From Salinivibrio sharmensis (GTDB taxonomy: Bacteria > Pseudomonadota > Gammaproteobacteria > Enterobacterales > Vibrionaceae), in the NCBI RefSeq assembly GCF_001995985.1, contig NZ_MUFC01000005.1, positions 1 to 64,000 on the forward strand: a DNA stretch of 64,000 bases. The letters run 5' to 3'. This document shows, one piece after another, positions 1-64,000 of this stretch. The translations under genes and the position numbers were made by a program. Position 1 is the first letter of the stretch. Each line of letters starts with the position of its first letter. The notes beneath the pieces are model-generated. The model did no database searches. It was not told the origin of the DNA and saw only the letters and a program-made list of their open reading frames with translations.

Positions 1-102
1 CTCTAAAGGGTTGTTCTAGACTAGAACGTTGATAGGCAGGGTGTGTAAGCGCTGTGAGGCGTTGAGCTAACCTGTACTAATTGCCCGTGAGGCTTAACCA
101 TA
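1..102 (+). rRNA. 23S ribosomal RNA, 3' end (partial)
   Basis: The first 102 bases match the conserved 3' terminus of gammaproteobacterial 23S rRNA as I know it, including the stretch around GTTGATAGGC, GTGTGTAAGCG, TGAGCTAACC and the terminal GTGAGGCTTAACC. The gene begins upstream of the window. The 3' end is placed at about base 102 by analogy with E. coli. It is followed by an 83-base spacer and the 5S gene, so this is the distal end of an rRNA operon transcribed rightward. Confidence 0.95.
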
Positions 103-185
103 CAACACCCAAGAGGTTTTGGGTTGGACTTGAAATAAGCCAGTTGATTGTGGCGAGAACGAACAGCTTTCTAGATTACCGAATT

Positions 186-304
186 TGCTTGGCGACCATA
201 GCGCTTTGGACCCACCTGACTCCATGCCGAACTCAGTAGTGAAACGAAGCAGCGCCGATGGTAGTGTGGGGTCTCCCCATGTGAGAGTAGGACATCGCCA
301 GGCT
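186..304 (+). rRNA. 5S ribosomal RNA
   Basis: About 119 bases with the usual 5S landmarks: TGCTTGGCGACC at the 5' end, CCATGCCGAACTCAG in the middle, GCGCCGATGGTAGTGTGGGG and a closing CGCCAGGCT that pairs with the 5' strand. It lies downstream of the 23S end in the normal order. Both ends may be off by one or two bases. The 305-463 spacer to tRNA-Asp holds no gene; it contains an inverted repeat, CATCAAAG at 418-425 with CTTTGATG at 441-448, plausibly a processing hairpin. Confidence 0.95.
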
Positions 305-463
305 TTAATTATAAATTGCGCCTATTGCTTGCGATTTTTGATAGCTGCGATGCTCATGTATTGGCATACACTGTGCGTCTCGCTTCAAAACTCTCTGCGC
401 ATAGCTCGCAATTTAATCATCAAAGCAGATTTGCGTAAGACTTTGATGAGACAGAATTGGTGC

Positions 464-540
464 GGAGTGGTAGTTCAGTTGGTTAGAATACCGGCCTGTC
501 ACGCCGGGGGTCGCGGGTTCGAGTCCCGTCCACTCCGCCA
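464..540 (+). tRNA. tRNA-Asp (anticodon GTC)
   Basis: A 77-base cloverleaf with acceptor GGAGTGG/CCACTCC, D-arm AGTTCAGTTGG, anticodon stem CCGGC/GCCGG around GTC at 498-500, T-arm GGGTTCGAGTCCC and an encoded CCA. It differs little from E. coli tRNA-Asp. As part of an rRNA operon tail it is probably co-transcribed with 23S and 5S, and a terminator follows directly. Confidence 0.97.
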
Positions 541-548
541 CTACTTAG

Positions 549-577
549 AAACCCTAGCTGAAAAGCTGGGGTTTTTT
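549..577 (+). terminator. Rho-independent terminator after tRNA-Asp
   Basis: A hairpin AACCCTAGCT-GAAA-AGCTGGGGTT with one G-T pair is followed by a run of T. It lies directly after the CCA of tRNA-Asp and probably ends the rRNA operon transcript, so tRNA-Trp would need its own promoter or read-through. Confidence 0.75.
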
Positions 578-686
578 GTTATTGGGTCGTTGGGGTGATT
601 TGCTTTATAAATAAGCGATTAAACGTCTGAAGAGTAATTGGTGGTGGTAATTTGTCGCGGGATCGCTACAATAGGCATCTATCTAC

Positions 687-763
<77 letters not shown>

Positions 764-770
764 AATATCA

Positions 771-798
771 AAGCATCGACATTGTCGGTGCTTTTTTT
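771..798 (+). terminator. Rho-independent terminator after tRNA-Trp
   Basis: AAGCATCGAC-ATT-GTCGGTGCTT forms a ten-base-pair hairpin (one G-T/A-C imperfection) followed by five or more T. It separates the stable RNA genes from crcB. Confidence 0.85.
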
Positions 799-912
799 GT
801 ATGTGAATCATCAGGCTTCTAGCAACTCAGCGTCTCTTCCCTTTTTCTTCCTCCTGTTTCTTGCCCACATGTCGCGGTATGATGACTTTTTACCAATCGA
901 AAGGAGTACCCA

Positions 913-1293
913 GTGGTAAGCATATTGTGGGTAGGACTTGGTGGCGCACTAGGAGCGTCTTCGCGCTTTTTGGTCTCAGAGTGGAGCATCACAGTCTTTG
1001 GCCGTGGATTCCCTTACGGCACCTTAATCGTTAATGTGCTGGGCTCATTGGCGATGGGGGTCTTTTTAGCGGCGATGAGCCAAGAATTAATCGCCCCAGC
1101 TCCTTGGCGGCAGCTATTTGCGATTGGCTTTTTAGGCGCGTTCACCACCTTTTCAACCTTTTCTGTGGATACTTTGATGTTGTTCCAGCATGGTGAGACG
1201 GTAAAAGCTTTGCTAAACGTGGGCCTCAATCTCGCGTTGTGCTTGGGGGCGGCAGCTATGGGGGCTTGGTTACTAGCACGCATCACTGGCTAG
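913..1293 (+). CDS. crcB: Fluoride ion channel CrcB/Fluc
   Basis: A 126-residue, four-helix membrane protein of the Fluc family, which exports toxic fluoride passively as an antiparallel dimer. Seen here: an N-terminal GGALGASSRF segment, the GTLIVNVLGS helix with the conserved Asn, and the GFLGAFTTFSTFS signature whose phenylalanines and threonines line the fluoride pathway. The length is normal for the family. The start is a GTG, chosen because AAAGGAG at 899-905 lies at the right distance. A TATGAT at 878-883 may be its -10 element, with only a weak -35. I see no convincing fluoride riboswitch in the 149 bases upstream. It is not obviously co-transcribed with the thi operon, which has its own promoter and leader. 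Confidence 0.95.
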   Translation: MVSILWVGLGGALGASSRFLVSEWSITVFGRGFPYGTLIVNVLGSLAMGVFLAAMSQELIAPAPWRQLFAIGFLGAFTTFSTFSVDTLMLFQHGETVKALLNVGLNLALCLGAAAMGAWLLARITG

Positions 1294-1316
1294 GTGAAAA
1301 CATTGTGTTACGTCGC

Positions 1317-1345
1317 TTGTTGTTGCGGCGGTGATTTCTTATACT
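1317..1345 (+). promoter_or_regulatory. Predicted sigma70 promoter of the thi operon
   Basis: TTGTTG at 1317-1322 and TATACT at 1340-1345 are separated by exactly 17 bases. Transcription would begin near 1352, just ahead of the first riboswitch stem at 1355, which supports the assignment. Position-based prediction only. Confidence 0.6.
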
Positions 1346-1354
1346 GGCGTTGAA

Positions 1355-4167
<2,813 letters not shown>

Positions 4168-4184
<17 letters not shown>

Positions 4185-4935
4185 ATACCTGCGTTATAGC
4201 CGGCAAATCATGCTGCCAGAAGTTGGAGAGTGCGGGCAACAGGCACTGAGCAAGGCGCGCGTGTTAATGGTCGGTGCCGGTGGGCTTGGAACCACCGCGG
4301 GTCTCTATCTTGCAGGCGCTGGCGTGGGTCAGTTAGCGATTGCTGACTCAGACCACATTGAGCTATCTAATTTGGGGCGTCAGGTGGCGTATCGGGATGA
4401 ACAAATCGGCACCGATAAAGCCGCAGCGCTAGCCGCTAACTTGGTCGCGCTGAATCCACATTGCCAGTGCCGAGCCATCAATGCCTATCTAGAAGGTGAA
4501 CGTTTGGCGCTTGAAGTGGCGATGGCGGATGTGGTCCTTGATTGCAGTGATAATCTCGCTACTCGCCATGCAGTCAATCAAGCCTGTGTAGAGGCTGGCA
4601 CACCCTTGGTGAGCGCAGCGGCGATCGGTTGGCAAGGCCAGTTATTGGTTTATCAACCGCATAGCGCATGTTATGCGTGCGCCTTCGCAGACGTGACGCT
4701 TTCTGAACCCACGCGCTGTTCTGAAGCTGGGGTAATGGGACCTGTGGTCGGCATGATGGCCACCGCGCAAGCGTTGGAAGGAATAAAACTGTTATTAGGG
4801 CAGGCGGTCGGTACCAATCGCTTGTCACTACTGGATGGACAAACCATGACATGGCAGCACTTTTCGCTGTCCGTTAATCCGCACTGTGCGGTTTGTCAGC
4901 CAATGCGGGAGGTAAAAGATGCGGTTAATCATTAA
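4168..4935 (+). CDS. thiF: ThiS adenylyltransferase ThiF
   Basis: An E1-like enzyme of 255 residues that adenylates the C-terminal glycine of the sulfur carrier ThiS. Visible features are the Rossmann ATP loop VGAGGLGTT, the IADSDHIELSNLGRQ segment with the conserved Asn-Arg pair, a zinc site formed by CYAC and CAVC, and CSEAGVMGPVVG, which contains the cysteine that in E. coli ThiF links to ThiS. The frame extends upstream to 4117, but the ATG at 4168 has AAGGAGGG at 4157-4164 and gives the family start MLSDSEYLRYSRQI. It overlaps both neighbours. Confidence 0.96.
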
Positions 4936-5116
4936 TGACACGCCTACAGAGGTCAATGCCACGACCGTCGCGCAACTGATTGAGGAGATGAAGGTGCCGG
5001 CCGAATCAGTCGCGGTCGCGCTAAATCAGACCATTATTGCGCGTGATGCTTGGTCATCCACGTCACTCACCGCTGGCGATAGCTTGGCGGTCTTTCAAGC
5101 GATTGCTGGAGGATAA
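4919..5116 (+). CDS. thiS: Sulfur carrier protein ThiS
   Basis: A 65-residue ubiquitin-like protein ending in Gly-Gly, the residues adenylated by ThiF and converted to a thiocarboxylate that donates sulfur to the thiazole ring in ThiG. The core [12 protein letters not shown] and the acidic and hydrophobic pattern before AIAGG fit the family, and the length is normal. The start overlaps the end of thiF by 17 bases; GGGAGG lies upstream. Only two bases separate it from thiG. Confidence 0.95.
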
Positions 5117-5118
5117 TT

Positions 5119-5892
5119 ATGTTAACCATTGCGGATACGACGTTTTCATCTCGCCTGTTAACCGGCACCGGCAAGTTTGCCAGTCGCAAGACCATGGCCG
5201 AATCACTGGCGGCCAGTGGTACTGAACTGGTCACCATGGCGCTAAAGCGAGTCGATGTGCATGCCACACAAGACGATATTTTAACGCCGCTGCGCGAGCT
5301 CGGTGTGCGCCTGTTGCCCAATACCTCAGGGGCGAAAAATGCGCAAGAAGCGGTCTTTGCCGCGCGTCTTGCTAGAGAAGCATTGGGAACGCATTGGGTG
5401 AAGCTGGAAATTCACCCCGACCCCAAGTATTTGATGCCTGATCCGATTGAAACCCTTCAAGCGGCGAAAACCCTTGTGGATGAGGGGTTTGTGGTGCTGC
5501 CATATTGTCATGCCGATCCTGTGCTGTGTAAGCGTTTGGAAGAGGTGGGATGCGCGGCGGTGATGCCCCTTGGTTCACCGATTGGATCCAACCAAGGACT
5601 GGCCTCAATGGCGTTTCTCGACATCATTATCGAGCAAGCCCGTGTGCCGGTGATCATTGATGCCGGCATTGGCGCACCGTCCGATGCGGCGTTAGCGATG
5701 GAGCGCGGTGCCGATGCAGTTTTGGTCAACACCGCCATTGCCACGGCTGGCGATCCGATTGCCATGGGCGCGGCGTTTAAACAAGCGGTTGAAGCCGGAC
5801 GATGTGCGTATCGCGCTGGGCTGGCGGGCACACACAATCACGCCCACGCATCTAGCCCCTTAACCGCGTTTCTTGACGTTAAGGAGGCGTGA
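5119..5892 (+). CDS. thiG: Thiazole synthase ThiG
   Basis: ThiG condenses deoxyxylulose phosphate, the ThiS thiocarboxylate and dehydroglycine into the thiazole phosphate. The 257-residue protein is a TIM barrel; Lys95 in the VKLEI strand is the expected Schiff-base lysine, followed by [14 protein letters not shown]. The phosphate site is formed by [12 protein letters not shown] and the [13 protein letters not shown] and VLVNTAIA segments. GGAGG lies just before the start. Its stop shares a base with the thiH start. Confidence 0.97.
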
Positions 5893-7043
5893 TGAGCTTT
5901 TCTGAGCGGTGGGCGGCACTCGATTGGGATCATCATCGCCTTTCGATTTACAGCAAAACGCGCCAAGATGTCGAGCGGGCGCTGGCTAAGTCCTCGCGCA
6001 ATTTGGACGACTTCGCTGCCCTGATCAGTCCTGCCGCTGAAGCCTACCTTGAGGCCATGGCTCAGCAATCTGCGGCGCTGACGCGGCAGCGGTTTGGCTA
6101 CACCATGGGGTTTTATATTCCGCTGTACCTCTCCAATTTATGCGCCAACGTGTGTACCTATTGCGGTTTTTCGATGGAAAACCGAATCAAACGGCGCACG
6201 CTGGATGAAGCCGAAATCGCCGCCGAGTGTGAAGCGATCAAGAAAATGGGCTTTGACAGTGTGCTCTTGGTGACCGGTGAGCATGAAACCAAGGTAGGGC
6301 TCGAGTATTTTCTCCGCGCCTTACCCGTGGTGAAGCGATACTTTCATCATGTGGCGATGGAGGTGCAGCCGCTAGATACCGAGGCGTATCGCGCCTTGGT
6401 GGCACAAGGTGTGGATGCGGTGATGGTGTACCAAGAAACCTACCACGCTCCAACCTATGGGGAACACCACAAGCGCGGGAATAAAACCGACTTTCACTAC
6501 CGGCTGCAAACCCCAGATAGGTTGGCACAAGCAGGGGTCGATAAGATCGGTCTCGGCGCCTTGATTGGCCTTGAGGACTGGCGCACCGACAGTTTTTTTA
6601 CCGCCCAGCATCTGGATTATCTGGAAAAGCAATACTGGCAAAGCCGCTATTCGTTGTCCTTTCCACGCTTACGTCCTTGCGCGGGCGCGCTGCAGCCGAA
6701 ATCAGTGATGACGGATAAGCAGCTGGTTCAGTTGATTTGTGCCTATCGGTTGTGGAATCCGCAGGTCGAGCTGTCGCTATCGACACGAGAGTCACCCCAC
6801 TTTCGCGACAATGTGTTACCCCTTGGCGTCACGAGCCTATCCGCGGCGTCAAAAACCCAACCGGGCGGCTATGCGAACCCTGAGCCACAATTAGAGCAGT
6901 TTGCCATCAGTGATGAACGTAGCGCGGCAGAGGTGGCCGCCAGCGTCCGTGCCCTCGGTTTTGAGGTGGTATGGAAAGATTGGGATAACATCTACGATGT
7001 GGCGCGTCAGGCGCAAATGGCTTCACAAACGGCAGCGGGTTAG
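5892..7043 (+). CDS. thiH: 2-iminoacetate synthase ThiH (radical SAM)
   Basis: ThiH splits tyrosine to dehydroglycine and p-cresol, supplying the C2-N3 unit of the thiazole in the anaerobic-type pathway found in enterobacteria and vibrios. The 383-residue protein has the radical SAM motif CxxxCxxC at Cys84, Cys88 and Cys91 (CANVCTYCGF), followed by a BATS-type C-terminal region. A GTG at 5889 in the same frame is also possible, but AAGGAGG at 5881-5887 would leave one base of spacing, so the ATG at 5892 is preferred. The use of ThiH, with no glycine oxidase ThiO in the cluster, defines which thiazole route this organism uses. Confidence 0.97.
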   Translation: MSFSERWAALDWDHHRLSIYSKTRQDVERALAKSSRNLDDFAALISPAAEAYLEAMAQQSAALTRQRFGYTMGFYIPLYLSNLCANVCTYCGFSMENRIKRRTLDEAEIAAECEAIKKMGFDSVLLVTGEHETKVGLEYFLRALPVVKRYFHHVAMEVQPLDTEAYRALVAQGVDAVMVYQETYHAPTYGEHHKRGNKTDFHYRLQTPDRLAQAGVDKIGLGALIGLEDWRTDSFFTAQHLDYLEKQYWQSRYSLSFPRLRPCAGALQPKSVMTDKQLVQLICAYRLWNPQVELSLSTRESPHFRDNVLPLGVTSLSAASKTQPGGYANPEPQLEQFAISDERSAAEVAASVRALGFEVVWKDWDNIYDVARQAQMASQTAAG

Positions 7044-7056
7044 CGACAATGCGGGC

Positions 7057-7287
7057 ATGAAACGTATTACTGTATATGTAGGTCCGCGCTGTCCTCACTG
7101 TGAGGCGGCCAAAGCTTACTTGGATAAAAAAGGGCTGCGTTATCGTGTTGTCGATACGGCCACGCCTAAAGGCAAGAAGCTGCTGGCGGCAACTGGCTCG
7201 CGGGGTGTCCCGGTGATTTGCATTGGCGATACGACTTTGCGCGGCTTTTCGCCCAAAGCGGTCGAGAAAGCCCTGAAAGGGGAATAA
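7057..7287 (+). CDS. Glutaredoxin-like small redox protein
   Basis: A 76-residue thioredoxin-fold protein with an N-terminal CPHC active site (Cys12/Cys15), the cis-proline loop GVPVICIGD and a C-terminal GFSPKAVEKAL helix, all typical of short glutaredoxins of the NrdH/GrxA type. It starts 13 bases after thiH and runs to a terminator, so it may be read as the last gene of the thi operon. Whether it serves thiazole sulfur chemistry, for example keeping ThiF or ThiS partners reduced, is inference. It has no strong Shine-Dalgarno sequence; the ATG at 7057 gives the normal glutaredoxin N-terminus MKRITVY. Confidence 0.85.
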   Translation: MKRITVYVGPRCPHCEAAKAYLDKKGLRYRVVDTATPKGKKLLAATGSRGVPVICIGDTTLRGFSPKAVEKALKGE

Positions 7288-7312
7288 AAAAGCGTCCAAT
7301 CGGACGCTTTTT
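7287..7312. terminator. Bidirectional terminator between grx and aminopeptidase P
   Basis: AAAAAGCGTCC-AATC-GGACGCTTTTT forms a strong hairpin with A and T tracts on both sides, between two convergent genes. It can stop transcription from both directions. Confidence 0.85.
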
Positions 7313-7339
7313 GTTTTTCACACTCGGTGAAGACACGAC

Positions 7340-9127
7340 TTAACGGCTTAGCGGTGCGGTCGCTTGTTTTAACCAAGCTTGGTCTTGATCATCGAGGTGG
7401 GGACTGATTTCATCCCACACGGTTTGATGATAGCGATTCCACCACTGGATTTCCGCCTCGCTAAGTAAGCTCACATCGACCAAACGGCGATCGATCGGTG
7501 CACGCGTGAGTGAGGCAAACCCGAGCATCGTCATGTCACCCTCGGTGGGCTTTTCTTCAATCAACTCGAGGTTTTCAATCCGGATCCCAAACGCGTCGGC
7601 GCGATAGTAGCCCGGCTCGTTTGATACCACCATGCCCGGCAATAGCGCGACGCTATTGGGCGCTTTGGAAATGCGCTGCGGACCTTCGTGCACGTCCAAG
7701 AAATGCCCGACACCGTGACCGGTGCCATGGTCAAAATCATAGCCGTGTTGCCACAAATACTGGCGTGCTAAGGCATCAAGCTGGCTGCCTGAGGTGCCTT
7801 TCGGGAACAGCGCGGTGGCCAGCGCAATATGCCCTTTAAGCACCAGCGTGAAGGCCTTTTTGATCTCAGCGCTGCATTCGCCCACCGGCACGGTACGGGT
7901 AATGTCGGTGGTGCCGTCATAGTATTGACCGCCTGAGTCGACTAAGTAGACGTTGTTGCTCTCAATCACGCTCGGTTTAGGCTGATTGTTGTGGTTATAG
8001 TGACACATGGCCGCATTGCCACCGGCGGCAGAAATAGTATCAAAGCTTAAGTCGACCAGTTGATCGTCTTGTTGGCGGAATTGATACAGGGTGTCCGCGA
8101 GCACGGCTTCATCAGGGCGTTCACCGGCGTCGACTTGACGGTCAAACCAGGCCAAAAAGCGGGTCACGGCAACTCCATCGCGCACGTGACAGGCACGCAT
8201 ACCGGCGATTTCTTTCGGGTTCTTGGCTGCTTTTTCAAGCGCACATGGGTCTTGCGCTTCCACCACAGTGACTTGCGCTTGTTGGAGGGTGTCCAGTGTC
8301 CACGCATTGGCACCGTTTGGGTCGACCAATACACGTTGACCGCTCAGCGCTTGCAGGGCATCAACCAGACTGTCTGGGTGCGCGACGCTCACGCCTTGGC
8401 CCACGTGTGCATCAAAGCCTTCGGGGAGACGGTCAGGGTCGATAAACACGGTGACGTCACCGGATTGCTTGATAATCGCTTGGGTCAGCACCACGGGTAA
8501 ACGTGGGATGTCGCGACCACGGATATTGAGCAGCCAACAGACGGCATCGGGTTGAGTGAGTACCGCGGCATCAAGGTTCTGATCGGCTAACTGCTGGCCA
8601 ATGGTTTGACGCTTATCTAAGCTGGCGCGGCCGGTTTTCTCTTCACCCAGTAAAATGGCAGGGCTATTAAGCGGGGCGGGGCGATCGTCCCACAAGCTTT
8701 CAATCGGGTTTTGCTCCACACTCACCAGTGTCAAAGCCCCATCCAACGCGCGTTGGGTACGTTTGTACCAAGCAGCGCTATGCATGCGAGCGTCGATAGC
8801 CAGCTTGGCACCCTTTGGCAATTGTTGCTGGGCCCATTGCACCGGTGGCTCATCAATCAGGTGGCAGTAGTCAAACAGGCCGGCGGGGACTTGCTTACGG
8901 ACTTGAACCACATAGCGGCCATCAACAAAAATCGCTGCCTTGTCGCGGGTGATCACCGCGGCGCCTGCTGAGCCGGTAAAGCCGGTCGCCCAGTGGAGGC
9001 GTTCGTTGTGCTCAGGCACATACTCACCGAGATATTCGTCTTCATGGGGGATGAGTAGGGCGTCATAATCGTGTTGAGCCAGCCAGTGTCTTAGCTGCTC
9101 AATACGCTTGGTAAGGGTCGCGTCCAT
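7340..9127 (-). CDS. Xaa-Pro aminopeptidase, M24B family
   Basis: A 595-residue cytoplasmic metallopeptidase that removes an N-terminal residue before proline. It has the three-domain build of the larger aminopeptidase P enzymes (eukaryotic XPNPEP1 type) rather than the 440-residue E. coli PepP. Two creatinase-like N-terminal domains occupy about residues 1-300, and the pita-bread M24 domain follows. Metal ligands are visible in VDSGGQYYDGTTD (around residues 394-406), GHGVGHFLDVHEG, NEPGYY and IRIENLEL, with a short C-terminal extension. It is convergent with the thi operon. In Vibrio the same enzyme also sits beside the thi genes, as far as I recall. No gene symbol is assigned because pepP names the shorter paralogue. 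Confidence 0.92.
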   Translation of the reverse strand: MDATLTKRIEQLRHWLAQHDYDALLIPHEDEYLGEYVPEHNERLHWATGFTGSAGAAVITRDKAAIFVDGRYVVQVRKQVPAGLFDYCHLIDEPPVQWAQQQLPKGAKLAIDARMHSAAWYKRTQRALDGALTLVSVEQNPIESLWDDRPAPLNSPAILLGEEKTGRASLDKRQTIGQQLADQNLDAAVLTQPDAVCWLLNIRGRDIPRLPVVLTQAIIKQSGDVTVFIDPDRLPEGFDAHVGQGVSVAHPDSLVDALQALSGQRVLVDPNGANAWTLDTLQQAQVTVVEAQDPCALEKAAKNPKEIAGMRACHVRDGVAVTRFLAWFDRQVDAGERPDEAVLADTLYQFRQQDDQLVDLSFDTISAAGGNAAMCHYNHNNQPKPSVIESNNVYLVDSGGQYYDGTTDITRTVPVGECSAEIKKAFTLVLKGHIALATALFPKGTSGSQLDALARQYLWQHGYDFDHGTGHGVGHFLDVHEGPQRISKAPNSVALLPGMVVSNEPGYYRADAFGIRIENLELIEEKPTEGDMTMLGFASLTRAPIDRRLVDVSLLSEAEIQWWNRYHQTVWDEISPHLDDQDQAWLKQATAPLSR

Positions 9128-9190
9128 TATTCTTCCTTCTTTGTAGGGGGTGAACTTGCCATGTTCGGCTACGCGTAAAAAACCAGTGCG

Positions 9191-10171
9191 TTAGACCCTA
9201 GCGCGATTGGCGATAGGCTGCAATTTTGCTGGGCTAAATTGCTGACAGCGTGAAATAATCAAGGCTTTCAGCCATTGGTGCCCCGGGTCATTATCTTGAT
9301 TTTGATGCCAAAACAAGGTGTACGCCATCGGCGGTATTGGCGTTGGTAACGGCCGTACCACCAAATTGAGCGACGCGGCAATATAATGCGCAAACTGGCT
9401 TGGTGAGGTAAACACCAGGTCGGTATAGGTACACAGGCTCGCCGCACTGTTGAAATCTGGCACGTACATGGCAATGTCACGCTCAATATTACGCTCTGCT
9501 AGTTTATAGTCCAACAGCCAGCGGTCATTCCCATCACACTTCACCTGTACATGTCGCAGTCCAAGGTAACGCGCTTCATCCCATGGGCCCTTGAGTGCTG
9601 GATGATCAGCGCGCATCAACACACACTGGTGATCTTGGCAAAGCTCTTGGTAGCGTACGCCTTTGGGCGGCATCATGGTCAGCATGGCATCGGCGGGATT
9701 TAAATCTTTGCCGGTAATGCCAAAGTCGATATTACCGCGCGCGAGACCATCAAAGGTGGTTTGATCCCAAGCAGCGGTATTAAGAGTGATAGCTGGAGCC
9801 GCTTCCAGCATATCGCCAATAAACTGTGGCAAAAGCAGTGGATAGGCGCTTTCTACCAACGAAAACCGGAAGCAGCGATCACTTAAGTGTGGTTGAAAGT
9901 GGTCCGGCTCGGTCATCGCCGCAACATCATTGAGTAAAGCCCGTAGTTTGGGTTGTAAGGCTTGTGCGCGTGCTGTGGGCTTTAACCCGTGAGCTGCACG
10001 GGTAAAAAGCGGATCGTTAAACTGCTCTCTCAGTCGCGCTAAGTTTTTACTCACCGCCGATTGGCTTAAATGCAGGCGTTTTGCCGCCCCCGTGACATTA
10101 CACTCTTCCAATAATACATGTAAGCACACCAATAAATTAAGGTCGGTGCGCTGCAGCTGGTCCAAATCCAT
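9191..10171 (-). CDS. LysR-family transcriptional regulator
   Basis: A 326-residue regulator with an N-terminal winged helix-turn-helix (about residues 7-66, with AAKRLHLSQSAVSKNLARLRE as recognition region) and a LysR substrate-binding domain of the type-2 periplasmic protein fold after residue 90. The opening MDLDQLQRTDLNLL resembles the LeuO/NodD-like subgroup. It is divergent from a Bcr/CflA exporter, and a 13-base palindrome lies between them, so the exporter is the likely target. The inducer is not predictable from sequence. Confidence 0.88.
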   Translation of the reverse strand: MDLDQLQRTDLNLLVCLHVLLEECNVTGAAKRLHLSQSAVSKNLARLREQFNDPLFTRAAHGLKPTARAQALQPKLRALLNDVAAMTEPDHFQPHLSDRCFRFSLVESAYPLLLPQFIGDMLEAAPAITLNTAAWDQTTFDGLARGNIDFGITGKDLNPADAMLTMMPPKGVRYQELCQDHQCVLMRADHPALKGPWDEARYLGLRHVQVKCDGNDRWLLDYKLAERNIERDIAMYVPDFNSAASLCTYTDLVFTSPSQFAHYIAASLNLVVRPLPTPIPPMAYTLFWHQNQDNDPGHQWLKALIISRCQQFSPAKLQPIANRARV

Positions 10172-10209
10172 TACAGGTATTCTCCGTGGGAATAACTGCT
10201 TTTACTATA

Positions 10210-10222
10210 AACCATTATGGTT
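10210..10222. promoter_or_regulatory. Palindromic operator candidate between lysR and the exporter
   Basis: AACCAT-T-ATGGTT is a perfect 13-base palindrome in the 98-base divergent gap, and TATACT at 10239-10244 is a likely -10 element for the exporter. The palindrome covers the expected -35 position, as a LysR-type site often does. Function is inferred from position. Confidence 0.5.
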
Positions 10223-10269
10223 CATATCGTGAAGCCACTATACTGCGTGCCTGTATAGAGGAGTAACCA

Positions 10270-11475
10270 ATGACACACACAAATTCACCGACATCGAATC
10301 GCTTACTGGTCGCCTTAATGGTGTTACTGGTGCTGTTTAGCCCGATGGCGATTGATATTTATCTGCCTGCATTACCGTATATGGCAGGTGACTTTAATGT
10401 GAGCCCAACCTTGGCGCAAGATACCGTCACTTGGTTTATGTTTAGTCTCGGTTTAGGCCAGCTGTTTGCTGGGCCATTGGCTGACCGCTTTGGTCGTAAG
10501 CCTGTCGCGATCATTGGTATTTCACTGTATGGCCTGAGCTCACTGATGGCGTGGCTCGCGACCTCGATGGACATGATGCTGGTGGCGCGTTTGCTGCAAG
10601 GTTTTGGCGCGTGTGCCACGTCCGTGTGTGCGTTTGCGGCGGTGCGTGACCGGTTCGGTGCCGAGCGCAGCGGCCATATGATTAGCTATCTCAATGGTGC
10701 GATTTGCTTTGTGCCCGCCCTGGCTCCGCTACTGGGTAGCTGGCTCACTCAAATGTTTGATTGGCGTGCCAACTTTAGCTTTATGCTGGGTTACGCGGCT
10801 TTGGGCTTGGTCTTGGTCAGCGTATTTTTGCCTGAGACACGCCCGACACACACAGACAACTCTGGGCGCTTATTCAGCTTACGCCGCTATTGGCAAGTGC
10901 TACGCGTGCCGACATTTACCTATCACATTATTCTTTGCATGCTGGCGATGGCGGTGATCTTAGCTTACGTCACTTCCGCACCTGTATTGTTGATGGATAG
11001 GTACGGTATTTCCATGAACAGCTTCACTTTTTGGTTTGGTGCCAACGCGGCCTTAAATATCGCTGCGGCGATGTTAGCGCCGCGCTATATGCAAAAATTC
11101 GGCAGCCGCCGTGCGCTCAATATTGGCTTGATGATGCTGGTTGGCTCAGGCGGGTTGATGCTGGCATTAAGCCCCATCGCCGCCCCTTGGGCTTTTATGT
11201 TGCCGATTTTTACCTCCTCATTCGGCTTTGCCTGGGTGCTAGGTGCGTCAGCAGGTGCAGCCTTAGCGCCGTTTTCTGACCGTGCTGGCACAGCGGCAGC
11301 CTTGTTGGGATTGTTCCAAATGAGCGGCGCAGGCCTGTTGGTTAGCCTGACTCAGCGTTTAGGTCTATCGGCCAGTGATTTAATGACCGTCCATATGTGG
11401 TTGCTGCTACCTGGCTTAATTATTTTGTGGTCACCGAAAGGCAAGCAATGGCATGCCAAAGCAGTAAGAGATTAA
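10270..11475 (+). CDS. MFS drug-resistance exporter, Bcr/CflA family
   Basis: A 401-residue inner-membrane antiporter with 12 predicted helices. The N-terminal helix carries FSPMAIDIYLPALP, the family signature of Bcr/CflA and DHA1 exporters, and the loop between helices 2 and 3 has GPLADRFGRKP, the classic MFS motif. Relatives export bicyclomycin, chloramphenicol, sulfonamides or cysteine; the substrate here cannot be read from sequence. GAGGAG lies ten bases before the ATG. The divergent LysR gene is its probable regulator. Confidence 0.9.
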   Translation: MTHTNSPTSNRLLVALMVLLVLFSPMAIDIYLPALPYMAGDFNVSPTLAQDTVTWFMFSLGLGQLFAGPLADRFGRKPVAIIGISLYGLSSLMAWLATSMDMMLVARLLQGFGACATSVCAFAAVRDRFGAERSGHMISYLNGAICFVPALAPLLGSWLTQMFDWRANFSFMLGYAALGLVLVSVFLPETRPTHTDNSGRLFSLRRYWQVLRVPTFTYHIILCMLAMAVILAYVTSAPVLLMDRYGISMNSFTFWFGANAALNIAAAMLAPRYMQKFGSRRALNIGLMMLVGSGGLMLALSPIAAPWAFMLPIFTSSFGFAWVLGASAGAALAPFSDRAGTAAALLGLFQMSGAGLLVSLTQRLGLSASDLMTVHMWLLLPGLIILWSPKGKQWHAKAVRD

Positions 11476-11559
11476 ATAATCAGTAAAAGCGACAATTCAG
11501 TTGGCAAATATAATAAGACGTGCAAAACGCTGGGGTCTCGACAACCCATCATCCCTTTT

Positions 11560-11585
11560 CGCTGGCTTCGGCCAGCGTTTTTTTT
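11560..11585 (+). terminator. Terminator after the exporter, with a competing upstream arm
   Basis: CGCTGGC-TTC-GGCCAGCG-like hairpin followed by eight T ends the exporter transcript. Upstream, AAAACGCTGG at 11524-11533 is fully complementary to CCAGCGTTTT at 11572-11581, the terminator's own 3' arm, so a second, mutually exclusive fold is possible. GGGT (11533-11536) and ACCC (11544-11547) add a small hairpin between them. Confidence 0.8.
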
Positions 11586-11682
11586 ATTTTGCTAAAAGCC
11601 CCAAATTGAGAGTATATTTACTAAGCAAACCAAATTAATGCTCATTCCTTTTCGTTTTATATCCAAAGGTCTGTTACACACT

Positions 11683-11976
11683 ATGTCATTATCGGCAATC
11701 GAAATGGCGCGCGTCCTTGAGCAACTTGAGGAATCGCCCGAGAAAATCATGTTTGGCAAATTGCTGGCAGAATTAGGCAGCCAAAGTGAAGAGCGTGTAC
11801 GTAGCGCCGCTCATCAGGTGCCACTGAAATATTTACGCGAACTGGTTTATCAATTTAATCAAGTGATAGATGAGCGCCGCTCTGAGCGCATTGAAGAAAT
11901 CACTCAAGGCTTGGCGCAAGACGGTTTATCTGTCGACGAGCTTTATGAATATGTAATCCAACGCAAGATGGGCTGA
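11683..11976 (+). CDS. Small protein resembling the H-NS dimerisation domain
   Basis: A 97-residue, highly helical, charged protein. I do not recognise the family with certainty. The segment YLRELVYQFNQVIDERRSERIEE...LAQDGLSVDELYEYV resembles the oligomerisation helices of H-NS and VicH, where an arginine-rich VVxERRxE helix is followed by a DGIDxxxL turn. The C-terminal DNA-binding motif of H-NS (TWTGQGR) is absent; the protein stops 48 residues after that helix begins. If related, it could act as an H-NS partner or antagonist, which is inference. The frame extends upstream to 11638; neither ATG has a good ribosome site, and 11683 (MSLSAIEMARV) is preferred. A hairpin GATGGGC/GCCCATC overlaps the stop. 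Confidence 0.6.
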   Translation: MSLSAIEMARVLEQLEESPEKIMFGKLLAELGSQSEERVRSAAHQVPLKYLRELVYQFNQVIDERRSERIEEITQGLAQDGLSVDELYEYVIQRKMG

Positions 11977-12032
11977 TCGCCCATCACTGAAGGGATTAAA
12001 CGCGAACGCGTGGCGTGTGGATCGCGCCACCA

Positions 12033-12938
12033 TTATGCGCTTGTGGCTGGTTGCTCACGCTTTTTGGGTTTACGTTGCTGAATAAGCAGGCCCACCACAA
12101 TAAAGCTAAGGCCGATGAGGGTGCTGACATGAATGGTTTCGCCAATAATGGTGGCCAGTAACACCAAAGAGATAAAGGGCGAGATAAAGATCAGATTACT
12201 GATGCGAGAGGTATTCTGGGTATATTTCATTGCGCTTAGCCACAACATGAACGTCACGCCCATTTCAAATAATCCCACATAGCTTACCGCGAGCCATCCT
12301 TGCCAAGGGATCCCTGTCCACGATGCTGTCATTCCGGCTAACAATAAGGACACCGGTAGCGACAGCATAAAACTTAACAGAATGCCGAGCACGGGATCAG
12401 CGGGGTTTTTAGTGTTAAGTACCCAAAAACCTGCCCACAATAGGGTGGAGAGCAGCGCGAGACCAATCCCCAGCGGGCTATCAAATTGTAGCGAGAGCAA
12501 TTGCCCTTTGGTGGCAATGACCACCACACCAAAATAGCCTAATGCTGCCGCGATCCAGTCTTGGCGGCGAATGGTTTGGCCGAGAAACACTGCTGCCATT
12601 AAGGTGAGCGTAATGGCCCAGCTGTAGTTCAAGGGTTGCGCTAAGGACGCGGGGAGAAGGTCGTAGGCTTTGAAAAGGACCAAATAATAAATTAAGGGGT
12701 TAATCATCCCTAGCAGGCAATAATAGCCTGGCCGACGACGAAACGTCGGCCACAGTGCCGATAGTTTGCCTTGCACAGCGGCAATGGCGGCGAGTACGAC
12801 TACCGATACGACACTGGCGGCGGCCAGCATTTGAATCGGGGTCATATAGTTTAGGGTGATTTTGAACGCGGTCGCGACCGTCGACCACAATAGCACGGCA
12901 GACAACCCAAATATCAGTGCCTTACGCTCGTTGTGCAT
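12033..12938 (-). CDS. DMT superfamily transporter, EamA domains
   Basis: A 301-residue inner-membrane protein with about ten hydrophobic helices arranged as two EamA repeats. The first helix has GLSAVLLWSTVATAFK and the second repeat begins near LALLSTLLWAGFWVLNTK, both typical of drug/metabolite transporters. Substrate unknown. The frame begins five codons earlier, but AAGGAGG directly precedes the ATG at 12938, so that start is chosen. It is divergent from rmuC. Confidence 0.85.
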   Translation of the reverse strand: MHNERKALIFGLSAVLLWSTVATAFKITLNYMTPIQMLAAASVVSVVVLAAIAAVQGKLSALWPTFRRRPGYYCLLGMINPLIYYLVLFKAYDLLPASLAQPLNYSWAITLTLMAAVFLGQTIRRQDWIAAALGYFGVVVIATKGQLLSLQFDSPLGIGLALLSTLLWAGFWVLNTKNPADPVLGILLSFMLSLPVSLLLAGMTASWTGIPWQGWLAVSYVGLFEMGVTFMLWLSAMKYTQNTSRISNLIFISPFISLVLLATIIGETIHVSTLIGLSFIVVGLLIQQRKPKKREQPATSA

Positions 12939-13070
12939 ACTACCTCCTTGCAAAAATGCCTTTTAAATTAGGCAGTCTACGGTATTCGTACGCACCGAGA
13001 TAGACTGGACATCTATCCAGTATCCCATTAGCCTTGCTGACATCAGTGACCGTACAATAGAGAACCCATT

Positions 13071-14603
13071 ATGCTTGATGGCCTATCATTATCCACCTTG
13101 TCTATCCTGACGTTTTGTGTCGGCGTTATCAGTGCCTCAGGGCTGAGCTATTGGCTGCATCGGCGTGTGGTTGCCCAATATCAACAATGGTTTGATAGCC
13201 AATATGCCCAACAGCAGTCGACCGCGGACATGCAACAACAACAGCTTCGTGAGCAACTAGAGCAGCAACAACAAGAGTTGGATAGTTTGGATATTGAGCG
13301 CGATCGTCTGACGCAAGAGTTGCGCCAGTATTACGGCAAATTAACCTCTGCCAGTGAGAAGCTACGTCAACAGGAGCAATTACGCCAAGACAATCAAGCG
13401 CTATCAGACAAGCTGGATGCAGTACGCGAGGAAAAGTCAGAGCTGTTAGCTGAGCTTCGTGAAGTCAAAGCGAGCGCGGAGCAACAACTCAATGCGGCGA
13501 AAGAAAAGCACGCCTTATTGGAAAATGCAGAGGAACGCTTACGCGCCCAATTCGAACAGCTGGCCAATCAAGTGTTTGAACAAAAAGTTCACTCCGTTGA
13601 CGAGCAAAATAAAATGAGTCTCGAGACCTTACTCGGGCCGCTGAAATCGCAATTAGAAGGGTTTAAAAAGCAAGTGACCGACAGCTTTGGCGAACAAGCG
13701 AAAGAACGCCATACCCTGATTCATGAAATCAAAAACCTTCAGCAACTGAACGCGGATATGACCCGTGAAGCGCACAACCTGACGCAAGCACTAAAAGGTG
13801 ACAACAAGCAACAGGGCAACTGGGGCGAAGTGGTGTTGGCGCGTATTTTGGAAGAGTCTGGCTTGCGTGAAGGGCGTGAGTATCAAACCCAAGTGAGCTT
13901 TGAAAACGAGCAAGGTAAGCGCTATCAGCCCGATGTGGTGGTGAAATTACCCCAAGAAAAAGACGTGGTGATTGATGCCAAAATGGCTCTCGTCGCCTAT
14001 GAACGTTACTACAACGCAGACACCTTGGCTGAGCAAGATGCGGCGCTCAAAGAGCATGTACAAGCCATTCGCCAGCATATCCGTGGGCTGGGGCGTAAAG
14101 ACTATCATCAGCTTCATGGGGTGCGTTCACTGGACTATGTATTGATGTTCATTCCAGTGGAACCGGCTTTCCAAGTTGCGGTCGAGGCCGATGCCCGCCT
14201 GATCCGTGAGGCGATGGACAATAATATTATGTTGGTCAGTCCCACCACTTTGCTGGTGGCACTGCGTACCATCAATAACCTATGGCGCTATGAATACCAA
14301 AACCAAAATGCCAAACAAATCGCAGAGAAAGCGAGCAAGCTCTATGACAAGGTGCGTCTATTTGTCGGTGATATGGAAGCGCTAGGCAATGCACTGGGTA
14401 AAGCCAGTGACAGTTATCAAGGGGCGATGAATAAACTCAGCCAAGGCCGCGGTAATATTATTCGCCAAGCAGAGGGGTTTAAAGCGCTGGGGGTTGAGGT
14501 AAAAAGGGATATCAGCCCGTCGCTCGCCAGTGTCGCTACCGAGCCGGCGGCAGATGAACCTCTTAACCTGACCCAGGCCGAACGGGACGCCAGCCAGCAA
14601 TAA
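13071..14603 (+). CDS. rmuC: DNA recombination protein RmuC
   Basis: A 510-residue protein: an N-terminal membrane helix (residues 8-27), a long glutamine-rich coiled coil (about 35-180) and a RmuC nuclease-like domain. The latter shows GNWGEVVLARILEESGL, then PDVVVKLPQEKDVVIDAK, whose D...DAK pattern fits a PD-(D/E)xK fold, and IPVEPAF. In E. coli RmuC limits inversion at short inverted repeats; its biochemical role is poorly known. A TACAAT at 13053-13058 is a likely -10 element. It lies upstream of ubiE with a 78-base gap, as in other gammaproteobacteria. Confidence 0.94.
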   Translation: MLDGLSLSTLSILTFCVGVISASGLSYWLHRRVVAQYQQWFDSQYAQQQSTADMQQQQLREQLEQQQQELDSLDIERDRLTQELRQYYGKLTSASEKLRQQEQLRQDNQALSDKLDAVREEKSELLAELREVKASAEQQLNAAKEKHALLENAEERLRAQFEQLANQVFEQKVHSVDEQNKMSLETLLGPLKSQLEGFKKQVTDSFGEQAKERHTLIHEIKNLQQLNADMTREAHNLTQALKGDNKQQGNWGEVVLARILEESGLREGREYQTQVSFENEQGKRYQPDVVVKLPQEKDVVIDAKMALVAYERYYNADTLAEQDAALKEHVQAIRQHIRGLGRKDYHQLHGVRSLDYVLMFIPVEPAFQVAVEADARLIREAMDNNIMLVSPTTLLVALRTINNLWRYEYQNQNAKQIAEKASKLYDKVRLFVGDMEALGNALGKASDSYQGAMNKLSQGRGNIIRQAEGFKALGVEVKRDISPSLASVATEPAADEPLNLTQAERDASQQ

Positions 14604-14681
14604 TTCTAATAAACTTGGCTGCACGCTTGGAGTCGGGATGGGCGATAAAGTAAACTGGAGCCAATACGTTAGGGGAACAAA

Positions 14682-15449
14682 ATGACAGATAAAAACGCGC
14701 ACCAGGATCAAGAGACCATCGACTTTGGCTACCAGCAAGTCAAACGCCAAGAAAAAGAAAGCCTCGTGGCCAATGTGTTTCACTCGGTGGCGGCGAAGTA
14801 CGATCTGATGAATGATGTGATGTCGATGGGCATTCACCGGATCTGGAAACGCTTTACCATTGATTGCAGTGGTGTTCGTCCTGGGCAAAAAGTGCTCGAC
14901 TTAGCCGGCGGGACAGGCGATCTGACGGCAAAATTTTCTCGCCTTGTCGGTGAGCGCGGTGAAGTGGTGCTCGCCGACATTAACAACTCAATGCTCAAGG
15001 TGGGCCGTGACAAACTGCGCGACAAAGGCATTGTCGGCAATGTCAGTTACGTGCAAGCCAACGCCGAGGCGCTGCCTTTCCCAGATGACCACTTCGATTG
15101 CATCACTATCGCGTTTGGCCTGCGTAATGTGACGGACAAAGATGCGGCCTTACGCTCAATGTTTCGTGTCCTTAAACCCGGTGGGCGTTTGCTGGTGCTG
15201 GAGTTTTCCAAGCCGGTTGCCGAGCCGTTGTCAAAAGTCTACGACGCCTACTCTTTCCATGTGTTACCGAAAATGGGACAACTGATTGTTAATGACCCAG
15301 ACAGCTACCGCTACTTGGCCGAGTCGATTCGCATGCACCCTGATCAAGAAACATTAAAAGGAATGATGGAACAAGCCGGGTTTGAACAAACCAGCTACCA
15401 CAACCTGACCGGTGGTATTGTCGCCCTGCACCGCGGATTTAAATTCTAA
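14682..15449 (+). CDS. ubiE: Ubiquinone/menaquinone C-methyltransferase UbiE
   Basis: A 255-residue SAM-dependent C-methyltransferase for ubiquinone (C2 position) and, where present, menaquinone. Motif I appears as [12 protein letters not shown] (about residue 68), with [18 protein letters not shown] before it and [12 protein letters not shown] and [18 protein letters not shown] after it, all UbiE signatures. The length matches E. coli UbiE (251). AGGGGAA precedes the ATG. First gene of ubiE-ubiJ-ubiB, with nine bases to ubiJ. Confidence 0.98.
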
Positions 15450-15458
15450 GGAGCCCAC

Positions 15459-16073
15459 ATGGCGCTTGATTCACTTTTATGCGCGGCCCTTGAAACAGCG
15501 TTAAATGCTGTGATTACCAAAGACGCCGACAGCCAGCGTCGCCTGGCTCGGCTAAAAGGGCGTTGTATCGGTGTTACGCTCCAAGAGCTTGATCGACAAA
15601 TGATTTTTGTCTTCGGCCAACGTATTGATGTACTCAGTCATTATGAGGGCGTACGTGATGCGGATTTGTCATTATCACTATCGGCACTGCCGCAGTTACA
15701 GCAAAAGGCCAATTTAACCGCGCTAATCAAAGCGGATAAACTCACGCTTGATGGCGATATTGACGTGGCACAGCAGTTCTCACAGTTGCTCAGCGGTATC
15801 GAACTGGATGTGGCTGAGTGGTTGGCACCGTACACTGGCGATGTAATTGCCCACACGGTAGTGAGTCACGCCCAGCAGCGTTGGCAGCAACTCCAGCAAT
15901 TGGCTCAGCAACAACAGCGTTATGTGGGGGATGTGATTACTGAAGAGTGGCGTTTAGCGCCTGGGCCACTTGAAGTCGCCGCCTACAGTGACCAAGTGGA
16001 CGAGCTGCGCAGCGACGTGGCGCGACTGGAAGCCAGGTTTAAGCAGTTGGTAGAACGGGTGGAGTCTGCATGA
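15459..16073 (+). CDS. ubiJ: Ubiquinone biosynthesis accessory factor UbiJ
   Basis: A 204-residue protein with an N-terminal SCP2-like lipid-binding domain (about residues 15-125; [14 protein letters not shown] and [15 protein letters not shown] are visible) and a C-terminal coiled coil ([22 protein letters not shown]). UbiJ binds polyprenyl intermediates and holds the soluble Ubi complex together with UbiK. AAGGAG lies before the start and the stop overlaps ubiB in ATGA, so translation is coupled. Confidence 0.95.
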
Positions 16074-17716
16074 CACTCAATGAAATTCGTCGCTTGTATT
16101 TTATCATCCGTACCTTACTTCTGTACGGTGTCGATGCTTTATTGCCCAAACAGCCGTTAACTCGGCTTGCCCACCTTGGTCGTCAATCACTGTTTTGGTT
16201 GAAAAACCAGCACCCAGACAAGCCGGTAGGAGAACGCTTGCGGTTGGCGCTGCAAAGCTTAGGGCCAGTATGGGTCAAGCTGGGTCAAATGATGTCAACG
16301 CGTCGTGATCTCTTTCCGGGGGATATCGCCAACGAGCTGGCGCAACTGCAAGATAAAGTGGCGCCGTTTGATGGACACAAAGCCAAGGCACAAATTGAAG
16401 CCTCGCTAGGCGGCCCATTAGAAACCTGGTTCAGCGACTTTGATCCCCATCCACTCGCCTCCGCCTCAATCGCCCAAGTGCATACCGCTACGCTCAAATC
16501 GAACGGCCGCGAAGTGGTGCTGAAAGTGATTCGCCCCGATATTTTGCCGGTGATCCAAGCTGACTTGCGCTTAATGTATCGTGTGGCACGGTTGGTGGCG
16601 CGTTTTCTGCCTGATGCGCGGCGGTTAAAACCGGTCGAAGTGATCCGCGAGTACGAAAAAACCTTGCTCGATGAGCTAGATTTGATGCGCGAAGCGGCCA
16701 ATACCATTCAGCTGCGCCGCAATTTTGAAAACGACCCGGCGCTGTATGTGCCCGAAGTGTTCAGCGATTACTGCCGCAAAGACGTGATGGTGTCTGAGCG
16801 AATCTATGGCATTCAAGTGTCGGATATCGAGGCGCTACAAGCCAATGGCACTGATATGAAGCTGCTGGCTGAGCGCGGGGTGGAGGTGTTCTTTACTCAG
16901 GTGTTTCGTGACAGCTTTTTCCATGCGGATATGCACCCGGGCAACGTGTTTGTCTCCTACGAGCACCCGGATGACCCGCAGTGGATTGGGCTGGATTGCG
17001 GGATTGTCGGTACCTTAAATCGCGACGATAAACGCTATTTGGCGGAAAACTTTATCGCCTTTTTTAACCGCGATTACCGCAAAGTGGCCGAATTACACGT
17101 CGACTCTGGCTGGGTGCCGCACGACACCAACGTGGATGATTTTGAGTTTGCCATTCGCACCGTGTGTGAGCCCATTTTCGAAAAGCCACTGTGCGAAATC
17201 TCGTTCGGTAATGTGTTATTAAACCTATTTAATACCGCGCGCCGGTTTAATATGGAAGTGCAGCCGCAGCTGGTGTTGTTGCAAAAAACCTTACTCTACA
17301 TTGAAGGACTGGGGCGTCAGCTCTATCCGCAGTTAGATTTGTGGACCACGGCCAAGCCGTTTTTAGAGTCGTGGATGAAGCAGCAAGTGGGGCCCCAAGC
17401 GGTGTGGGCAGCGGTCAAAGAGAAAGCGCCATTTTGGGCAGAGAAGCTGCCTGAAATTCCAGAGCTCGTATACGATGGTTTACGGCAAGGTCGTCAGGTC
17501 AATCAGCGTTTAGAAGCCTATTATCACGGTTACTTGCAGACCAAACAGCGTCACTCGCGCGCCACTTATATGCTCGGGATTGGTGCGACGTTACTGCTAA
17601 CGGCGACCATTTTGTTTGCCAATCGAGTCGAGACCTTACCGAGTGTCGCCGCTGCAGGTGCGGTTATCTTTTGGTTGTGGGGCTGGCGACTTTGTAATAA
17701 AACCTGTAATAAATAG
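16070..17716 (+). CDS. ubiB: Ubiquinone biosynthesis ATPase/kinase-like UbiB
   Basis: A 548-residue ABC1/ADCK-type atypical kinase fold protein anchored by two C-terminal membrane helices (about 500-545). The KxGQ motif is seen in [17 protein letters not shown], the alanine-rich loop in [10 protein letters not shown], the catalytic lysine in [10 protein letters not shown], the metal-binding loop in [13 protein letters not shown] and DFG-like LDCGIVG. UbiB supports hydroxylation and methylation steps of ubiquinone synthesis, probably by ATP-driven extraction of lipid precursors. It overlaps ubiJ by four bases; 53 bases separate it from tatA. Confidence 0.97.
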
Positions 17717-17769
17717 CAGTTACACTGCTGCGCACATCAAGTTAACCAAACGGAAGAAAGGGAACCGGT

Positions 17770-18018
17770 ATGGGTGGAATTAGTATTTGGCAGTTGCTGA
17801 TCATTGCGGTGATTGTGGTGTTGTTATTTGGTACCAAGAAGCTACGTAACATGGGGGGCGATCTTGGCTCAGCGGTCAAAGGCTTTAAAAAAGCAATGAA
17901 CGATGATGAAACCAAAACCACTGACAAAGATGCGGATTTTCAGCAGCAGTCGCTGGATAACAGTGACACCGATGCGTCGAAAAATGAGCAAGCACGCAAA
18001 GATAAAGAGCAGGTGTAA
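17770..18018 (+). CDS. tatA: Sec-independent translocase subunit TatA
   Basis: An 82-residue protein with a short N-terminal membrane helix ([16 protein letters not shown]), the hinge FGTKKL, an amphipathic helix ([16 protein letters not shown]) and an acidic, unstructured tail. TatA multimerises to form the passage for folded proteins at the inner membrane. AAAGGGAA precedes the ATG. It is followed by tatB after only three bases. Confidence 0.96.
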
Positions 18019-18021
18019 GCC

Positions 18022-18375
18022 GTGTTTGATATTGGTTTCTGGGAACTAGTACTGATTGCCATCATTGGTTTGGTGGTGCTTGGCCCAGAGCGATTACCGG
18101 TCGCGATACGCAATGTGTCGCGCTGGATGGGGGCGGCAAAGCGGATGGCAGGCTCCGTCCGTGATGAGCTTGAGCAAGAGCTCAAACTCAAAGAGCTCCA
18201 GGACAACTTACATAAGGCCGAACAAGCGGGGATGAAAGATTTGTCACCTGAGTTACAAGAGTCGGTCGACACCCTACGTCAACGCGCGGCGGATGTACAA
18301 CGCCCTTATGCAGCATCACCTGCTTCTCATCACCCAGATGAAGGCGACGATGCGCCATCAACGGATAAGCGATAA
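18022..18375 (+). CDS. tatB: Sec-independent translocase subunit TatB
   Basis: A 117-residue relative of TatA that binds twin-arginine signal peptides together with TatC. The N-terminal helix [19 protein letters not shown], the GPERLP hinge in place of FGTKKL, and a long charged helix ([19 protein letters not shown]) identify TatB. The start is GTG at 18022, giving MFDIGFWEL as in other TatB proteins. Confidence 0.96.
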
Positions 18376-18413
18376 CGAGCCCGACGCTTTATGTTTTCGG
18401 TGAACAAACCACT

Positions 18414-19163
18414 ATGTCTGTAAACGATACTCAGCCTCTTATCAGCCACTTGATGGAGCTTCGCAACCGCCTGCTGCGCGCAATTATCGCCATTTTGGTG
18501 GTGTTTGCCTGCTTGGTGTATTTTGCCAATGATATTTACAGCCTGATAGCCCAACCGCTGATCGACAAACTGCCCGAAGGGGCGAGCATGATCGCCACCG
18601 ATGTGGCCTCACCCTTTTTTACCCCCATTAAGCTTACGCTAGTGATATCGGTATTCGTGGCCATCCCTGTGGTGCTGTACCAAATCTGGGCGTTCGTGGC
18701 CCCCGGCCTCTATAAGCACGAACAGCGGTTGGTGATGCCGCTTTTGGTTTCCAGTTCATTGCTGTTTTACGCGGGCGTGGCGTTTGCGTATTGGGTTGTG
18801 CTGCCATTGGTCTTTGGCTTTTTCACCTCTATCGCGCCAGAAGGGGTGCAAGTGGCAACCGATATTGCCAGTTATCTCGACTTTATCTTGGCGCTGTTCC
18901 TCGCCTTTGGGATTGCCTTTGAGATCCCTATCGCGATTATACTGCTGGTGTGGACAGGCGCGACCACGGCACAAAGCTTAACCCGCAAGCGGCCTTATGT
19001 GATTGTAGCTGCGTTTGTGGTGGGGATGATGCTGACACCACCGGATATGATTTCACAAACCCTGCTGGCTATTCCTATGTGCTTGCTGTTCGAGCTGGGC
19101 GTGGTTCTGTCGCGCTTTTATGTCCCGCGTGAAAAGTCCACATCCGAAGAGGCCAGTGAATGA
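18414..19163 (+). CDS. tatC: Sec-independent translocase subunit TatC
   Basis: A 249-residue polytopic inner-membrane protein with six helices, the primary receptor for twin-arginine signal peptides. The cytoplasmic N-terminal [14 protein letters not shown] motif contains the conserved HL-ELR block, and the first periplasmic loop and [16 protein letters not shown] are typical. A C-terminal charged tail ends at the tatD start, which overlaps in ATGA. Confidence 0.97.
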
Positions 19164-19942
19164 TCGATATTGGTGTTAACCTGACCAGTACACGGTTTGA
19201 GCAAGACAGAGACACCGTGGTGGCGGATGCCAAACAGGCGGGCATCACGGGCATGATTTTGACCGGCACCAGTGTTGAAGAAAGCCAAGCGGCGGCCGCG
19301 CTAGCGAGGTCTTATCCTGGTTTTGCCTATGCCACGGCGGGTGTTCATCCGCATGATGCCAAATCGGTCGAGGCGACAGATTTAAGCGCTATTCAGCAAT
19401 TAGCGCAGCGTCCCGAGGTGGTGGCGATCGGTGAGTGTGGGCTCGATTTCAATCGCGATTTTTCGCCGCGGCCGCAACAAGAAGCGGTGTTTGAGGCGCA
19501 GCTTGCGCTAGCGGCTGAGTTATCGATGCCAGTGTTTATGCACTGTCGTGATGCCCACGATCGCTGGTTCGCCATTTTGCGGCCATGGCTCGACAAACTG
19601 CCCGCAGCGGTACTGCATTGTTTTACTGGCGATGACCGTGCACTGCGCGATTGCCTCGATGCCGGCTTATATATAGGGGTGACGGGGTGGCTATGCGACG
19701 AGCGCCGCGGACAGCAGCTGCAGCAACAGGTAAGCTGGTTGCCCAATGATAGGCTGATGATAGAAACCGATGCGCCGTATTTACAGCCTCGCGACATACG
19801 GCCGCGACCCAAACGCAGTCGCAATGAGCCGAAATATTTGCCACACATTGCCCAAACAGTGGCACGATTGCGCCAACAGCCTGTCGAACATATTATTGAT
19901 TGTACAATAAAAAACACTCAGCGCTGCTTTTCGATTCAGTGA
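19160..19942 (+). CDS. tatD: TatD-family metal-dependent nuclease
   Basis: A 260-residue TIM-barrel hydrolase. Metal ligands of the family are seen in [31 protein letters not shown] and ETDAPYL. TatD proteins act as 3'-5' DNA or RNA exonucleases and are implicated in repair and quality control; they are not needed for Tat export in spite of the name. Its start overlaps the tatC stop. The 68 bases to hemB hold no gene. Confidence 0.95.
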
Positions 19943-19950
19943 CTGGGTGA

Positions 19951-21063
<1,113 letters not shown>

Positions 21064-21080
21064 CTCTCCTTTTATGACAG

Positions 21081-21110
21081 CGCCCTTGCCCCGGGCAAGG
21101 GCGTTTTTTT
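21081..21110 (+). terminator. Rho-independent terminator after hemB
   Basis: CGCCCTTGCC/GGCAAGGGCG with a short CCC-type loop is followed by seven T. It ends the hemB transcript and separates it from the convergent asnC gene. Confidence 0.92.
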
Positions 21111-21137
21111 AGCCTGCCCAGTATAACCCCACAAAGT

Positions 21138-21599
21138 TCAAGGGATCACATTGCGATTAATGGGGTTCTGTAGTGAGATCAGTGTTTCGGTGGATTGCAC
21201 TTCGTCGATGGCTTGTAGCTTGTCAATCAACACAAACTGTAATTCTTCGATAGAGCGACACATGAGCTTAACGAAAATATTATAGGCCCCCGTGGTGTAG
21301 TAGGCTTCTACTACCTCGTCGAGCTGATTGAGTTTGTCCAGCGCCGAGTGGTAATCCCGCGCCGCTTTAAGGTTGATACCGATAAAGCAGCACACGTCGT
21401 AGCCGAGTTTTTTGGTATTGACCAATATTTCCGTGCCTTCGATGATGCCCGCAGCTTTCATTTTCTCAACCCGCACGTGAACTGTGGCGGGACTGACATT
21501 AAAGCGCTTGGCCATTTCTGCGTAAGGGACGCGTGCATCATCCAACAGGGTAGAGAGAATACGACGATCTAGGTCATCTAATTTTGGCAACTCGTTCAT
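21138..21599 (-). CDS. asnC: Lrp/AsnC-family regulator AsnC
   Basis: A 153-residue Lrp-family regulator with an N-terminal helix-turn-helix (about residues 8-55; FNVSPATVHVRVEKMKAAGI) and a C-terminal RAM ligand-binding domain (LGYDVCCFIGI, YYTTGAYNIFVKLMC, STETLISLQNPI). These blocks match E. coli AsnC, the asparagine-responsive regulator of asnA, almost residue for residue. In E. coli asnC is divergent from asnA; here the divergent neighbour is a GGDEF/EAL gene, and no asnA is in the window. A promoter overlapping a tandem repeat lies upstream and suggests autoregulation. Confidence 0.95.
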   Translation of the reverse strand: MNELPKLDDLDRRILSTLLDDARVPYAEMAKRFNVSPATVHVRVEKMKAAGIIEGTEILVNTKKLGYDVCCFIGINLKAARDYHSALDKLNQLDEVVEAYYTTGAYNIFVKLMCRSIEELQFVLIDKLQAIDEVQSTETLISLQNPINRNVIP

Positions 21600-21614
21600 T
21601 GTTTTAGTCTTTTT

Positions 21615-21670
21615 GTTATAGCATGGCCAGACTTTTCGTTAACGCGGTTGCTTAGCCACTTCGTTAACGC
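21615..21670 (-). promoter_or_regulatory. asnC promoter with tandem TTCGTTAACGC repeats
   Basis: Reading leftward, TTAACG (21637-21642) and TATAAC (21615-21620) form a promoter with 16-base spacing for asnC. The 11-mer TTCGTTAACGC occurs twice in direct orientation, at 21635-21645 and 21660-21670, start to start 25 bases apart, and each contains the palindrome GTTAAC. One copy covers the -35 element. This is the expected layout of an Lrp-family autoregulatory site. Confidence 0.55.
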
Positions 21671-21727
21671 CTAATGTAGGGTATCGCGTTGTTTAGCAAG
21701 ATACCAACAAACCAACAGGAAGGGGAT

Positions 21728-24700
21728 GTGGGGATCAGATACATTTTCGGTGGTTTATTACTGCTTATCGCCAGTAGCGTCAATGCCGCACAAAAAGATG
21801 TGCTGGTGGTGCATTCCTATCATCCTGGCTTCTTTTGGAATCAGGCGCTGGTTGAAGGGTTGGAAACGGCGACACAAGGCGAAGAGATCGCCTTCCAGCA
21901 TTCCTACCTAGAAAGTAAACGCTACCAATCGGATGCCTATCGCGAACAGCTTAAAGATGTTTATATCCATAAACTGACCAACCATGATTTTGATGCCATT
22001 CTCACCACGGATAATGCCGCACTCTGGCTCATCCATGAGCTGCATGAATACGTGGGGGAGACACCGGTGGTGTATGCGGGGCTCAATAACTTTGGTCGCC
22101 AACACTACCCCTTGTTGCCCAAGGTCACTGGGGTGAAAGAAGAAATAGACTTACCGCGCAACTTGTCATTAATGAAGCGCTTACACCCAGATTTAAAGCG
22201 GGTGTACGTACTGCTCGATGAGACCTTTTCCAGTCGTCAGTATTGGAATGTGGTGAAGGCTCAGCTGAGAAACGATGGTAACGCGGGTGTTGAGGTTGTC
22301 AGGCTATCTAGCCTCTCTTTCCAAGCGTTGCATGACCGCATTCAAGCGATGCAGCCGGGCGAGGCGGTATATTATTTATCCTACTTTCGCGATAAAAATG
22401 GCACCTTTCTCGATAGGCTCAGTGGCATCAACTCACTGATCCAAAACGCGCCCGTGCCAATTTATGGTGCGATGAGCTTTATGCTGGGTCAGGGCGTGAT
22501 CGGGGGCATTGTCATCGATGGAAAAACTCAAGGTCAGCACCAAGGTCAGCTGCTGTTGGATGTACTGGCAGGCAAGCTTCCCCCTGAGCGAGACAGTACG
22601 AACCTGATGTTATTCGATTACCCGGCGCTGAAAGATTGGGGCGTGGATGTGAGCGCCATCGAAGACGCTGTGGTGATCAATAAGCCTCAGCCGCTGTGGC
22701 TAAAGCACCAAGTTGCGTTTCAAGCCGTGGCATTGGCGGTGTTGGTATTGGGAAGCGTGATTGCCATGCTCGGTGCCAATATTCGCCAGTTACGCCGCAG
22801 TGAATCAGCGTTAAAGCGCCACCGAGCGATGCTTAAAGGCATTTTTGATCAAAGTAACCAGTTTATTGCGCTGTTGGATGAGAACGGGATCTTGGTCTCA
22901 GGCAATGCCAGTTTTAACCAATTAATCAGCGTGAGTCACCCTTATCGTGGTCGGCCTTTGTGGTTTTGGCCGATTTGGCGTAACCCCGCCCGCCTGGAGG
23001 AGTACCTCAAGCTCACCGATTTCTCCCAGCCTCGCCGGTTTGAGCTTTGCCTCAGTGAAGCGCATCGTGAGGTGATCTTGGATGTAGCGGTCAAGGGGTT
23101 TCCCAGCGAAAATGGCCAACGGCGCGTCCTGTTAGAGGCCCGTGATATTACCCAGCGCAAACAAACCGAAGAGAAGCTACAACGAAGCGAAATTGAATAT
23201 CGCATGTTGTATGAACAGCAACCTGTGATCCTATTAACCATTGATTACCAAGCACGTATTCAATCGCTCAATCAGTATGCCGCCGATTTGTTTGGTTATG
23301 ACAAAGCCGCCTTATTAGGGCACAAGATCACCTCTTTATATGAGGATCATCAAGTGCCTCCCCATCGAATGATTAAACGCGATCACAACAACCAAGAGCA
23401 GGTATGGCGGCGTGAGATCCCGTATCGTGCCGGCAATGGTCATACCTTGTGGGTGCGTGAAACCGTGCGCGCGATGCATAATCAGACGCAGTTGCTGGTG
23501 GTGGGCGAAGACATCACTGCGCATCGAGAAATGGAAAACCAGCTGACTTATCAAGCCCATCACGACTACTTAACGGGGCTGTATAATCGTAGCTATTTTG
23601 AGCAAAAGCTCGCCGCCGCGCTGTTACAGGCGCGAGAGGAAGATCAGTGTCACGCGATGTACTACATCGATATGGATCAATTTAAGCTGATTAACGACAC
23701 CGCCGGACATGAAGCAGGGGACGAGGCGCTCAAACAAGTGGCGCAGATTATCCAGCAACATCTGCCAACAGGGGCGGTCTTATCGCGACTCGGGGGCGAT
23801 GAATTTGGCGTGATTGCCTATCATCACTCGGCCGAACGCGCGCTGACTTGGGGACACCAACTCCTGGCAACCTTGGCGGACAGTGAGTTTTTCTGGCATG
23901 GCAGCCGTATGCGCTTAGCATGCTCATTGGGTATTCGCCTTCTAGATCGTACCGCCGGTTCGCCGCAGCAAGTGCATGCGCAAGCGGATACCGCCTGCTA
24001 CGCGGCGAAAGATGAAGGGCGTAATCGCCTGCACCTTTACCACCCAGATGATGAAGAGCTGCAACGTCGCGAACAAGAAATGGCCTATGTGAGTCATATC
24101 CATGATGCCATTGCCCACGATCGCTTTGATATCTACGCGCAGCAAATCGTGGATATCCGTCCGGGCACCGAAGACAAGCTGTATATTGAAGCCTTGGTGC
24201 GGATGCGTGATACCAAAGGCGGTTGGTTACCGCCGAGCATGTTTATCCCAGCCGCCGAACGCTACAACATGGCGCATCAACTGGACACCGTCGTAGTGAC
24301 CAAAACCCTGGCGTGGTTTGATGCTCACCCTGAGCAAATTGCTAAGCTTGGGAAAGTCTCTATAAACCTATCGGGGCGGTCGATCACCCAAAAAGATTTT
24401 GTCACCTTCTTAATCGCCGCGATTAAGCAAACCCAAGTGCCTAGCGAATGCATTTGTTTGGAGATCACGGAAACGGCGGCTATCACTAACATGAGTAGTG
24501 CGATCGATCTTTTCTCCCAGCTGAAGGCATTAGGGTGCGTCATTGCGCTAGATGACTTTGGTGCGGGCATTTCATCGTTTGGATACTTGAAGCGCTTGCC
24601 GGTCGATATCATCAAGATTGATGGTCAATTTATTCGCGATATCGCCACCGATGCCACCGATTATGCAATGGTGAAAGCAATTAATGAATTGGCCAAACAA

Positions 24701-24877
24701 ATGGGTAAGCAAACCGTGGCAGAGTTTGTGGAAAATGCTCACATTCTCAACAAACTGCGCGCACTGGATGTGGATTTTGCTCAAGGGTACCACTTTAGTG
24801 TGCCCGCGCCCTTGGATGAGCAGGTAAAAAGTTGGTCTGCACGTCGAGAGACGATGAAGGAAAAAATCCATCTCTGA
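21728..24877 (+). CDS. Membrane GGDEF-EAL protein with periplasmic substrate-binding-like sensor
   Basis: A 1049-residue c-di-GMP enzyme. Order: signal peptide (about 1-20), an ABC-type substrate-binding-like periplasmic domain (about 22-320, beginning [15 protein letters not shown]), a membrane helix (about 327-350), two PAS domains (about 365-475 and 480-605), GGDEF and EAL. The GGDEF motif is intact (RLGGDEFGV, near 690), with no RxxD inhibitory site five residues upstream. The EAL domain looks active: EALVR at 821, INLSG, EITETA, DDFGAG and IKID are all present. It could make or break c-di-GMP depending on the sensed ligand. The GTG start at 21728 follows AGGAAGGGG; a TTG 13 codons upstream would spoil the signal peptide. 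Divergent from asnC. Confidence 0.9.
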
Positions 24878-24912
24878 TATACTCGAGCGGTAACCCGCTG
24901 TGGAGATCCAAT

Positions 24913-25692
24913 GTGCAACTCAGTTTGATTTGCGAGGCCCCTGAAAAAGAGCACGAGTTTGAGGAGCTAAAAAGTAAGTGGACACTTACACACACACCTG
25001 ATTCGTCATTTGCGCTGGTGATGACCGAGGCGCGTCTTGAGCTGCGTAAACAGGATGAACCTAAACTAGGCGCAGTATTTGTGGATTTTGTCGGTGGTGC
25101 GGTCGGTCATCGGCGTAAATTTGGCGGCGGAAAGGGGCAAGCCATTGCCAAGGCGGTGGGGCTCAATAAAGGCGTGACGCCAAGCGTGCTGGATGCGACC
25201 GCGGGACTCGGACGTGATGCGTTTGTCTTAGCTTCCTTGGGTTGCCAAGTGCAAATGATTGAGCGGCACCCGGTGGTCGCCGCACTACTCGACGACGGCT
25301 TACAGCGTGGCTATCGCGATCCAGATATTGGCGCGTGGATGCAATCGCGTATGACATTGCTGCATGCCAGCAGTGAGCAAGCACTCACCGATATGGCGCA
25401 GACCCCCGGGCTGCGACGGCCTGATGTGGTCTATTTAGACCCCATGTATCCGCACAAGAAAAAAGCAGCCCTGGTGAAGAAAGAAATGCGCGTGTTCCAG
25501 TCTTTAGTGGGGGCGGACACGGACGCCGACGCCTTGTTATCGCCAGCCTGTCAACTTGCACGTAGTCGTGTGGTCGTTAAGCGCCCAGATTATGCTGAGC
25601 CTTTGGCGGCCATTGCCCCGCACTCGAGTATTACCACCAAGAAAAACCGTTTTGACATGTACATCAACGCGGCGTTAAGTGCGGAGGTGTAA
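24913..25692 (+). CDS. rsmJ: 16S rRNA m2G1516 methyltransferase RsmJ
   Basis: A 259-residue SAM-dependent methyltransferase that modifies G1516 of 16S rRNA. Family blocks: [28 protein letters not shown], the SAM-binding [17 protein letters not shown] and the catalytic-site [11 protein letters not shown]. The frame is open into the end of the upstream gene, but the GTG at 24913 has GGAG seven bases before it and gives a family-like N-terminus. It abuts the next small gene: stop and start are contiguous. Confidence 0.93.
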
Positions 25693-26001
25693 ATGGCTAA
25701 ATCTTTGTGTAAATGGCGACGGGGTGAGGTTGAGGCTAACTTGAGTACCCTTGCGGCAATTACCATGCCACCGCGAGCTGCTTGTAGCAAGTGTGCGCGG
25801 GTGGCCAGTGATAAAGGCTATTTATGTCGTCCCGTTTCGCTTGTCGATGGCGCGGAGAAGAAGGTGGCCAAAGGCGCGGATAACGTCGACAAAAAGGCGA
25901 AAAAAGCCAAGAAGAAAGTGAAGCAAAAAGCCGAAAAGAAAGGCAAGAAGAGTAAGAAGGATAAGAAAGAAAAAAAGAAAGCGAATAAGGGCAGTCAGTA
26001 A
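25693..26001 (+). CDS. Unknown small protein with half zinc-finger and lysine-rich tail
   Basis: A 102-residue protein whose function I do not recognise. The first 54 residues are compact and hold Cys6 and a CSKCARVASDKGYLC segment (Cys31, Cys34, Cys45), which could bind a metal. The last 48 residues contain 24 lysines plus alanine and glutamate, a low-complexity polybasic tail like those that bind RNA or ribosomes. The ATG follows the rsmJ stop with no gap, so it is almost certainly translated with that rRNA methyltransferase. A link to ribosomes is inferred from the tail and the neighbour only. Confidence 0.75.
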   Translation: MAKSLCKWRRGEVEANLSTLAAITMPPRAACSKCARVASDKGYLCRPVSLVDGAEKKVAKGADNVDKKAKKAKKKVKQKAEKKGKKSKKDKKEKKKANKGSQ

Positions 26002-26002
26002 C

Positions 26003-26032
26003 AAAGGCTCCATAGCGAACCATGGAGCCTTT
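26003..26032. terminator. Hairpin between convergent small genes
   Basis: AAAGGCTCCAT and ATGGAGCCTTT form an 11-base-pair hairpin around an eight-base loop, between the lysine-rich gene and the leftward microprotein gene. The flanking A and T runs are short, so it may be a weak bidirectional terminator or an RNA-end-protecting hairpin. Confidence 0.6.
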
Positions 26033-26038
26033 GAGCGC

Positions 26039-26134
26039 TTAGTCGAGGCCTTTTACCATCAGTACGGTTAGCAGTCCGGTAATTACTGAGATAATCAGGC
26101 CAGAAACGATTAGCCAAGGCAACATATCCATCAT
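26039..26134 (-). CDS. 31-residue single-helix membrane microprotein
   Basis: A short leftward reading frame starting MMDMLPWLIVSG and ending MVKGLD. Residues 5-27 form one uninterrupted hydrophobic helix (about 23 residues) with a positive-then-acidic C-terminal end, the build of bacterial small membrane proteins. Upstream lies AAGAAGTGAG, a possible but not strong ribosome site; a second ATG follows directly and a third two codons later. It is flanked by a hairpin at its 3' end. No family is recognised. Support is moderate: a coherent helix in a gap otherwise without genes. Confidence 0.5.
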   Translation of the reverse strand: MMDMLPWLIVSGLIISVITGLLTVLMVKGLD

Positions 26135-26321
26135 GTTCTGCACTCACTTCTTTTTTTATGAATTGGGGGAAAAGCGAGCATGATTGAGCCTGAGTTTAGC
26201 CACGTTCGCAACGTGCTAGACGTAGCCAGTTAAGCTTAGTAACTATTAGAAACAAGGTGGTGATAAAGCCATCAACAAGCCCCCGTGGCACATAGGTCTA
26301 TTAGTACAAAGGGTCTCCATC

Positions 26322-26675
26322 ATGAGTGTCAATCAAGGAAAAGCCGAGATACCGGTTTGGGATAAAGAGGAAGCATTGAGCCGGCTAATGGATAGCCCGG
26401 CGCTTCTCGATGAGGCTTGCAGTATATTTGTTGAGGAAAGTGAGCAACAACTGCCAAGCATGGAAAAGCAGCTTGCCAATGCCGACTATGCCGCCTTGGC
26501 GCGCGAAGCACATAAGATGAAAGGCAGTGCGGGCAACCTTGCTGCGCTAGAGCTGCATCAGCAAGCGCTTGCGCTCGAGCAAGCGGCAAAGCAGGAAGCC
26601 GCCGACCACGCGGCTGAGGCGCTATCGGACATCAAAGAAGGCCTGGCGCGATTTTGCGCACAGCTTACCTACTAG
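26322..26675 (+). CDS. Stand-alone HPt phosphotransfer protein
   Basis: A 117-residue four-helix phosphotransfer domain with no other domain. His64 in the motif AREAHKMKGSAGNLAA is the phosphorylation site, and WDKEEALSRLMDSPALLDEACSIF is the usual first helix of HPt modules. Such proteins shuttle phosphate between hybrid kinases and response regulators. No kinase or receiver gene is adjacent, so its partners are unknown. The 187 bases upstream (26135-26321) contain no other gene that I can support. Confidence 0.9.
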   Translation: MSVNQGKAEIPVWDKEEALSRLMDSPALLDEACSIFVEESEQQLPSMEKQLANADYAALAREAHKMKGSAGNLAALELHQQALALEQAAKQEAADHAAEALSDIKEGLARFCAQLTY

Positions 26676-26709
26676 CATTGTGTTGGACAGAGTAGTGAGC
26701 TGCCAATAA

Positions 26710-26737
26710 AAAACGCCGTGTGTTGACACGGCGTTTT
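26710..26737. terminator. Bidirectional terminator between the HPt gene and gor
   Basis: AAAACGCCGTGT-GTTG-ACACGGCGTTTT is a perfect 12-base-pair hairpin with A and T tracts, placed between two convergent genes. Confidence 0.88.
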
Positions 26738-26760
26738 GATATGAGCCCATCTTGCGCGGC

Positions 26761-28116
26761 TTAGCGCATAGTAACAAACTCTTCCGAGCCGGTGGGGTGA
26801 ATCGCGACCACACTGTCAAAGTCTGCTTTGGTGGCGCCCATCTTCATCGCCACCGCAAAACCTTGAATCATCTCGTCAACGGTAAAGCCAATACCGTGTA
26901 GTCCGACCACTTTTTCTTCATCACCGACACATACCAGCTTCATTTTGCAGGGTTGGCGGTGCTGAGTGACAGCGGTATACATGGCCGCAAAGCTTGATGT
27001 GTAAACCTTGATATTGTCATCACCGTATTTGGCACGTGCCTCTGGCTCGCTCAAACCAATGGTGCCGATTGGCGGGTGGCTAAAGACCACGGTGGGGACC
27101 AAATCATAGTCCATTTTGGCATGCGTTTGGCCGTTAAACAGACGTTCTGACAGTAAGCGCCCCGCTTTGACGGCGACAGGCGTCAGCTCAATCCCGCCAT
27201 CCATGATATCACCGACACAGTGAATGTGCGGGACACTGGTGGTCTGATACGGGTCAACCTTGATGTAGCCATCGGCCGTGGTCTGCACGTCGGTGGCGCC
27301 GAGGTTGATTTTATCCGTGGTTGGGTGACGACCGATCGCCCAAATCAGGGTGTCCGTGTTGTGAGTGGTGCCGTTTTCAAAGGCAAGCGTCAGGCTACCG
27401 TCGCTTTCTTCCGTTACCGACACGGGCACATGCTGGGTGTGAAGGGTGGGGCCTTCTTTTTCCATCACTTCGACCAAGGTATCGGTCACCATGGGGTCAA
27501 AGGTGCGCAGTGGGCGATCTTTACGCACAAACAAGTGGGTATCAGAGCCTAGCGCATGCAGGACACCGGCGATTTCGACCGCGATGTAACCGGCGCCCAC
27601 CACAGCCACACGCTTAGGTTGCTCGGGGAGGGCAAAGAAGCCGTCAGAGTCGATCCCTAATTCCGCACCCGGAATAGTTGGAATGGTTGGCGTGCCGCCC
27701 ACGGCGATCAAAAAATGATCGGCGGTGTAGTGCTCGCCATCTACCTCTACCGTGTTGTTATCGACAAAGCGGGCAAAACCGCGGATGACATCGATATTGT
27801 TTTTGCCCAGTACGTTGTCGTAGGCCTTGTGAATGCGGCTAATGTAGGCTTCACGGTTATCCACTAAGGTTGACCAATTAAAGCCTTTTACATCCACATC
27901 AAAGCCGTAGTCTGATGCATAGAGGTTCAGCGCTTCAGCAACTTGAGCGCCATGCCACATGACTTTTTTAGGGACACAGCCTACGTTTACGCAGGTGCCG
28001 CCAAGGTGTTTTGCTTCAATAAGGGCGACTTTAGCACCGTGCATCGCGGCACGGTTGGCTGAGGCAATACCGCCGCTGCCGCCACCGATACAGATGTAGT
28101 CGAAATGCTTCGCCAT
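26761..28116 (-). CDS. gor: Glutathione-disulfide reductase
   Basis: A 451-residue NADPH-dependent flavoenzyme that keeps glutathione reduced in the cytoplasm. FAD-binding [14 protein letters not shown] begins at residue 11, the redox-active disulfide is Cys42-Cys47 in GGTCVNVGC, the NADPH fold shows [13 protein letters not shown], and the C-terminal catalytic HPTGSEE matches the E. coli enzyme. The frame is open for 55 more codons upstream, but GGAGA before the ATG at 28116 and the match of [13 protein letters not shown] to known Gor proteins fix the start. Divergent from prlC. Confidence 0.97.
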
Positions 28117-28305
28117 GTCTTTCTCCATCTTATAGGCACTGGGTGCCACTGGCATTGATATCGAGGTCAGCTTGTCGTGTTTGGCGTCGCTTGTAAAGCC
28201 ACCATCTCTGACCCACTGAGCAATAGCATACCAAACCGGCAGTGAGGCAGCAGTCTCAGAATCATTTTGTAACGCTCGCAATACACGCCGGTAAACGGGG
28301 AGGGA

Positions 28306-28333
28306 TTGAAAAGCGTCAAGAGAGACGGCATAT
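28306..28333 (+). promoter_or_regulatory. Heat-shock-like promoter upstream of prlC
   Basis: TTGAAA at 28306-28311 is followed after 14 bases by CGGCATAT at 28326-28333, close to the sigma32 pattern (CTTGAAA, 11-16 bases, CCCCATnT). A sigma70 reading is also possible: the same TTGAAA with CATATA 17 bases later. prlC is a heat-shock gene in E. coli, and rpoH is encoded later in this window. The remaining 28117-28305 gap holds no supported gene. Confidence 0.45.
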
Positions 28334-28399
28334 AAAGAAAGTTACTTATCTGCCCGGGGCTCGCAATGTGAGCGCCTTATCAGCAAAAAGGAAGGCACT

Positions 28400-30442
28400 A
28401 TGTCCAACCCGCTTCTTCAATTTGAGGATTTACCTCCGTTTTCCGCCATTAAGCCAGAGCATGTTAAACCGGCCGTCGAAGCCGCGATTGCTGACTGTCG
28501 CCAAGCGGTGGATGCCGCAGCGGCGGCCGAGCAACCAAGCTGGGATACTGTTAGCGTGCCGGTCACAGAGGCGGAAGATCGTCTTGGCCGCATCTGGTCA
28601 CCGGTGAGCCATATGAATGCGGTGGTCAATAGTCAGCCATTGCGTGAGGCGTATGAAAGCTGCCTGGCGTTGCTGTCGGAATACTCCACCTGGCGCGGTC
28701 AGCATAAAGGCCTATACCACGCATACAAAGCGATGAAAGACAGTGCTGAGTTTGCTGCTCTCGATGTGGCGCAGCAAAAAGCGATTAACGATGCGTTGCA
28801 AGACTTTGAGCTGTCCGGGATTGCCCTGCCAGCCGATCAGCAACACCGCTTTGGTGAAATTCAAAAACGCTTGTCGGAGCTTTCCTCTTCATTTAGCAAC
28901 AATGTGCTCGATGCCACCATGGGCTGGAGTAAGCTGATTAGCGATGAAAGTGAATTAGCCGGCTTGCCTGAATCGGCGCTCAATGCAGCGAAAGCGCAGG
29001 CTGAAAGTAAGTCGCAATCAGGTTACTTATTTACGCTGGATATTCCCTCGTATCTGCCAGTCATGATGTACTGCGATAACCGAGCGCTGCGCCAGGAAAT
29101 GTATGAAGCCTTTACTACACGCGCCTCTGATCGCGGCCCGCAGGCGGGGCAGTGGGACAACACTGAGCTGATGAATGAGTCGTTGCGCCTCAAGTATGAG
29201 CTATCACGTTTGCTCGGCTTTAATCACTATAGTGAGCTGTCACTGGCCACGAAAATGGCAGAGAGCACGGAACAAGTGATGGGCTTTTTGAACGACCTGG
29301 TTGATAAAGCGCGTCCGCAAGGTGAGCGAGAGTTTGCAGAAGTAAAAGCCTATGCCAAAGAAGAGTTTGGTGTTGATGTGCTCGAGCCTTGGGATATCCC
29401 TTACTACAGCGAAAAACTCAAACAAGCCCGCTACACCATCTCTGATGAAGCGCTGCGCCCTTATTTCCCTGAGGCACGTGTGCTTTCTGGCTTGTTCGAA
29501 GTAATGAAACGCGTATTTGGCATGACCATTACTGAGCGCAAGGGCATCGATACGTGGCATGACAGTGTGCGCTTTTATGATATTCATGATAGCGAAGGTA
29601 CCTTGCGCGGCAGCTTCTACCTTGACCTGTACGCGCGTGAAAACAAACGTGGCGGCGCATGGATGGATGAATGTCGTGTCCGTCGCCGCAAAGCTAACGG
29701 CGAGCTTCAAACGCCAGTGGCGTATCTAACCTGTAACTTTAATCCGCCAGTGGGCGATGACCCGGCGCTGTTTACCCATGACGAAGTGGTCACTTTGTTC
29801 CACGAATTTGGCCACGGCATTCACCACATGCTGACAAAAGTAGAAGTAGCGGATGTGTCGGGGATCAATGGTGTCCCTTGGGATGCGGTTGAGTTACCCA
29901 GCCAGTTTTTAGAGAACTGGTGCTGGGAACAAGACGCACTGAGCTTTATCTCGGGGCATTATCAAACTGGGGAAGCCTTACCGGAAGATATGTTGGAGAA
30001 AATGCTGGCGGCGAAAAACTTTAACTCAGCGATGGCCATGTTACGCCAGCTCGAGTTCAGTTTGTTCGACTTCCGCTTGTTTAGCGAGTTTGACCCAGAG
30101 GTGGGCCCACGGATCATGGAAACGCTAAGTGCGGTGCGTGAGCAGGTTTCTGTGGTACCAACACCAGAGTGGAACCGCTTCCCTCACGCGTTTGGCCACA
30201 TCTTTGCCGGTGGCTACAGTGCCGGCTACTACAGCTATAAATGGGCAGAAGTGCTGTCGAGCGATGCTTACTCGCGCTTTGAAGAAGAAGGGATCTTTAA
30301 CCGTGATACCGGTGAAGATTTCCTTAACCATATTCTTAGCCGCGGTGGCAGTGAAGCGCCGAAAGACTTATTTGAGCGCTTTAGAGGGCGTGAACCACGC
30401 CCTGAGGCCTTGTTGCGTCACAGTGGTATCACCACCGCGTAG
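28400..30442 (+). CDS. prlC: Oligopeptidase A (M3 metallopeptidase)
   Basis: A 680-residue cytoplasmic zinc peptidase that degrades signal peptides and other short peptides. The zinc site HEFGH lies at residues 468-472 within TLFHEFGHGIHHML, with the third ligand in DAVELPSQFLENW, the M3A family pattern. The length equals that of E. coli OpdA (680). GGAAGG precedes the ATG. It is divergent from gor, and the start-proximal region may carry a heat-shock promoter. Confidence 0.97.
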   Translation: MSNPLLQFEDLPPFSAIKPEHVKPAVEAAIADCRQAVDAAAAAEQPSWDTVSVPVTEAEDRLGRIWSPVSHMNAVVNSQPLREAYESCLALLSEYSTWRGQHKGLYHAYKAMKDSAEFAALDVAQQKAINDALQDFELSGIALPADQQHRFGEIQKRLSELSSSFSNNVLDATMGWSKLISDESELAGLPESALNAAKAQAESKSQSGYLFTLDIPSYLPVMMYCDNRALRQEMYEAFTTRASDRGPQAGQWDNTELMNESLRLKYELSRLLGFNHYSELSLATKMAESTEQVMGFLNDLVDKARPQGEREFAEVKAYAKEEFGVDVLEPWDIPYYSEKLKQARYTISDEALRPYFPEARVLSGLFEVMKRVFGMTITERKGIDTWHDSVRFYDIHDSEGTLRGSFYLDLYARENKRGGAWMDECRVRRRKANGELQTPVAYLTCNFNPPVGDDPALFTHDEVVTLFHEFGHGIHHMLTKVEVADVSGINGVPWDAVELPSQFLENWCWEQDALSFISGHYQTGEALPEDMLEKMLAAKNFNSAMAMLRQLEFSLFDFRLFSEFDPEVGPRIMETLSAVREQVSVVPTPEWNRFPHAFGHIFAGGYSAGYYSYKWAEVLSSDAYSRFEEEGIFNRDTGEDFLNHILSRGGSEAPKDLFERFRGREPRPEALLRHSGITTA

Positions 30443-30460
30443 CGGCTGAACCCTCACCAT

Positions 30461-30496
30461 AAAAAAGCCCGCATCGGTAACGACGCGGGCTTTTTT
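30461..30496. terminator. Bidirectional terminator between prlC and gppA
   Basis: AAAAAAGCCCGC at 30461-30472 and GCGGGCTTTTTT at 30485-30496 pair around a 12-base loop, giving tracts suited to both convergent genes. Confidence 0.9.
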
Positions 30497-30511
30497 GATT
30501 CATCGGTAGGG

Positions 30512-32026
30512 TCAGAGGCTTGTATCATCCGTGAGCACCACCAGGGGCAACCCTAGGCTTGATTGGCGCAGTGCTTCTTGCTCTAACTCTGCGCGGAGCA
30601 ATGGGCTGGCCTCAAGCAGTGTGGTATCCAAGTGGAGAGTCAGGGCGTCCTCCTCGGCAGTGAGCGCTATCACCGGGCGGACGCGGCTGTCACGGCGATG
30701 GCATAAAATCACCGCAATGCGTAGGAGACGCAACAGCCGATTGGCGCTGGTGGTAGACAGCGCATGCTGGCCATCAATTAACACCAGTTGCTCTCGGTAG
30801 TAGCGCAACAAGGTCGCAACCAGCTGTTTCTGCGCTCGCGTAAAGCCGGGCAGGTCGAGATGGGTGATTAAATACGCTGCATGGTCACCATCTTGCTTAA
30901 AGCCAATGCTTAAGCCAATCTCATGCACGCACGCGGCGGCATGGAGCAAGCTTTGTGCTTCTGGCTCTGGCACCCAAGAGGCGGGACATTGGTTGAGCAG
31001 CTCGAGAGCGGTATCGGCGACGTTGATGCCGTGAGCTTGGTCAAGCTGATAGCGGGATTGAATGCTGGCGATGGTACGGGCGCGAATATCACTGTGGCGC
31101 ATCGCGGTCATCATTTCATACACCAACCCCTCGCGCAGAGCACCACCCGCTAAGGTCATGCGTGTCACCTCTAAGCACTCGAAAATGGCGATCAGTATCG
31201 ATAAGCCGCTGGGAAAGACCAGTGCACGCTCTAAGGTCAAGCCTTCGATGTCCAGCGCGTCCATTTGCCCACAGGCAATGGCTTGATCGCGCAACCGGTG
31301 AAGCTTCTCTAGGGTGATCACTTCATCCATGCCTTGGGTGACCATGATCTCTTGCAGTGCCTGTACGGTGCCGCTGGCACCGACGCAGCAGTCCCAGCCG
31401 AGCGCACGATATTGCTCTATCAGCGGGGCTAACTCGGCTTTAGCGCCAGCAATCGCAGTATCGAAGGCGGATTGATTGAGCACGCGGTCGGCAAAATAGT
31501 CTTCTAAAAAGGTGACACAGCCCATGTTGAGGCTTTGTAGCACTGTCGGCTCAAATTGCTCGCCAATGATAAGTTCGGTGCTGGCACCACCGATGTCGAC
31601 CACCAAGCGTTTGCCCGCTCCGCCAGAAGTATGCGCGACCCCTTGATAAATGGTGCGTGCCTCTTCTTCCCCGGAGATAATCTCAATCGGGTGACCAAGC
31701 AGGGTGTTGGCTTTAGCTAAAAACGCCTCGGCGTTACTGGCACGACGCAGGGCCGCGGTGGCGACGACACGGATGTTGTCAGTGTTGAAGTCTTGCAAAC
31801 GTTCGGCGAACAAGGCCAAGCAATCCCAGCCACGCTGCATGGCTTCGTCGCTCAGCTGTTGTTGGTCGTCCATGCCGGCTGCAAGGCGAACCTTTCGCTT
31901 AATTTTAGCGAGCGTTTGCACGCTGCCTGCCACTTGGCGCACCACCAGCATATGAAAGCTGTTGGAGCCTAAATCAATCGCGGCGTACAGCGACGGGGTC
32001 GATGTGGGATGTCCGTGACCACTCAT
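30512..32026 (-). CDS. gppA: pppGpp 5'-phosphohydrolase / exopolyphosphatase GppA
   Basis: A 504-residue Ppx/GppA phosphatase of the ASKHA fold: phosphate-loop block [27 protein letters not shown], and [14 protein letters not shown], with a C-terminal HD-like helical domain. It converts pppGpp to ppGpp and can hydrolyse polyphosphate. The choice of gppA over ppx rests on the residue-level likeness to E. coli GppA ([34 protein letters not shown]) and on its place directly downstream of rhlB, as in E. coli. Confidence 0.92.
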
Positions 32027-32056
32027 GATGCGCTCTGACCTATCTGTCGTGAAACC

Positions 32057-33349
32057 TTATGCCGACTTTTGCGGACGACGACGTTGGCGGTTGCGGTTAT
32101 TTCCGCCACCTTTGTTATTGTTACTGCGGCGCTGCGTATTAGGGCGCTTTGCCATTTTCTTTGGCGGTGGCAAATCTTTTAGCAGTGCACTGCGGTCGAA
32201 CTCGCTAACCGGGATGCTGTGTTCGATGTACTCTTCAATCGCGGGCAGGTTTACCGCATACTCTTCACAGGCAAAGCTGATGGAGCTGCCACTGGCACCC
32301 GCGCGTCCAGTACGGCCAATACGGTGCACATAGTCTTGCGCGTCGTCTGGCAGATCGTAGTTAAACACGTGAGTCACTTGCGGAATATGCAAGCCACGCG
32401 CGGCGACATCGGTTGCGACCAATAGATCGAGCTCGCCATTAGTGAATTGCTCGAGGATTTTAACCCGTTTTTTCTGGGGAACGTCGCCGGTGAGCAAGCC
32501 CACACGATGGTTATCAGCCGCTAAATGGGCCCAAATTGATTCGCAGCGATGCTTAGTGTTGGCAAAAATAATCGCGCGCTCAGGCCAATCTTCTTCAATC
32601 AAGGTTTGTAACAGCGGCATCTTTTCTTTGTTTGATGGCTGGAACAACTCTTCTTTGATGCGATGACCGGTAATTTGTTCGGGCTCGACCACCACATGTT
32701 CTGGGTTGGTCATATGCTCAAAAGCCAGCTCTTGTACGCGATACGACAAGGTCGCCGAAAATAGCATGTTCAAGCGCTGATCGGGGGCGGGCATGCGGTT
32801 AAACAAAAAGCGAATGTCTTTGATAAAACCGAGATCAAACATGCGATCCGCTTCATCGAGCACCACAGCTTGAATGCCGTGTAAATCAATCACTTTCTTT
32901 TTGTAAAAGTCGATAATACGGCCACAGGTACCGATTAAAATATCGACACCCTGTTCTAGCGTCTGTTGCTGTTGGTCGTAGCCTTCGCCACCATACGCGA
33001 GCCCTGCGCTGATCGATGTATTCGCTAAAAGCGGCTCAGCATCATTATAGATCTGAATCGCTAATTCACGCGTAGGAGCTAATATAATGGCACGCGGCTG
33101 ATTTTTTTTACGCGATGCAGGCGCATCGGTCGTCAGGAGGTGATGAAACGTCGCAGCCAGGAACGCCAGGGTTTTGCCTGTCCCCGTTTGCGCCTGTCCT
33201 GCAATGTCTTGGCCGGTGAGCAGGACCGGCAATGCCAGGGCTTGGATAGGGGTACATTGAGTAAACCCTTTGGCCTCCAAGCTCTTGAGAACATCGGCGT
33301 GCAAGCCGAGCTCGGCAAATTTCTGCTCTGTGATATGCGTCATTTTCAT
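32057..33349 (-). CDS. rhlB: ATP-dependent RNA helicase RhlB
   Basis: A 430-residue DEAD-box helicase, the RNA-unwinding subunit of the RNase E degradosome. Q motif FTQCTPIQ, Walker A AQTGTGKT (residues 53-60), [24 protein letters not shown], and [10 protein letters not shown] are all present, then a basic low-complexity tail rich in Asn, Arg and Lys. The first of two nearby ATGs is used because it aligns with the E. coli start. It is 30 bases upstream of gppA, probably one transcript, and divergent from trxA, the classical rhlB-trxA-rho arrangement. Confidence 0.97.
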
Positions 33350-33461
33350 CCGGATAGAATATCAGCTTAGGCTTGCAATACGGAAGCGAATCCAGTCAAA
33401 TAGTCCCATAATTTACTGGTCGCAATTTAGCCAGTAACAAAAACATGTATTGGAGTAGAAG

Positions 33462-33788
33462 ATGAGCGACAAAATTATGCAGCTAACCGACGACAGCTTT
33501 GAGGCAGACGTTCTAAAAGCTGCAGGGCCTGTATTGGTGGATTTTTGGGCAGAATGGTGTGGGCCATGTAAAATGATCGCGCCTATCCTGGACGAAATCG
33601 CTGAAGAATACGCAGGTAAAGTCACCATCGGAAAACTGAACATTGACCAGAACGCAGGTACACCGCCTAAGTTCGGCATCCGTGGTATCCCAACACTGCT
33701 GCTGTTTAAAGATGGCAGCGTGGCAGCAACCAAGGTTGGTGCTGTGTCAAAAACTCAGCTGAAAGAGTTTCTTGACGCCAACCTATAA
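33462..33788 (+). CDS. trxA: Thioredoxin 1
   Basis: A 108-residue cytoplasmic thiol-disulfide carrier. The active site WCGPC (Cys33 and Cys36) follows VDFWAEW, Asp27 and the cis-Pro loop [11 protein letters not shown] are present, and the length matches E. coli TrxA. TTGCAA at 33373-33378 and TCAAAT at 33396-33401, 17 bases apart, are a tentative promoter. A terminator follows, then rho. Confidence 0.98.
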
Positions 33789-33797
33789 TGCTAAAGT

Positions 33798-33830
33798 AAC
33801 CGTCGCTGCCTCTCAGCGGCGGTTGTTTTT
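33798..33830 (+). terminator. Rho-independent terminator after trxA
   Basis: AACCGTCGCTG-CCTCT-CAGCGGCGGTT forms an 11-pair hairpin with one mismatch-like wobble, followed by TGTTTTT. Confidence 0.85.
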
Positions 33831-33840
33831 CTGCCAACTA

Positions 33841-33971
33841 GACGATACCCCATTTAGGTGCTACCTTATTGCACGGAATTTGTACTTCTGTTCATCTCTC
33901 GAACATACCACTGGTCTCGACACGCTAACTAATTTCAGACCTCAACTTTGACAAACAAGACACTCACCACT
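33841..33971 (+). promoter_or_regulatory. C-rich, G-poor rho leader
   Basis: The 131 bases before rho are pyrimidine-rich and low in G, particularly 33881-33971, and look unstructured. In E. coli the rho leader is a site of Rho-dependent autoregulation, and this composition is that of a rut site. TTGCAC at 33869-33874 with TCATCT 17 bases on is only a weak promoter candidate. No leader peptide could be supported. Confidence 0.35.
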
Positions 33972-35237
33972 ATGAATCTTACCGAACTGAAGACTCAACC
34001 CGTCTCGACGCTGGTTGCGCTTGGCGAAAGCATGGGACTTGAAAACCTGGCTCGCTTGCGTAAACAGGACATCATTTTTTCGATCCTCAAACAGCACGCA
34101 AAAAGCGGTGAAGATATTTTCGGCAATGGCGTACTGGAAATTCTTCAAGACGGGTTTGGCTTCTTGCGCAGCGCAGACAGCTCGTATTTGGCCGGCCCTG
34201 ATGACATTTATGTATCGCCAAGCCAAATTCGTCGCTTTAACCTGCGCACAGGCGATACCATCGCGGGTAAAATTCGGCCGCCAAAAGATGGCGAGCGTTA
34301 CTTTGCGCTATTAAAAGTCAACCAAGTGAACAGCGATAAGCCGGACAACGCGCGCAGCAAAATCCTGTTTGAAAACTTGACCCCACTGCATGCCAGCGAG
34401 CGTATGGTGATGGAGCGTGGCAACGGCTCCACGGAAGACATCACAGCACGTGTGCTGGATTTGGCTTCGCCGATTGGTAAAGGCCAGCGCGGCTTGATTG
34501 TGGCACCGCCAAAAGCGGGTAAAACCATGTTGCTGCAAAACATTGCGCAAAGCATCGCGTTTAACCACCCAGACTGTGAATTGATGGTGCTGTTGATTGA
34601 CGAGCGTCCGGAAGAAGTGACCGAGATGCAGCGCTTGGTACAAGGCGAAGTGGTTGCCTCAACCTTTGACGAGCCCGCGAACCGCCACGTGCAAGTCGCC
34701 GAAATGGTGATTGAAAAAGCCAAGCGTTTGGTGGAGCACAAAAAAGACGTGGTTATCTTGCTGGACTCGATCACCCGTCTGGCGCGTGCTTACAACACAG
34801 TTGTGCCATCATCAGGCAAAGTATTGACCGGTGGTGTTGACGCCAATGCCTTGCACCGTCCGAAGCGTTTCTTTGGTGCGGCGCGTAATGTGGAAGAAGG
34901 CGGCAGCCTGACCATTATCGCCACTGCGCTGGTAGACACGGGCTCTAAGATGGACGAAGTCATCTACGAAGAGTTTAAAGGCACGGGTAATATGGAATTG
35001 CACCTGTCCCGTAAGATTGCTGAAAAACGTGTTTTCCCTGCTATTGACTTCACCCGCTCTGGTACCCGTCGTGAAGAGTTGCTGACCAAGCCCGATGAAC
35101 TACAAAAAATGTGGATCTTGCGCAAAATTGTGCATCCAATGGGCGAGCTGGAAGGCATGGAATTCTTGATTGGTAAATTGGCGATGTCCAAAACCAACAA
35201 CGAATTCTTTGATGCCATGCGTCGGCAAAACTCGTAA
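33972..35237 (+). CDS. rho: Transcription termination factor Rho
   Basis: A 421-residue hexameric RNA helicase. The N-terminal domain (MNLTELK... and the RNA-binding GFGFLRS) is followed by Walker A PPKAGKT, the Walker [11 protein letters not shown], the Q-loop and R-loop [25 protein letters not shown] (the bicyclomycin site lies in this region). Near identity to E. coli Rho runs along the whole length. Eight further in-frame codons lie upstream, but the ATG at 33972 matches the known start. No strong ribosome site is visible, in keeping with tight autoregulation. Confidence 0.98.
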
Positions 35238-35256
35238 TTGGTGACGCAATAGTGTT

Positions 35257-35286
35257 AAGCACTGCGCATTCGCAGTGCTTTTTTAT
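35257..35286 (+). terminator. Rho-independent terminator after rho
   Basis: AAGCACTGCG-CATT-CGCAGTGCTT is a perfect ten-pair hairpin followed by a T run. Confidence 0.9.
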
Positions 35287-35373
35287 TGCTCAGCGCATAC
35301 CGAGCTCGCACAATACGAGTCACCAAGGAAAGGTGACGCAGGACGCGTGACACCGAAGATAGGATTGCAACGG

Positions 35374-36393
35374 ATGGCAAGACGTTTTCGCATCAAGCTA
35401 GCAGGGATATGCCTAGGGATCGTGGGCTTTGTTTCCTCCACGGTATCGGCATCCAATGAGCCAGCGGCCGATGGGCAAATCGTAGCGCAGCCTTTTATTG
35501 AGCAAGTGTTAGATAAAGCCAGTACGGCGGATGCGATGCGTACTGCCTTTACCCTCCAAGCCAACGGCGATATCAATGCGCTTGAGTCACACATTCGCCA
35601 GCTTCCTCCTCTGACGCGTGAGGCAACCTTATATCGGCTGCTCTCTTCACCGTTGCGTCTGGATAACGAGAAATGGCGCGATTATCTCGTGACCTTAAGT
35701 CAGCAGCAGCCACACTTTCTGTTACGTCACCAACAAGACGGTTATTGGGTGACCACGCCTGCGTTTCATTACGCCGCCGCGGCGCGCAAGCAGCTTAATC
35801 GCTACCGCCAGCAGCAATTAACCCAAGAGCTCGGCATGCTATTGAGCTATCGTCAGTTGGTCGTTGCTGATTGGGTGAAACCTGATGAGGCCGATTATGC
35901 GCGACGCCGTGATGCCTTGGTAAGCATGATTGCTGACTATGACGGCGATGGCTTAGCGTATCTGACCGATCAGTATCTTAATGATCCGACCTTAATGTGG
36001 ATGCCAGACAACGCGATTTTAGCCGCGTTGGCACAGGCCACGGATCGTCCCGCGCTGTATGAAAGGTTATGGCGCCGAGGCACCGATCAGTATAGCCTTG
36101 CAGCCTTGCACGCGCTGCGTGACCGCGGAGCAGAGCCGTTTGCACTGCAGCAGATGATGGCCGCGGCCGATAACCCCTCGTTGCGTGGACCTGCGATTCG
36201 CCAGCTGGCCAACCTATCACCACTGCCTGCACCGGTTGCCGATTTTCTTCTGACACAACTGTCGTTGCGACAAGGCAATCACGTGGCGCAGCTGCTGGTG
36301 GAGGCGGGTAAAGGTGACTGGTTGAGTAGCTTGCAAGATCAGTTAGGGCCGCTTGGGCAGCAGCACATTGCATCTGCGTTGTCGTCGCGCTAA
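35374..36393 (+). CDS. Exported protein of unknown function, helical repeat-like
   Basis: A 339-residue protein with an N-terminal signal peptide (basic MARRFRIK, hydrophobic LAGICLGIVGFV, cleavage probably after VSA near residue 26). The rest is alpha-helical with many Ala, Leu, Gln and Arg-Asp patterns, such as ALAQATDRPALYERLWRRG and LAALHALRDRGAEPFALQQMM, that suggest HEAT/TPR-like repeats. No catalytic motif or known family is recognised. The ATG at 35374 with AGGA upstream is chosen because it gives a clean signal peptide; 33 earlier in-frame codons run into the rho terminator. It stands between rho and ubiD, oriented with both. Confidence 0.75.
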   Translation: MARRFRIKLAGICLGIVGFVSSTVSASNEPAADGQIVAQPFIEQVLDKASTADAMRTAFTLQANGDINALESHIRQLPPLTREATLYRLLSSPLRLDNEKWRDYLVTLSQQQPHFLLRHQQDGYWVTTPAFHYAAAARKQLNRYRQQQLTQELGMLLSYRQLVVADWVKPDEADYARRRDALVSMIADYDGDGLAYLTDQYLNDPTLMWMPDNAILAALAQATDRPALYERLWRRGTDQYSLAALHALRDRGAEPFALQQMMAAADNPSLRGPAIRQLANLSPLPAPVADFLLTQLSLRQGNHVAQLLVEAGKGDWLSSLQDQLGPLGQQHIASALSSR

Positions 36394-36467
36394 TGTCGAG
36401 CCTTTACCGATCCGGATACCGCTTAACTTGGTATCATAGAGGTGACCATTAACCCGTTGAGCCTGAT

Positions 36468-37937
36468 ATGAAACTTTCCGATCTGCGCGATTTCATTGAC
36501 TACCTTGAAGCTCAAGGTGAGCTAAAACGCATTACCCAGCCGGTTGATCCAGACCTGGAGATGACCGAGATTTGCGACCGCACCCTACGAGCGGGCGGGC
36601 CGGCGCTGTTATTCGAAAACCCGGTGGGTTATGACATCCCGGTGCTGGCGAACCTTTTTGGTACGCCCAAACGTGTTGCCTTGGGGATGGGCCGAGAAGA
36701 CGTGCTTGAGCTGCGCGAGGTAGGCAAATTGCTTGCGTACCTCAAAGAGCCTGAGCCACCCAAAGGCTTTCGTGATGCCCTCGATAAACTGCCCGTGTTT
36801 CGTCAAGTGCTCAACATGCCAGCGAAAACCGTGCGTCGTCCACGCTGCCAAGAGGTGGTGCTGAGTGGTGATGAGGTCGACTTGGATAAGATTCCGGTGA
36901 TGCGCTGCTGGCCCGGGGATGTGGCACCCTTGCTGACCTGGGGGCTGACGATTACCCGCGGACCGAATAAAAAGCGGCAAAACCTCGGCATCTATCGCCA
37001 GCAAAAAATCGGCAAAAACAAAGTGATCATGCGTTGGTTGGCTCATCGCGGTGGCGCGTTAGATTTACATGATTGGATGCAAACCCATCCCAACGAGCCT
37101 TTTCCGGTCACCGTGGCTTATGGCGCTGACCCTGCCACCATTCTCGGGGCAGTGACACCGGTGCCTGATACCTTGTCGGAATACGCGTTTGCTGGCTTAT
37201 TGCGCGGCAGCAAAACCGAAGTGGCCAAGTGTATCAGCAATGATTTGGATGTACCGGCCAGTGCGGAAATCGTGATGGAAGGCTACATCGACCCCAATGA
37301 ATACGCTGATGAAGGGCCTTATGGCGATCATACCGGGTACTACAATGAGGTTGAGCGCCACCATGTGTTCACCGTGACGCATCTGACCATGCGCAAAAAA
37401 CCGATTTACCATAGCACCTACACGGGGCGTCCACCCGATGAGCCCGCGGTACTGGGCGTGGCGCTGAACGAAGTGTTTGTGCCGATTTTGCAAAAGCAGT
37501 TCCCAGAGATTGTCGATTTCTATCTGCCGCCTGAAGGCTGCTCGTACCGTATGGCGGTGGTGACCATGAAAAAACAATACCCCGGTCATGCTAAGCGAGT
37601 GATGATGGGGGTGTGGTCATTTTTGCGCCAGTTTATGTACACCAAGTTTGTGATAGTGTGTGACGACGACGTCAACGCGCGTGATTGGAATGACGTGATC
37701 TGGGCGATTACCACGCGTATGGATCCGTCGCGTGATACCGTAATGGTAGACAACACCCCGATTGACTCACTCGACTTTGCCTCACCTGTGGTGGGGCTGG
37801 GATCGAAAATGGGTCTCGATGCCACCAATAAATGGCAAGGGGAAACCGATCGCGAGTGGGGCACACCGATTGCGAAAGACCCAGAGGTCGTCGCACGTGT
37901 CGATGCGATTTGGGATGAATTAGGGATCTTAGACTAA
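36468..37937 (+). CDS. ubiD: 4-hydroxy-3-polyprenylbenzoate decarboxylase UbiD
   Basis: A 489-residue prenylated-FMN-dependent decarboxylase of ubiquinone synthesis. The pattern [22 protein letters not shown] at the start, [17 protein letters not shown], the prFMN site region NLGIYRQQ and HRGG, and the conserved Glu-Arg-Glu area [11 protein letters not shown] match UbiD. It depends on the FMN prenyltransferase UbiX, which is not in this window. The fre gene lies 113 bases downstream, as in E. coli and vibrios, supplying reduced flavin in the same neighbourhood. Confidence 0.97.
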
Positions 37938-37979
37938 TCCTATTGGAATGCGCTAGCATTCACCGTTAACGATAAAAAC

Positions 37980-38027
37980 ACAGCCCAAGGCGGTAGTGAT
38001 GCCGCCTCTTATAACCTCATCGGCTGT
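37980..38027 (+). promoter_or_regulatory. Nested hairpin in the fre leader
   Basis: ACAGCC at 37980-37985 pairs with GGCTGT at 38022-38027, enclosing GGCGG (37989-37993) and CCGCC (38002-38006). A separate hairpin GAATGC-GCTA-GCATTC lies before it near 37946-37961. No known riboswitch class is recognised. It lies 23 bases before the fre start codon. Confidence 0.4.
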
Positions 38028-38050
38028 AGCAAAACGAACAGAGGAACAGA

Positions 38051-38767
38051 ATGTCAATACTATGTGAAGTGACAGCCGTTGAGCCGTTGGCATGTCACAC
38101 CTACCGCATTGTCCTGAAGCCACAGCAGGCGGTGAGCTACCAGCCAGGGCAATACGTGATGGCGGTGATGGGCGAAAAAGATAAGCGCCCGTTTTCGCTG
38201 GCGAGTAGCCCATGCCGTGAAGATGGTGCCGAACTCGAACTACACGTTGGCGCGGCAGACGAGAACCCGTTTGCGCTAGAAGTGGTTGAGAAAGCCAAAG
38301 CTGTGCTAGAAAGCGGTGAAGCGGGCTTTGAAATCACAGAGCCTGCCGGTGACGCTTGGCTACGTGATAGCGATCGCCCCCTGTTGTTGATTGCCGGCGG
38401 TACCGGTTTTTCTTACGTGCGCAGCATGGTCGATCACTGTATTAGTCAAGGAATACAGTCACCTATCTTTATTTATTGGGGCGCGCGTACCCCTTGTCAG
38501 CTCTATGCCCATGACGAGCTGCAAGCACTGACTGAGTCACATAGCAATATTACCTTCATGCCCGTGGTGGAGCAGGCTGAAGGCGAGTGGCGCGGTAAAG
38601 TAGGCAATGTATTAGAAGCGGTGATGGAAGATTTTGTCAGCCTTGGCGCTTATGACATTTATATCGCGGGCCGTTTTGAAATGGCAGGTGTCGCACGCGA
38701 CATGTTCTGTAAAGAGCGTGGTGTGAGTCGTGATCACCTCTACTCAGACGCGTTTGCCTTTATCTGA
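38051..38767 (+). CDS. fre: NAD(P)H-flavin reductase Fre
   Basis: A 238-residue member of the ferredoxin-NADP reductase superfamily that reduces free FMN or riboflavin. The flavin-binding block RPFSLASSP near residue 45, preceded by PGQYVMAVM, and the nucleotide loop [13 protein letters not shown] identify it. In luminous vibrios the same protein supplies luciferase; here it sits downstream of ubiD with a terminator after it. AGAGGAA precedes the ATG. Confidence 0.95.
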
Positions 38768-38790
38768 TTAAGTCTTTTTCTCGGGTAAGT

Positions 38791-38818
38791 AAACAGGCAG
38801 GGATTTCCCTGCCTGTTT
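38791..38818. terminator. Terminator between fre and yigM
   Basis: AAACAGGCAGGGA-TT-TCCCTGCCTGTTT is a perfect 13-pair hairpin followed by TAT-rich sequence, between convergent genes. Confidence 0.9.
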
Positions 38819-38849
38819 TATATTTAGGTGACTGAGATGTTGGGGCGGC

Positions 38850-39734
38850 CTACTGTGGGGTGGCACTCCGCTGGGCTTCGACGCGGCGCTTTACCCAGGT
38901 TTGGTTAAACCACAGTGCGGCTAAAATTAGCACCCCGCCACTGAGTAAGGGCAGCAGATCAGCGTCGCGGTTCCAGATCAATACATTGACCACAATGCCG
39001 GCTGGAATTAAGGCGTTATTCATCACTGCAAGCGCCCCCGCATTCACCAGCGTCGCTCCCTTATTCCAAAAGAAATAGCCCAGCCCTGAGGCGATGGTGC
39101 CTAGGTAGATTAATACACCCCACTGGGTGGGTGTCGTGGGCAGTTTGTCACTGTGGCCCAGCAGGGCGAAAGCCAGCACACCCACCACTAAGGCGCCAAG
39201 ATAAAACCATCCAAACACCGCATGCTGAGGCAATTGAGTGTGCTCTTTCTCAAGCAGGTATTTGTAACCGACTTGGCCAATCGCAAAGCAAAGGTTCGCC
39301 CCTTGCACCACCAAAAAGCCGACCAGAAAATCTGGGTTGACGGTGGCATAGCGGATCACCACGGCGCCGAGCACCGCCATCGCGGCGGTGAGCAGATACC
39401 ACGCGCTAAACTGGCGCTTTAAGGCATCGTAAATCAAGGTGACGTAAAGCGGGGTAAAGACGGTAAACAGCAGCACCTCTGGCACCGACAAAAATAAAAA
39501 GGACTGATAGAAAAAGCAGTACATAATGCCGAGTTGAAAGGCGCCGACCAACATCAGCTTAGCGGCAAACGCTGGTTTTACTTGGCGAGGACGCAAAAAA
39601 GGCAAAAACACCAATCCGGCCAACACAATCCTCATCAGGACGGAAAAGTAACTGTCCACTTGGCCGGCGAGATACACGCCAATCAGGCTAAATGAAAAGG
39701 CCCACAGCAGTGTCACGCCGCTAAGATACCCCAT
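38850..39734 (-). CDS. yigM: Biotin transporter YigM (EamA family)
   Basis: A 294-residue, ten-helix inner-membrane carrier. The start MGYLSGVTLLWAFSFSLIG followed by YLAGQVDSYFSVLMR, VLLFTVFTPLYVTLIYD and ASGLGYFFWNKGA correspond closely to E. coli YigM, the high-affinity biotin transporter, rather than to generic DMT exporters. Forty-three in-frame codons lie upstream, but AAGGAA before the ATG at 39734 and the YigM-like N-terminus fix the start. Monocistronic by position. Confidence 0.88.
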   Translation of the reverse strand: MGYLSGVTLLWAFSFSLIGVYLAGQVDSYFSVLMRIVLAGLVFLPFLRPRQVKPAFAAKLMLVGAFQLGIMYCFFYQSFLFLSVPEVLLFTVFTPLYVTLIYDALKRQFSAWYLLTAAMAVLGAVVIRYATVNPDFLVGFLVVQGANLCFAIGQVGYKYLLEKEHTQLPQHAVFGWFYLGALVVGVLAFALLGHSDKLPTTPTQWGVLIYLGTIASGLGYFFWNKGATLVNAGALAVMNNALIPAGIVVNVLIWNRDADLLPLLSGGVLILAALWFNQTWVKRRVEAQRSATPQ

Positions 39735-39884
39735 GGCTTCGGTTCCTTCGATAAAGTGATAAAAAGGGCAGTGTACCGTTTCGTCGCGGGGACGCAATCG
39801 GTTCGTCTTGCGTAAGTAAGAGTAGGCGATCGTGGAAGCAGAAGGCGGGATCGCCGCCTTCACAGGAAAGAAAGTGCGGTGCGG

Positions 39885-40310
39885 CTAGTCGCGGATAGGC
39901 ACCATCAACAAATCGACCGGTGTTTTATTGAGTAATTGCTTGGTGGAGGACAGCAGCGAGCTCCAAAAGTCTTGGTGGTGGCCGACCACAACCAAATCAA
40001 TCCCCATGTTTTGAATCGACTCCGTGATTTCTTCGGCCAAATCGCCGCTGCTCACCAAGGTATGTGTCACTGCACTTTGCGCATCACTGGCCAGTTGATT
40101 GAGCTTTTGCTGCGCCTCTTCAATCACGCGATTACGCGATTCGACTAAGTTGATATCGATGAGCCCAGTGTAGAGCTCCGCATAGTTGACGTCGATATGC
40201 ACCAAGGAGAGCTGGGCGTTGAGGGCACTGGCTAAGGCATCGGCTTTTTTAAGCAGGCGTTCACTGTCATTTGATAAATCGACAGCAACCAAAATATGCT
40301 TGTATGACAT
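39885..40310 (-). CDS. uspA: Universal stress protein UspA
   Basis: A 141-residue cytoplasmic USP-fold protein. It starts MSYKHILVAVDLSNDS and has the long helix, LVSSGDLAEEI and the conserved LVVVGHH ending with PVDLLMVPIRD, like UspA of E. coli, which lacks a full ATP-binding G-2xG-9xG motif; here too that glycine motif is missing. GGATAA precedes the start at 40310. It is divergent from ftnA over a 221-base gap in which I see only short inverted repeats. Confidence 0.93.
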   Translation of the reverse strand: MSYKHILVAVDLSNDSERLLKKADALASALNAQLSLVHIDVNYAELYTGLIDINLVESRNRVIEEAQQKLNQLASDAQSAVTHTLVSSGDLAEEITESIQNMGIDLVVVGHHQDFWSSLLSSTKQLLNKTPVDLLMVPIRD

Positions 40311-40531
40311 AGGGTTATCCTTTTTCTTCGAGGTTGTCATCGCAGTCTAGCGAGCTTGCGTATAAAAAACAGTCACTGTGATCGCATTCCGATCAACAAT
40401 TCGACGATGACACGAGTCATAAATTCGATACAAGACTCGGTATCGATGCAGTTAGTCGGCGTGATCCGCTTGAAAACCAACGTGCTGCTGGTCAGAATGG
40501 CAGCTAACCCCGAATAAAGAGGATGTTTTAT

Positions 40532-41062
40532 ATGCTAGCACCTGCCATGGTTGACAGGCTCAATGAGCAGATCAATTTGGAGTTTTTCTCATCAAATCTA
40601 TACTTACAAATGAGCGCTTGGTGTGAGGATCAAGGCTTCGAAGGAGCCGCGCGATTCCTGCATAAGCACGCACAAGAAGAAATGCAGCATATGCAGCGCC
40701 TTTTTACTTACGTCAGTGAGACAGGGGCGATGCCTATTTTGGGTTCGATTGACGCGCCGCGTCATGAGTTCGCTTCACTGGGCGAAGTGTTTCGTGAAAC
40801 CTATCAGCACGAGCGCTTAATAACGGAAAAGATTAACAGCTTGGCGCACGTTGCGTTTACCACGCAAGATTATTCAACCTTCAACTTCTTGCAGTGGTAT
40901 GTGGCGGAGCAGCATGAAGAAGAGAAGCTGTTTAAAGGCATACTCGATAAGATCGAGTTAGTCGGCGAAGATGGTAAAGCTTTGTTCTTTATCGACAAAG
41001 ACTTGGCATCGATGGCAGTTGAAGAGTCTACGTCAGTGATGGACGGCTCAGCAGGGCAGTAA
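40532..41062 (+). CDS. ftnA: Non-haem ferritin
   Basis: A 176-residue four-helix iron-storage protein that forms 24-subunit shells. Ferroxidase residues sit in [27 protein letters not shown] and [10 protein letters not shown]. The length and sequence follow E. coli FtnA with a slightly longer tail. AAGAGGA at 40517-40523 is eight bases before the ATG at 40532; the ATG at 40523 would overlap it and is rejected. The uspA-ftnA-uspB order is kept in vibrios. No clear Fur box is visible upstream. Confidence 0.96.
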
Positions 41063-41114
41063 TCGACTTACCCCTCCCTCTGAGCGCTATCCGGCGTAGC
41101 GGAGGGAGAGGTCT

Positions 41115-41462
41115 ATGAACGGTGATATCCTAATCGTGGCAGTATTTACCGTCACACTGATTAATTTCGCGCGCTACCTGTCTTCATTGCGCGCGCTGGT
41201 TGTGATGTTACGCGACGCCAATCCGCTGCTTTATCAGCAAATTTGTCGTGGAGATAACAACTTTTTCTCACTCTCACCCCAAGGCGATATCTCTCGGCAA
41301 AAACGCTTGTACCAATATATTCGCAGTCAGGAGTATCTGCATCACCACGATGAAGTTTTCGTGGGAAAATGCAACAAAGTACGCCACCTGTTCATCCTTA
41401 ACGCTGCGCTGTCTGGTGCCTTGCTCGCGACCTTTTTTCTTGTCGCTTTTGCGGGCTGGTAA
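41115..41462 (+). CDS. uspB: Universal stress protein B
   Basis: A 115-residue inner-membrane protein with one hydrophobic segment at each end (VAVFTVTLINFARYL and NAALSGALLATFFLVAFA) and a charged cytoplasmic middle containing RALVVMLRDANPLLYQ and the HHHDE cluster, all conserved with E. coli UspB. UspB is sigmaS-controlled and linked to stationary-phase and ethanol resistance; its mechanism is unknown. GGGAGAGG precedes the ATG. Confidence 0.94.
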   Translation: MNGDILIVAVFTVTLINFARYLSSLRALVVMLRDANPLLYQQICRGDNNFFSLSPQGDISRQKRLYQYIRSQEYLHHHDEVFVGKCNKVRHLFILNAALSGALLATFFLVAFAGW

Positions 41463-41483
41463 GCGGACGCCAACAAATTCGAC

Positions 41484-41513
41484 AAAATGCTGACCTCGGT
41501 CAGCATTTTTTTT
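41484..41513 (+). terminator. Rho-independent terminator after uspB
   Basis: AAAATGCTGACC-TC-GGTCAGCATTTT is a perfect hairpin followed by TTTT. It separates uspB from the mechanosensitive channel gene. Confidence 0.92.
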
Positions 41514-41559
41514 GTTAACCTGACGCCACTACTTGGATCACAGCGTAATTGAGGGAATC

Positions 41560-42681
41560 ATGCAAAGCCTACTCCAATGGTGGCAGTCGCTTCATGAGGC
41601 AGCGGCGTGGGAATGGATCTCTGATGTTGTCACGTTAACGGGCATCAGTGCCATTGCCTGGACGATTTGGCACGTGCTGGTTGGGCGGCTGAAAGCCTTA
41701 GCGGAAAAGACCATCACCCGCTGGGACGACATCATCTGGCCGGCGATCGACACGCCTTTAAGTGTGTTGATTTGGTTATGGCCAGCTTCTCATTCGCTCG
41801 AAATCATTGTCGATAATACCTTAGGCAATGTTTCACTCAGTTGGCTCACCTTGGTGCAAGATTTGGTGGTGATCTGGGTCATCATTTGGGTGCTGTTACG
41901 CCTAGTTAACAGCGGCGAGCAGGTGATGATTGAGACGAGCAAACGCGATCACACCACCATTAATACCTTGGGTAATGTGCTTCGTGCACTTTTTGTGTGC
42001 TTCGGGATGCTATCCTTGCTCAAAAGCCTGGGGGTCAGTGTTTCTGGCCTACTGACCGTTGGTGGGGTCGGAGGTTTAATTGTCGGTTTTGCCGCCAAGG
42101 ACTTGCTGTCGAATTTCTTCGGTGGGGTGATGATTTACTTTGACCGCCCGTTTAAAGTGGGCGACTGGGTGCGCTCCCCCGATCGCAACATTGAGGGCAC
42201 GGTGGAAAAAATTGGTATTCGCATGACGGTGGTACGCACCTTTGATTTGCGCCCTTTATACGTGCCCAACTCGGTATTCAGTAACGTAGTGGTGGAAAAC
42301 CCCTCGCGGATGCTTAATCGCCGCATTTATGAAACCATCGGACTGCGCTACCAAGACGCCGATAAAATCAGCGCAGTGATTGATGATGTGTATGCCATGC
42401 TGGAAGCCCACCCAGACATCGAGACGCGACAAACCTTGATTGTGAACTTCAACAGCTTTGGCCCACACTCGCTCGATTTCTTTATTTACACCTTCACCAA
42501 AACGGTGAACTGGCAACGTTATCACCGCGTGAAGCAAGATGTGTTGCTGCAAGTGATTGGTATTATTCATCAGCACGGTGCGGATATTGCTTTCCCAACC
42601 CGTACGCTGCATATGGATCCAAGCATGATAGCTCAGGGCGCCGATGCCATGGTGCCACCGCCTGAAGCGCAGGCGCGTTAA
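41560..42681 (+). CDS. MscS-family mechanosensitive channel, YnaI-like
   Basis: A 373-residue inner-membrane channel with about four or five helices, the last pore-lining (SVSGLLTVGGVGGLIVGFAAKDLLSNFFGG), then the MscS beta domain and C-terminal domain. RPFKVGDWVRSPDRNIEGTVEKIG, RPLYVPNSVFS and the terminal HGADIAFPTRTLHMD match E. coli YnaI, a low-conductance, cation-preferring member. It opens under membrane tension on osmotic downshock. GAGGGA precedes the ATG at 41560; a TTG nine codons upstream is less likely. Confidence 0.9.
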   Translation: MQSLLQWWQSLHEAAAWEWISDVVTLTGISAIAWTIWHVLVGRLKALAEKTITRWDDIIWPAIDTPLSVLIWLWPASHSLEIIVDNTLGNVSLSWLTLVQDLVVIWVIIWVLLRLVNSGEQVMIETSKRDHTTINTLGNVLRALFVCFGMLSLLKSLGVSVSGLLTVGGVGGLIVGFAAKDLLSNFFGGVMIYFDRPFKVGDWVRSPDRNIEGTVEKIGIRMTVVRTFDLRPLYVPNSVFSNVVVENPSRMLNRRIYETIGLRYQDADKISAVIDDVYAMLEAHPDIETRQTLIVNFNSFGPHSLDFFIYTFTKTVNWQRYHRVKQDVLLQVIGIIHQHGADIAFPTRTLHMDPSMIAQGADAMVPPPEAQAR

Positions 42682-42757
42682 ATCGCGCTTGCCGCTCACG
42701 TGCGGGCTGCTACAATGCCGCTCCCACAGGGTGAGCAGAGAATAAACAGGTAAGCGT

Positions 42758-43942
42758 GTGACTGAGTATGATGTAATTGTGATTGGCGCCGGTGCGGCAG
42801 GATTGATGTGTGCGGCACAAGCCGGCCAACGTGGCCGCCGCGTTTTGGTGGTAGACCATGCCAAAAAGCCGGGCCGCAAGATCCTGATCTCGGGCGGCGG
42901 ACGCTGCAATTTCACCAACTATGACGTCACCGCCAGTAACTTCCTGTGTGAAAACCCGCACTTCGTCAAATCCGCATTGGCGCAATACAGCCAATGGGAC
43001 TTTATTGGTCTGGTGGCCACCCATGGCGTGGCCTATCACGAGCGTGACCACGGCCAGCTATTTTGTGATGACAGCGCTAAAGATATCGTTAACCTGCTGT
43101 TGGCCGAATGCGACCAAGCCACCATCAGTCAACGCTATCGCTGTGAAGTGCATGATATCGTGCAAGAAGAAACCGGCTTTCGCCTTAAACTCAATGGTGA
43201 GCCGGTACGCTGCCAGTCGTTGGTGGTCGCCACAGGCGGCCTTTCGATGCCCAAGCTTGGCGCCACTCCCTTTGGTTACCAGCTTGCCGAGCAATTTGGC
43301 CTAAAAGTGCTGCCCACTCGCGCCGCCTTGGTGCCATATACATTGCACCAAGAGGACAAAACGCGCTTTGCCGATATTTCCGGGGTGTCGGTGCCATGTT
43401 CGATCACCACTGAGTCTGGGGTGTGCTTTACCGAGAATCTGCTCTTTACCCACCGCGGTTTATCGGGACCGGCGGTATTGCAAACCTCCTCGTTTTGGCA
43501 GCCGGGCGAAGCGGTCACCATCGATTTACTCCCTAGTGAGTCGCTAAAAGACGTGCTGGTGGCGATGCGTGATAAGCATCCCAACCAAACCTTAAAAACC
43601 TCACTGTCTCGCCTATTCCCCAAACGCTTGGTCGAGGTCTTGATTGCGCGCGATAGCTTGCCGGATAAACCGCTCAAGCAGCTCGATGACAAGCAGCTCG
43701 ATCAGCTTCATCACTATTTTCACCAGTGGTCTATTGCCCCAAACGGCACTGAAGGTTACCGCACCGCAGAAGTGACGCTTGGCGGGGTAGATACCCACGC
43801 GATTTCCTCGAAAACCCTGGAAACGCGCGATATCCCCGGCCTGTATTTTATCGGTGAAGTGCTTGATGTCACCGGCTGGCTCGGCGGCTATAACTTTCAA
43901 TGGGCCTGGAGCTCCGGCTGGGTCGCTGGGCAGCATGTGTGA
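42758..43942 (+). CDS. HI0933/YhiN-family flavoprotein (FAD-dependent oxidoreductase)
   Basis: A 394-residue flavoprotein. The dinucleotide fold begins at once (VIVIGAGAAGLMCA) and is followed by the family hallmark KKPGRKILISGGGRCNFTN, with GGLSMPKLGATPFGYQLA, GLSGPAVLQ and the C-terminal ATP-like FAD site LYFIGEVLDVTGWLGGYNFQWAWSSG. This family includes YhiN and BaiN; its physiological reaction is uncertain. GTG start at 42758 with ACAGG upstream. A hairpin at 43988-44033 follows. Confidence 0.9.
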   Translation: MTEYDVIVIGAGAAGLMCAAQAGQRGRRVLVVDHAKKPGRKILISGGGRCNFTNYDVTASNFLCENPHFVKSALAQYSQWDFIGLVATHGVAYHERDHGQLFCDDSAKDIVNLLLAECDQATISQRYRCEVHDIVQEETGFRLKLNGEPVRCQSLVVATGGLSMPKLGATPFGYQLAEQFGLKVLPTRAALVPYTLHQEDKTRFADISGVSVPCSITTESGVCFTENLLFTHRGLSGPAVLQTSSFWQPGEAVTIDLLPSESLKDVLVAMRDKHPNQTLKTSLSRLFPKRLVEVLIARDSLPDKPLKQLDDKQLDQLHHYFHQWSIAPNGTEGYRTAEVTLGGVDTHAISSKTLETRDIPGLYFIGEVLDVTGWLGGYNFQWAWSSGWVAGQHV

Positions 43943-43987
43943 CGTTAGTTCTAAATAATACCTACTTGACTGTTTTTTAACTTAAAA

Positions 43988-44158
43988 ATGGCAATCTTTC
44001 TTGCGCGCTGTTACATTAGCGCGCGCTTGCCATGTCGGATAAAAACTATCCGGCGCTGTGAACCCGCGATGCGCTGGATGGGCTCGCGGTACCCTAGGGA
44101 CGGGGTGACGGCTGTTCACTATTGCTACCTCGGTTATCCGGGGAGTTTGGAATTAACC
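43988..44158 (+). ncRNA. Structured, riboswitch-like leader of the chemoreceptor gene (unclassified)
   Basis: The 241-base gap before the chemoreceptor gene is full of exact pairings. ATGGCAA (43988-43994) and TTGCCAT (44027-44033) close a hairpin containing GCGCGC repeats. CGGATA-AAAAC-TATCCG occupies 44036-44052. GTGAAC (44058-44063) pairs with GTTCAC (44114-44119) around two inner stems, CCGCGA/TCGCGG (44064-44069 with 44084-44089) and ACCC/GGGT (44091-44094 with 44103-44106), a three-way junction. CCTCGG/CCGGGG (44128-44133 with 44138-44143) follows, and GGTTA (44132-44136) can pair instead with TAACC (44154-44158). No known class (GEMM core GGCAAACC, TPP, purine, cobalamin box) is recognised. 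Confidence 0.5.
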
Positions 44159-44183
44159 TGTCGTTGCTTTGAGAGCCGTTCCC

Positions 44184-46064
44184 ATGCAGTTATCACTAAA
44201 ACAAAAATTAATTGGGGCATGCTTATCTGCTGTATTGCTGATGGCCGCCTTTCTCACCTGGCTTGCTGTAAGTCAAATTCAAGCCCAAACCCAGTCGAGC
44301 ATCTATAGCCGCGTCAGTGGTATTGCCGATGCGGCGACCGAATCGATCAGCGGTTGGGTGCAAATCCGTGCTGATATCACCAGTGCCTTTACCGATTACA
44401 CCAGCAGTAGCCGCCGTGTGAGTTATTTGCAGCAAGCGCGTGAGGCCGGTGGGTTTGACGATATCTACTTTGGTACCCCAAAAGGTGCCATGTATCGCTC
44501 GCGCCCTGAGCGTAACCGCGATGACTATGACCCTCGCGTCCGTCCGTGGTACAAGCAAGCGGTGAGTGCAGGTAGCCCGATTATTACCACCGCTTACAGT
44601 GATGCGATTACCGGTGCGATGCTGGTGACCTTGGCCGAGCCGGTGCGTCGTAATGGCGAATTGATCGGTGTGGTGGGCGCAGATGTGTTGATTGACCAGC
44701 TGATCCGTGACGTGACCCAATTAAAAGTGGGCAAAAATGCGAACGCGATGCTGCTAGGCGCTGATGGCACTTTTCTCGCCCACAAAGACAAAGCGCGCTT
44801 GCTAAAGCCGTATCGCAGCCTGTCTCCTGAGCTGAATGAAAACCGCGTGCGTCAGGCGTTGGCACAGCAATCGCTGGTGGAATTGCCTGTCGATGGCGTT
44901 GATAAACTGTTTTATTTTGCCTCGGTTCCTAACACTGATTGGGTACTGGCCATTGAGCTGGATAAGCGCACCGAATACGCCAGCCAGCGTGATACCTTGT
45001 TCGACCTAATGCTAACCGCGGTGGTGATCACTTTGTTGGTGGCCGGTGCCGTGACGTGGTTGATGCACGTGTTGTTCCGTGACTTGCTCAATGTGTCCGC
45101 TGCGCTAGAAGAAATTGCCTCCGGTGAAGGGGACTTAACCCAGCGCCTTGAGCCACACAGCAATGATGAAATTGGCAAACTTGCCAACAACTTCAACCGC
45201 TTTGTCGGCAACATGCATGCCATGGTGTCGCATTTGCGCCAGCTGTCTGGCTCGCTCAAGCAACAAGCCGAGCTGACTGCGGCACAAGCCGAAGAGCGCT
45301 CTACCCGTATTGGTCATCAGCAAGATGAAATCAATATGGTGGCGACCGCTATCCATGAAATGGCCTCGGCGACCCAAGATATTGCCGGCAATGCCGATAA
45401 TACCGCGCGCACCGCCCAAGAGACCGAAAGCGTTGCCAATGATGGCGGCCAGCAAGTGGAGCAAAGTAAGGACTCGATCACCGAGCTTGCCCGTGAAGTG
45501 GAAGCGGCGACCGGTGTGATTGGTGAGCTCGACCAGCATGCGCATAGCATCACTAGCATCTTGTCGACCATTCAAGAAGTGGCCGAGCAAACTAATCTGC
45601 TGGCGTTGAATGCCGCGATTGAAGCAGCACGCGCCGGTGAGCATGGCCGTGGCTTTGCGGTGGTGGCTGATGAGGTACGGATTCTGAGTCAGCGCACCCA
45701 TGCCTCAACCACCGAAATTCAGCAGATGATTGATACCTTGCAGCAGGCAACTGGTCGCGCGGTGACCATGATGCAAGATAGCCAGCAGCGTGCTCATGCC
45801 AGTGTGGAAGATGCCAGCGCGGCGAACGAAAGCTTGAGCCAGATTGTTGCGGCGGTGAGCCAGATTAGCGATATGGCTACCCAAATTGCCTCGGCAGCGG
45901 AAGAGCAATCGAGCGTCACCGCGGAGATCACCCGTAACTCAGAGGGTATTCGCGATGTGTCCAATGAGCTATCGACCGAAGCGGATGAAGCCGCGCGTCA
46001 AGCCGCGACGTTATCCGAGCTTTCTCATAGCCTTGAGCAAGAGATCAGCCGCTTTAAGCTGTAG
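44184..46064 (+). CDS. Methyl-accepting chemotaxis protein with dCache sensor
   Basis: A 626-residue chemoreceptor: N-terminal helix (about 10-30), periplasmic dCache domain (about 35-275), second helix (about 280-303), HAMP, and a cytoplasmic coiled coil with the MCP hairpin tip [24 protein letters not shown]. In the sensor, YDPRVRPWY (residues 115-123) fits YxxxxRxWY of amino-acid-binding dCache domains, with AYSD and the VGADV aspartate as further expected ligands, so an amino acid is a reasonable ligand guess. No che gene is near. ATG at 44184 is preferred, with GAGAG upstream, over a TTG five codons earlier. Confidence 0.93.
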
Positions 46065-46078
46065 CCGATAAACGACTT

Positions 46079-46118
46079 AAACGCCGAGCATGGCAACGCG
46101 CTGTGCTCGGCGTTTTTT
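46079..46118. terminator. Terminator between the chemoreceptor and tapT
   Basis: AAACGCCGAGCA and TGCTCGGCGTTT pair around a 13-base loop and are followed by T7. The A tract on the left also suits the convergent tapT gene. Confidence 0.9.
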
Positions 46119-46121
46119 TGT

Positions 46122-46757
46122 TCACGTGTTTGGTGTCAGCACCTTGGGGGCGGGGAGCGGTGTAGTGTGATGGTGGCGATCGGCCTCGTAGCTCTCGATA
46201 AAGTGGACAAGGAAATGGTCCAGCTGCGTGGCGGCGTTCACGTCGCCTTGGCTTCGTAGTAATCCACTCACCGCTTCACTGGTACACAGGTGTCCCGGTG
46301 GCTGGTTGCGCCTAAGCGTATATTGCGAGGCGGCAGTCGACGGCAAACTGACCCGCGGCAGACGATGGAGCCACGGGCTTTTATTGAGCATTTTTCGCGC
46401 CTGCTGCCAGGTTGCATCCAGCACCACAAACTGTAATGGCGCGCAAGAGACAGACCGAACCGCGTCAGCAAATAGTCTATCGGCGGGGACGGCATCATCA
46501 CTGGGAAACAACAACCAAGGTGACACATCACCGCGTGCCCAGCTGTCGAGCAAGGCTTGCGGCGGGTGTTTGCGTTGCCAAATCTCTATCTGAGTGTGGG
46601 GTAGCGCCGCTTTAACCAGTTTGCCGGTGTTGGATTGGCGCGCCGCTTCGTTTTCATGCATCACCAGCACGCATTGCAATTGGCTTTGCAGGGGCCAATA
46701 GCAGTGACAGATACAGTGATAGGTAAAACCGCATTGGCGGCAGGGCAAACGGGCCAT
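46122..46757 (-). CDS. tapT: tRNA-uridine aminocarboxypropyltransferase TapT (DTW domain)
   Basis: A 211-residue DTW-domain enzyme that adds the aminocarboxypropyl group of SAM to a tRNA uridine (acp3U47 in E. coli, enzyme TapT/YfiP). Seen: an N-terminal zinc-like cysteine cluster CRQCGFTYHCICHC, the signature VVLDATWQQARKM, and SQYTLRRNQPPGHLCTSEAV. Length is near normal. Monocistronic by position, convergent with the chemoreceptor gene. Confidence 0.92.
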   Translation of the reverse strand: MARLPCRQCGFTYHCICHCYWPLQSQLQCVLVMHENEAARQSNTGKLVKAALPHTQIEIWQRKHPPQALLDSWARGDVSPWLLFPSDDAVPADRLFADAVRSVSCAPLQFVVLDATWQQARKMLNKSPWLHRLPRVSLPSTAASQYTLRRNQPPGHLCTSEAVSGLLRSQGDVNAATQLDHFLVHFIESYEADRHHHTTPLPAPKVLTPNT

Positions 46758-46844
46758 CAGACTCTCCTCAAGGTGTCAGGTCGTTATTGTGCGCAAGTCC
46801 GACAAGGAATGCGAGCCCGCGTGGCACGGTCGCGCGCGTCTACG

Positions 46845-48350
46845 TTATTCTTCTCCCAATACCGCCCCTTGTTGGGTGGCATAGATGCCATCGGCAAACA
46901 AGGTGGTGTCTGAGTCATCCGGTTTAGGCGCGCGAGGCGCAGTGCTGGGGTTGAGCGGATAACGCTGCCCATCAAATCGCATCACATGGTGGCCGGCCGG
47001 CGCACCGCCACCACCGACCGGCACGACCAAATCATGCCAACCCTGGCTTTGGCTGCGTGCTAATAAAAGGGGCACATGCACCAGTGTCATGCGGCTATTA
47101 AACTGCCAGCCTTGCGCCTCGCCCTTAAACACCAATAAGGTGCAGCCGCCACTGCCACAGCTGTCGGTCAAAACCAATAGCTCAGGTTGTCCGTCTTGAT
47201 TGAGGTCGTGGGTAAGCCAGCGATAAGTGAGTGGGCCGGTTTGGCCGTTATCGCTAAGGTAGTCTTTGAGTGCTTGCTCGACGCGCGGGTTTTTCTCGGC
47301 GCTGCCTTTAACGCCCGTTTGGTTCGATTCGTTCACGGCATCCCCGACTTTGACCCTTAGCGTTAACCCGTCATGACCCAATGAATAGGTGTTGCCATTA
47401 AAGGTTTCCTCGGAGGCGGTGAGGGTAAACCCGTTACGTGTATATATGCGCTCAGACACCACCATCTGCTCACCGCTGCGGGTGGTGAGCACTTGCACTT
47501 GATTTTCTCCGACCGGCTGCCAAATCCCGGTTTCTTTGGTCACCGCTTCCCCTTGCGGGTGGTAAGTGGTGATGGCGCTATGATCAGGCAGCAACGTCAG
47601 TTGTGTGGTCAGTGCCGGTTGGCCGGGCGACTGGCTGGTACCCTGGTACTCACCGGCCCAATGCTGACTGGTATCTACCGAAGGCAAGATCGCACACCCT
47701 TGGTATGTGCCTTTCGCCGTTTGCAAACGTGCTTGCCAGCCATAGAGGGTGTTGGCGCTTTGTTGGCAGCCTTGCGCGCTAAGCGTTAAAGCGGCGTGTT
47801 GGGCGCGGAATTGTGCTTGGTCTTGGCTCATGCTTTGTCCACTGAGCGGGCGTTCTTGTGAGTCTTGCTCGCTTTCCCAAGCTAGGTGCCCTTGGCCGAC
47901 GGCCGCCGACCAAGTGGTAGGAGTCTGGCCTTCCGCCAAGAGCGTGTTGCGAGGTTGCGCGCATCCTTCTAGTTCGCTGGTGATCATATTTAAGCGTGTC
48001 ATGGTCACCGCAGCGGGGTAATCAGCACTGTATCCGCGGCGTGACACCGGCGTAAAGTAGCCCTCAAACTCACTGTATACCGGCCCGGCCTGCTGGGATA
48101 AGGTCGCGCGTTGTTCGGCGGTTAAATCAAGCCAATATTGCTTTTGACTGCCGCACGGCGTGAAGCTTGCTGTTTCGGGACTGACAGAGATTTGGCCGGT
48201 TTGCATAAAAGGCTGCGGCGTATGAACCAGACCCGTGTCAACCTTATCGCTACGGTGACCCAGCTCTACGGGGCCCGAAGGACTGCTGCTGCAAGCTGCG
48301 AGGGTCAGCATACCGACCGACGCGATAATAAGAGGGCGAAGAGATGGCAC
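46845..48350 (-). CDS. Outer-membrane-type lipoprotein of unknown function
   Basis: A 501-residue lipoprotein: signal peptide with lipobox LAAC (Cys20), followed by Ser residues, which favours transfer to the outer membrane. Residues about 40-110 start FTPCGSQKQYWLDLTAEQ, similar to the opening of NlpE/HslJ-like copper and envelope-stress lipoproteins. A middle stretch (WAGEYQG...TLLPDHSAITTYHP...GIWQPVGENQVQVL) has the look of an NlpE-type small beta-barrel. The C-terminal part has a calcium-loop-like DLNQDGQPELLVL with CGSGGC. No overall family is recognised. The GTG start has AAGGAG at good spacing. Divergent from the EVE gene. Confidence 0.75.
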   Translation of the reverse strand: MPSLRPLIIASVGMLTLAACSSSPSGPVELGHRSDKVDTGLVHTPQPFMQTGQISVSPETASFTPCGSQKQYWLDLTAEQRATLSQQAGPVYSEFEGYFTPVSRRGYSADYPAAVTMTRLNMITSELEGCAQPRNTLLAEGQTPTTWSAAVGQGHLAWESEQDSQERPLSGQSMSQDQAQFRAQHAALTLSAQGCQQSANTLYGWQARLQTAKGTYQGCAILPSVDTSQHWAGEYQGTSQSPGQPALTTQLTLLPDHSAITTYHPQGEAVTKETGIWQPVGENQVQVLTTRSGEQMVVSERIYTRNGFTLTASEETFNGNTYSLGHDGLTLRVKVGDAVNESNQTGVKGSAEKNPRVEQALKDYLSDNGQTGPLTYRWLTHDLNQDGQPELLVLTDSCGSGGCTLLVFKGEAQGWQFNSRMTLVHVPLLLARSQSQGWHDLVVPVGGGGAPAGHHVMRFDGQRYPLNPSTAPRAPKPDDSDTTLFADGIYATQQGAVLGEE

Positions 48351-48444
48351 GAAAAACTCCTTGTACTGAGCGAAAAGAGAGGCTTGCGCCTTGAATGCGG
48401 GCAGGGCAAGATTGCCGCCATCATCCGGTTAAGAGCAAGCTAGC

Positions 48445-48900
48445 ATGAGTTATTGGTTATTTAAAACAGAGCCAGATACCTTTTCGATAGACACACTAAA
48501 GCAGCAAAAGGTTTCATGTTGGGAGGGCGTACGCAATTACCAGGCACGTAATATGTTGCGTGATGAGGTAAGCGTTGGCGATGAAGTGTTGATTTATCAC
48601 TCCTCGTGCAAACACGTCGGTGTGGTAGGCGTCGCCACAGTCGTGCGCGCGTGTTACCCCGATCATACTCAGTTTGAGCCACAAAGCGGCTACTTTGACC
48701 CGAAAGCCACGCCTGACAGCCCACGTTGGTTTATGGTGGATGTGGAATATCAGCGTCATCTGCCACTGATTGAGTTGGCTGAAATGAAGCAAAACCCGGC
48801 ACTGGCTGAGATGCCTTTAGTGAAAAAAGGTAACCGGCTGAGTGTGATGCCGGTTACCGCAGCGCAATGGCAGGCAATCTTGGCGATGGCGGGGGAATAG
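48445..48900 (+). CDS. EVE-domain protein
   Basis: A 151-residue EVE-domain protein of the thymocyte-nuclear-protein-1 type: MSYWLFKTEPDTFSID, WEGVRNYQARNML, VLIYHSSCKHVGVVGVA and PRWFMVDVEY are the family blocks forming the modified-base pocket. EVE domains are PUA-related and in eukaryotes read modified cytosines; in proteobacteria the target is thought to be a modified RNA or DNA base. The single-domain form is commonly found in core genomes and is not by itself a defence signal. A hairpin at 48924-48940 follows. Confidence 0.92.
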   Translation: MSYWLFKTEPDTFSIDTLKQQKVSCWEGVRNYQARNMLRDEVSVGDEVLIYHSSCKHVGVVGVATVVRACYPDHTQFEPQSGYFDPKATPDSPRWFMVDVEYQRHLPLIELAEMKQNPALAEMPLVKKGNRLSVMPVTAAQWQAILAMAGE

Positions 48901-48923
48901 TGCATCGCAAGCTGCTGCCTGTA

Positions 48924-48940
48924 GGCCCACCCTGTGGGCC
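48924..48940. terminator. Hairpin between the EVE gene and yigL
   Basis: GGCCCAC-CCT-GTGGGCC is a perfect seven-pair GC-rich hairpin between convergent genes. There is no T tract, so it may be only a weak terminator. Confidence 0.45.
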
Positions 48941-48947
48941 AAACCGC

Positions 48948-49757
48948 TTAGGACAGGTTGTCTAACAGATGGGCTTTTAAGTAGCGTGCCACCGCCTCAT
49001 CAGCGTGGCTGCCAATAATGGCTTTATCTGAGAGGGTGGCCTTAACGCGAGCTTGGGCGGTGGCCATTACCAAGCCTTGCCCAGCGGCGCGCAACATTTC
49101 CACATCATTCATGCCATCGCCAAAGGCGATACAGTCGGCCAAGTTGAGCTGATGGCGACGCGCCACTTCCTCCAACGCCGCGCCTTTAGACACCCCATTG
49201 CCCATGACCTCCAGACAGAATGGCGTCGAAAATGCCACGCTGACTTTCTCGCCATACTGGGATAAAAACTGGTGCTCGTATTTGAGTAAGTGGTCGTGAT
49301 CGTGGCGAATAAAGAAAATCTTCGCGATGTTATCGACGGGTGGATTCTCTACGTCAAACTCCTTGGCGTTAAAGCCGGAGTCTTTGTGGTAGCGGGCGAG
49401 CTCTTCATCCATTTTGCTCAGCAGCCAGTCATTATCGCGGTACAGATGAATGGTGACGGTCGGGTCGTGTTTCACCTCATTGATGAGGTTGGCGACAATC
49501 TCAGGGTCAACATTATGCTGGAATACTAAATTGTCATCACTGTCATGCACGCGCGCGCCATTGGAGGTGATCATGTATGCAGGAATGCCGACGGTCTCAC
49601 GAATGCTCGCTACGTCAACATGATGACGACCCGTGGCAAACACAAAATGGATGCCTTGCTGGTGCAGTTGTTCCAACACCTGTTTGGTATAGGGCGCGAT
49701 ACTGTGCTCTGGGGTGAGCAGGGTACCATCTAGATCGGAAGCGACGAGTTTGTACAT
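48948..49757 (-). CDS. yigL: Cof-type HAD phosphatase YigL
   Basis: A 269-residue HAD hydrolase with a type-IIB cap. Nucleophile motif ASDLDGTLL near residue 5, motif II ITSNGA, and motif IV AFGDGMNDVEML are intact. FATGRHHVDV and MITSNGARVHD follow E. coli YigL, a pyridoxal-phosphate and sugar-phosphate phosphatase. GAGGAC favours the second of two adjacent ATGs (49757). It lies just downstream of pldB in the same direction, the E. coli pldB-yigL order. Confidence 0.92.
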   Translation of the reverse strand: MYKLVASDLDGTLLTPEHSIAPYTKQVLEQLHQQGIHFVFATGRHHVDVASIRETVGIPAYMITSNGARVHDSDDNLVFQHNVDPEIVANLINEVKHDPTVTIHLYRDNDWLLSKMDEELARYHKDSGFNAKEFDVENPPVDNIAKIFFIRHDHDHLLKYEHQFLSQYGEKVSVAFSTPFCLEVMGNGVSKGAALEEVARRHQLNLADCIAFGDGMNDVEMLRAAGQGLVMATAQARVKATLSDKAIIGSHADEAVARYLKAHLLDNLS

Positions 49758-49858
49758 CATGTCCTCATTAGTTAGGCGATCACAATCACAGTATGCTTGA
49801 GTCTACTGCAACTGACGATGGTGAAAAAGGGAACCCTCTCACTGATAGATTTCCGCTT

Positions 49859-50878
49859 TTAACGTTGGCACTGAGTTTGAAAAAAATCATCAATGGCCAC
49901 GAACGCCGCCGAGCGATGCGTATCCGATTCAAACAAGATTTCGTGCTGAGCCCCCTGGAAAGACTGCCATTGGCTGGGCTGTTGTGCTTGCTGACGTAAA
50001 AAGTGAAATTGGGCCATCGCGGGGTTCGATACGATTTGGTCATCACTGGCTTGGCAGATCAGTGTGGGGGTGGTGAGCTGCGGCGCGATTGTCAGGCAGC
50101 GCTGGGCCGCCGCCATCCCCTCGGCAATCCAACGCGCACTTGGCCCGCCAATTTGTAATTGAGGCTGATTGATGTAGAGCTGGCGAAACCAGGCGTAGCG
50201 TGCGCGTGAATGGGTTAAGCGGTTTTGCTCAAAGGGCACATGACGATAGCCGACTTGGCCGGGACCAAAGCGTGGTGGATGTTGATAGCGCGCTAGCGAA
50301 CGGCATAGCCAAGGTGCGATACGCCCAAGCCAGGGGTTGACTTGCACGCCAAACATCGGCGCAGTCATCGCAAGGCCGTCTATCGCATGGGGAAATTGAT
50401 GCGCATAAAGTGCAGCAATCGCTCCGCCCATGGAGTGGGCGAGCATGAATGTTTGGTCGTATTGCCGGTGCGCGCCAATAAATTGCATAAAGGTCGCCAG
50501 ATCAGTGACATAGTCGTCAAAGCGTTCGACATGACCCAGATCGCGCGGCTTGATCACCAGCCGCTCGGACAAGCCCTGGCCGCGGTGATCAAAGCTGTAA
50601 ACGTCATAGCCCATCTGCACGAGATCATAAAAGATCTCTTGATACTTCATCACGCTTTCAATCCGGCCATTGACCACCACGACCGCTTGCGTGTTGTGCG
50701 GACGGGTAAAGCTGCACCAGTGTAAACGCAGCCCGCCCTCACCGTGGAAGTAGCCTTGTTCACGTTGTTGCCAAAAAGGTGTTATGTGGTGCTTAAATGC
50801 GTCGCTCAGCACTGCTTCACGGGCGAGAGAGTGCGCGTCAAAAGCCGGCTGATCCTTACTGTCGGCGAGATCTGTCAT
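49859..50878 (-). CDS. pldB: Lysophospholipase L2
   Basis: A 339-residue alpha/beta hydrolase. Blocks GRIESVMKYQEIFYDLVQMGYDVYSFDHRGQG and MLAHSMGGAIAALYAHQ contain the oxyanion region and nucleophile Ser (in place of the usual GxSxG glycine there is Ala before His). The catalytic Asp lies in CQASDDQIVS and His in GAQHEILFE. PldB hydrolyses lysophosphatidylethanolamine at the inner membrane. 101 bases separate it from yigL. Confidence 0.93.
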   Translation of the reverse strand: MTDLADSKDQPAFDAHSLAREAVLSDAFKHHITPFWQQREQGYFHGEGGLRLHWCSFTRPHNTQAVVVVNGRIESVMKYQEIFYDLVQMGYDVYSFDHRGQGLSERLVIKPRDLGHVERFDDYVTDLATFMQFIGAHRQYDQTFMLAHSMGGAIAALYAHQFPHAIDGLAMTAPMFGVQVNPWLGRIAPWLCRSLARYQHPPRFGPGQVGYRHVPFEQNRLTHSRARYAWFRQLYINQPQLQIGGPSARWIAEGMAAAQRCLTIAPQLTTPTLICQASDDQIVSNPAMAQFHFLRQQAQQPSQWQSFQGAQHEILFESDTHRSAAFVAIDDFFQTQCQR

Positions 50879-50961
50879 CTTGGTTTACCATCACTGAGAT
50901 AGGCTTACTATAACCGTCTTAGGGGATGGATGAAAATGACACTTATGGGAAAAGCACCGCG

Positions 50962-50996
50962 CAAAAAAGAAAAGGCAAGCGCTCGCGCTTGCCTTT
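50962..50996 (-). terminator. Rho-independent terminator after the AbgT gene
   Basis: Read leftward, AAAGGCAAGCGC-GA-GCGCTTGCCTTT is a perfect hairpin followed by TCTTTTTTG, correctly placed 19 bases past the transporter stop. Confidence 0.9.
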
Positions 50997-51014
50997 CCAC
51001 CGAATAACGAGAAG

Positions 51015-52613
51015 TTACTGGTTGAAGTTGTAGTAGGTTTCTGCACCAGGGCCAACGGGTAGACCAAGCACGAAAACCCATACGTAAAACAGGATGCTCC
51101 ATCCGACCATAAAGATCATCGAATAAGGCAGCATGGTGGCAATCAAGGTGCCTATTCCAAGGTTTTTCACATAGCGACACGCCACTGCCAAAATCAGCCC
51201 GAAGTAGCTCATCATCGGGGTGATGATGTTGGTCACGGAATCACCAATCCGGTAGGCCGATTGAATCGTCTCTGGGGCATAACCGACCAGCATTAACATC
51301 GGCACAAAGATCGGGGCAGTGATCGCCCACTGCGCCGATGCCGAGCCGACCGAGAGGTTAATGACGCCACACATCAAGATGAAGGCAAAGAATAATGCTG
51401 GCCCTGTTAAACCGATAGTTTGCAAAAAGTCAGCGCCGCCGACGGCAATCACTTGGCCAAAGTTGGTCCATTTAAAGAACGCCACAAATTGCGCCGCGAA
51501 GAACACCAGTACGATATACATGCCCATGGCGCTCATCGACTTAGACATCGAATCAATCACGTCGCGATCGTTGTTGATGGTGCCGACGGTGCGGCCAAAC
51601 ACGATACCAGGGACAGCAAAGAACACCATGATAAAGGCAACAATCCCTTTCAAAAACGGCGAGCCTGCCACTTCATTGGTCTCGGGGTGACGCAGTGGTC
51701 CCCACTCAGGGACAATGGTGAGCGCTAAAATACCGCTGACAATCAGCACCGCAATGCCTGCGTTACGAAGACCGCGCTTCTCGTCGTCATTCAGCTTGCT
51801 CGCGGAGGCGGCAGCGACATCTTCAGAGGCTTGGCTGTGGTCATACTGACCGAGCTTAGGCTCAACAATCTTATCAGTGATCCACGCACCAACAATGGCA
51901 ATGAAGAAGGTAGAAACGAACATAAAGTACCAGTTCATTTCGGGCCCAACGATGTAATCTGGGTCAATCATTTGCGCGGCTGACTCGGTGATCCCCGACA
52001 GCAAGGGGTCGACCGTGCCTAACAACAAGTTCGCCGAATAACCGCCGGATACGCCGGCAAACGCCGCGGCAAGCCCGGCCAATGGATGACGGCCTAATGA
52101 GTGGAAAATCATCGCCGCTAGCGGGATTAACACCACATAACCGAGCTCTGAAGCTGTATTTGAGATAATACCGGCAAATACGATAGTGAAGGTCACGGTA
52201 CGACGCGACGCGCCCATCACTAGCCCGCGCATCGAGGCAGACAGCAGCCCGGAGTGTTCTGCAACCGACACACCCAGCATGGCCACCAGCACGGTGCCGA
52301 GTGGGGCAAAGCCGGTAAAGTTTTTCACCAAATTAGTGACGATCATTTGCAAGCCTTCGGCATTGAGCAGGCTTTGCACATAAATCATGCCATCGGCCGC
52401 ACGCCCTTTGGCACCTTCTGGGCGAGGGTCGGCGACAGACACATCAAAGTAGCCAGCGACACCCGAGGCGAGCAGGATAGCGACACAGAAAATCGCGAAT
52501 AAGGTCACTGGATGAGGGAGCAGGTTACCGAGCCACTCGACGGTATCGAGAAAGCGCGTAAACAGTTTGCGCTTGTGCGGCCCACCTTGTTGCTCTGTGG
52601 TACTTGAGTGCAT
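51015..52613 (-). CDS. AbgT-family transporter
   Basis: A 532-residue inner-membrane protein of the AbgT family (p-aminobenzoyl-glutamate transporters; some members export sulfonamides). About 12 helices; family blocks are VEWLGNLLPHPVTLF, GISNTASELGYVVLIPL-like NTASELGYVV, AGVSGGYSANLLLG and SVGSASAQWAITAPIFVPMLM in the second re-entrant region. It could take up a folate breakdown product or act as an antimetabolite exporter; sequence cannot decide. No abgA/abgB hydrolase is adjacent. The 250 bases upstream (52614-52863) are AT-rich and contain only promoter-like elements such as TTGACT at 52768-52773. Confidence 0.93.
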   Translation of the reverse strand: MHSSTTEQQGGPHKRKLFTRFLDTVEWLGNLLPHPVTLFAIFCVAILLASGVAGYFDVSVADPRPEGAKGRAADGMIYVQSLLNAEGLQMIVTNLVKNFTGFAPLGTVLVAMLGVSVAEHSGLLSASMRGLVMGASRRTVTFTIVFAGIISNTASELGYVVLIPLAAMIFHSLGRHPLAGLAAAFAGVSGGYSANLLLGTVDPLLSGITESAAQMIDPDYIVGPEMNWYFMFVSTFFIAIVGAWITDKIVEPKLGQYDHSQASEDVAAASASKLNDDEKRGLRNAGIAVLIVSGILALTIVPEWGPLRHPETNEVAGSPFLKGIVAFIMVFFAVPGIVFGRTVGTINNDRDVIDSMSKSMSAMGMYIVLVFFAAQFVAFFKWTNFGQVIAVGGADFLQTIGLTGPALFFAFILMCGVINLSVGSASAQWAITAPIFVPMLMLVGYAPETIQSAYRIGDSVTNIITPMMSYFGLILAVACRYVKNLGIGTLIATMLPYSMIFMVGWSILFYVWVFVLGLPVGPGAETYYNFNQ

Positions 52614-52863
52614 GGGATTGGTCTCCTTGGTTGTACTGCATTTCCCGTCTATGGGAAAAGGAGGCCGAATGTTAATTGTTTTTTAAATAAAATAGCAAGA
52701 TTAAAAGCTAGTTATTGAGTTTAAAACGCGATCTGTGTGCTACTAAAAAGCCTATAAAGAAACATATTTGACTGGATAATGACTTTAACGGACATCATTT
52801 GACGGGAAGTTGGCGTATGATGGATACGTGCTCGAACCGGTAACGGGTTAAAAGTATTAACAA

Positions 52864-53868
52864 ATGCAACAGACTAAGACACATATTGATTACCTCGACA
52901 TATTGCGTGTCCTTGCCGCTTTTTTCGTGGTGGCGATTCATGTACTCGGCCCGTATCGATTTCAAATCGGTGATATCGCGCTGAGTGATTGGGCCGTTGC
53001 GGTAGGGCTAAACAGTGCAAGTCGCTGGGCGGTGCCGATTTTTATTATGATTTCAGGCTTACTATTGCTCTCGTCGACGCGCCCTTTCAGTTTGCGCCAT
53101 TTTATCCGCCGCCGCGTGATCAAGGTGGTGGTGCCTTTTTTGGTGTGGTCGTTCGCGTTTGCGTGCCTGTCTGGACTGACACCGGATGGTTTTTCGTGGC
53201 AGACCGTCATTCAAACACTCGAGGCGGCGCCTGACCATGAAACCTATTATCACCTCGGTTTTTTCTACTATTACATCCCGCTACTACTTTGGGTGCCCTT
53301 GCTACGCCCGTTAATGCCACGCTTACCGTCATGGTCAGTGGCTTTTATCGGATTGGCGTGGATAAGCTTAACGGCTTGGTATTTAACCGGCGCGCATGGC
53401 TGGTGGCGGAATGATTTTATCCTTTACGGAGGCTACTTATGGCTCGGCTACTGGCTACACCAAGCGCCACGAGCGTTGTCACTGTGGTGGGGGCTGGGCT
53501 TGCTGGCGTTGGGAATGACCGAGTACCACGTGTTAACCACCAGTGTCGCGCATCAGCGATATATTACCGAGGGGTGGCTGTCGTATACCACGGTTAATAC
53601 GGTACTGATCAGTGCCGCCCTGTTTTTGGCGGTGAGGCAATGGCGAGCGGGGAAAGCAACCCCACCGTGGCTGGCGACCTTGAGCCGTTATAGTCTCGGG
53701 ATCTACTTGATTCACCCAGTGTTTCTTTGGCCCGTGCGTGCTTATTGGCCCACCTTATCGCCCGCACTGGTTTGGATCCCCCTGCTGACGCTGTATGCCT
53801 TTACGGGGGCAGCGCTGACCACTGCCGCACTCCAGCGATATCGCGCGACTGCTTGGTTGGTACCCTAA
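52864..53868 (+). CDS. Membrane acyltransferase, family 3
   Basis: A 334-residue polytopic membrane protein with about ten helices. The N-terminal block IDYLDILRVLAAFFVVAIHVLG contains the conserved histidine of acyltransferase family 3 (OafA/WecH), and FIMISGLLLL and FIRRRVIKVVVPFLVW follow as usual. Such enzymes add acetyl or succinyl groups to sugars of lipopolysaccharide, enterobacterial common antigen or glucans. No polysaccharide genes are close, so the acceptor is unknown. Most like WecH in size. The next gene is 144 bases on. Confidence 0.85.
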   Translation: MQQTKTHIDYLDILRVLAAFFVVAIHVLGPYRFQIGDIALSDWAVAVGLNSASRWAVPIFIMISGLLLLSSTRPFSLRHFIRRRVIKVVVPFLVWSFAFACLSGLTPDGFSWQTVIQTLEAAPDHETYYHLGFFYYYIPLLLWVPLLRPLMPRLPSWSVAFIGLAWISLTAWYLTGAHGWWRNDFILYGGYLWLGYWLHQAPRALSLWWGLGLLALGMTEYHVLTTSVAHQRYITEGWLSYTTVNTVLISAALFLAVRQWRAGKATPPWLATLSRYSLGIYLIHPVFLWPVRAYWPTLSPALVWIPLLTLYAFTGAALTTAALQRYRATAWLVP

Positions 53869-54012
53869 ATGATGACACTTTTGGCGACAACAGTGGTCAT
53901 AACTGGTTGAATGTAAAATGGCAGGTTCAGATCGCAATCATGAAGCCTGATGCCGCTAAATGGTATAAAAACCACCATACTCATAAAATGGGAGCCGGTT
54001 AGGAGAAACACC

Positions 54013-54372
54013 ATGGATGACGTTGCAGTCGTGATTAAGCACAGTAAGCGCTTAGAAAGCTTGCTGCGTGAGCACTATCACGCCGAAGGGAAGGGGCTCC
54101 ATCAGCTCATCGACAGTAGCCAAAAACGCCTGCCGCATGATGTGATCAAAAAATTGCGTTTCGTCGCCACTATTCGCAACAAGGTCGTCCACGAAGACGA
54201 GTATGAAGTGGATGACATTCGTGAATTCATATCAGTGAGCAAGTATTGTGAGTCAGAATTAGTGCCGCGAAGCAACCGGTTGATTTGGCGGCTTGCCGCG
54301 GGCCTCATCCTGCTGTTTACCGCTGGGGCAATTGGGTTTTACGCGCAAGTGTGGCCGCAATGGAGTGGCTAG
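54013..54372 (+). CDS. Small membrane-anchored protein with HEPN-type RNxxxH motif (DUF4145-like)
   Basis: A 119-residue protein: an alpha-helical cytoplasmic part followed by a C-terminal membrane helix (about residues 92-112, LIWRLAAGLILLFTAGAIGFYA). The helix LRFVATIRNKVVHEDEYEVDD contains R55-N56-x3-H60, the RNxxxH motif that is catalytic in HEPN ribonucleases and is seen in DUF4145-type domains. In many DUF4145 proteins the motif is structural only, so nuclease activity is unproven. AGGAG at 54001-54005 fixes the ATG at 54013. Neighbours are a membrane acyltransferase upstream and a YhhN gene downstream, neither clearly related. Confidence 0.75.
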   Translation: MDDVAVVIKHSKRLESLLREHYHAEGKGLHQLIDSSQKRLPHDVIKKLRFVATIRNKVVHEDEYEVDDIREFISVSKYCESELVPRSNRLIWRLAAGLILLFTAGAIGFYAQVWPQWSG

Positions 54373-54511
54373 CCAACCATCGTTATCAGTTGTCACTTCA
54401 CGGTTAACGTTACGATTTTTTTAAACTGGATCTTGTTCTCATCAAGGGACGCTGGACATCTGCCCAACGGGGCATAGACTTGGCGTCCTTGTCTTGAAAG
54501 GAATGATACTC

Positions 54512-55147
54512 ATGTGGAGCTGGTTCGCTGTCTGTTGTTCTGGACTGCTGCATATCTCCGCAGCCTACCGGGGCCCGCGTTGGCAGTTTTATCTTTTTAA
54601 ACCGCTGACTATTGTGATGCTCATGGCGATAGTGGGCACTCACATTAGCGCATCTCATTATGCGCAATGGGTGTTCGTCGCGTTGTTGTTCTCCGTGGTG
54701 GGTGATGTCTTTTTAATGCTGCCCAAAGACAGATTTGTTCAGGGGCTAACCAGCTTTTTACTCGCCCACCTTATCTATATTTTCGCGTTTTGGGCACAGT
54801 TTGATGGCCATATGGTGTGGTGGTTGCCCGCCATGCTATCGGGGCTGGGCATTATCGTCTTTCTTTTACTGCTCCCAAACTTGGGCCAGCTCGCGCTGCC
54901 TGTGGCCGTGTATATTGCCGTGATCACCCAGATGGTATGGGCGGCGGGTGAATATTGGCTCAATACCCACTCGCCCGCGGCGGCGCTCGCACTGGCCGGC
55001 GCGATCAGCTTTATGGTGTCAGATACCGTGCTGGCGTTTGCCCGCTTTAAAGGTGAGTTTCGCCCCGCACAAGCGATGGTGATGTCGAGTTACTTTTTCG
55101 CGCAAGCACTGATCAGTGCCTCGGTGGTGATCGCCCAAGGAGGGTGA
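54512..55147 (+). CDS. YhhN/TMEM86 family membrane protein (lysoplasmalogenase-like)
   Basis: A 211-residue integral membrane protein with about eight helices. Its family includes animal TMEM86 lysoplasmalogenases, which cleave vinyl-ether lysolipids. The conserved acidic residues lie in FSVVGDVFLMLPKDRF and MVSDTVLAFARF, near the membrane surface. Function in bacteria without plasmalogens is uncertain. AAAGGA at 54497-54502 favours the ATG at 54512. In E. coli yhhN also sits near rsmD and yhhL, so the placement is conserved. Confidence 0.87.
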   Translation: MWSWFAVCCSGLLHISAAYRGPRWQFYLFKPLTIVMLMAIVGTHISASHYAQWVFVALLFSVVGDVFLMLPKDRFVQGLTSFLLAHLIYIFAFWAQFDGHMVWWLPAMLSGLGIIVFLLLLPNLGQLALPVAVYIAVITQMVWAAGEYWLNTHSPAAALALAGAISFMVSDTVLAFARFKGEFRPAQAMVMSSYFFAQALISASVVIAQGG

Positions 55148-55149
55148 GG

Positions 55150-55449
55150 ATGGAAAAAGTCTATCAAGCGATGAATACATTGGAGGCCCATAGCTTAAAA
55201 GGCCTGTTATCTAGCCATCACATTGAGTGTGTATTGAAAGGCGAAGCGCTGAATGCGGCAGTGGGCGAGTTACCTGCCGATGTGCAAGGCGTGACCTTAT
55301 GGGTTGCGCCAGAAAACGTCGCTCAAGCAAGGCAATTACTGCAGGCGTATGAAAGGCAAAGCGAGACGCTCTGGGTATGCCAACACTGTGGAGAAGAGAA
55401 CGCCGGCAGTTTTGAACTATGCTGGCAATGCCAGCATAGTCGCGAGTGA
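55150..55449 (+). CDS. DUF2007 protein with C-terminal zinc ribbon
   Basis: A 99-residue protein. The N-terminal part (MEKVYQAMNTLEAHSLKGLLSSHHIECVLKG ... VTLWVAPENVAQARQLL) is a DUF2007-like ferredoxin-fold domain related to putative signal-transducing proteins; the C-terminus holds two CxxC pairs (CQHCGEEN and CWQC), a small zinc ribbon. Function unknown. AAGGAGG at 55138-55144 supports the ATG at 55150, three bases after the yhhN stop, so the two are translationally linked. It converges on the DUF1145 gene with a three-base gap. Confidence 0.85.
   Translation: MEKVYQAMNTLEAHSLKGLLSSHHIECVLKGEALNAAVGELPADVQGVTLWVAPENVAQARQLLQAYERQSETLWVCQHCGEENAGSFELCWQCQHSRE
55416..55440. repeat. Perfect 12-base inverted repeat at the DUF2007/DUF1145 junction
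   Basis: ACTATGCTGGCA and TGCCAGCATAGT flank a single central A. The palindrome is inside the last codons of the DUF2007 gene, covering the second zinc-ribbon CxxC, and lies 13 bases before the convergent DUF1145 stop. It has no T tract. It could form a hairpin in both transcripts. Confidence 0.85.
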
Positions 55450-55452
55450 GAA

Positions 55453-55719
55453 CTACATCATATGCTTGCGGCGAATATCGAGCAGCGCAAAGATCCCAAA
55501 AATCAGGATTGACCATTTTTCCCAGCGCGTCATCGCGATTTTATCGCCAAATGCCCCCAAGAAAATCAGCATTTGTAGCCCGTGCATGACCAGCAAAAAG
55601 CCCGTCATAATATAAAGCGCCATGGCGGCCACACCCGGAAATGGATGGACAATGTTAGCCAGCAAGACCACCCAAACAAAGGCGATGGCCGCTTTGGCGA
55701 GTATAATTAATCCTTTCAT
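55453..55719 (-). CDS. DUF1145 membrane protein (YhhL-like)
   Basis: An 88-residue protein with two or three membrane helices (IILAKAAIAFVWVVLLANIV, GVAAMALYIMTGFLLVMHGLQMLIF, ILIFGIFALL). Members of DUF1145 are regularly found directly downstream of rsmD, as here (10-base gap), but their role is unknown. The frame extends upstream into rsmD; the ATG at 55719 gives the family N-terminus MKGLIILAKA. Confidence 0.88.
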   Translation of the reverse strand: MKGLIILAKAAIAFVWVVLLANIVHPFPGVAAMALYIMTGFLLVMHGLQMLIFLGAFGDKIAMTRWEKWSILIFGIFALLDIRRKHMM

Positions 55720-55729
55720 TGCGTTTCTC

Positions 55730-56341
55730 TTATGCCTTGTCGTTGAAATATAGACGGAAGTTGACTTGTCCGGCACGCTTTTCACGGTGGCAGTGCCAGT
55801 GCGCGGGGACGTGATAATCATCCAGCTCACTTTCCGCTTCAACGTAAATGCATGCCCCAGGTGCGAGCCACCCGTTGTTTTCTAGCGCGGTCAAGGTGTC
55901 GTTAAGTAACCCTTGATGAAACGGAGGATCGACGAAGACCACGTCGAATGGGCCGTTTTGCGGCGGCGCGGCGAGAAGCGTTAGGGCATCGGTGCTGTCT
56001 ACTTGCGCATTCTCTGCGCCAAGCTGCGCGAGGTTATCTCGCAGTTGCTTAGCTGCTGCGGGGTTTTTTTCACAAAACTGCGTCCAAGCTGCACCGCGAG
56101 AGAGGGACTCAAACCCCAGTCCGCCACTGCCCGCAAACACATCCAAGCAGCGTGCCCCTGGTAAATAGGGTGCCAGCCAATTAAATACGGTTTCTTTTAC
56201 CCGGTCTGTGGTCGGGCGTAACCCTTGTGCGTCTTGCACCACAAGCTTACGGCCACGCCAGCGGCCAGCAATAATACGAACAGACCCAGCCCCACGAGAG
56301 CTGTGAGCCGATGAAGATTTGCGGTTGGCGCGTTTAACCAT
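55730..56341 (-). CDS. rsmD: 16S rRNA m2G966 methyltransferase RsmD
   Basis: A 203-residue SAM-dependent methyltransferase acting on G966 of assembled 30S particles. Blocks: VRIIAGRWRGRKL, LRPTTDRVKETVFNWLAP, the SAM loop CLDVFAGSGGLGFESLSRGA, and the catalytic VFVDPPFHQGL. A basic N-terminal tail of about 20 residues precedes the fold. It is divergent from ftsY across 87 bases, a widely conserved arrangement. Confidence 0.95.
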   Translation of the reverse strand: MVKRANRKSSSAHSSRGAGSVRIIAGRWRGRKLVVQDAQGLRPTTDRVKETVFNWLAPYLPGARCLDVFAGSGGLGFESLSRGAAWTQFCEKNPAAAKQLRDNLAQLGAENAQVDSTDALTLLAAPPQNGPFDVVFVDPPFHQGLLNDTLTALENNGWLAPGACIYVEAESELDDYHVPAHWHCHREKRAGQVNFRLYFNDKA

Positions 56342-56428
56342 AGATTTTTTGACCGTAAAGAAGGTGATAGACTATGCCGATTCGGTATTGAGCCGCTGAT
56401 TGTATCAAGCATGCTTTAGGATTTGCCA

Positions 56429-57691
<1,263 letters not shown>

Positions 57692-57693
57692 CC

Positions 57694-58362
57694 GTGATTC
57701 AGTTTCAGCAGGTAAGTAAAGCCTATCGGGGCGGTCGTCAGGCGCTGCAAAAAGTCAGCTTTGAGCTTCCCAAAGGGGATATGGCGCTGTTAACCGGCCA
57801 TTCTGGCGCCGGGAAAAGCACGCTGCTGAAATTGATCTGCGCCATTGAGCGCCCCAGCGATGGGCAAATATATTTCAATGGCCATGATATATCCCGTATT
57901 CCGCGCCAAGATATACCGTTTTTGCGCCGTCACTTGGGGATCATTTTTCAAGACCATAACCTGCTGATGGACGCGACGGTTTACGAGAATGTGGCGTTGC
58001 CGCTGCGTATTGAGCAGCAGCCAGAAGGTGAAATCAAAAAACGCGTGTCTGCGGCGTTAGATAAAGTGGGGCTGTTGGATAAAGCGCGTTGTTTCCCGAT
58101 TCAACTATCAGGGGGCGAACAGCAGCGTGTTGGGATTGCCCGGGCGGTGGTGAATCGCCCGCAAGTGCTGTTGGCGGACGAGCCGACAGGAAATCTCGAT
58201 GCCGCGTTGTCAGCGCAAATCATGGAGCTTTTTCGCCTGTTCAATCAAGTGGGCGTGACCATTCTCATGGCTACCCATGACACCAGCTTGCTTGAGCAGT
58301 ATCGCCACCTTAGGCGCTTTGACCTGGAGCAAGGCAGTTTGGCGGAGGTGGGGCATGGCTGA
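57694..58362 (+). CDS. ftsE: Cell division ATP-binding protein FtsE
   Basis: A 222-residue ABC ATPase that with FtsX regulates peptidoglycan hydrolases at the septum. Walker A GHSGAGKST, Q-loop IFQDHNLLMDATVYENVALPLR, signature LSGGEQQRVGIARA, Walker B VLLADEPTGNLD and the H-loop ATHD are complete. GTG start with GGAGG just upstream; two bases after ftsY. The stop overlaps ftsX by eight bases. Confidence 0.97.
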   Translation: MIQFQQVSKAYRGGRQALQKVSFELPKGDMALLTGHSGAGKSTLLKLICAIERPSDGQIYFNGHDISRIPRQDIPFLRRHLGIIFQDHNLLMDATVYENVALPLRIEQQPEGEIKKRVSAALDKVGLLDKARCFPIQLSGGEQQRVGIARAVVNRPQVLLADEPTGNLDAALSAQIMELFRLFNQVGVTILMATHDTSLLEQYRHLRRFDLEQGSLAEVGHG

Positions 58363-59293
58363 ATCTTTCATCCAAACGCAAAAACGCCACGCATTAACCG
58401 CCTGGCAGGATCTGTTTCAACGCCCGATGGGGAATCTGCTCACCTTGATGGTGCTAGCGGTTGCACTGTCGTTACCCGCCACGTTCTACCTATTAGCCAA
58501 GAATGTGGTGGCAGTGAGTGCGCAGTGGCATAGCCCCGCCGAGATCAATGTGTTCTTAACCCCCGATCAGTCGTCGCAACAAGGTGAAGTGTTGGCAAAG
58601 CAGCTGGGTGACTGGCCCGCGATTGATAGCATTGAGTACATTTCGCCCGACCAAGGGATGGCATCGTTAAAACAGCAGCGAGGCTTTAACCAAGCGGTGA
58701 GCTTGCTTGATCGCAATCCACTGCCCGCGGTGTTGGTGGTGGTGCCTGACGTGACCCCCGCAGATGGAGAAAACGCCATCTCTTTGACCGCGCGTGTGGA
58801 AGCCTTGTCCGACAAGCTTTCGGCACTGGCAGAAGTGGATGAAGTACGGTTAGATACCGACTGGCTGGCACGGTTGGACGCGATTAAAACCTTGGCGGTC
58901 ACACTTGCCTGGCTTTTTTCCGGGTTGATGCTAGCCGCGGTGGTGTTATTAGTGGGTAATACCTTGCGTTTGCAGGTGCTGCACCATCGTGCACGGATCC
59001 AGGTAATGAAGATGGTGGGGGCCACCGACAGTTTTATTCTTCGCCCTTATCTTTATATGGGGGCGTGGCTAGGCGTGTTAGCCGCGGTACTCGCTTGGCT
59101 ACTAACGGCGTTAAACACTTGGTTGATGGATGGGGCGGTGCGACAATTCGCACAGCTTTATGATAGTCCCTTCACCCTCAGCGGACTGAATTGGGATGAA
59201 TCTTTGCTATTATTAATGGCGTCAACCTTATTAGGGGTGTTGGCAGCATTACTGGCAACGCGCCGACATTTAAAAGAAATTGAACCTGTGTAG
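58355..59293 (+). CDS. ftsX: Cell division membrane protein FtsX
   Basis: A 312-residue, four-helix ABC permease partner of FtsE. It has an N-terminal cytoplasmic segment, helix 1 (LLTLMVLAVALSLPATFYLLA), a large extracytoplasmic loop that contacts hydrolase activators such as EnvC, and three C-terminal helices with the conserved IQVMKMVGATDSFILRPYLYMG. The frame is open 26 codons upstream within ftsE; GGAGG at 58344-58348 fixes the ATG at 58355. Confidence 0.95.
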   Translation: MAESFIQTQKRHALTAWQDLFQRPMGNLLTLMVLAVALSLPATFYLLAKNVVAVSAQWHSPAEINVFLTPDQSSQQGEVLAKQLGDWPAIDSIEYISPDQGMASLKQQRGFNQAVSLLDRNPLPAVLVVVPDVTPADGENAISLTARVEALSDKLSALAEVDEVRLDTDWLARLDAIKTLAVTLAWLFSGLMLAAVVLLVGNTLRLQVLHHRARIQVMKMVGATDSFILRPYLYMGAWLGVLAAVLAWLLTALNTWLMDGAVRQFAQLYDSPFTLSGLNWDESLLLLMASTLLGVLAALLATRRHLKEIEPV

Positions 59294-59333
59294 GGGTAAT
59301 ACGGTCATAAACCCACAACACACAGATAAAGGC

Positions 59334-59361
59334 TTGCAGTTTGCCCCTGCTTGGGTATATT
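59334..59361 (+). promoter_or_regulatory. Predicted sigma70 promoter of rpoH
   Basis: TTGCAG (59334-59339), 16 bases, TATATT (59356-59361), 53 bases before the rpoH start. In E. coli rpoH has several promoters; only this one is convincing by eye here. Confidence 0.55.
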
Positions 59362-59414
59362 TTTGCATGCTTAATCAGCAATTCGGTCTTCGACGATTCG
59401 GAAACGAGGTTTGA

Positions 59415-60278
59415 ATGACAAAAGAGATGAACGCATTGGCACCGATTGTTCAAGATAACATCGACGGTTATCTGCAAGCGGTAAACAGCCACCCTATGCT
59501 CAGCGCTGAAGAGGAGCATTCGCTGGCCGAGCGTCTCCATTATCATGGTGATCTGGAGGCGGCGAAGTCGCTGATCTTATCTCACTTGCGTTTTGTTGTT
59601 CATATCGCCCGTGGATACACCGGATACGGTCTCCCGATGGCAGACTTGGTACAAGAAGGCAACATTGGCTTGATGAAGGCGGTGAAGCGTTTCAACCCAG
59701 AGGTTGGCGTGCGCCTCGTGTCCTTTGCTGTCCATTGGATCAAAGCTGAAATTCACGAGTACGTATTGCGTAACTGGCGTATCGTTAAAGTGGCAACCAC
59801 CAAAGCGCAGCGTAAGCTTTTCTTTAACTTGCGTAAAAACAAAAAGCGCTTGGGTTGGTTTAATAACGACGAAGTGAATATGGTCGCAGAGCAACTCGGC
59901 GTGGAAGCGTCTGAGGTGCGCGAAATGGAAGCGCGGTTGGCCGCACAAGATGCGACCTTTGAAGCGCCGGCGAATGCCGACGATGAGCGCGAAAACGGTC
60001 CAATGGCCCCTGTCTATTATCTGGAGGACAAAACCTCCGATATTGCCGCGTCGCTAGAGGCGGAGAACTGGGAATCGCACGCCAATCGCCGCTTGGCCAG
60101 CGCACTCTCGGCACTGGACGAGCGCAGCCAACATATTGTTCGCTCGCGTTGGTTAGACGATGATAAGGCCACATTGCAAGATCTCGCGGATCATTATCAA
60201 GTGTCGGCGGAGCGTATTCGTCAACTTGAGAAGAACGCGATGAAAAAACTGAAGCAAGCAATGGGTGATGCGCTGTAA
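59415..60278 (+). CDS. rpoH: Heat-shock sigma factor RpoH (sigma32)
   Basis: A 287-residue sigma factor directing transcription of chaperone and protease genes. Region 2 shows [33 protein letters not shown] and [23 protein letters not shown], followed by the RpoH box [15 protein letters not shown] that distinguishes sigma32 from other group-3 factors, and region 4 with the helix-turn-helix [27 protein letters not shown]. Translation in E. coli is controlled by an RNA thermosensor at the start; I did not fold this one. Follows ftsX as in E. coli. Confidence 0.98.
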
Positions 60279-60299
60279 GCGCGCAGTCAATCGAAGATG

Positions 60300-60324
60300 A
60301 ACCGGCCACTAGGCCGGTTTTTTT
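60300..60324 (+). terminator. Rho-independent terminator after rpoH
   Basis: AACCGGCC-ACTA-GGCCGGTT is a perfect eight-pair hairpin followed by TTTTT. Confidence 0.93.
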
Positions 60325-60362
60325 ATGTCTATCGAATAGATGAAAACCGTGATATTAAAAAG

Positions 60363-60460
60363 TTATTCACAGCTTATCCTGGATCCTTACTACATCTAGT
60401 GGATCCGAATCAAGGATCATCGCTTATCAACGCAATCCACACCTTTTTCCACAGTCGATC
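60363..60460. other. DnaA-box and GATC cluster in the rpoH-glpE gap
   Basis: The 60325-60597 gap has no gene that I can support. It contains TTATTCACA (60363-60371) and TTTTCCACA (60445-60453), both fitting the relaxed DnaA box TTWTNCACA in the same orientation, and two weaker look-alikes between them (TTATCCTGG at 60374-60382, TTATCAACG at 60424-60432). Four GATC sites lie at 60382, 60402, 60415 and 60457, two of them in GGATCC. A TACAAT at 60514-60519 may be the -10 element of glpE. Confidence 0.45.
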
Positions 60461-60597
60461 AAAAAACGCACGTTGCTGGTTTGGTGACGCAGACGCGTGC
60501 GCGCAAACTCAGGTACAATGCAGGTTCACCGTGAGGAGCACGTTATCGCCGTGTGACGTCAGTTGGGAATAACTTTGTGAGTGAAGAGGTAAAAGGT

Positions 60598-60936
60598 ATG
60601 GATCAGTTTGCACACATCTCTGTGACCGATGCGTGGGAAATGCTGCGTGATGATCAGCAAAATGCAGTATTAGTGGATATTCGCGATCCGCAAACATTTC
60701 AGGTTGCTCACCCTCAAGATGCGTACCACCTGACTAACGATACCCTGGTCTCGTTTATGGATCAGGTCGATTTTGATCAGCCGGTGCTGGTGATGTGTTA
60801 TCACGGGATCAGCAGCCAAGGCGCGGCACAGTATTTGATCAATCAAGGCTTTGATGCGGTATACAGTGTCGATGGTGGCTTTGAGGCTTGGCAGCGCCAA
60901 GCGCTGCCGACCGCGTCGGGTATCGATCTTAAATAG
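60598..60936 (+). CDS. glpE: Thiosulfate sulfurtransferase GlpE
   Basis: A 112-residue single-domain rhodanese transferring sulfane sulfur from thiosulfate to cyanide or thiols such as thioredoxin. The active-site loop MCYHGISS holds Cys67, and VDIRDP and [12 protein letters not shown] are conserved with E. coli GlpE. Frame extends upstream; the ATG at 60598 preceded by AAAGG gives the known start MDQF. It leads the glpE-glpG pair, 21 bases apart. Confidence 0.96.
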
Positions 60937-60957
60937 TGATCATCAATAGGACACGTC

Positions 60958-61794
60958 ATGCAAAAACTCGCGGTACTGCCAAATGCACGCTTGGCACAGG
61001 CGTTTGTCGATTATGCGGCGGCGCATCGGGTCAGTCTTGAGCTTGCCCCCGAGCCAGACGCACAAGTGGCGATTTGGTTAGTCAACGATAATGATAAGGC
61101 GTGGGTGGATAGCGAGCTGGAACGATTTATCGCTGATCCCATGCACAGTCGTTATCAAGCGGCATCTTGGCAAGTGGCTGAAACCCGTCATGCCCGTTTT
61201 CACTATCCGTCAGCCGGATTGTGGCAAACCGTTAAAGATAAATCTGGCCCGGTCACTCTAATGGTTATGAGTGCCAGCGTGGTGTTGTTTGCACTTATGA
61301 CGCTCGGTGGGTTTGAGGTCGTGGTGCGCAGCTTGCTGTTTCCGGCAGACAGTGAACAGCGCTGGCAGCTGTGGCGTCTATTCAGCCATGCACTGCTGCA
61401 TTTTTCCGCGTTGCATATTATTTTCAACTTACTCTGGTGGTGGGTGCTTGGTGGTCGCATCGAGCGCCTCGGCAGCAGCAGTAAGCTGGTTCAAATCTTT
61501 TTATTCGCCGCGCTTTTCTCGGGACTCGGCCAGTATTGGTTGGAAGGGCCTTACTTTGGTGGTCTCTCGGGCGTGGTTTACGCGCTGTTAGGCTATTTAT
61601 GGTGGATGACTTGGCTGGCGCCATCGCGTGGTCTCACGGTAGAAAAGCCGTATGTTGTCTTTATGCTGGCATGGCTGGTGATTGGCTTTTTCCAGCCGAT
61701 GGGTATGAACATTGCCAATATGGCGCATTTATTTGGTTTGATCATCGGCTGTTTGCTGGCGCTTTGGGATGCAAAACGCCATTCAACGGGCTGA
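60958..61794 (+). CDS. glpG: Rhomboid intramembrane serine protease GlpG
   Basis: A 278-residue rhomboid protease with a cytoplasmic N-terminal domain (about residues 1-80) and six membrane helices. The catalytic dyad is Ser204 in GGLSGVVYALL and His257 in NMAHLFGLIIG; HIIFNLLWWWVLGGRIER contains the conserved HxxxN and the L1-loop region. It cleaves transmembrane segments, acting in membrane quality control. A terminator follows. Confidence 0.96.
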   Translation: MQKLAVLPNARLAQAFVDYAAAHRVSLELAPEPDAQVAIWLVNDNDKAWVDSELERFIADPMHSRYQAASWQVAETRHARFHYPSAGLWQTVKDKSGPVTLMVMSASVVLFALMTLGGFEVVVRSLLFPADSEQRWQLWRLFSHALLHFSALHIIFNLLWWWVLGGRIERLGSSSKLVQIFLFAALFSGLGQYWLEGPYFGGLSGVVYALLGYLWWMTWLAPSRGLTVEKPYVVFMLAWLVIGFFQPMGMNIANMAHLFGLIIGCLLALWDAKRHSTG

Positions 61795-61833
61795 AAGGGG
61801 TCTACACGTGGTGGGTTTATCCGCCGTTGATAG

Positions 61834-61861
61834 AAAAAAGAGCAGGTATCTGCTCTTTTTT
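61834..61861 (+). terminator. Rho-independent terminator after glpG
   Basis: AAAAAGAGCAG-GTAT-CTGCTCTTTTT is a strong hairpin with a T run. Confidence 0.9.
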
Positions 61862-61899
61862 GTTCGTAAGCGCAATTTTATTGCGTCAGATCTATGTTT

Positions 61900-61970
61900 T
61901 TATGTTCGCTTTCACGGTTTTTGTTTTCAATTTGAGTAATTATTCTACCCGTTGAGCGAATACGAAAATT
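61900..61970 (+). promoter_or_regulatory. Candidate GlpR operators upstream of glpT
   Basis: TATGTTCG at 61901-61908 is a perfect left half of the known GlpR operator (WATGTTCGWTAWCGAACATW) with a poor right half. The segment at 61951-61970 matches about 14 of 20 positions, with a good right half (ATACGAAAAT). TATAAA at 62001-62006 is a likely -10 with no good -35, as expected of an activator-dependent promoter such as one using CRP; I found no clear CRP site. Confidence 0.5.
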
Positions 61971-62038
61971 TATTGCTCACTTCTTTGATTTTTATCCTTT
62001 TATAAATCCATCGCGTACATCTTACTGAGGACCCTCTC

Positions 62039-63400
62039 ATGTTTGGAATCTTCCGTCCGGCTGCTCACCGGCAAAGATTGCCCCAAGCGCAGATCGGTGA
62101 CACCTACACTCGACTGCGTTGGCAATTGTTTATTGGGATTTTTATCGGCTACGCCGGTTATTATCTCGTGCGTAAAAACTTTAGCTTGGCCATGCCGTAT
62201 TTGATTGATGAGTATGGCTTTAGTCGTGGCGATTTGGGGGTAGCCCTGGCCGCTGTCTCGATTGCTTACGGCTTATCAAAATTCTTAATGGGCAGTGTCT
62301 CTGACCGCTCAAACCCACGTTATTTCCTTAGTGCTGGGCTGTTAATGTCATCGTTGGTGATGTTCAGTTTTGGTTTCCTTCCTTGGACAACCAGCAGCAT
62401 TACCATCATGTTTATCCTGCTGTTTATTAATGGCTGGGTACAAGGCATGGGCTGGCCTGCCTGTGGGCGCACCATGGTGCACTGGTGGTCACGGAAAGAG
62501 CGTGGTGAGCTGGTGTCGGTTTGGAATGTGGCGCATAACGTCGGGGGTGGCTTGATTGGGCCGCTATTCTTGCTCGGCTTGTGGCTGTTCAATGATGACT
62601 GGCGTGCGTCTTTTTATGTGCCCGCATTTTTTGCCGCACTGGTTGCTGTGTTTATCTGGTTAACCCTACGTGACACTCCACAATCGTGTGGCTTGCCACC
62701 GATTGAGGAGTATAAAGACGATTACCCAGAAAACTATGACGAGGACGCGTTCGAGAAAGAGATGACCGCCAAAGACATTTTCGTCACCTACGTGATGAAG
62801 AACCGTCTGTTATGGTACATCGCGATTGCTAACGCCTTTGTCTATTTGATTCGTTATGGCGTACTCGATTGGGCACCGGTTTATCTTGATGAAGCCAAAG
62901 GCTTTACCGTGGATAAATCCTCATGGGCCTACTTCCTCTATGAATGGGCGGGGATCCCAGGCACCTTATTATGTGGCTGGATGTCTGATAAATTCTTCAA
63001 AGGGGCACGGGCGCCAGCCGGTGTGTTGTTTATGGTGCTGGTGACCGTGGCAGTGTTGGTATACTGGTTTAACCCAGCTGGCAATCCGGGCATCGACATG
63101 GTCGCACTGGTGGCGATTGGTTTCTTGATTTACGGGCCGGTGATGCTGATTGGTCTGTATGCCTTGGAGTTGGCACCGAAAAAAGCGGCGGGCACTGCGG
63201 CCGGCCTGACCGGTTTATTCGGCTATCTGGGTGGCGCGGTTGTCGCGAATATCGCGCTTGGCTATACCGTCGACCACTTTGGCTGGGATGGTGGCTTTAT
63301 GCTGCTCACCGGCGGATGTGGGTTGGCCATCTTCTTCCTGTGTTTGGCATGGGTCGGGGAGCATCGTGTGCGTCGTGACACAGCTGTGCACGCTGTCTAA
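62039..63400 (+). CDS. glpT: Glycerol-3-phosphate/phosphate antiporter GlpT
   Basis: A 453-residue major-facilitator protein of the organophosphate:Pi antiporter family with 12 helices, exchanging external glycerol-3-phosphate for phosphate. Blocks: [19 protein letters not shown] (with the substrate-binding Arg in helix 1), [36 protein letters not shown] (family signature) and [12 protein letters not shown] in helix 7. It is also the classical entry route for fosfomycin. Candidate GlpR operators lie upstream and glpR follows. Confidence 0.95.
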
Positions 63401-63443
63401 ATGATCTGTCTTGGCATCGCCTAGTGGCTAGGCGTAAACTAGG

Positions 63444-63471
63444 AAGCCCTCGTGTTCGCGGGGGCTTTTTT
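63444..63471 (+). terminator. Rho-independent terminator after glpT
   Basis: AAGCCCTCG-TGTT-CGCGGGGGCTT, with one bulge, is followed by T5. A small hairpin CCTAG-TGG-CTAGG lies just before it, near 63420-63432. Confidence 0.8.
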
Positions 63472-63486
63472 GTAAGGGGAGAAGCA

Positions 63487-64000
63487 GTGAAGCAAAACAA
63501 ACGTCATCAGCAAATCATTGATCTGGTTAAGTCACAAGGATACGTGAGCACGGAAGACTTGGTTGAGCGCTTCAATGTCAGCCCGCAAACCATTCGACGC
63601 GATCTTAACGAGCTGGCTGCAGAGAACCATATTCGTCGCCATCATGGTGGTGCGACAGTGCCATCTAGCTCTGAAAATACCGCGTATGCCACCCGTAAAG
63701 TGCTTCAGCAGCACGAAAAAGACACCATCGCCCAAGCGCTTGTCCAACACATTCCCGATGGCGCTACCTTGTTTATCGACATTGGCACCACACCTGAAGC
63801 AGTGGCGCGGGCATTGTTAGAGCACCAAAACTTACGGGTAGTGACCAATAACTTGAATGCCGCCGCGATCCTAATGCCAAAGCAGGACTTTACGGTGATT
63901 ATTGCTGGCGGCGAGGTGCGTAACCGCGATGGCGGGATTGTGGGTGAAGCCACACTCGATTTTGTCTCTCAGTTTCGGCTCGACTTTGGCATTCTTGGTA
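63487..64000 (+). CDS. glpR: Glycerol-3-phosphate regulon repressor GlpR (partial, 3' end outside window)
   Basis: The first 171 codons of a DeoR-family repressor. The helix-turn-helix STEDLVERFNVSPQTIRRDLNELA (residues 18-41) and the start of the sugar-phosphate-binding domain (LFIDIGTTPEAVA, VTNNLNAA, IIAGGEVRNRDGGIVGEATLDF) follow E. coli GlpR nearly residue by residue. Glycerol-3-phosphate lifts repression of glp genes. GTG start with AGGGGAG upstream. The gene runs off the window end, so no stop is seen. Confidence 0.95.
   Translation, partial: MKQNKRHQQIIDLVKSQGYVSTEDLVERFNVSPQTIRRDLNELAAENHIRRHHGGATVPSSSENTAYATRKVLQQHEKDTIAQALVQHIPDGATLFIDIGTTPEAVARALLEHQNLRVVTNNLNAAAILMPKQDFTVIIAGGEVRNRDGGIVGEATLDFVSQFRLDFGILG

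Follow-up and report, generated by a model that had tools for sequence, protein, structure and literature searches.

A conserved, structured leader confined to Salinivibrio, and probably a translational regulator of an amino-acid chemoreceptor gene

Introduction

Translational riboswitches of the c-di-GMP-II, SAM-II and preQ1 types act through a pseudoknot that covers the ribosome site, and the known aptamer classes are usually spread across genera and several genes. In leaders controlled by CsrA/RsmA, GGA motifs lie in hairpin loops, with one of them placed over the Shine-Dalgarno sequence. The c-di-GMP-I riboswitch (GEMM, RF01051) is known in vibrios, and one copy is present in every Salinivibrio genome.

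Here we describe the leader of a chemoreceptor gene within a 64,000-nucleotide stretch of Salinivibrio sharmensis DNA (the whole of which is referred to as the window). The leader is real, uncatalogued, conserved and restricted to the genus, and is probably a structured translational regulator; that it is a riboswitch is a possibility. A search of the literature found no report on the Salinivibrio chemoreceptor leader.

Results

The leader and the gene that it precedes

The leader (about 44026–44183) is located between an upstream gene ending at 43942, which we take to encode an HI0933-type flavoprotein, and the ATG of a chemoreceptor gene at 44184 (26 bases beyond 44158, as an earlier note on this DNA had it). 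The receptor gene and its candidate promoter element are as follows.

44184–46064, + strand: chemoreceptor gene; Pfam dCache_1 sensor, HAMP and MCP signalling domains
44010–44018, + strand: candidate extended −10 element TGnTACATT (the T of TG just before 44010), read from the sequence

The predicted receptor resembles PctA and the Vibrio amino-acid receptors, matching structures of the PctA/PctB and Mlp types; YxxxxRxWY is found at residue 115, and alignment to PctA locates the conserved Asp in GADVLID. YxxxxRxWY forms part of an amino-acid motif discussed in PMC10104139, where some of the motif residues are named. As the domain, the motif and the Asp are all found, the gene product is, judged by its sequence, a dCache_1 amino-acid chemoreceptor. 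It matches named Salinivibrio genomes at 96–100%. In the S. costicola draft (G006:C43 near 11800; L081) the receptor gene lacks a base, such that only residues 279–626 match in a single frame, reflecting either a sequencing error or a broken gene.

In four of the eight genomes (G001, G002, G003 and G007) the flavoprotein gene is separated from the leader by an extra gene, inserted at 43938–43943, which leaves leader and receptor undisturbed and together; the leader–receptor unit is thus autonomous, probably with a promoter of its own. The inserted gene in G001 (L062, ~2017–3582) resembles an ABC transporter, with an ATPase and a permease. A strict scan found no + strand sigma-70 site; the candidate TGnTACATT is kept in 8/8 genomes amid variable flanks, and from it transcription would be expected to start near 44025. 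As part of the best explanation, to which we give about even weight, the leader would be the 5′ untranslated region, ~158 bases long, of a stand-alone chemoreceptor transcript. A strong hairpin upstream (43988–44031; z −3.7) was rejected as a part of this leader, since its GC arm is missing in G004 and G005 and it is located at or above the expected promoter.

Conservation within the genus

The leader is present in one copy per genome in 8/8 Salinivibrio genomes, which rules out an intergenic repeat, a possibility that the earlier note had wished to see checked. Only 7 of the 126 columns in 44058–44183 vary (5/62 in 44058–44119 and 2/64 in 44120–44183), compared with 25/68 just upstream (43943–44010) and about half of the fourfold sites in the gene body. 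The conserved block, from 44019 to about 44400, has a sharp left edge and runs into the receptor gene, where 2/34 fourfold sites vary over the first ~70 codons (44184–44400), against 20/44 and more later. In 150-base windows, the leader ranks near the top of the noncoding sequence of the 64 kb for conservation, and only 0.5% of coding windows reach its level. Comparable noncoding conservation is seen at 33326–33500 (between an rhlB-like helicase gene and a thioredoxin gene) and 33776–33975 (upstream of rho), these names being read from the open reading frames. For some genomes the distances computed from the leader and from the gene body disagree, indicating that recombination occurs.

Searches for relatives and for known RNA families

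Rfam 15 (4227 models) gave no match to the leader, even at E ≤ 10, which rules out a known RNA family; the only match nearby, outside the leader, was a chance one to mir-921 (13.7 bits, against 80 needed). The earlier note's observation that the GEMM core is absent was borne out, in that RF01051 has no match in 43900–44250 at either the gathering score or E ≤ 10, whilst the same model finds its copy elsewhere in the genome (L118 222–324; G000:C2:37721–37823), ahead of a gene for a TfoX-like protein. A TPP riboswitch is also located in the window, at 1350–1449 (80 bits). ARAGORN found no tRNA or tRNA-like element, and a coding explanation was discarded because 2-base and 1-base indels and losses of start codons break the longer frames.

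The leader was not found outside Salinivibrio, either in a DNA search of 61 relatives' genomes or with a covariance model run on 330 genomes of the family, 395 of the order and 369 of the class, the latter two sets being samples; the filters in these large searches are strict, and strongly diverged relatives may have escaped them. It was also not found in one pattern scan of viral contigs. Photobacterium and Aliivibrio have relatives of the receptor that lack this leader; the sequences in front of them are A+T-rich and unlike that of Salinivibrio.

Stems and folding of the leader

The predicted elements of the leader, from 5′ to 3′, are listed below.

44034–44054, + strand: hairpin H0, eight pairs, including CGGATA..TATCCG at 44036–44052
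44058–44063, + strand: 5′ strand of P1, GTGAAC, pairing with 44114–44119; invariant in 8/8 genomes
44064–44089, + strand: hairpin P2, CCGCGA (44064) with TCGCGG (44084), directly abutting P1; stem invariant
44090–44107, + strand: hairpin P3, TACCCT...GGGGTG with loop AGGGAC, directly abutting P2; invariant
44108–44113, + strand: 5′ strand of P4, ACGGCT, the unpaired junction strand J3/1, with no spare base between P3 and P1; exact complement of 44174–44179
44114–44119, + strand: 3′ strand of P1, GTTCAC, pairing with 44058–44063; invariant in 8/8 genomes
44124–44146, + strand: hairpin H4, including CCTCGG..CCGGGG at 44128–44143; formed in all predicted states (probability 0.99)
44174–44179, + strand: 3′ strand of P4, AGCCGT, four bases before the ATG, overlapping a weak Shine-Dalgarno sequence, GAGAG (44171–44175)

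Every stem segment that the earlier note had named is present where it was placed, its ACCC (44091) / GGGT (44103–44106) pairing being contained within P3. When folded alone, 44032–44126 (95 bases) gives exactly the three-way junction that the note had drawn. All four variable positions of P2 (44070, 44073, 44075 and 44079) are in its loop, the H4 loop carries a one-base deletion (44138) in six genomes, and the H0 stem has a single substitution, G-C to G-U, which is the only such change in the leader stems. No double changes occur in P1–P3 among the eight genomes; the stems hardly vary, with 6–7 distinct sequences, so covariation in the junction stems has no power.

The folding energy of the leader is lower than that of shuffled sequences (z −2.5 for 44032–44126 and −2.2 for 44032–44183), and 120-base sliding windows across it are ordinary (z −0.15 to −1.4). 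An outer stem directly joined by an inner stem of 6 bp arises in 1.4% of shuffles, and the arrangement of P1, P2 and P4 in 0.01% (computed post hoc). By these models, the structure of the leader moderately exceeds chance.

When the whole leader is folded, a rival nested structure wins, in which 44097–44112 are paired with 44160–44183. In step-by-step folding the junction is the first to form and is displaced once 44160–44183 are added, with the probability of P1 being 0.75 at 44124, 0.73 at 44148 and 0.001 at 44184. The junction and nested states are ~3.5 kcal/mol apart, a calculated gap smaller than the uncertainty of the method if a pseudoknot is admitted. The competitor proposed in the earlier note, GGTTA (44132–44136) with TAACC (44154–44158), has an ensemble probability of ≤0.003, against 0.99 for the downstream hairpin, and was discarded; what stands of that reading is a conserved, structured, non-Rfam leader before a chemoreceptor gene, with alternative pairings near the ribosome site. 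Of the three findings that the note said would overturn it, an Rfam hit and an intergenic repeat did not turn up, and for the third, a lack of covariation, the stems offer no variation to judge by.

A predicted pairing of the junction strand with the ribosome site

The leader can form five Watson-Crick helices that are 6 bp or longer, one of them by ACGGCT (44108–44113) with AGCCGT (44174–44179), denoted P4. Its left strand coincides exactly with the six bases that the junction leaves unpaired, so that P1–P4 tile 44058–44119 completely, with open bases only inside the P2 and P3 hairpins. The ribosome site that P4 would cover is a weak one, the pairing of GAGAG with the anti-Shine-Dalgarno sequence being worth merely −2.7 kcal/mol.

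In S. costicola, A44108G and T44179C together convert an A-U pair of P4 to G-C, the sole double change in the leader; this genome has three private changes in 165 bases, two of which form the compensatory pair. Simulation with three random changes gives a chance of ~0.003 for such a paired change in a helix this long, a post hoc estimate; the change is a single event, seen in one draft genome, and the compensatory count of P4 is equalled in 88/500 column shuffles. In the same species the A44100–T44179 pair of the rival nested helix is lost. Overall, the eight substitutions in the leader break none of the pairs of the P1–P4 model (random mean 2.0; P 0.08). The competition that we predict is between the three-way junction and a pairing of the junction's right-hand strand with the ribosome site.

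Discussion

The reading that we prefer, at about an even chance of being right, is that the leader acts in cis to control translation of the chemoreceptor, with the strand 44096–44113 either retained by the junction or masking the ribosome site. Translational control is favoured because the junction has, in its right-hand strand, a segment able to conceal the ribosome site and because the energies of the two states lie within ~3.5 kcal/mol. During transcription, the three-way junction P1/P2/P3 would form first; once 44160–44183 have been made, the strand 44096–44113 could base-pair immediately ahead of the ATG in one of two ways: by adding helix P4 to the junction, giving a pseudoknot in which the two stems abut without a spare base, or in a long hairpin formed at the expense of P1 and P3. 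Either form would block ribosome entry, and the predicted default state is off. Whatever chooses between the junction and the blocking pairing, be it a small molecule, an RNA-binding protein (e.g. CsrA) or the speed of transcription or ribosome arrival, would set the amount of receptor.

A metabolite riboswitch of a new, genus-restricted class, which would be one specific form of the reading above, with the junction and P4 as the aptamer and an amino acid related to that of the receptor, or a second messenger, as the possible ligand, would account for the zero-base junctions, for a pseudoknot reaching the ribosome site and for the lack of an Rfam family, and the receptor is of the amino-acid dCache_1 type. 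We nonetheless consider it unlikely, since the leader occurs at one locus in one genus and shows far less variation than the c-di-GMP-I riboswitch does in these genomes; the full proposal, in which a Salinivibrio-only class with a pseudoknot between junction strand and ribosome site binds a small molecule and sets the level of the amino-acid chemoreceptor by intracellular conditions, is likewise unlikely. A riboswitch does not require rigidity of this kind, and its extension into the coding region suggests that selection acts on something besides an aptamer (a 5′-end small RNA, for instance) or that genetic exchange is at work, which tempers our confidence in the preferred reading. It is uncommon for a riboswitch to be conserved this strictly, with the constraint running through ~70 codons of the gene as well, and there is room for other readings. 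One of these gives the block from 44019 to about 44400 another role, as a small RNA derived from the message's 5′ end or as a tract kept uniform by recombination, making the fold incidental to translation. The near fixation of early synonymous sites, the sharp left edge and the discordant distances speak for it; against it, no terminator-like site was found on the + strand in 43600–44400, recombination alone is unlikely to leave identical tract boundaries in eight genomes, and the substitutions all avoid or keep predicted pairs. We regard it as improbable.

Control by CsrA/RsmA, which would couple receptor synthesis to a motility regulator, draws on GGA motifs in the loops of P2 (44076–44078) and P3 (44098–44100), 22 bases apart, and a single-stranded GGA at 44149; the P3 loop AGGGAC contains ANGGA, and the GGA of the P2 loop is invariant whilst four bases around it vary. 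The count of five GGA in 158 bases is, however, to be set against ~3 expected from composition (a rough estimate), no GGA overlaps the Shine-Dalgarno sequence, and conservation of the remaining leader would be left unexplained, making this quite unlikely as the main explanation. Leader-peptide control through the mini-ORF MSDKNYPAL (44032–44061), whose TGA stop codon lies inside P1, is highly improbable: the frame is open in 8/8 genomes, with one synonymous substitution and one P to S, but it is very short, lacks a Shine-Dalgarno sequence and a regulatory run of codons, and substitutions, together with the indel at 44138, interrupt the frames that follow.

If the cis-acting translational reading is correct, the chemoreceptor would be tuned twice, its protein sensing amino acids outside the cell and its message a condition inside it, and a structured regulatory RNA would have arisen in a single genus and been kept almost unchanged.

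Comparison with known systems

Like leaders under CsrA/RsmA control, the Salinivibrio leader presents GGA in hairpin loops (P2 and P3) upstream of a motility-related gene; it differs in having no GGA at the Shine-Dalgarno sequence and a number of GGA near expectation. With the c-di-GMP-II, SAM-II and preQ1 riboswitches it shares a structured 5′ leader, a helix from the core to the start codon region and mutually exclusive pairings (both predicted here), whereas it has no sequence or covariance match to them (E ≤ 10) and is known from a single gene in a single genus. A three-way junction is common to the leader and to c-di-GMP-I, the only catalogued riboswitch compared within the same genus; c-di-GMP-I varies at 34 of ~102 columns among these genomes, and the chemoreceptor leader is much more rigid.
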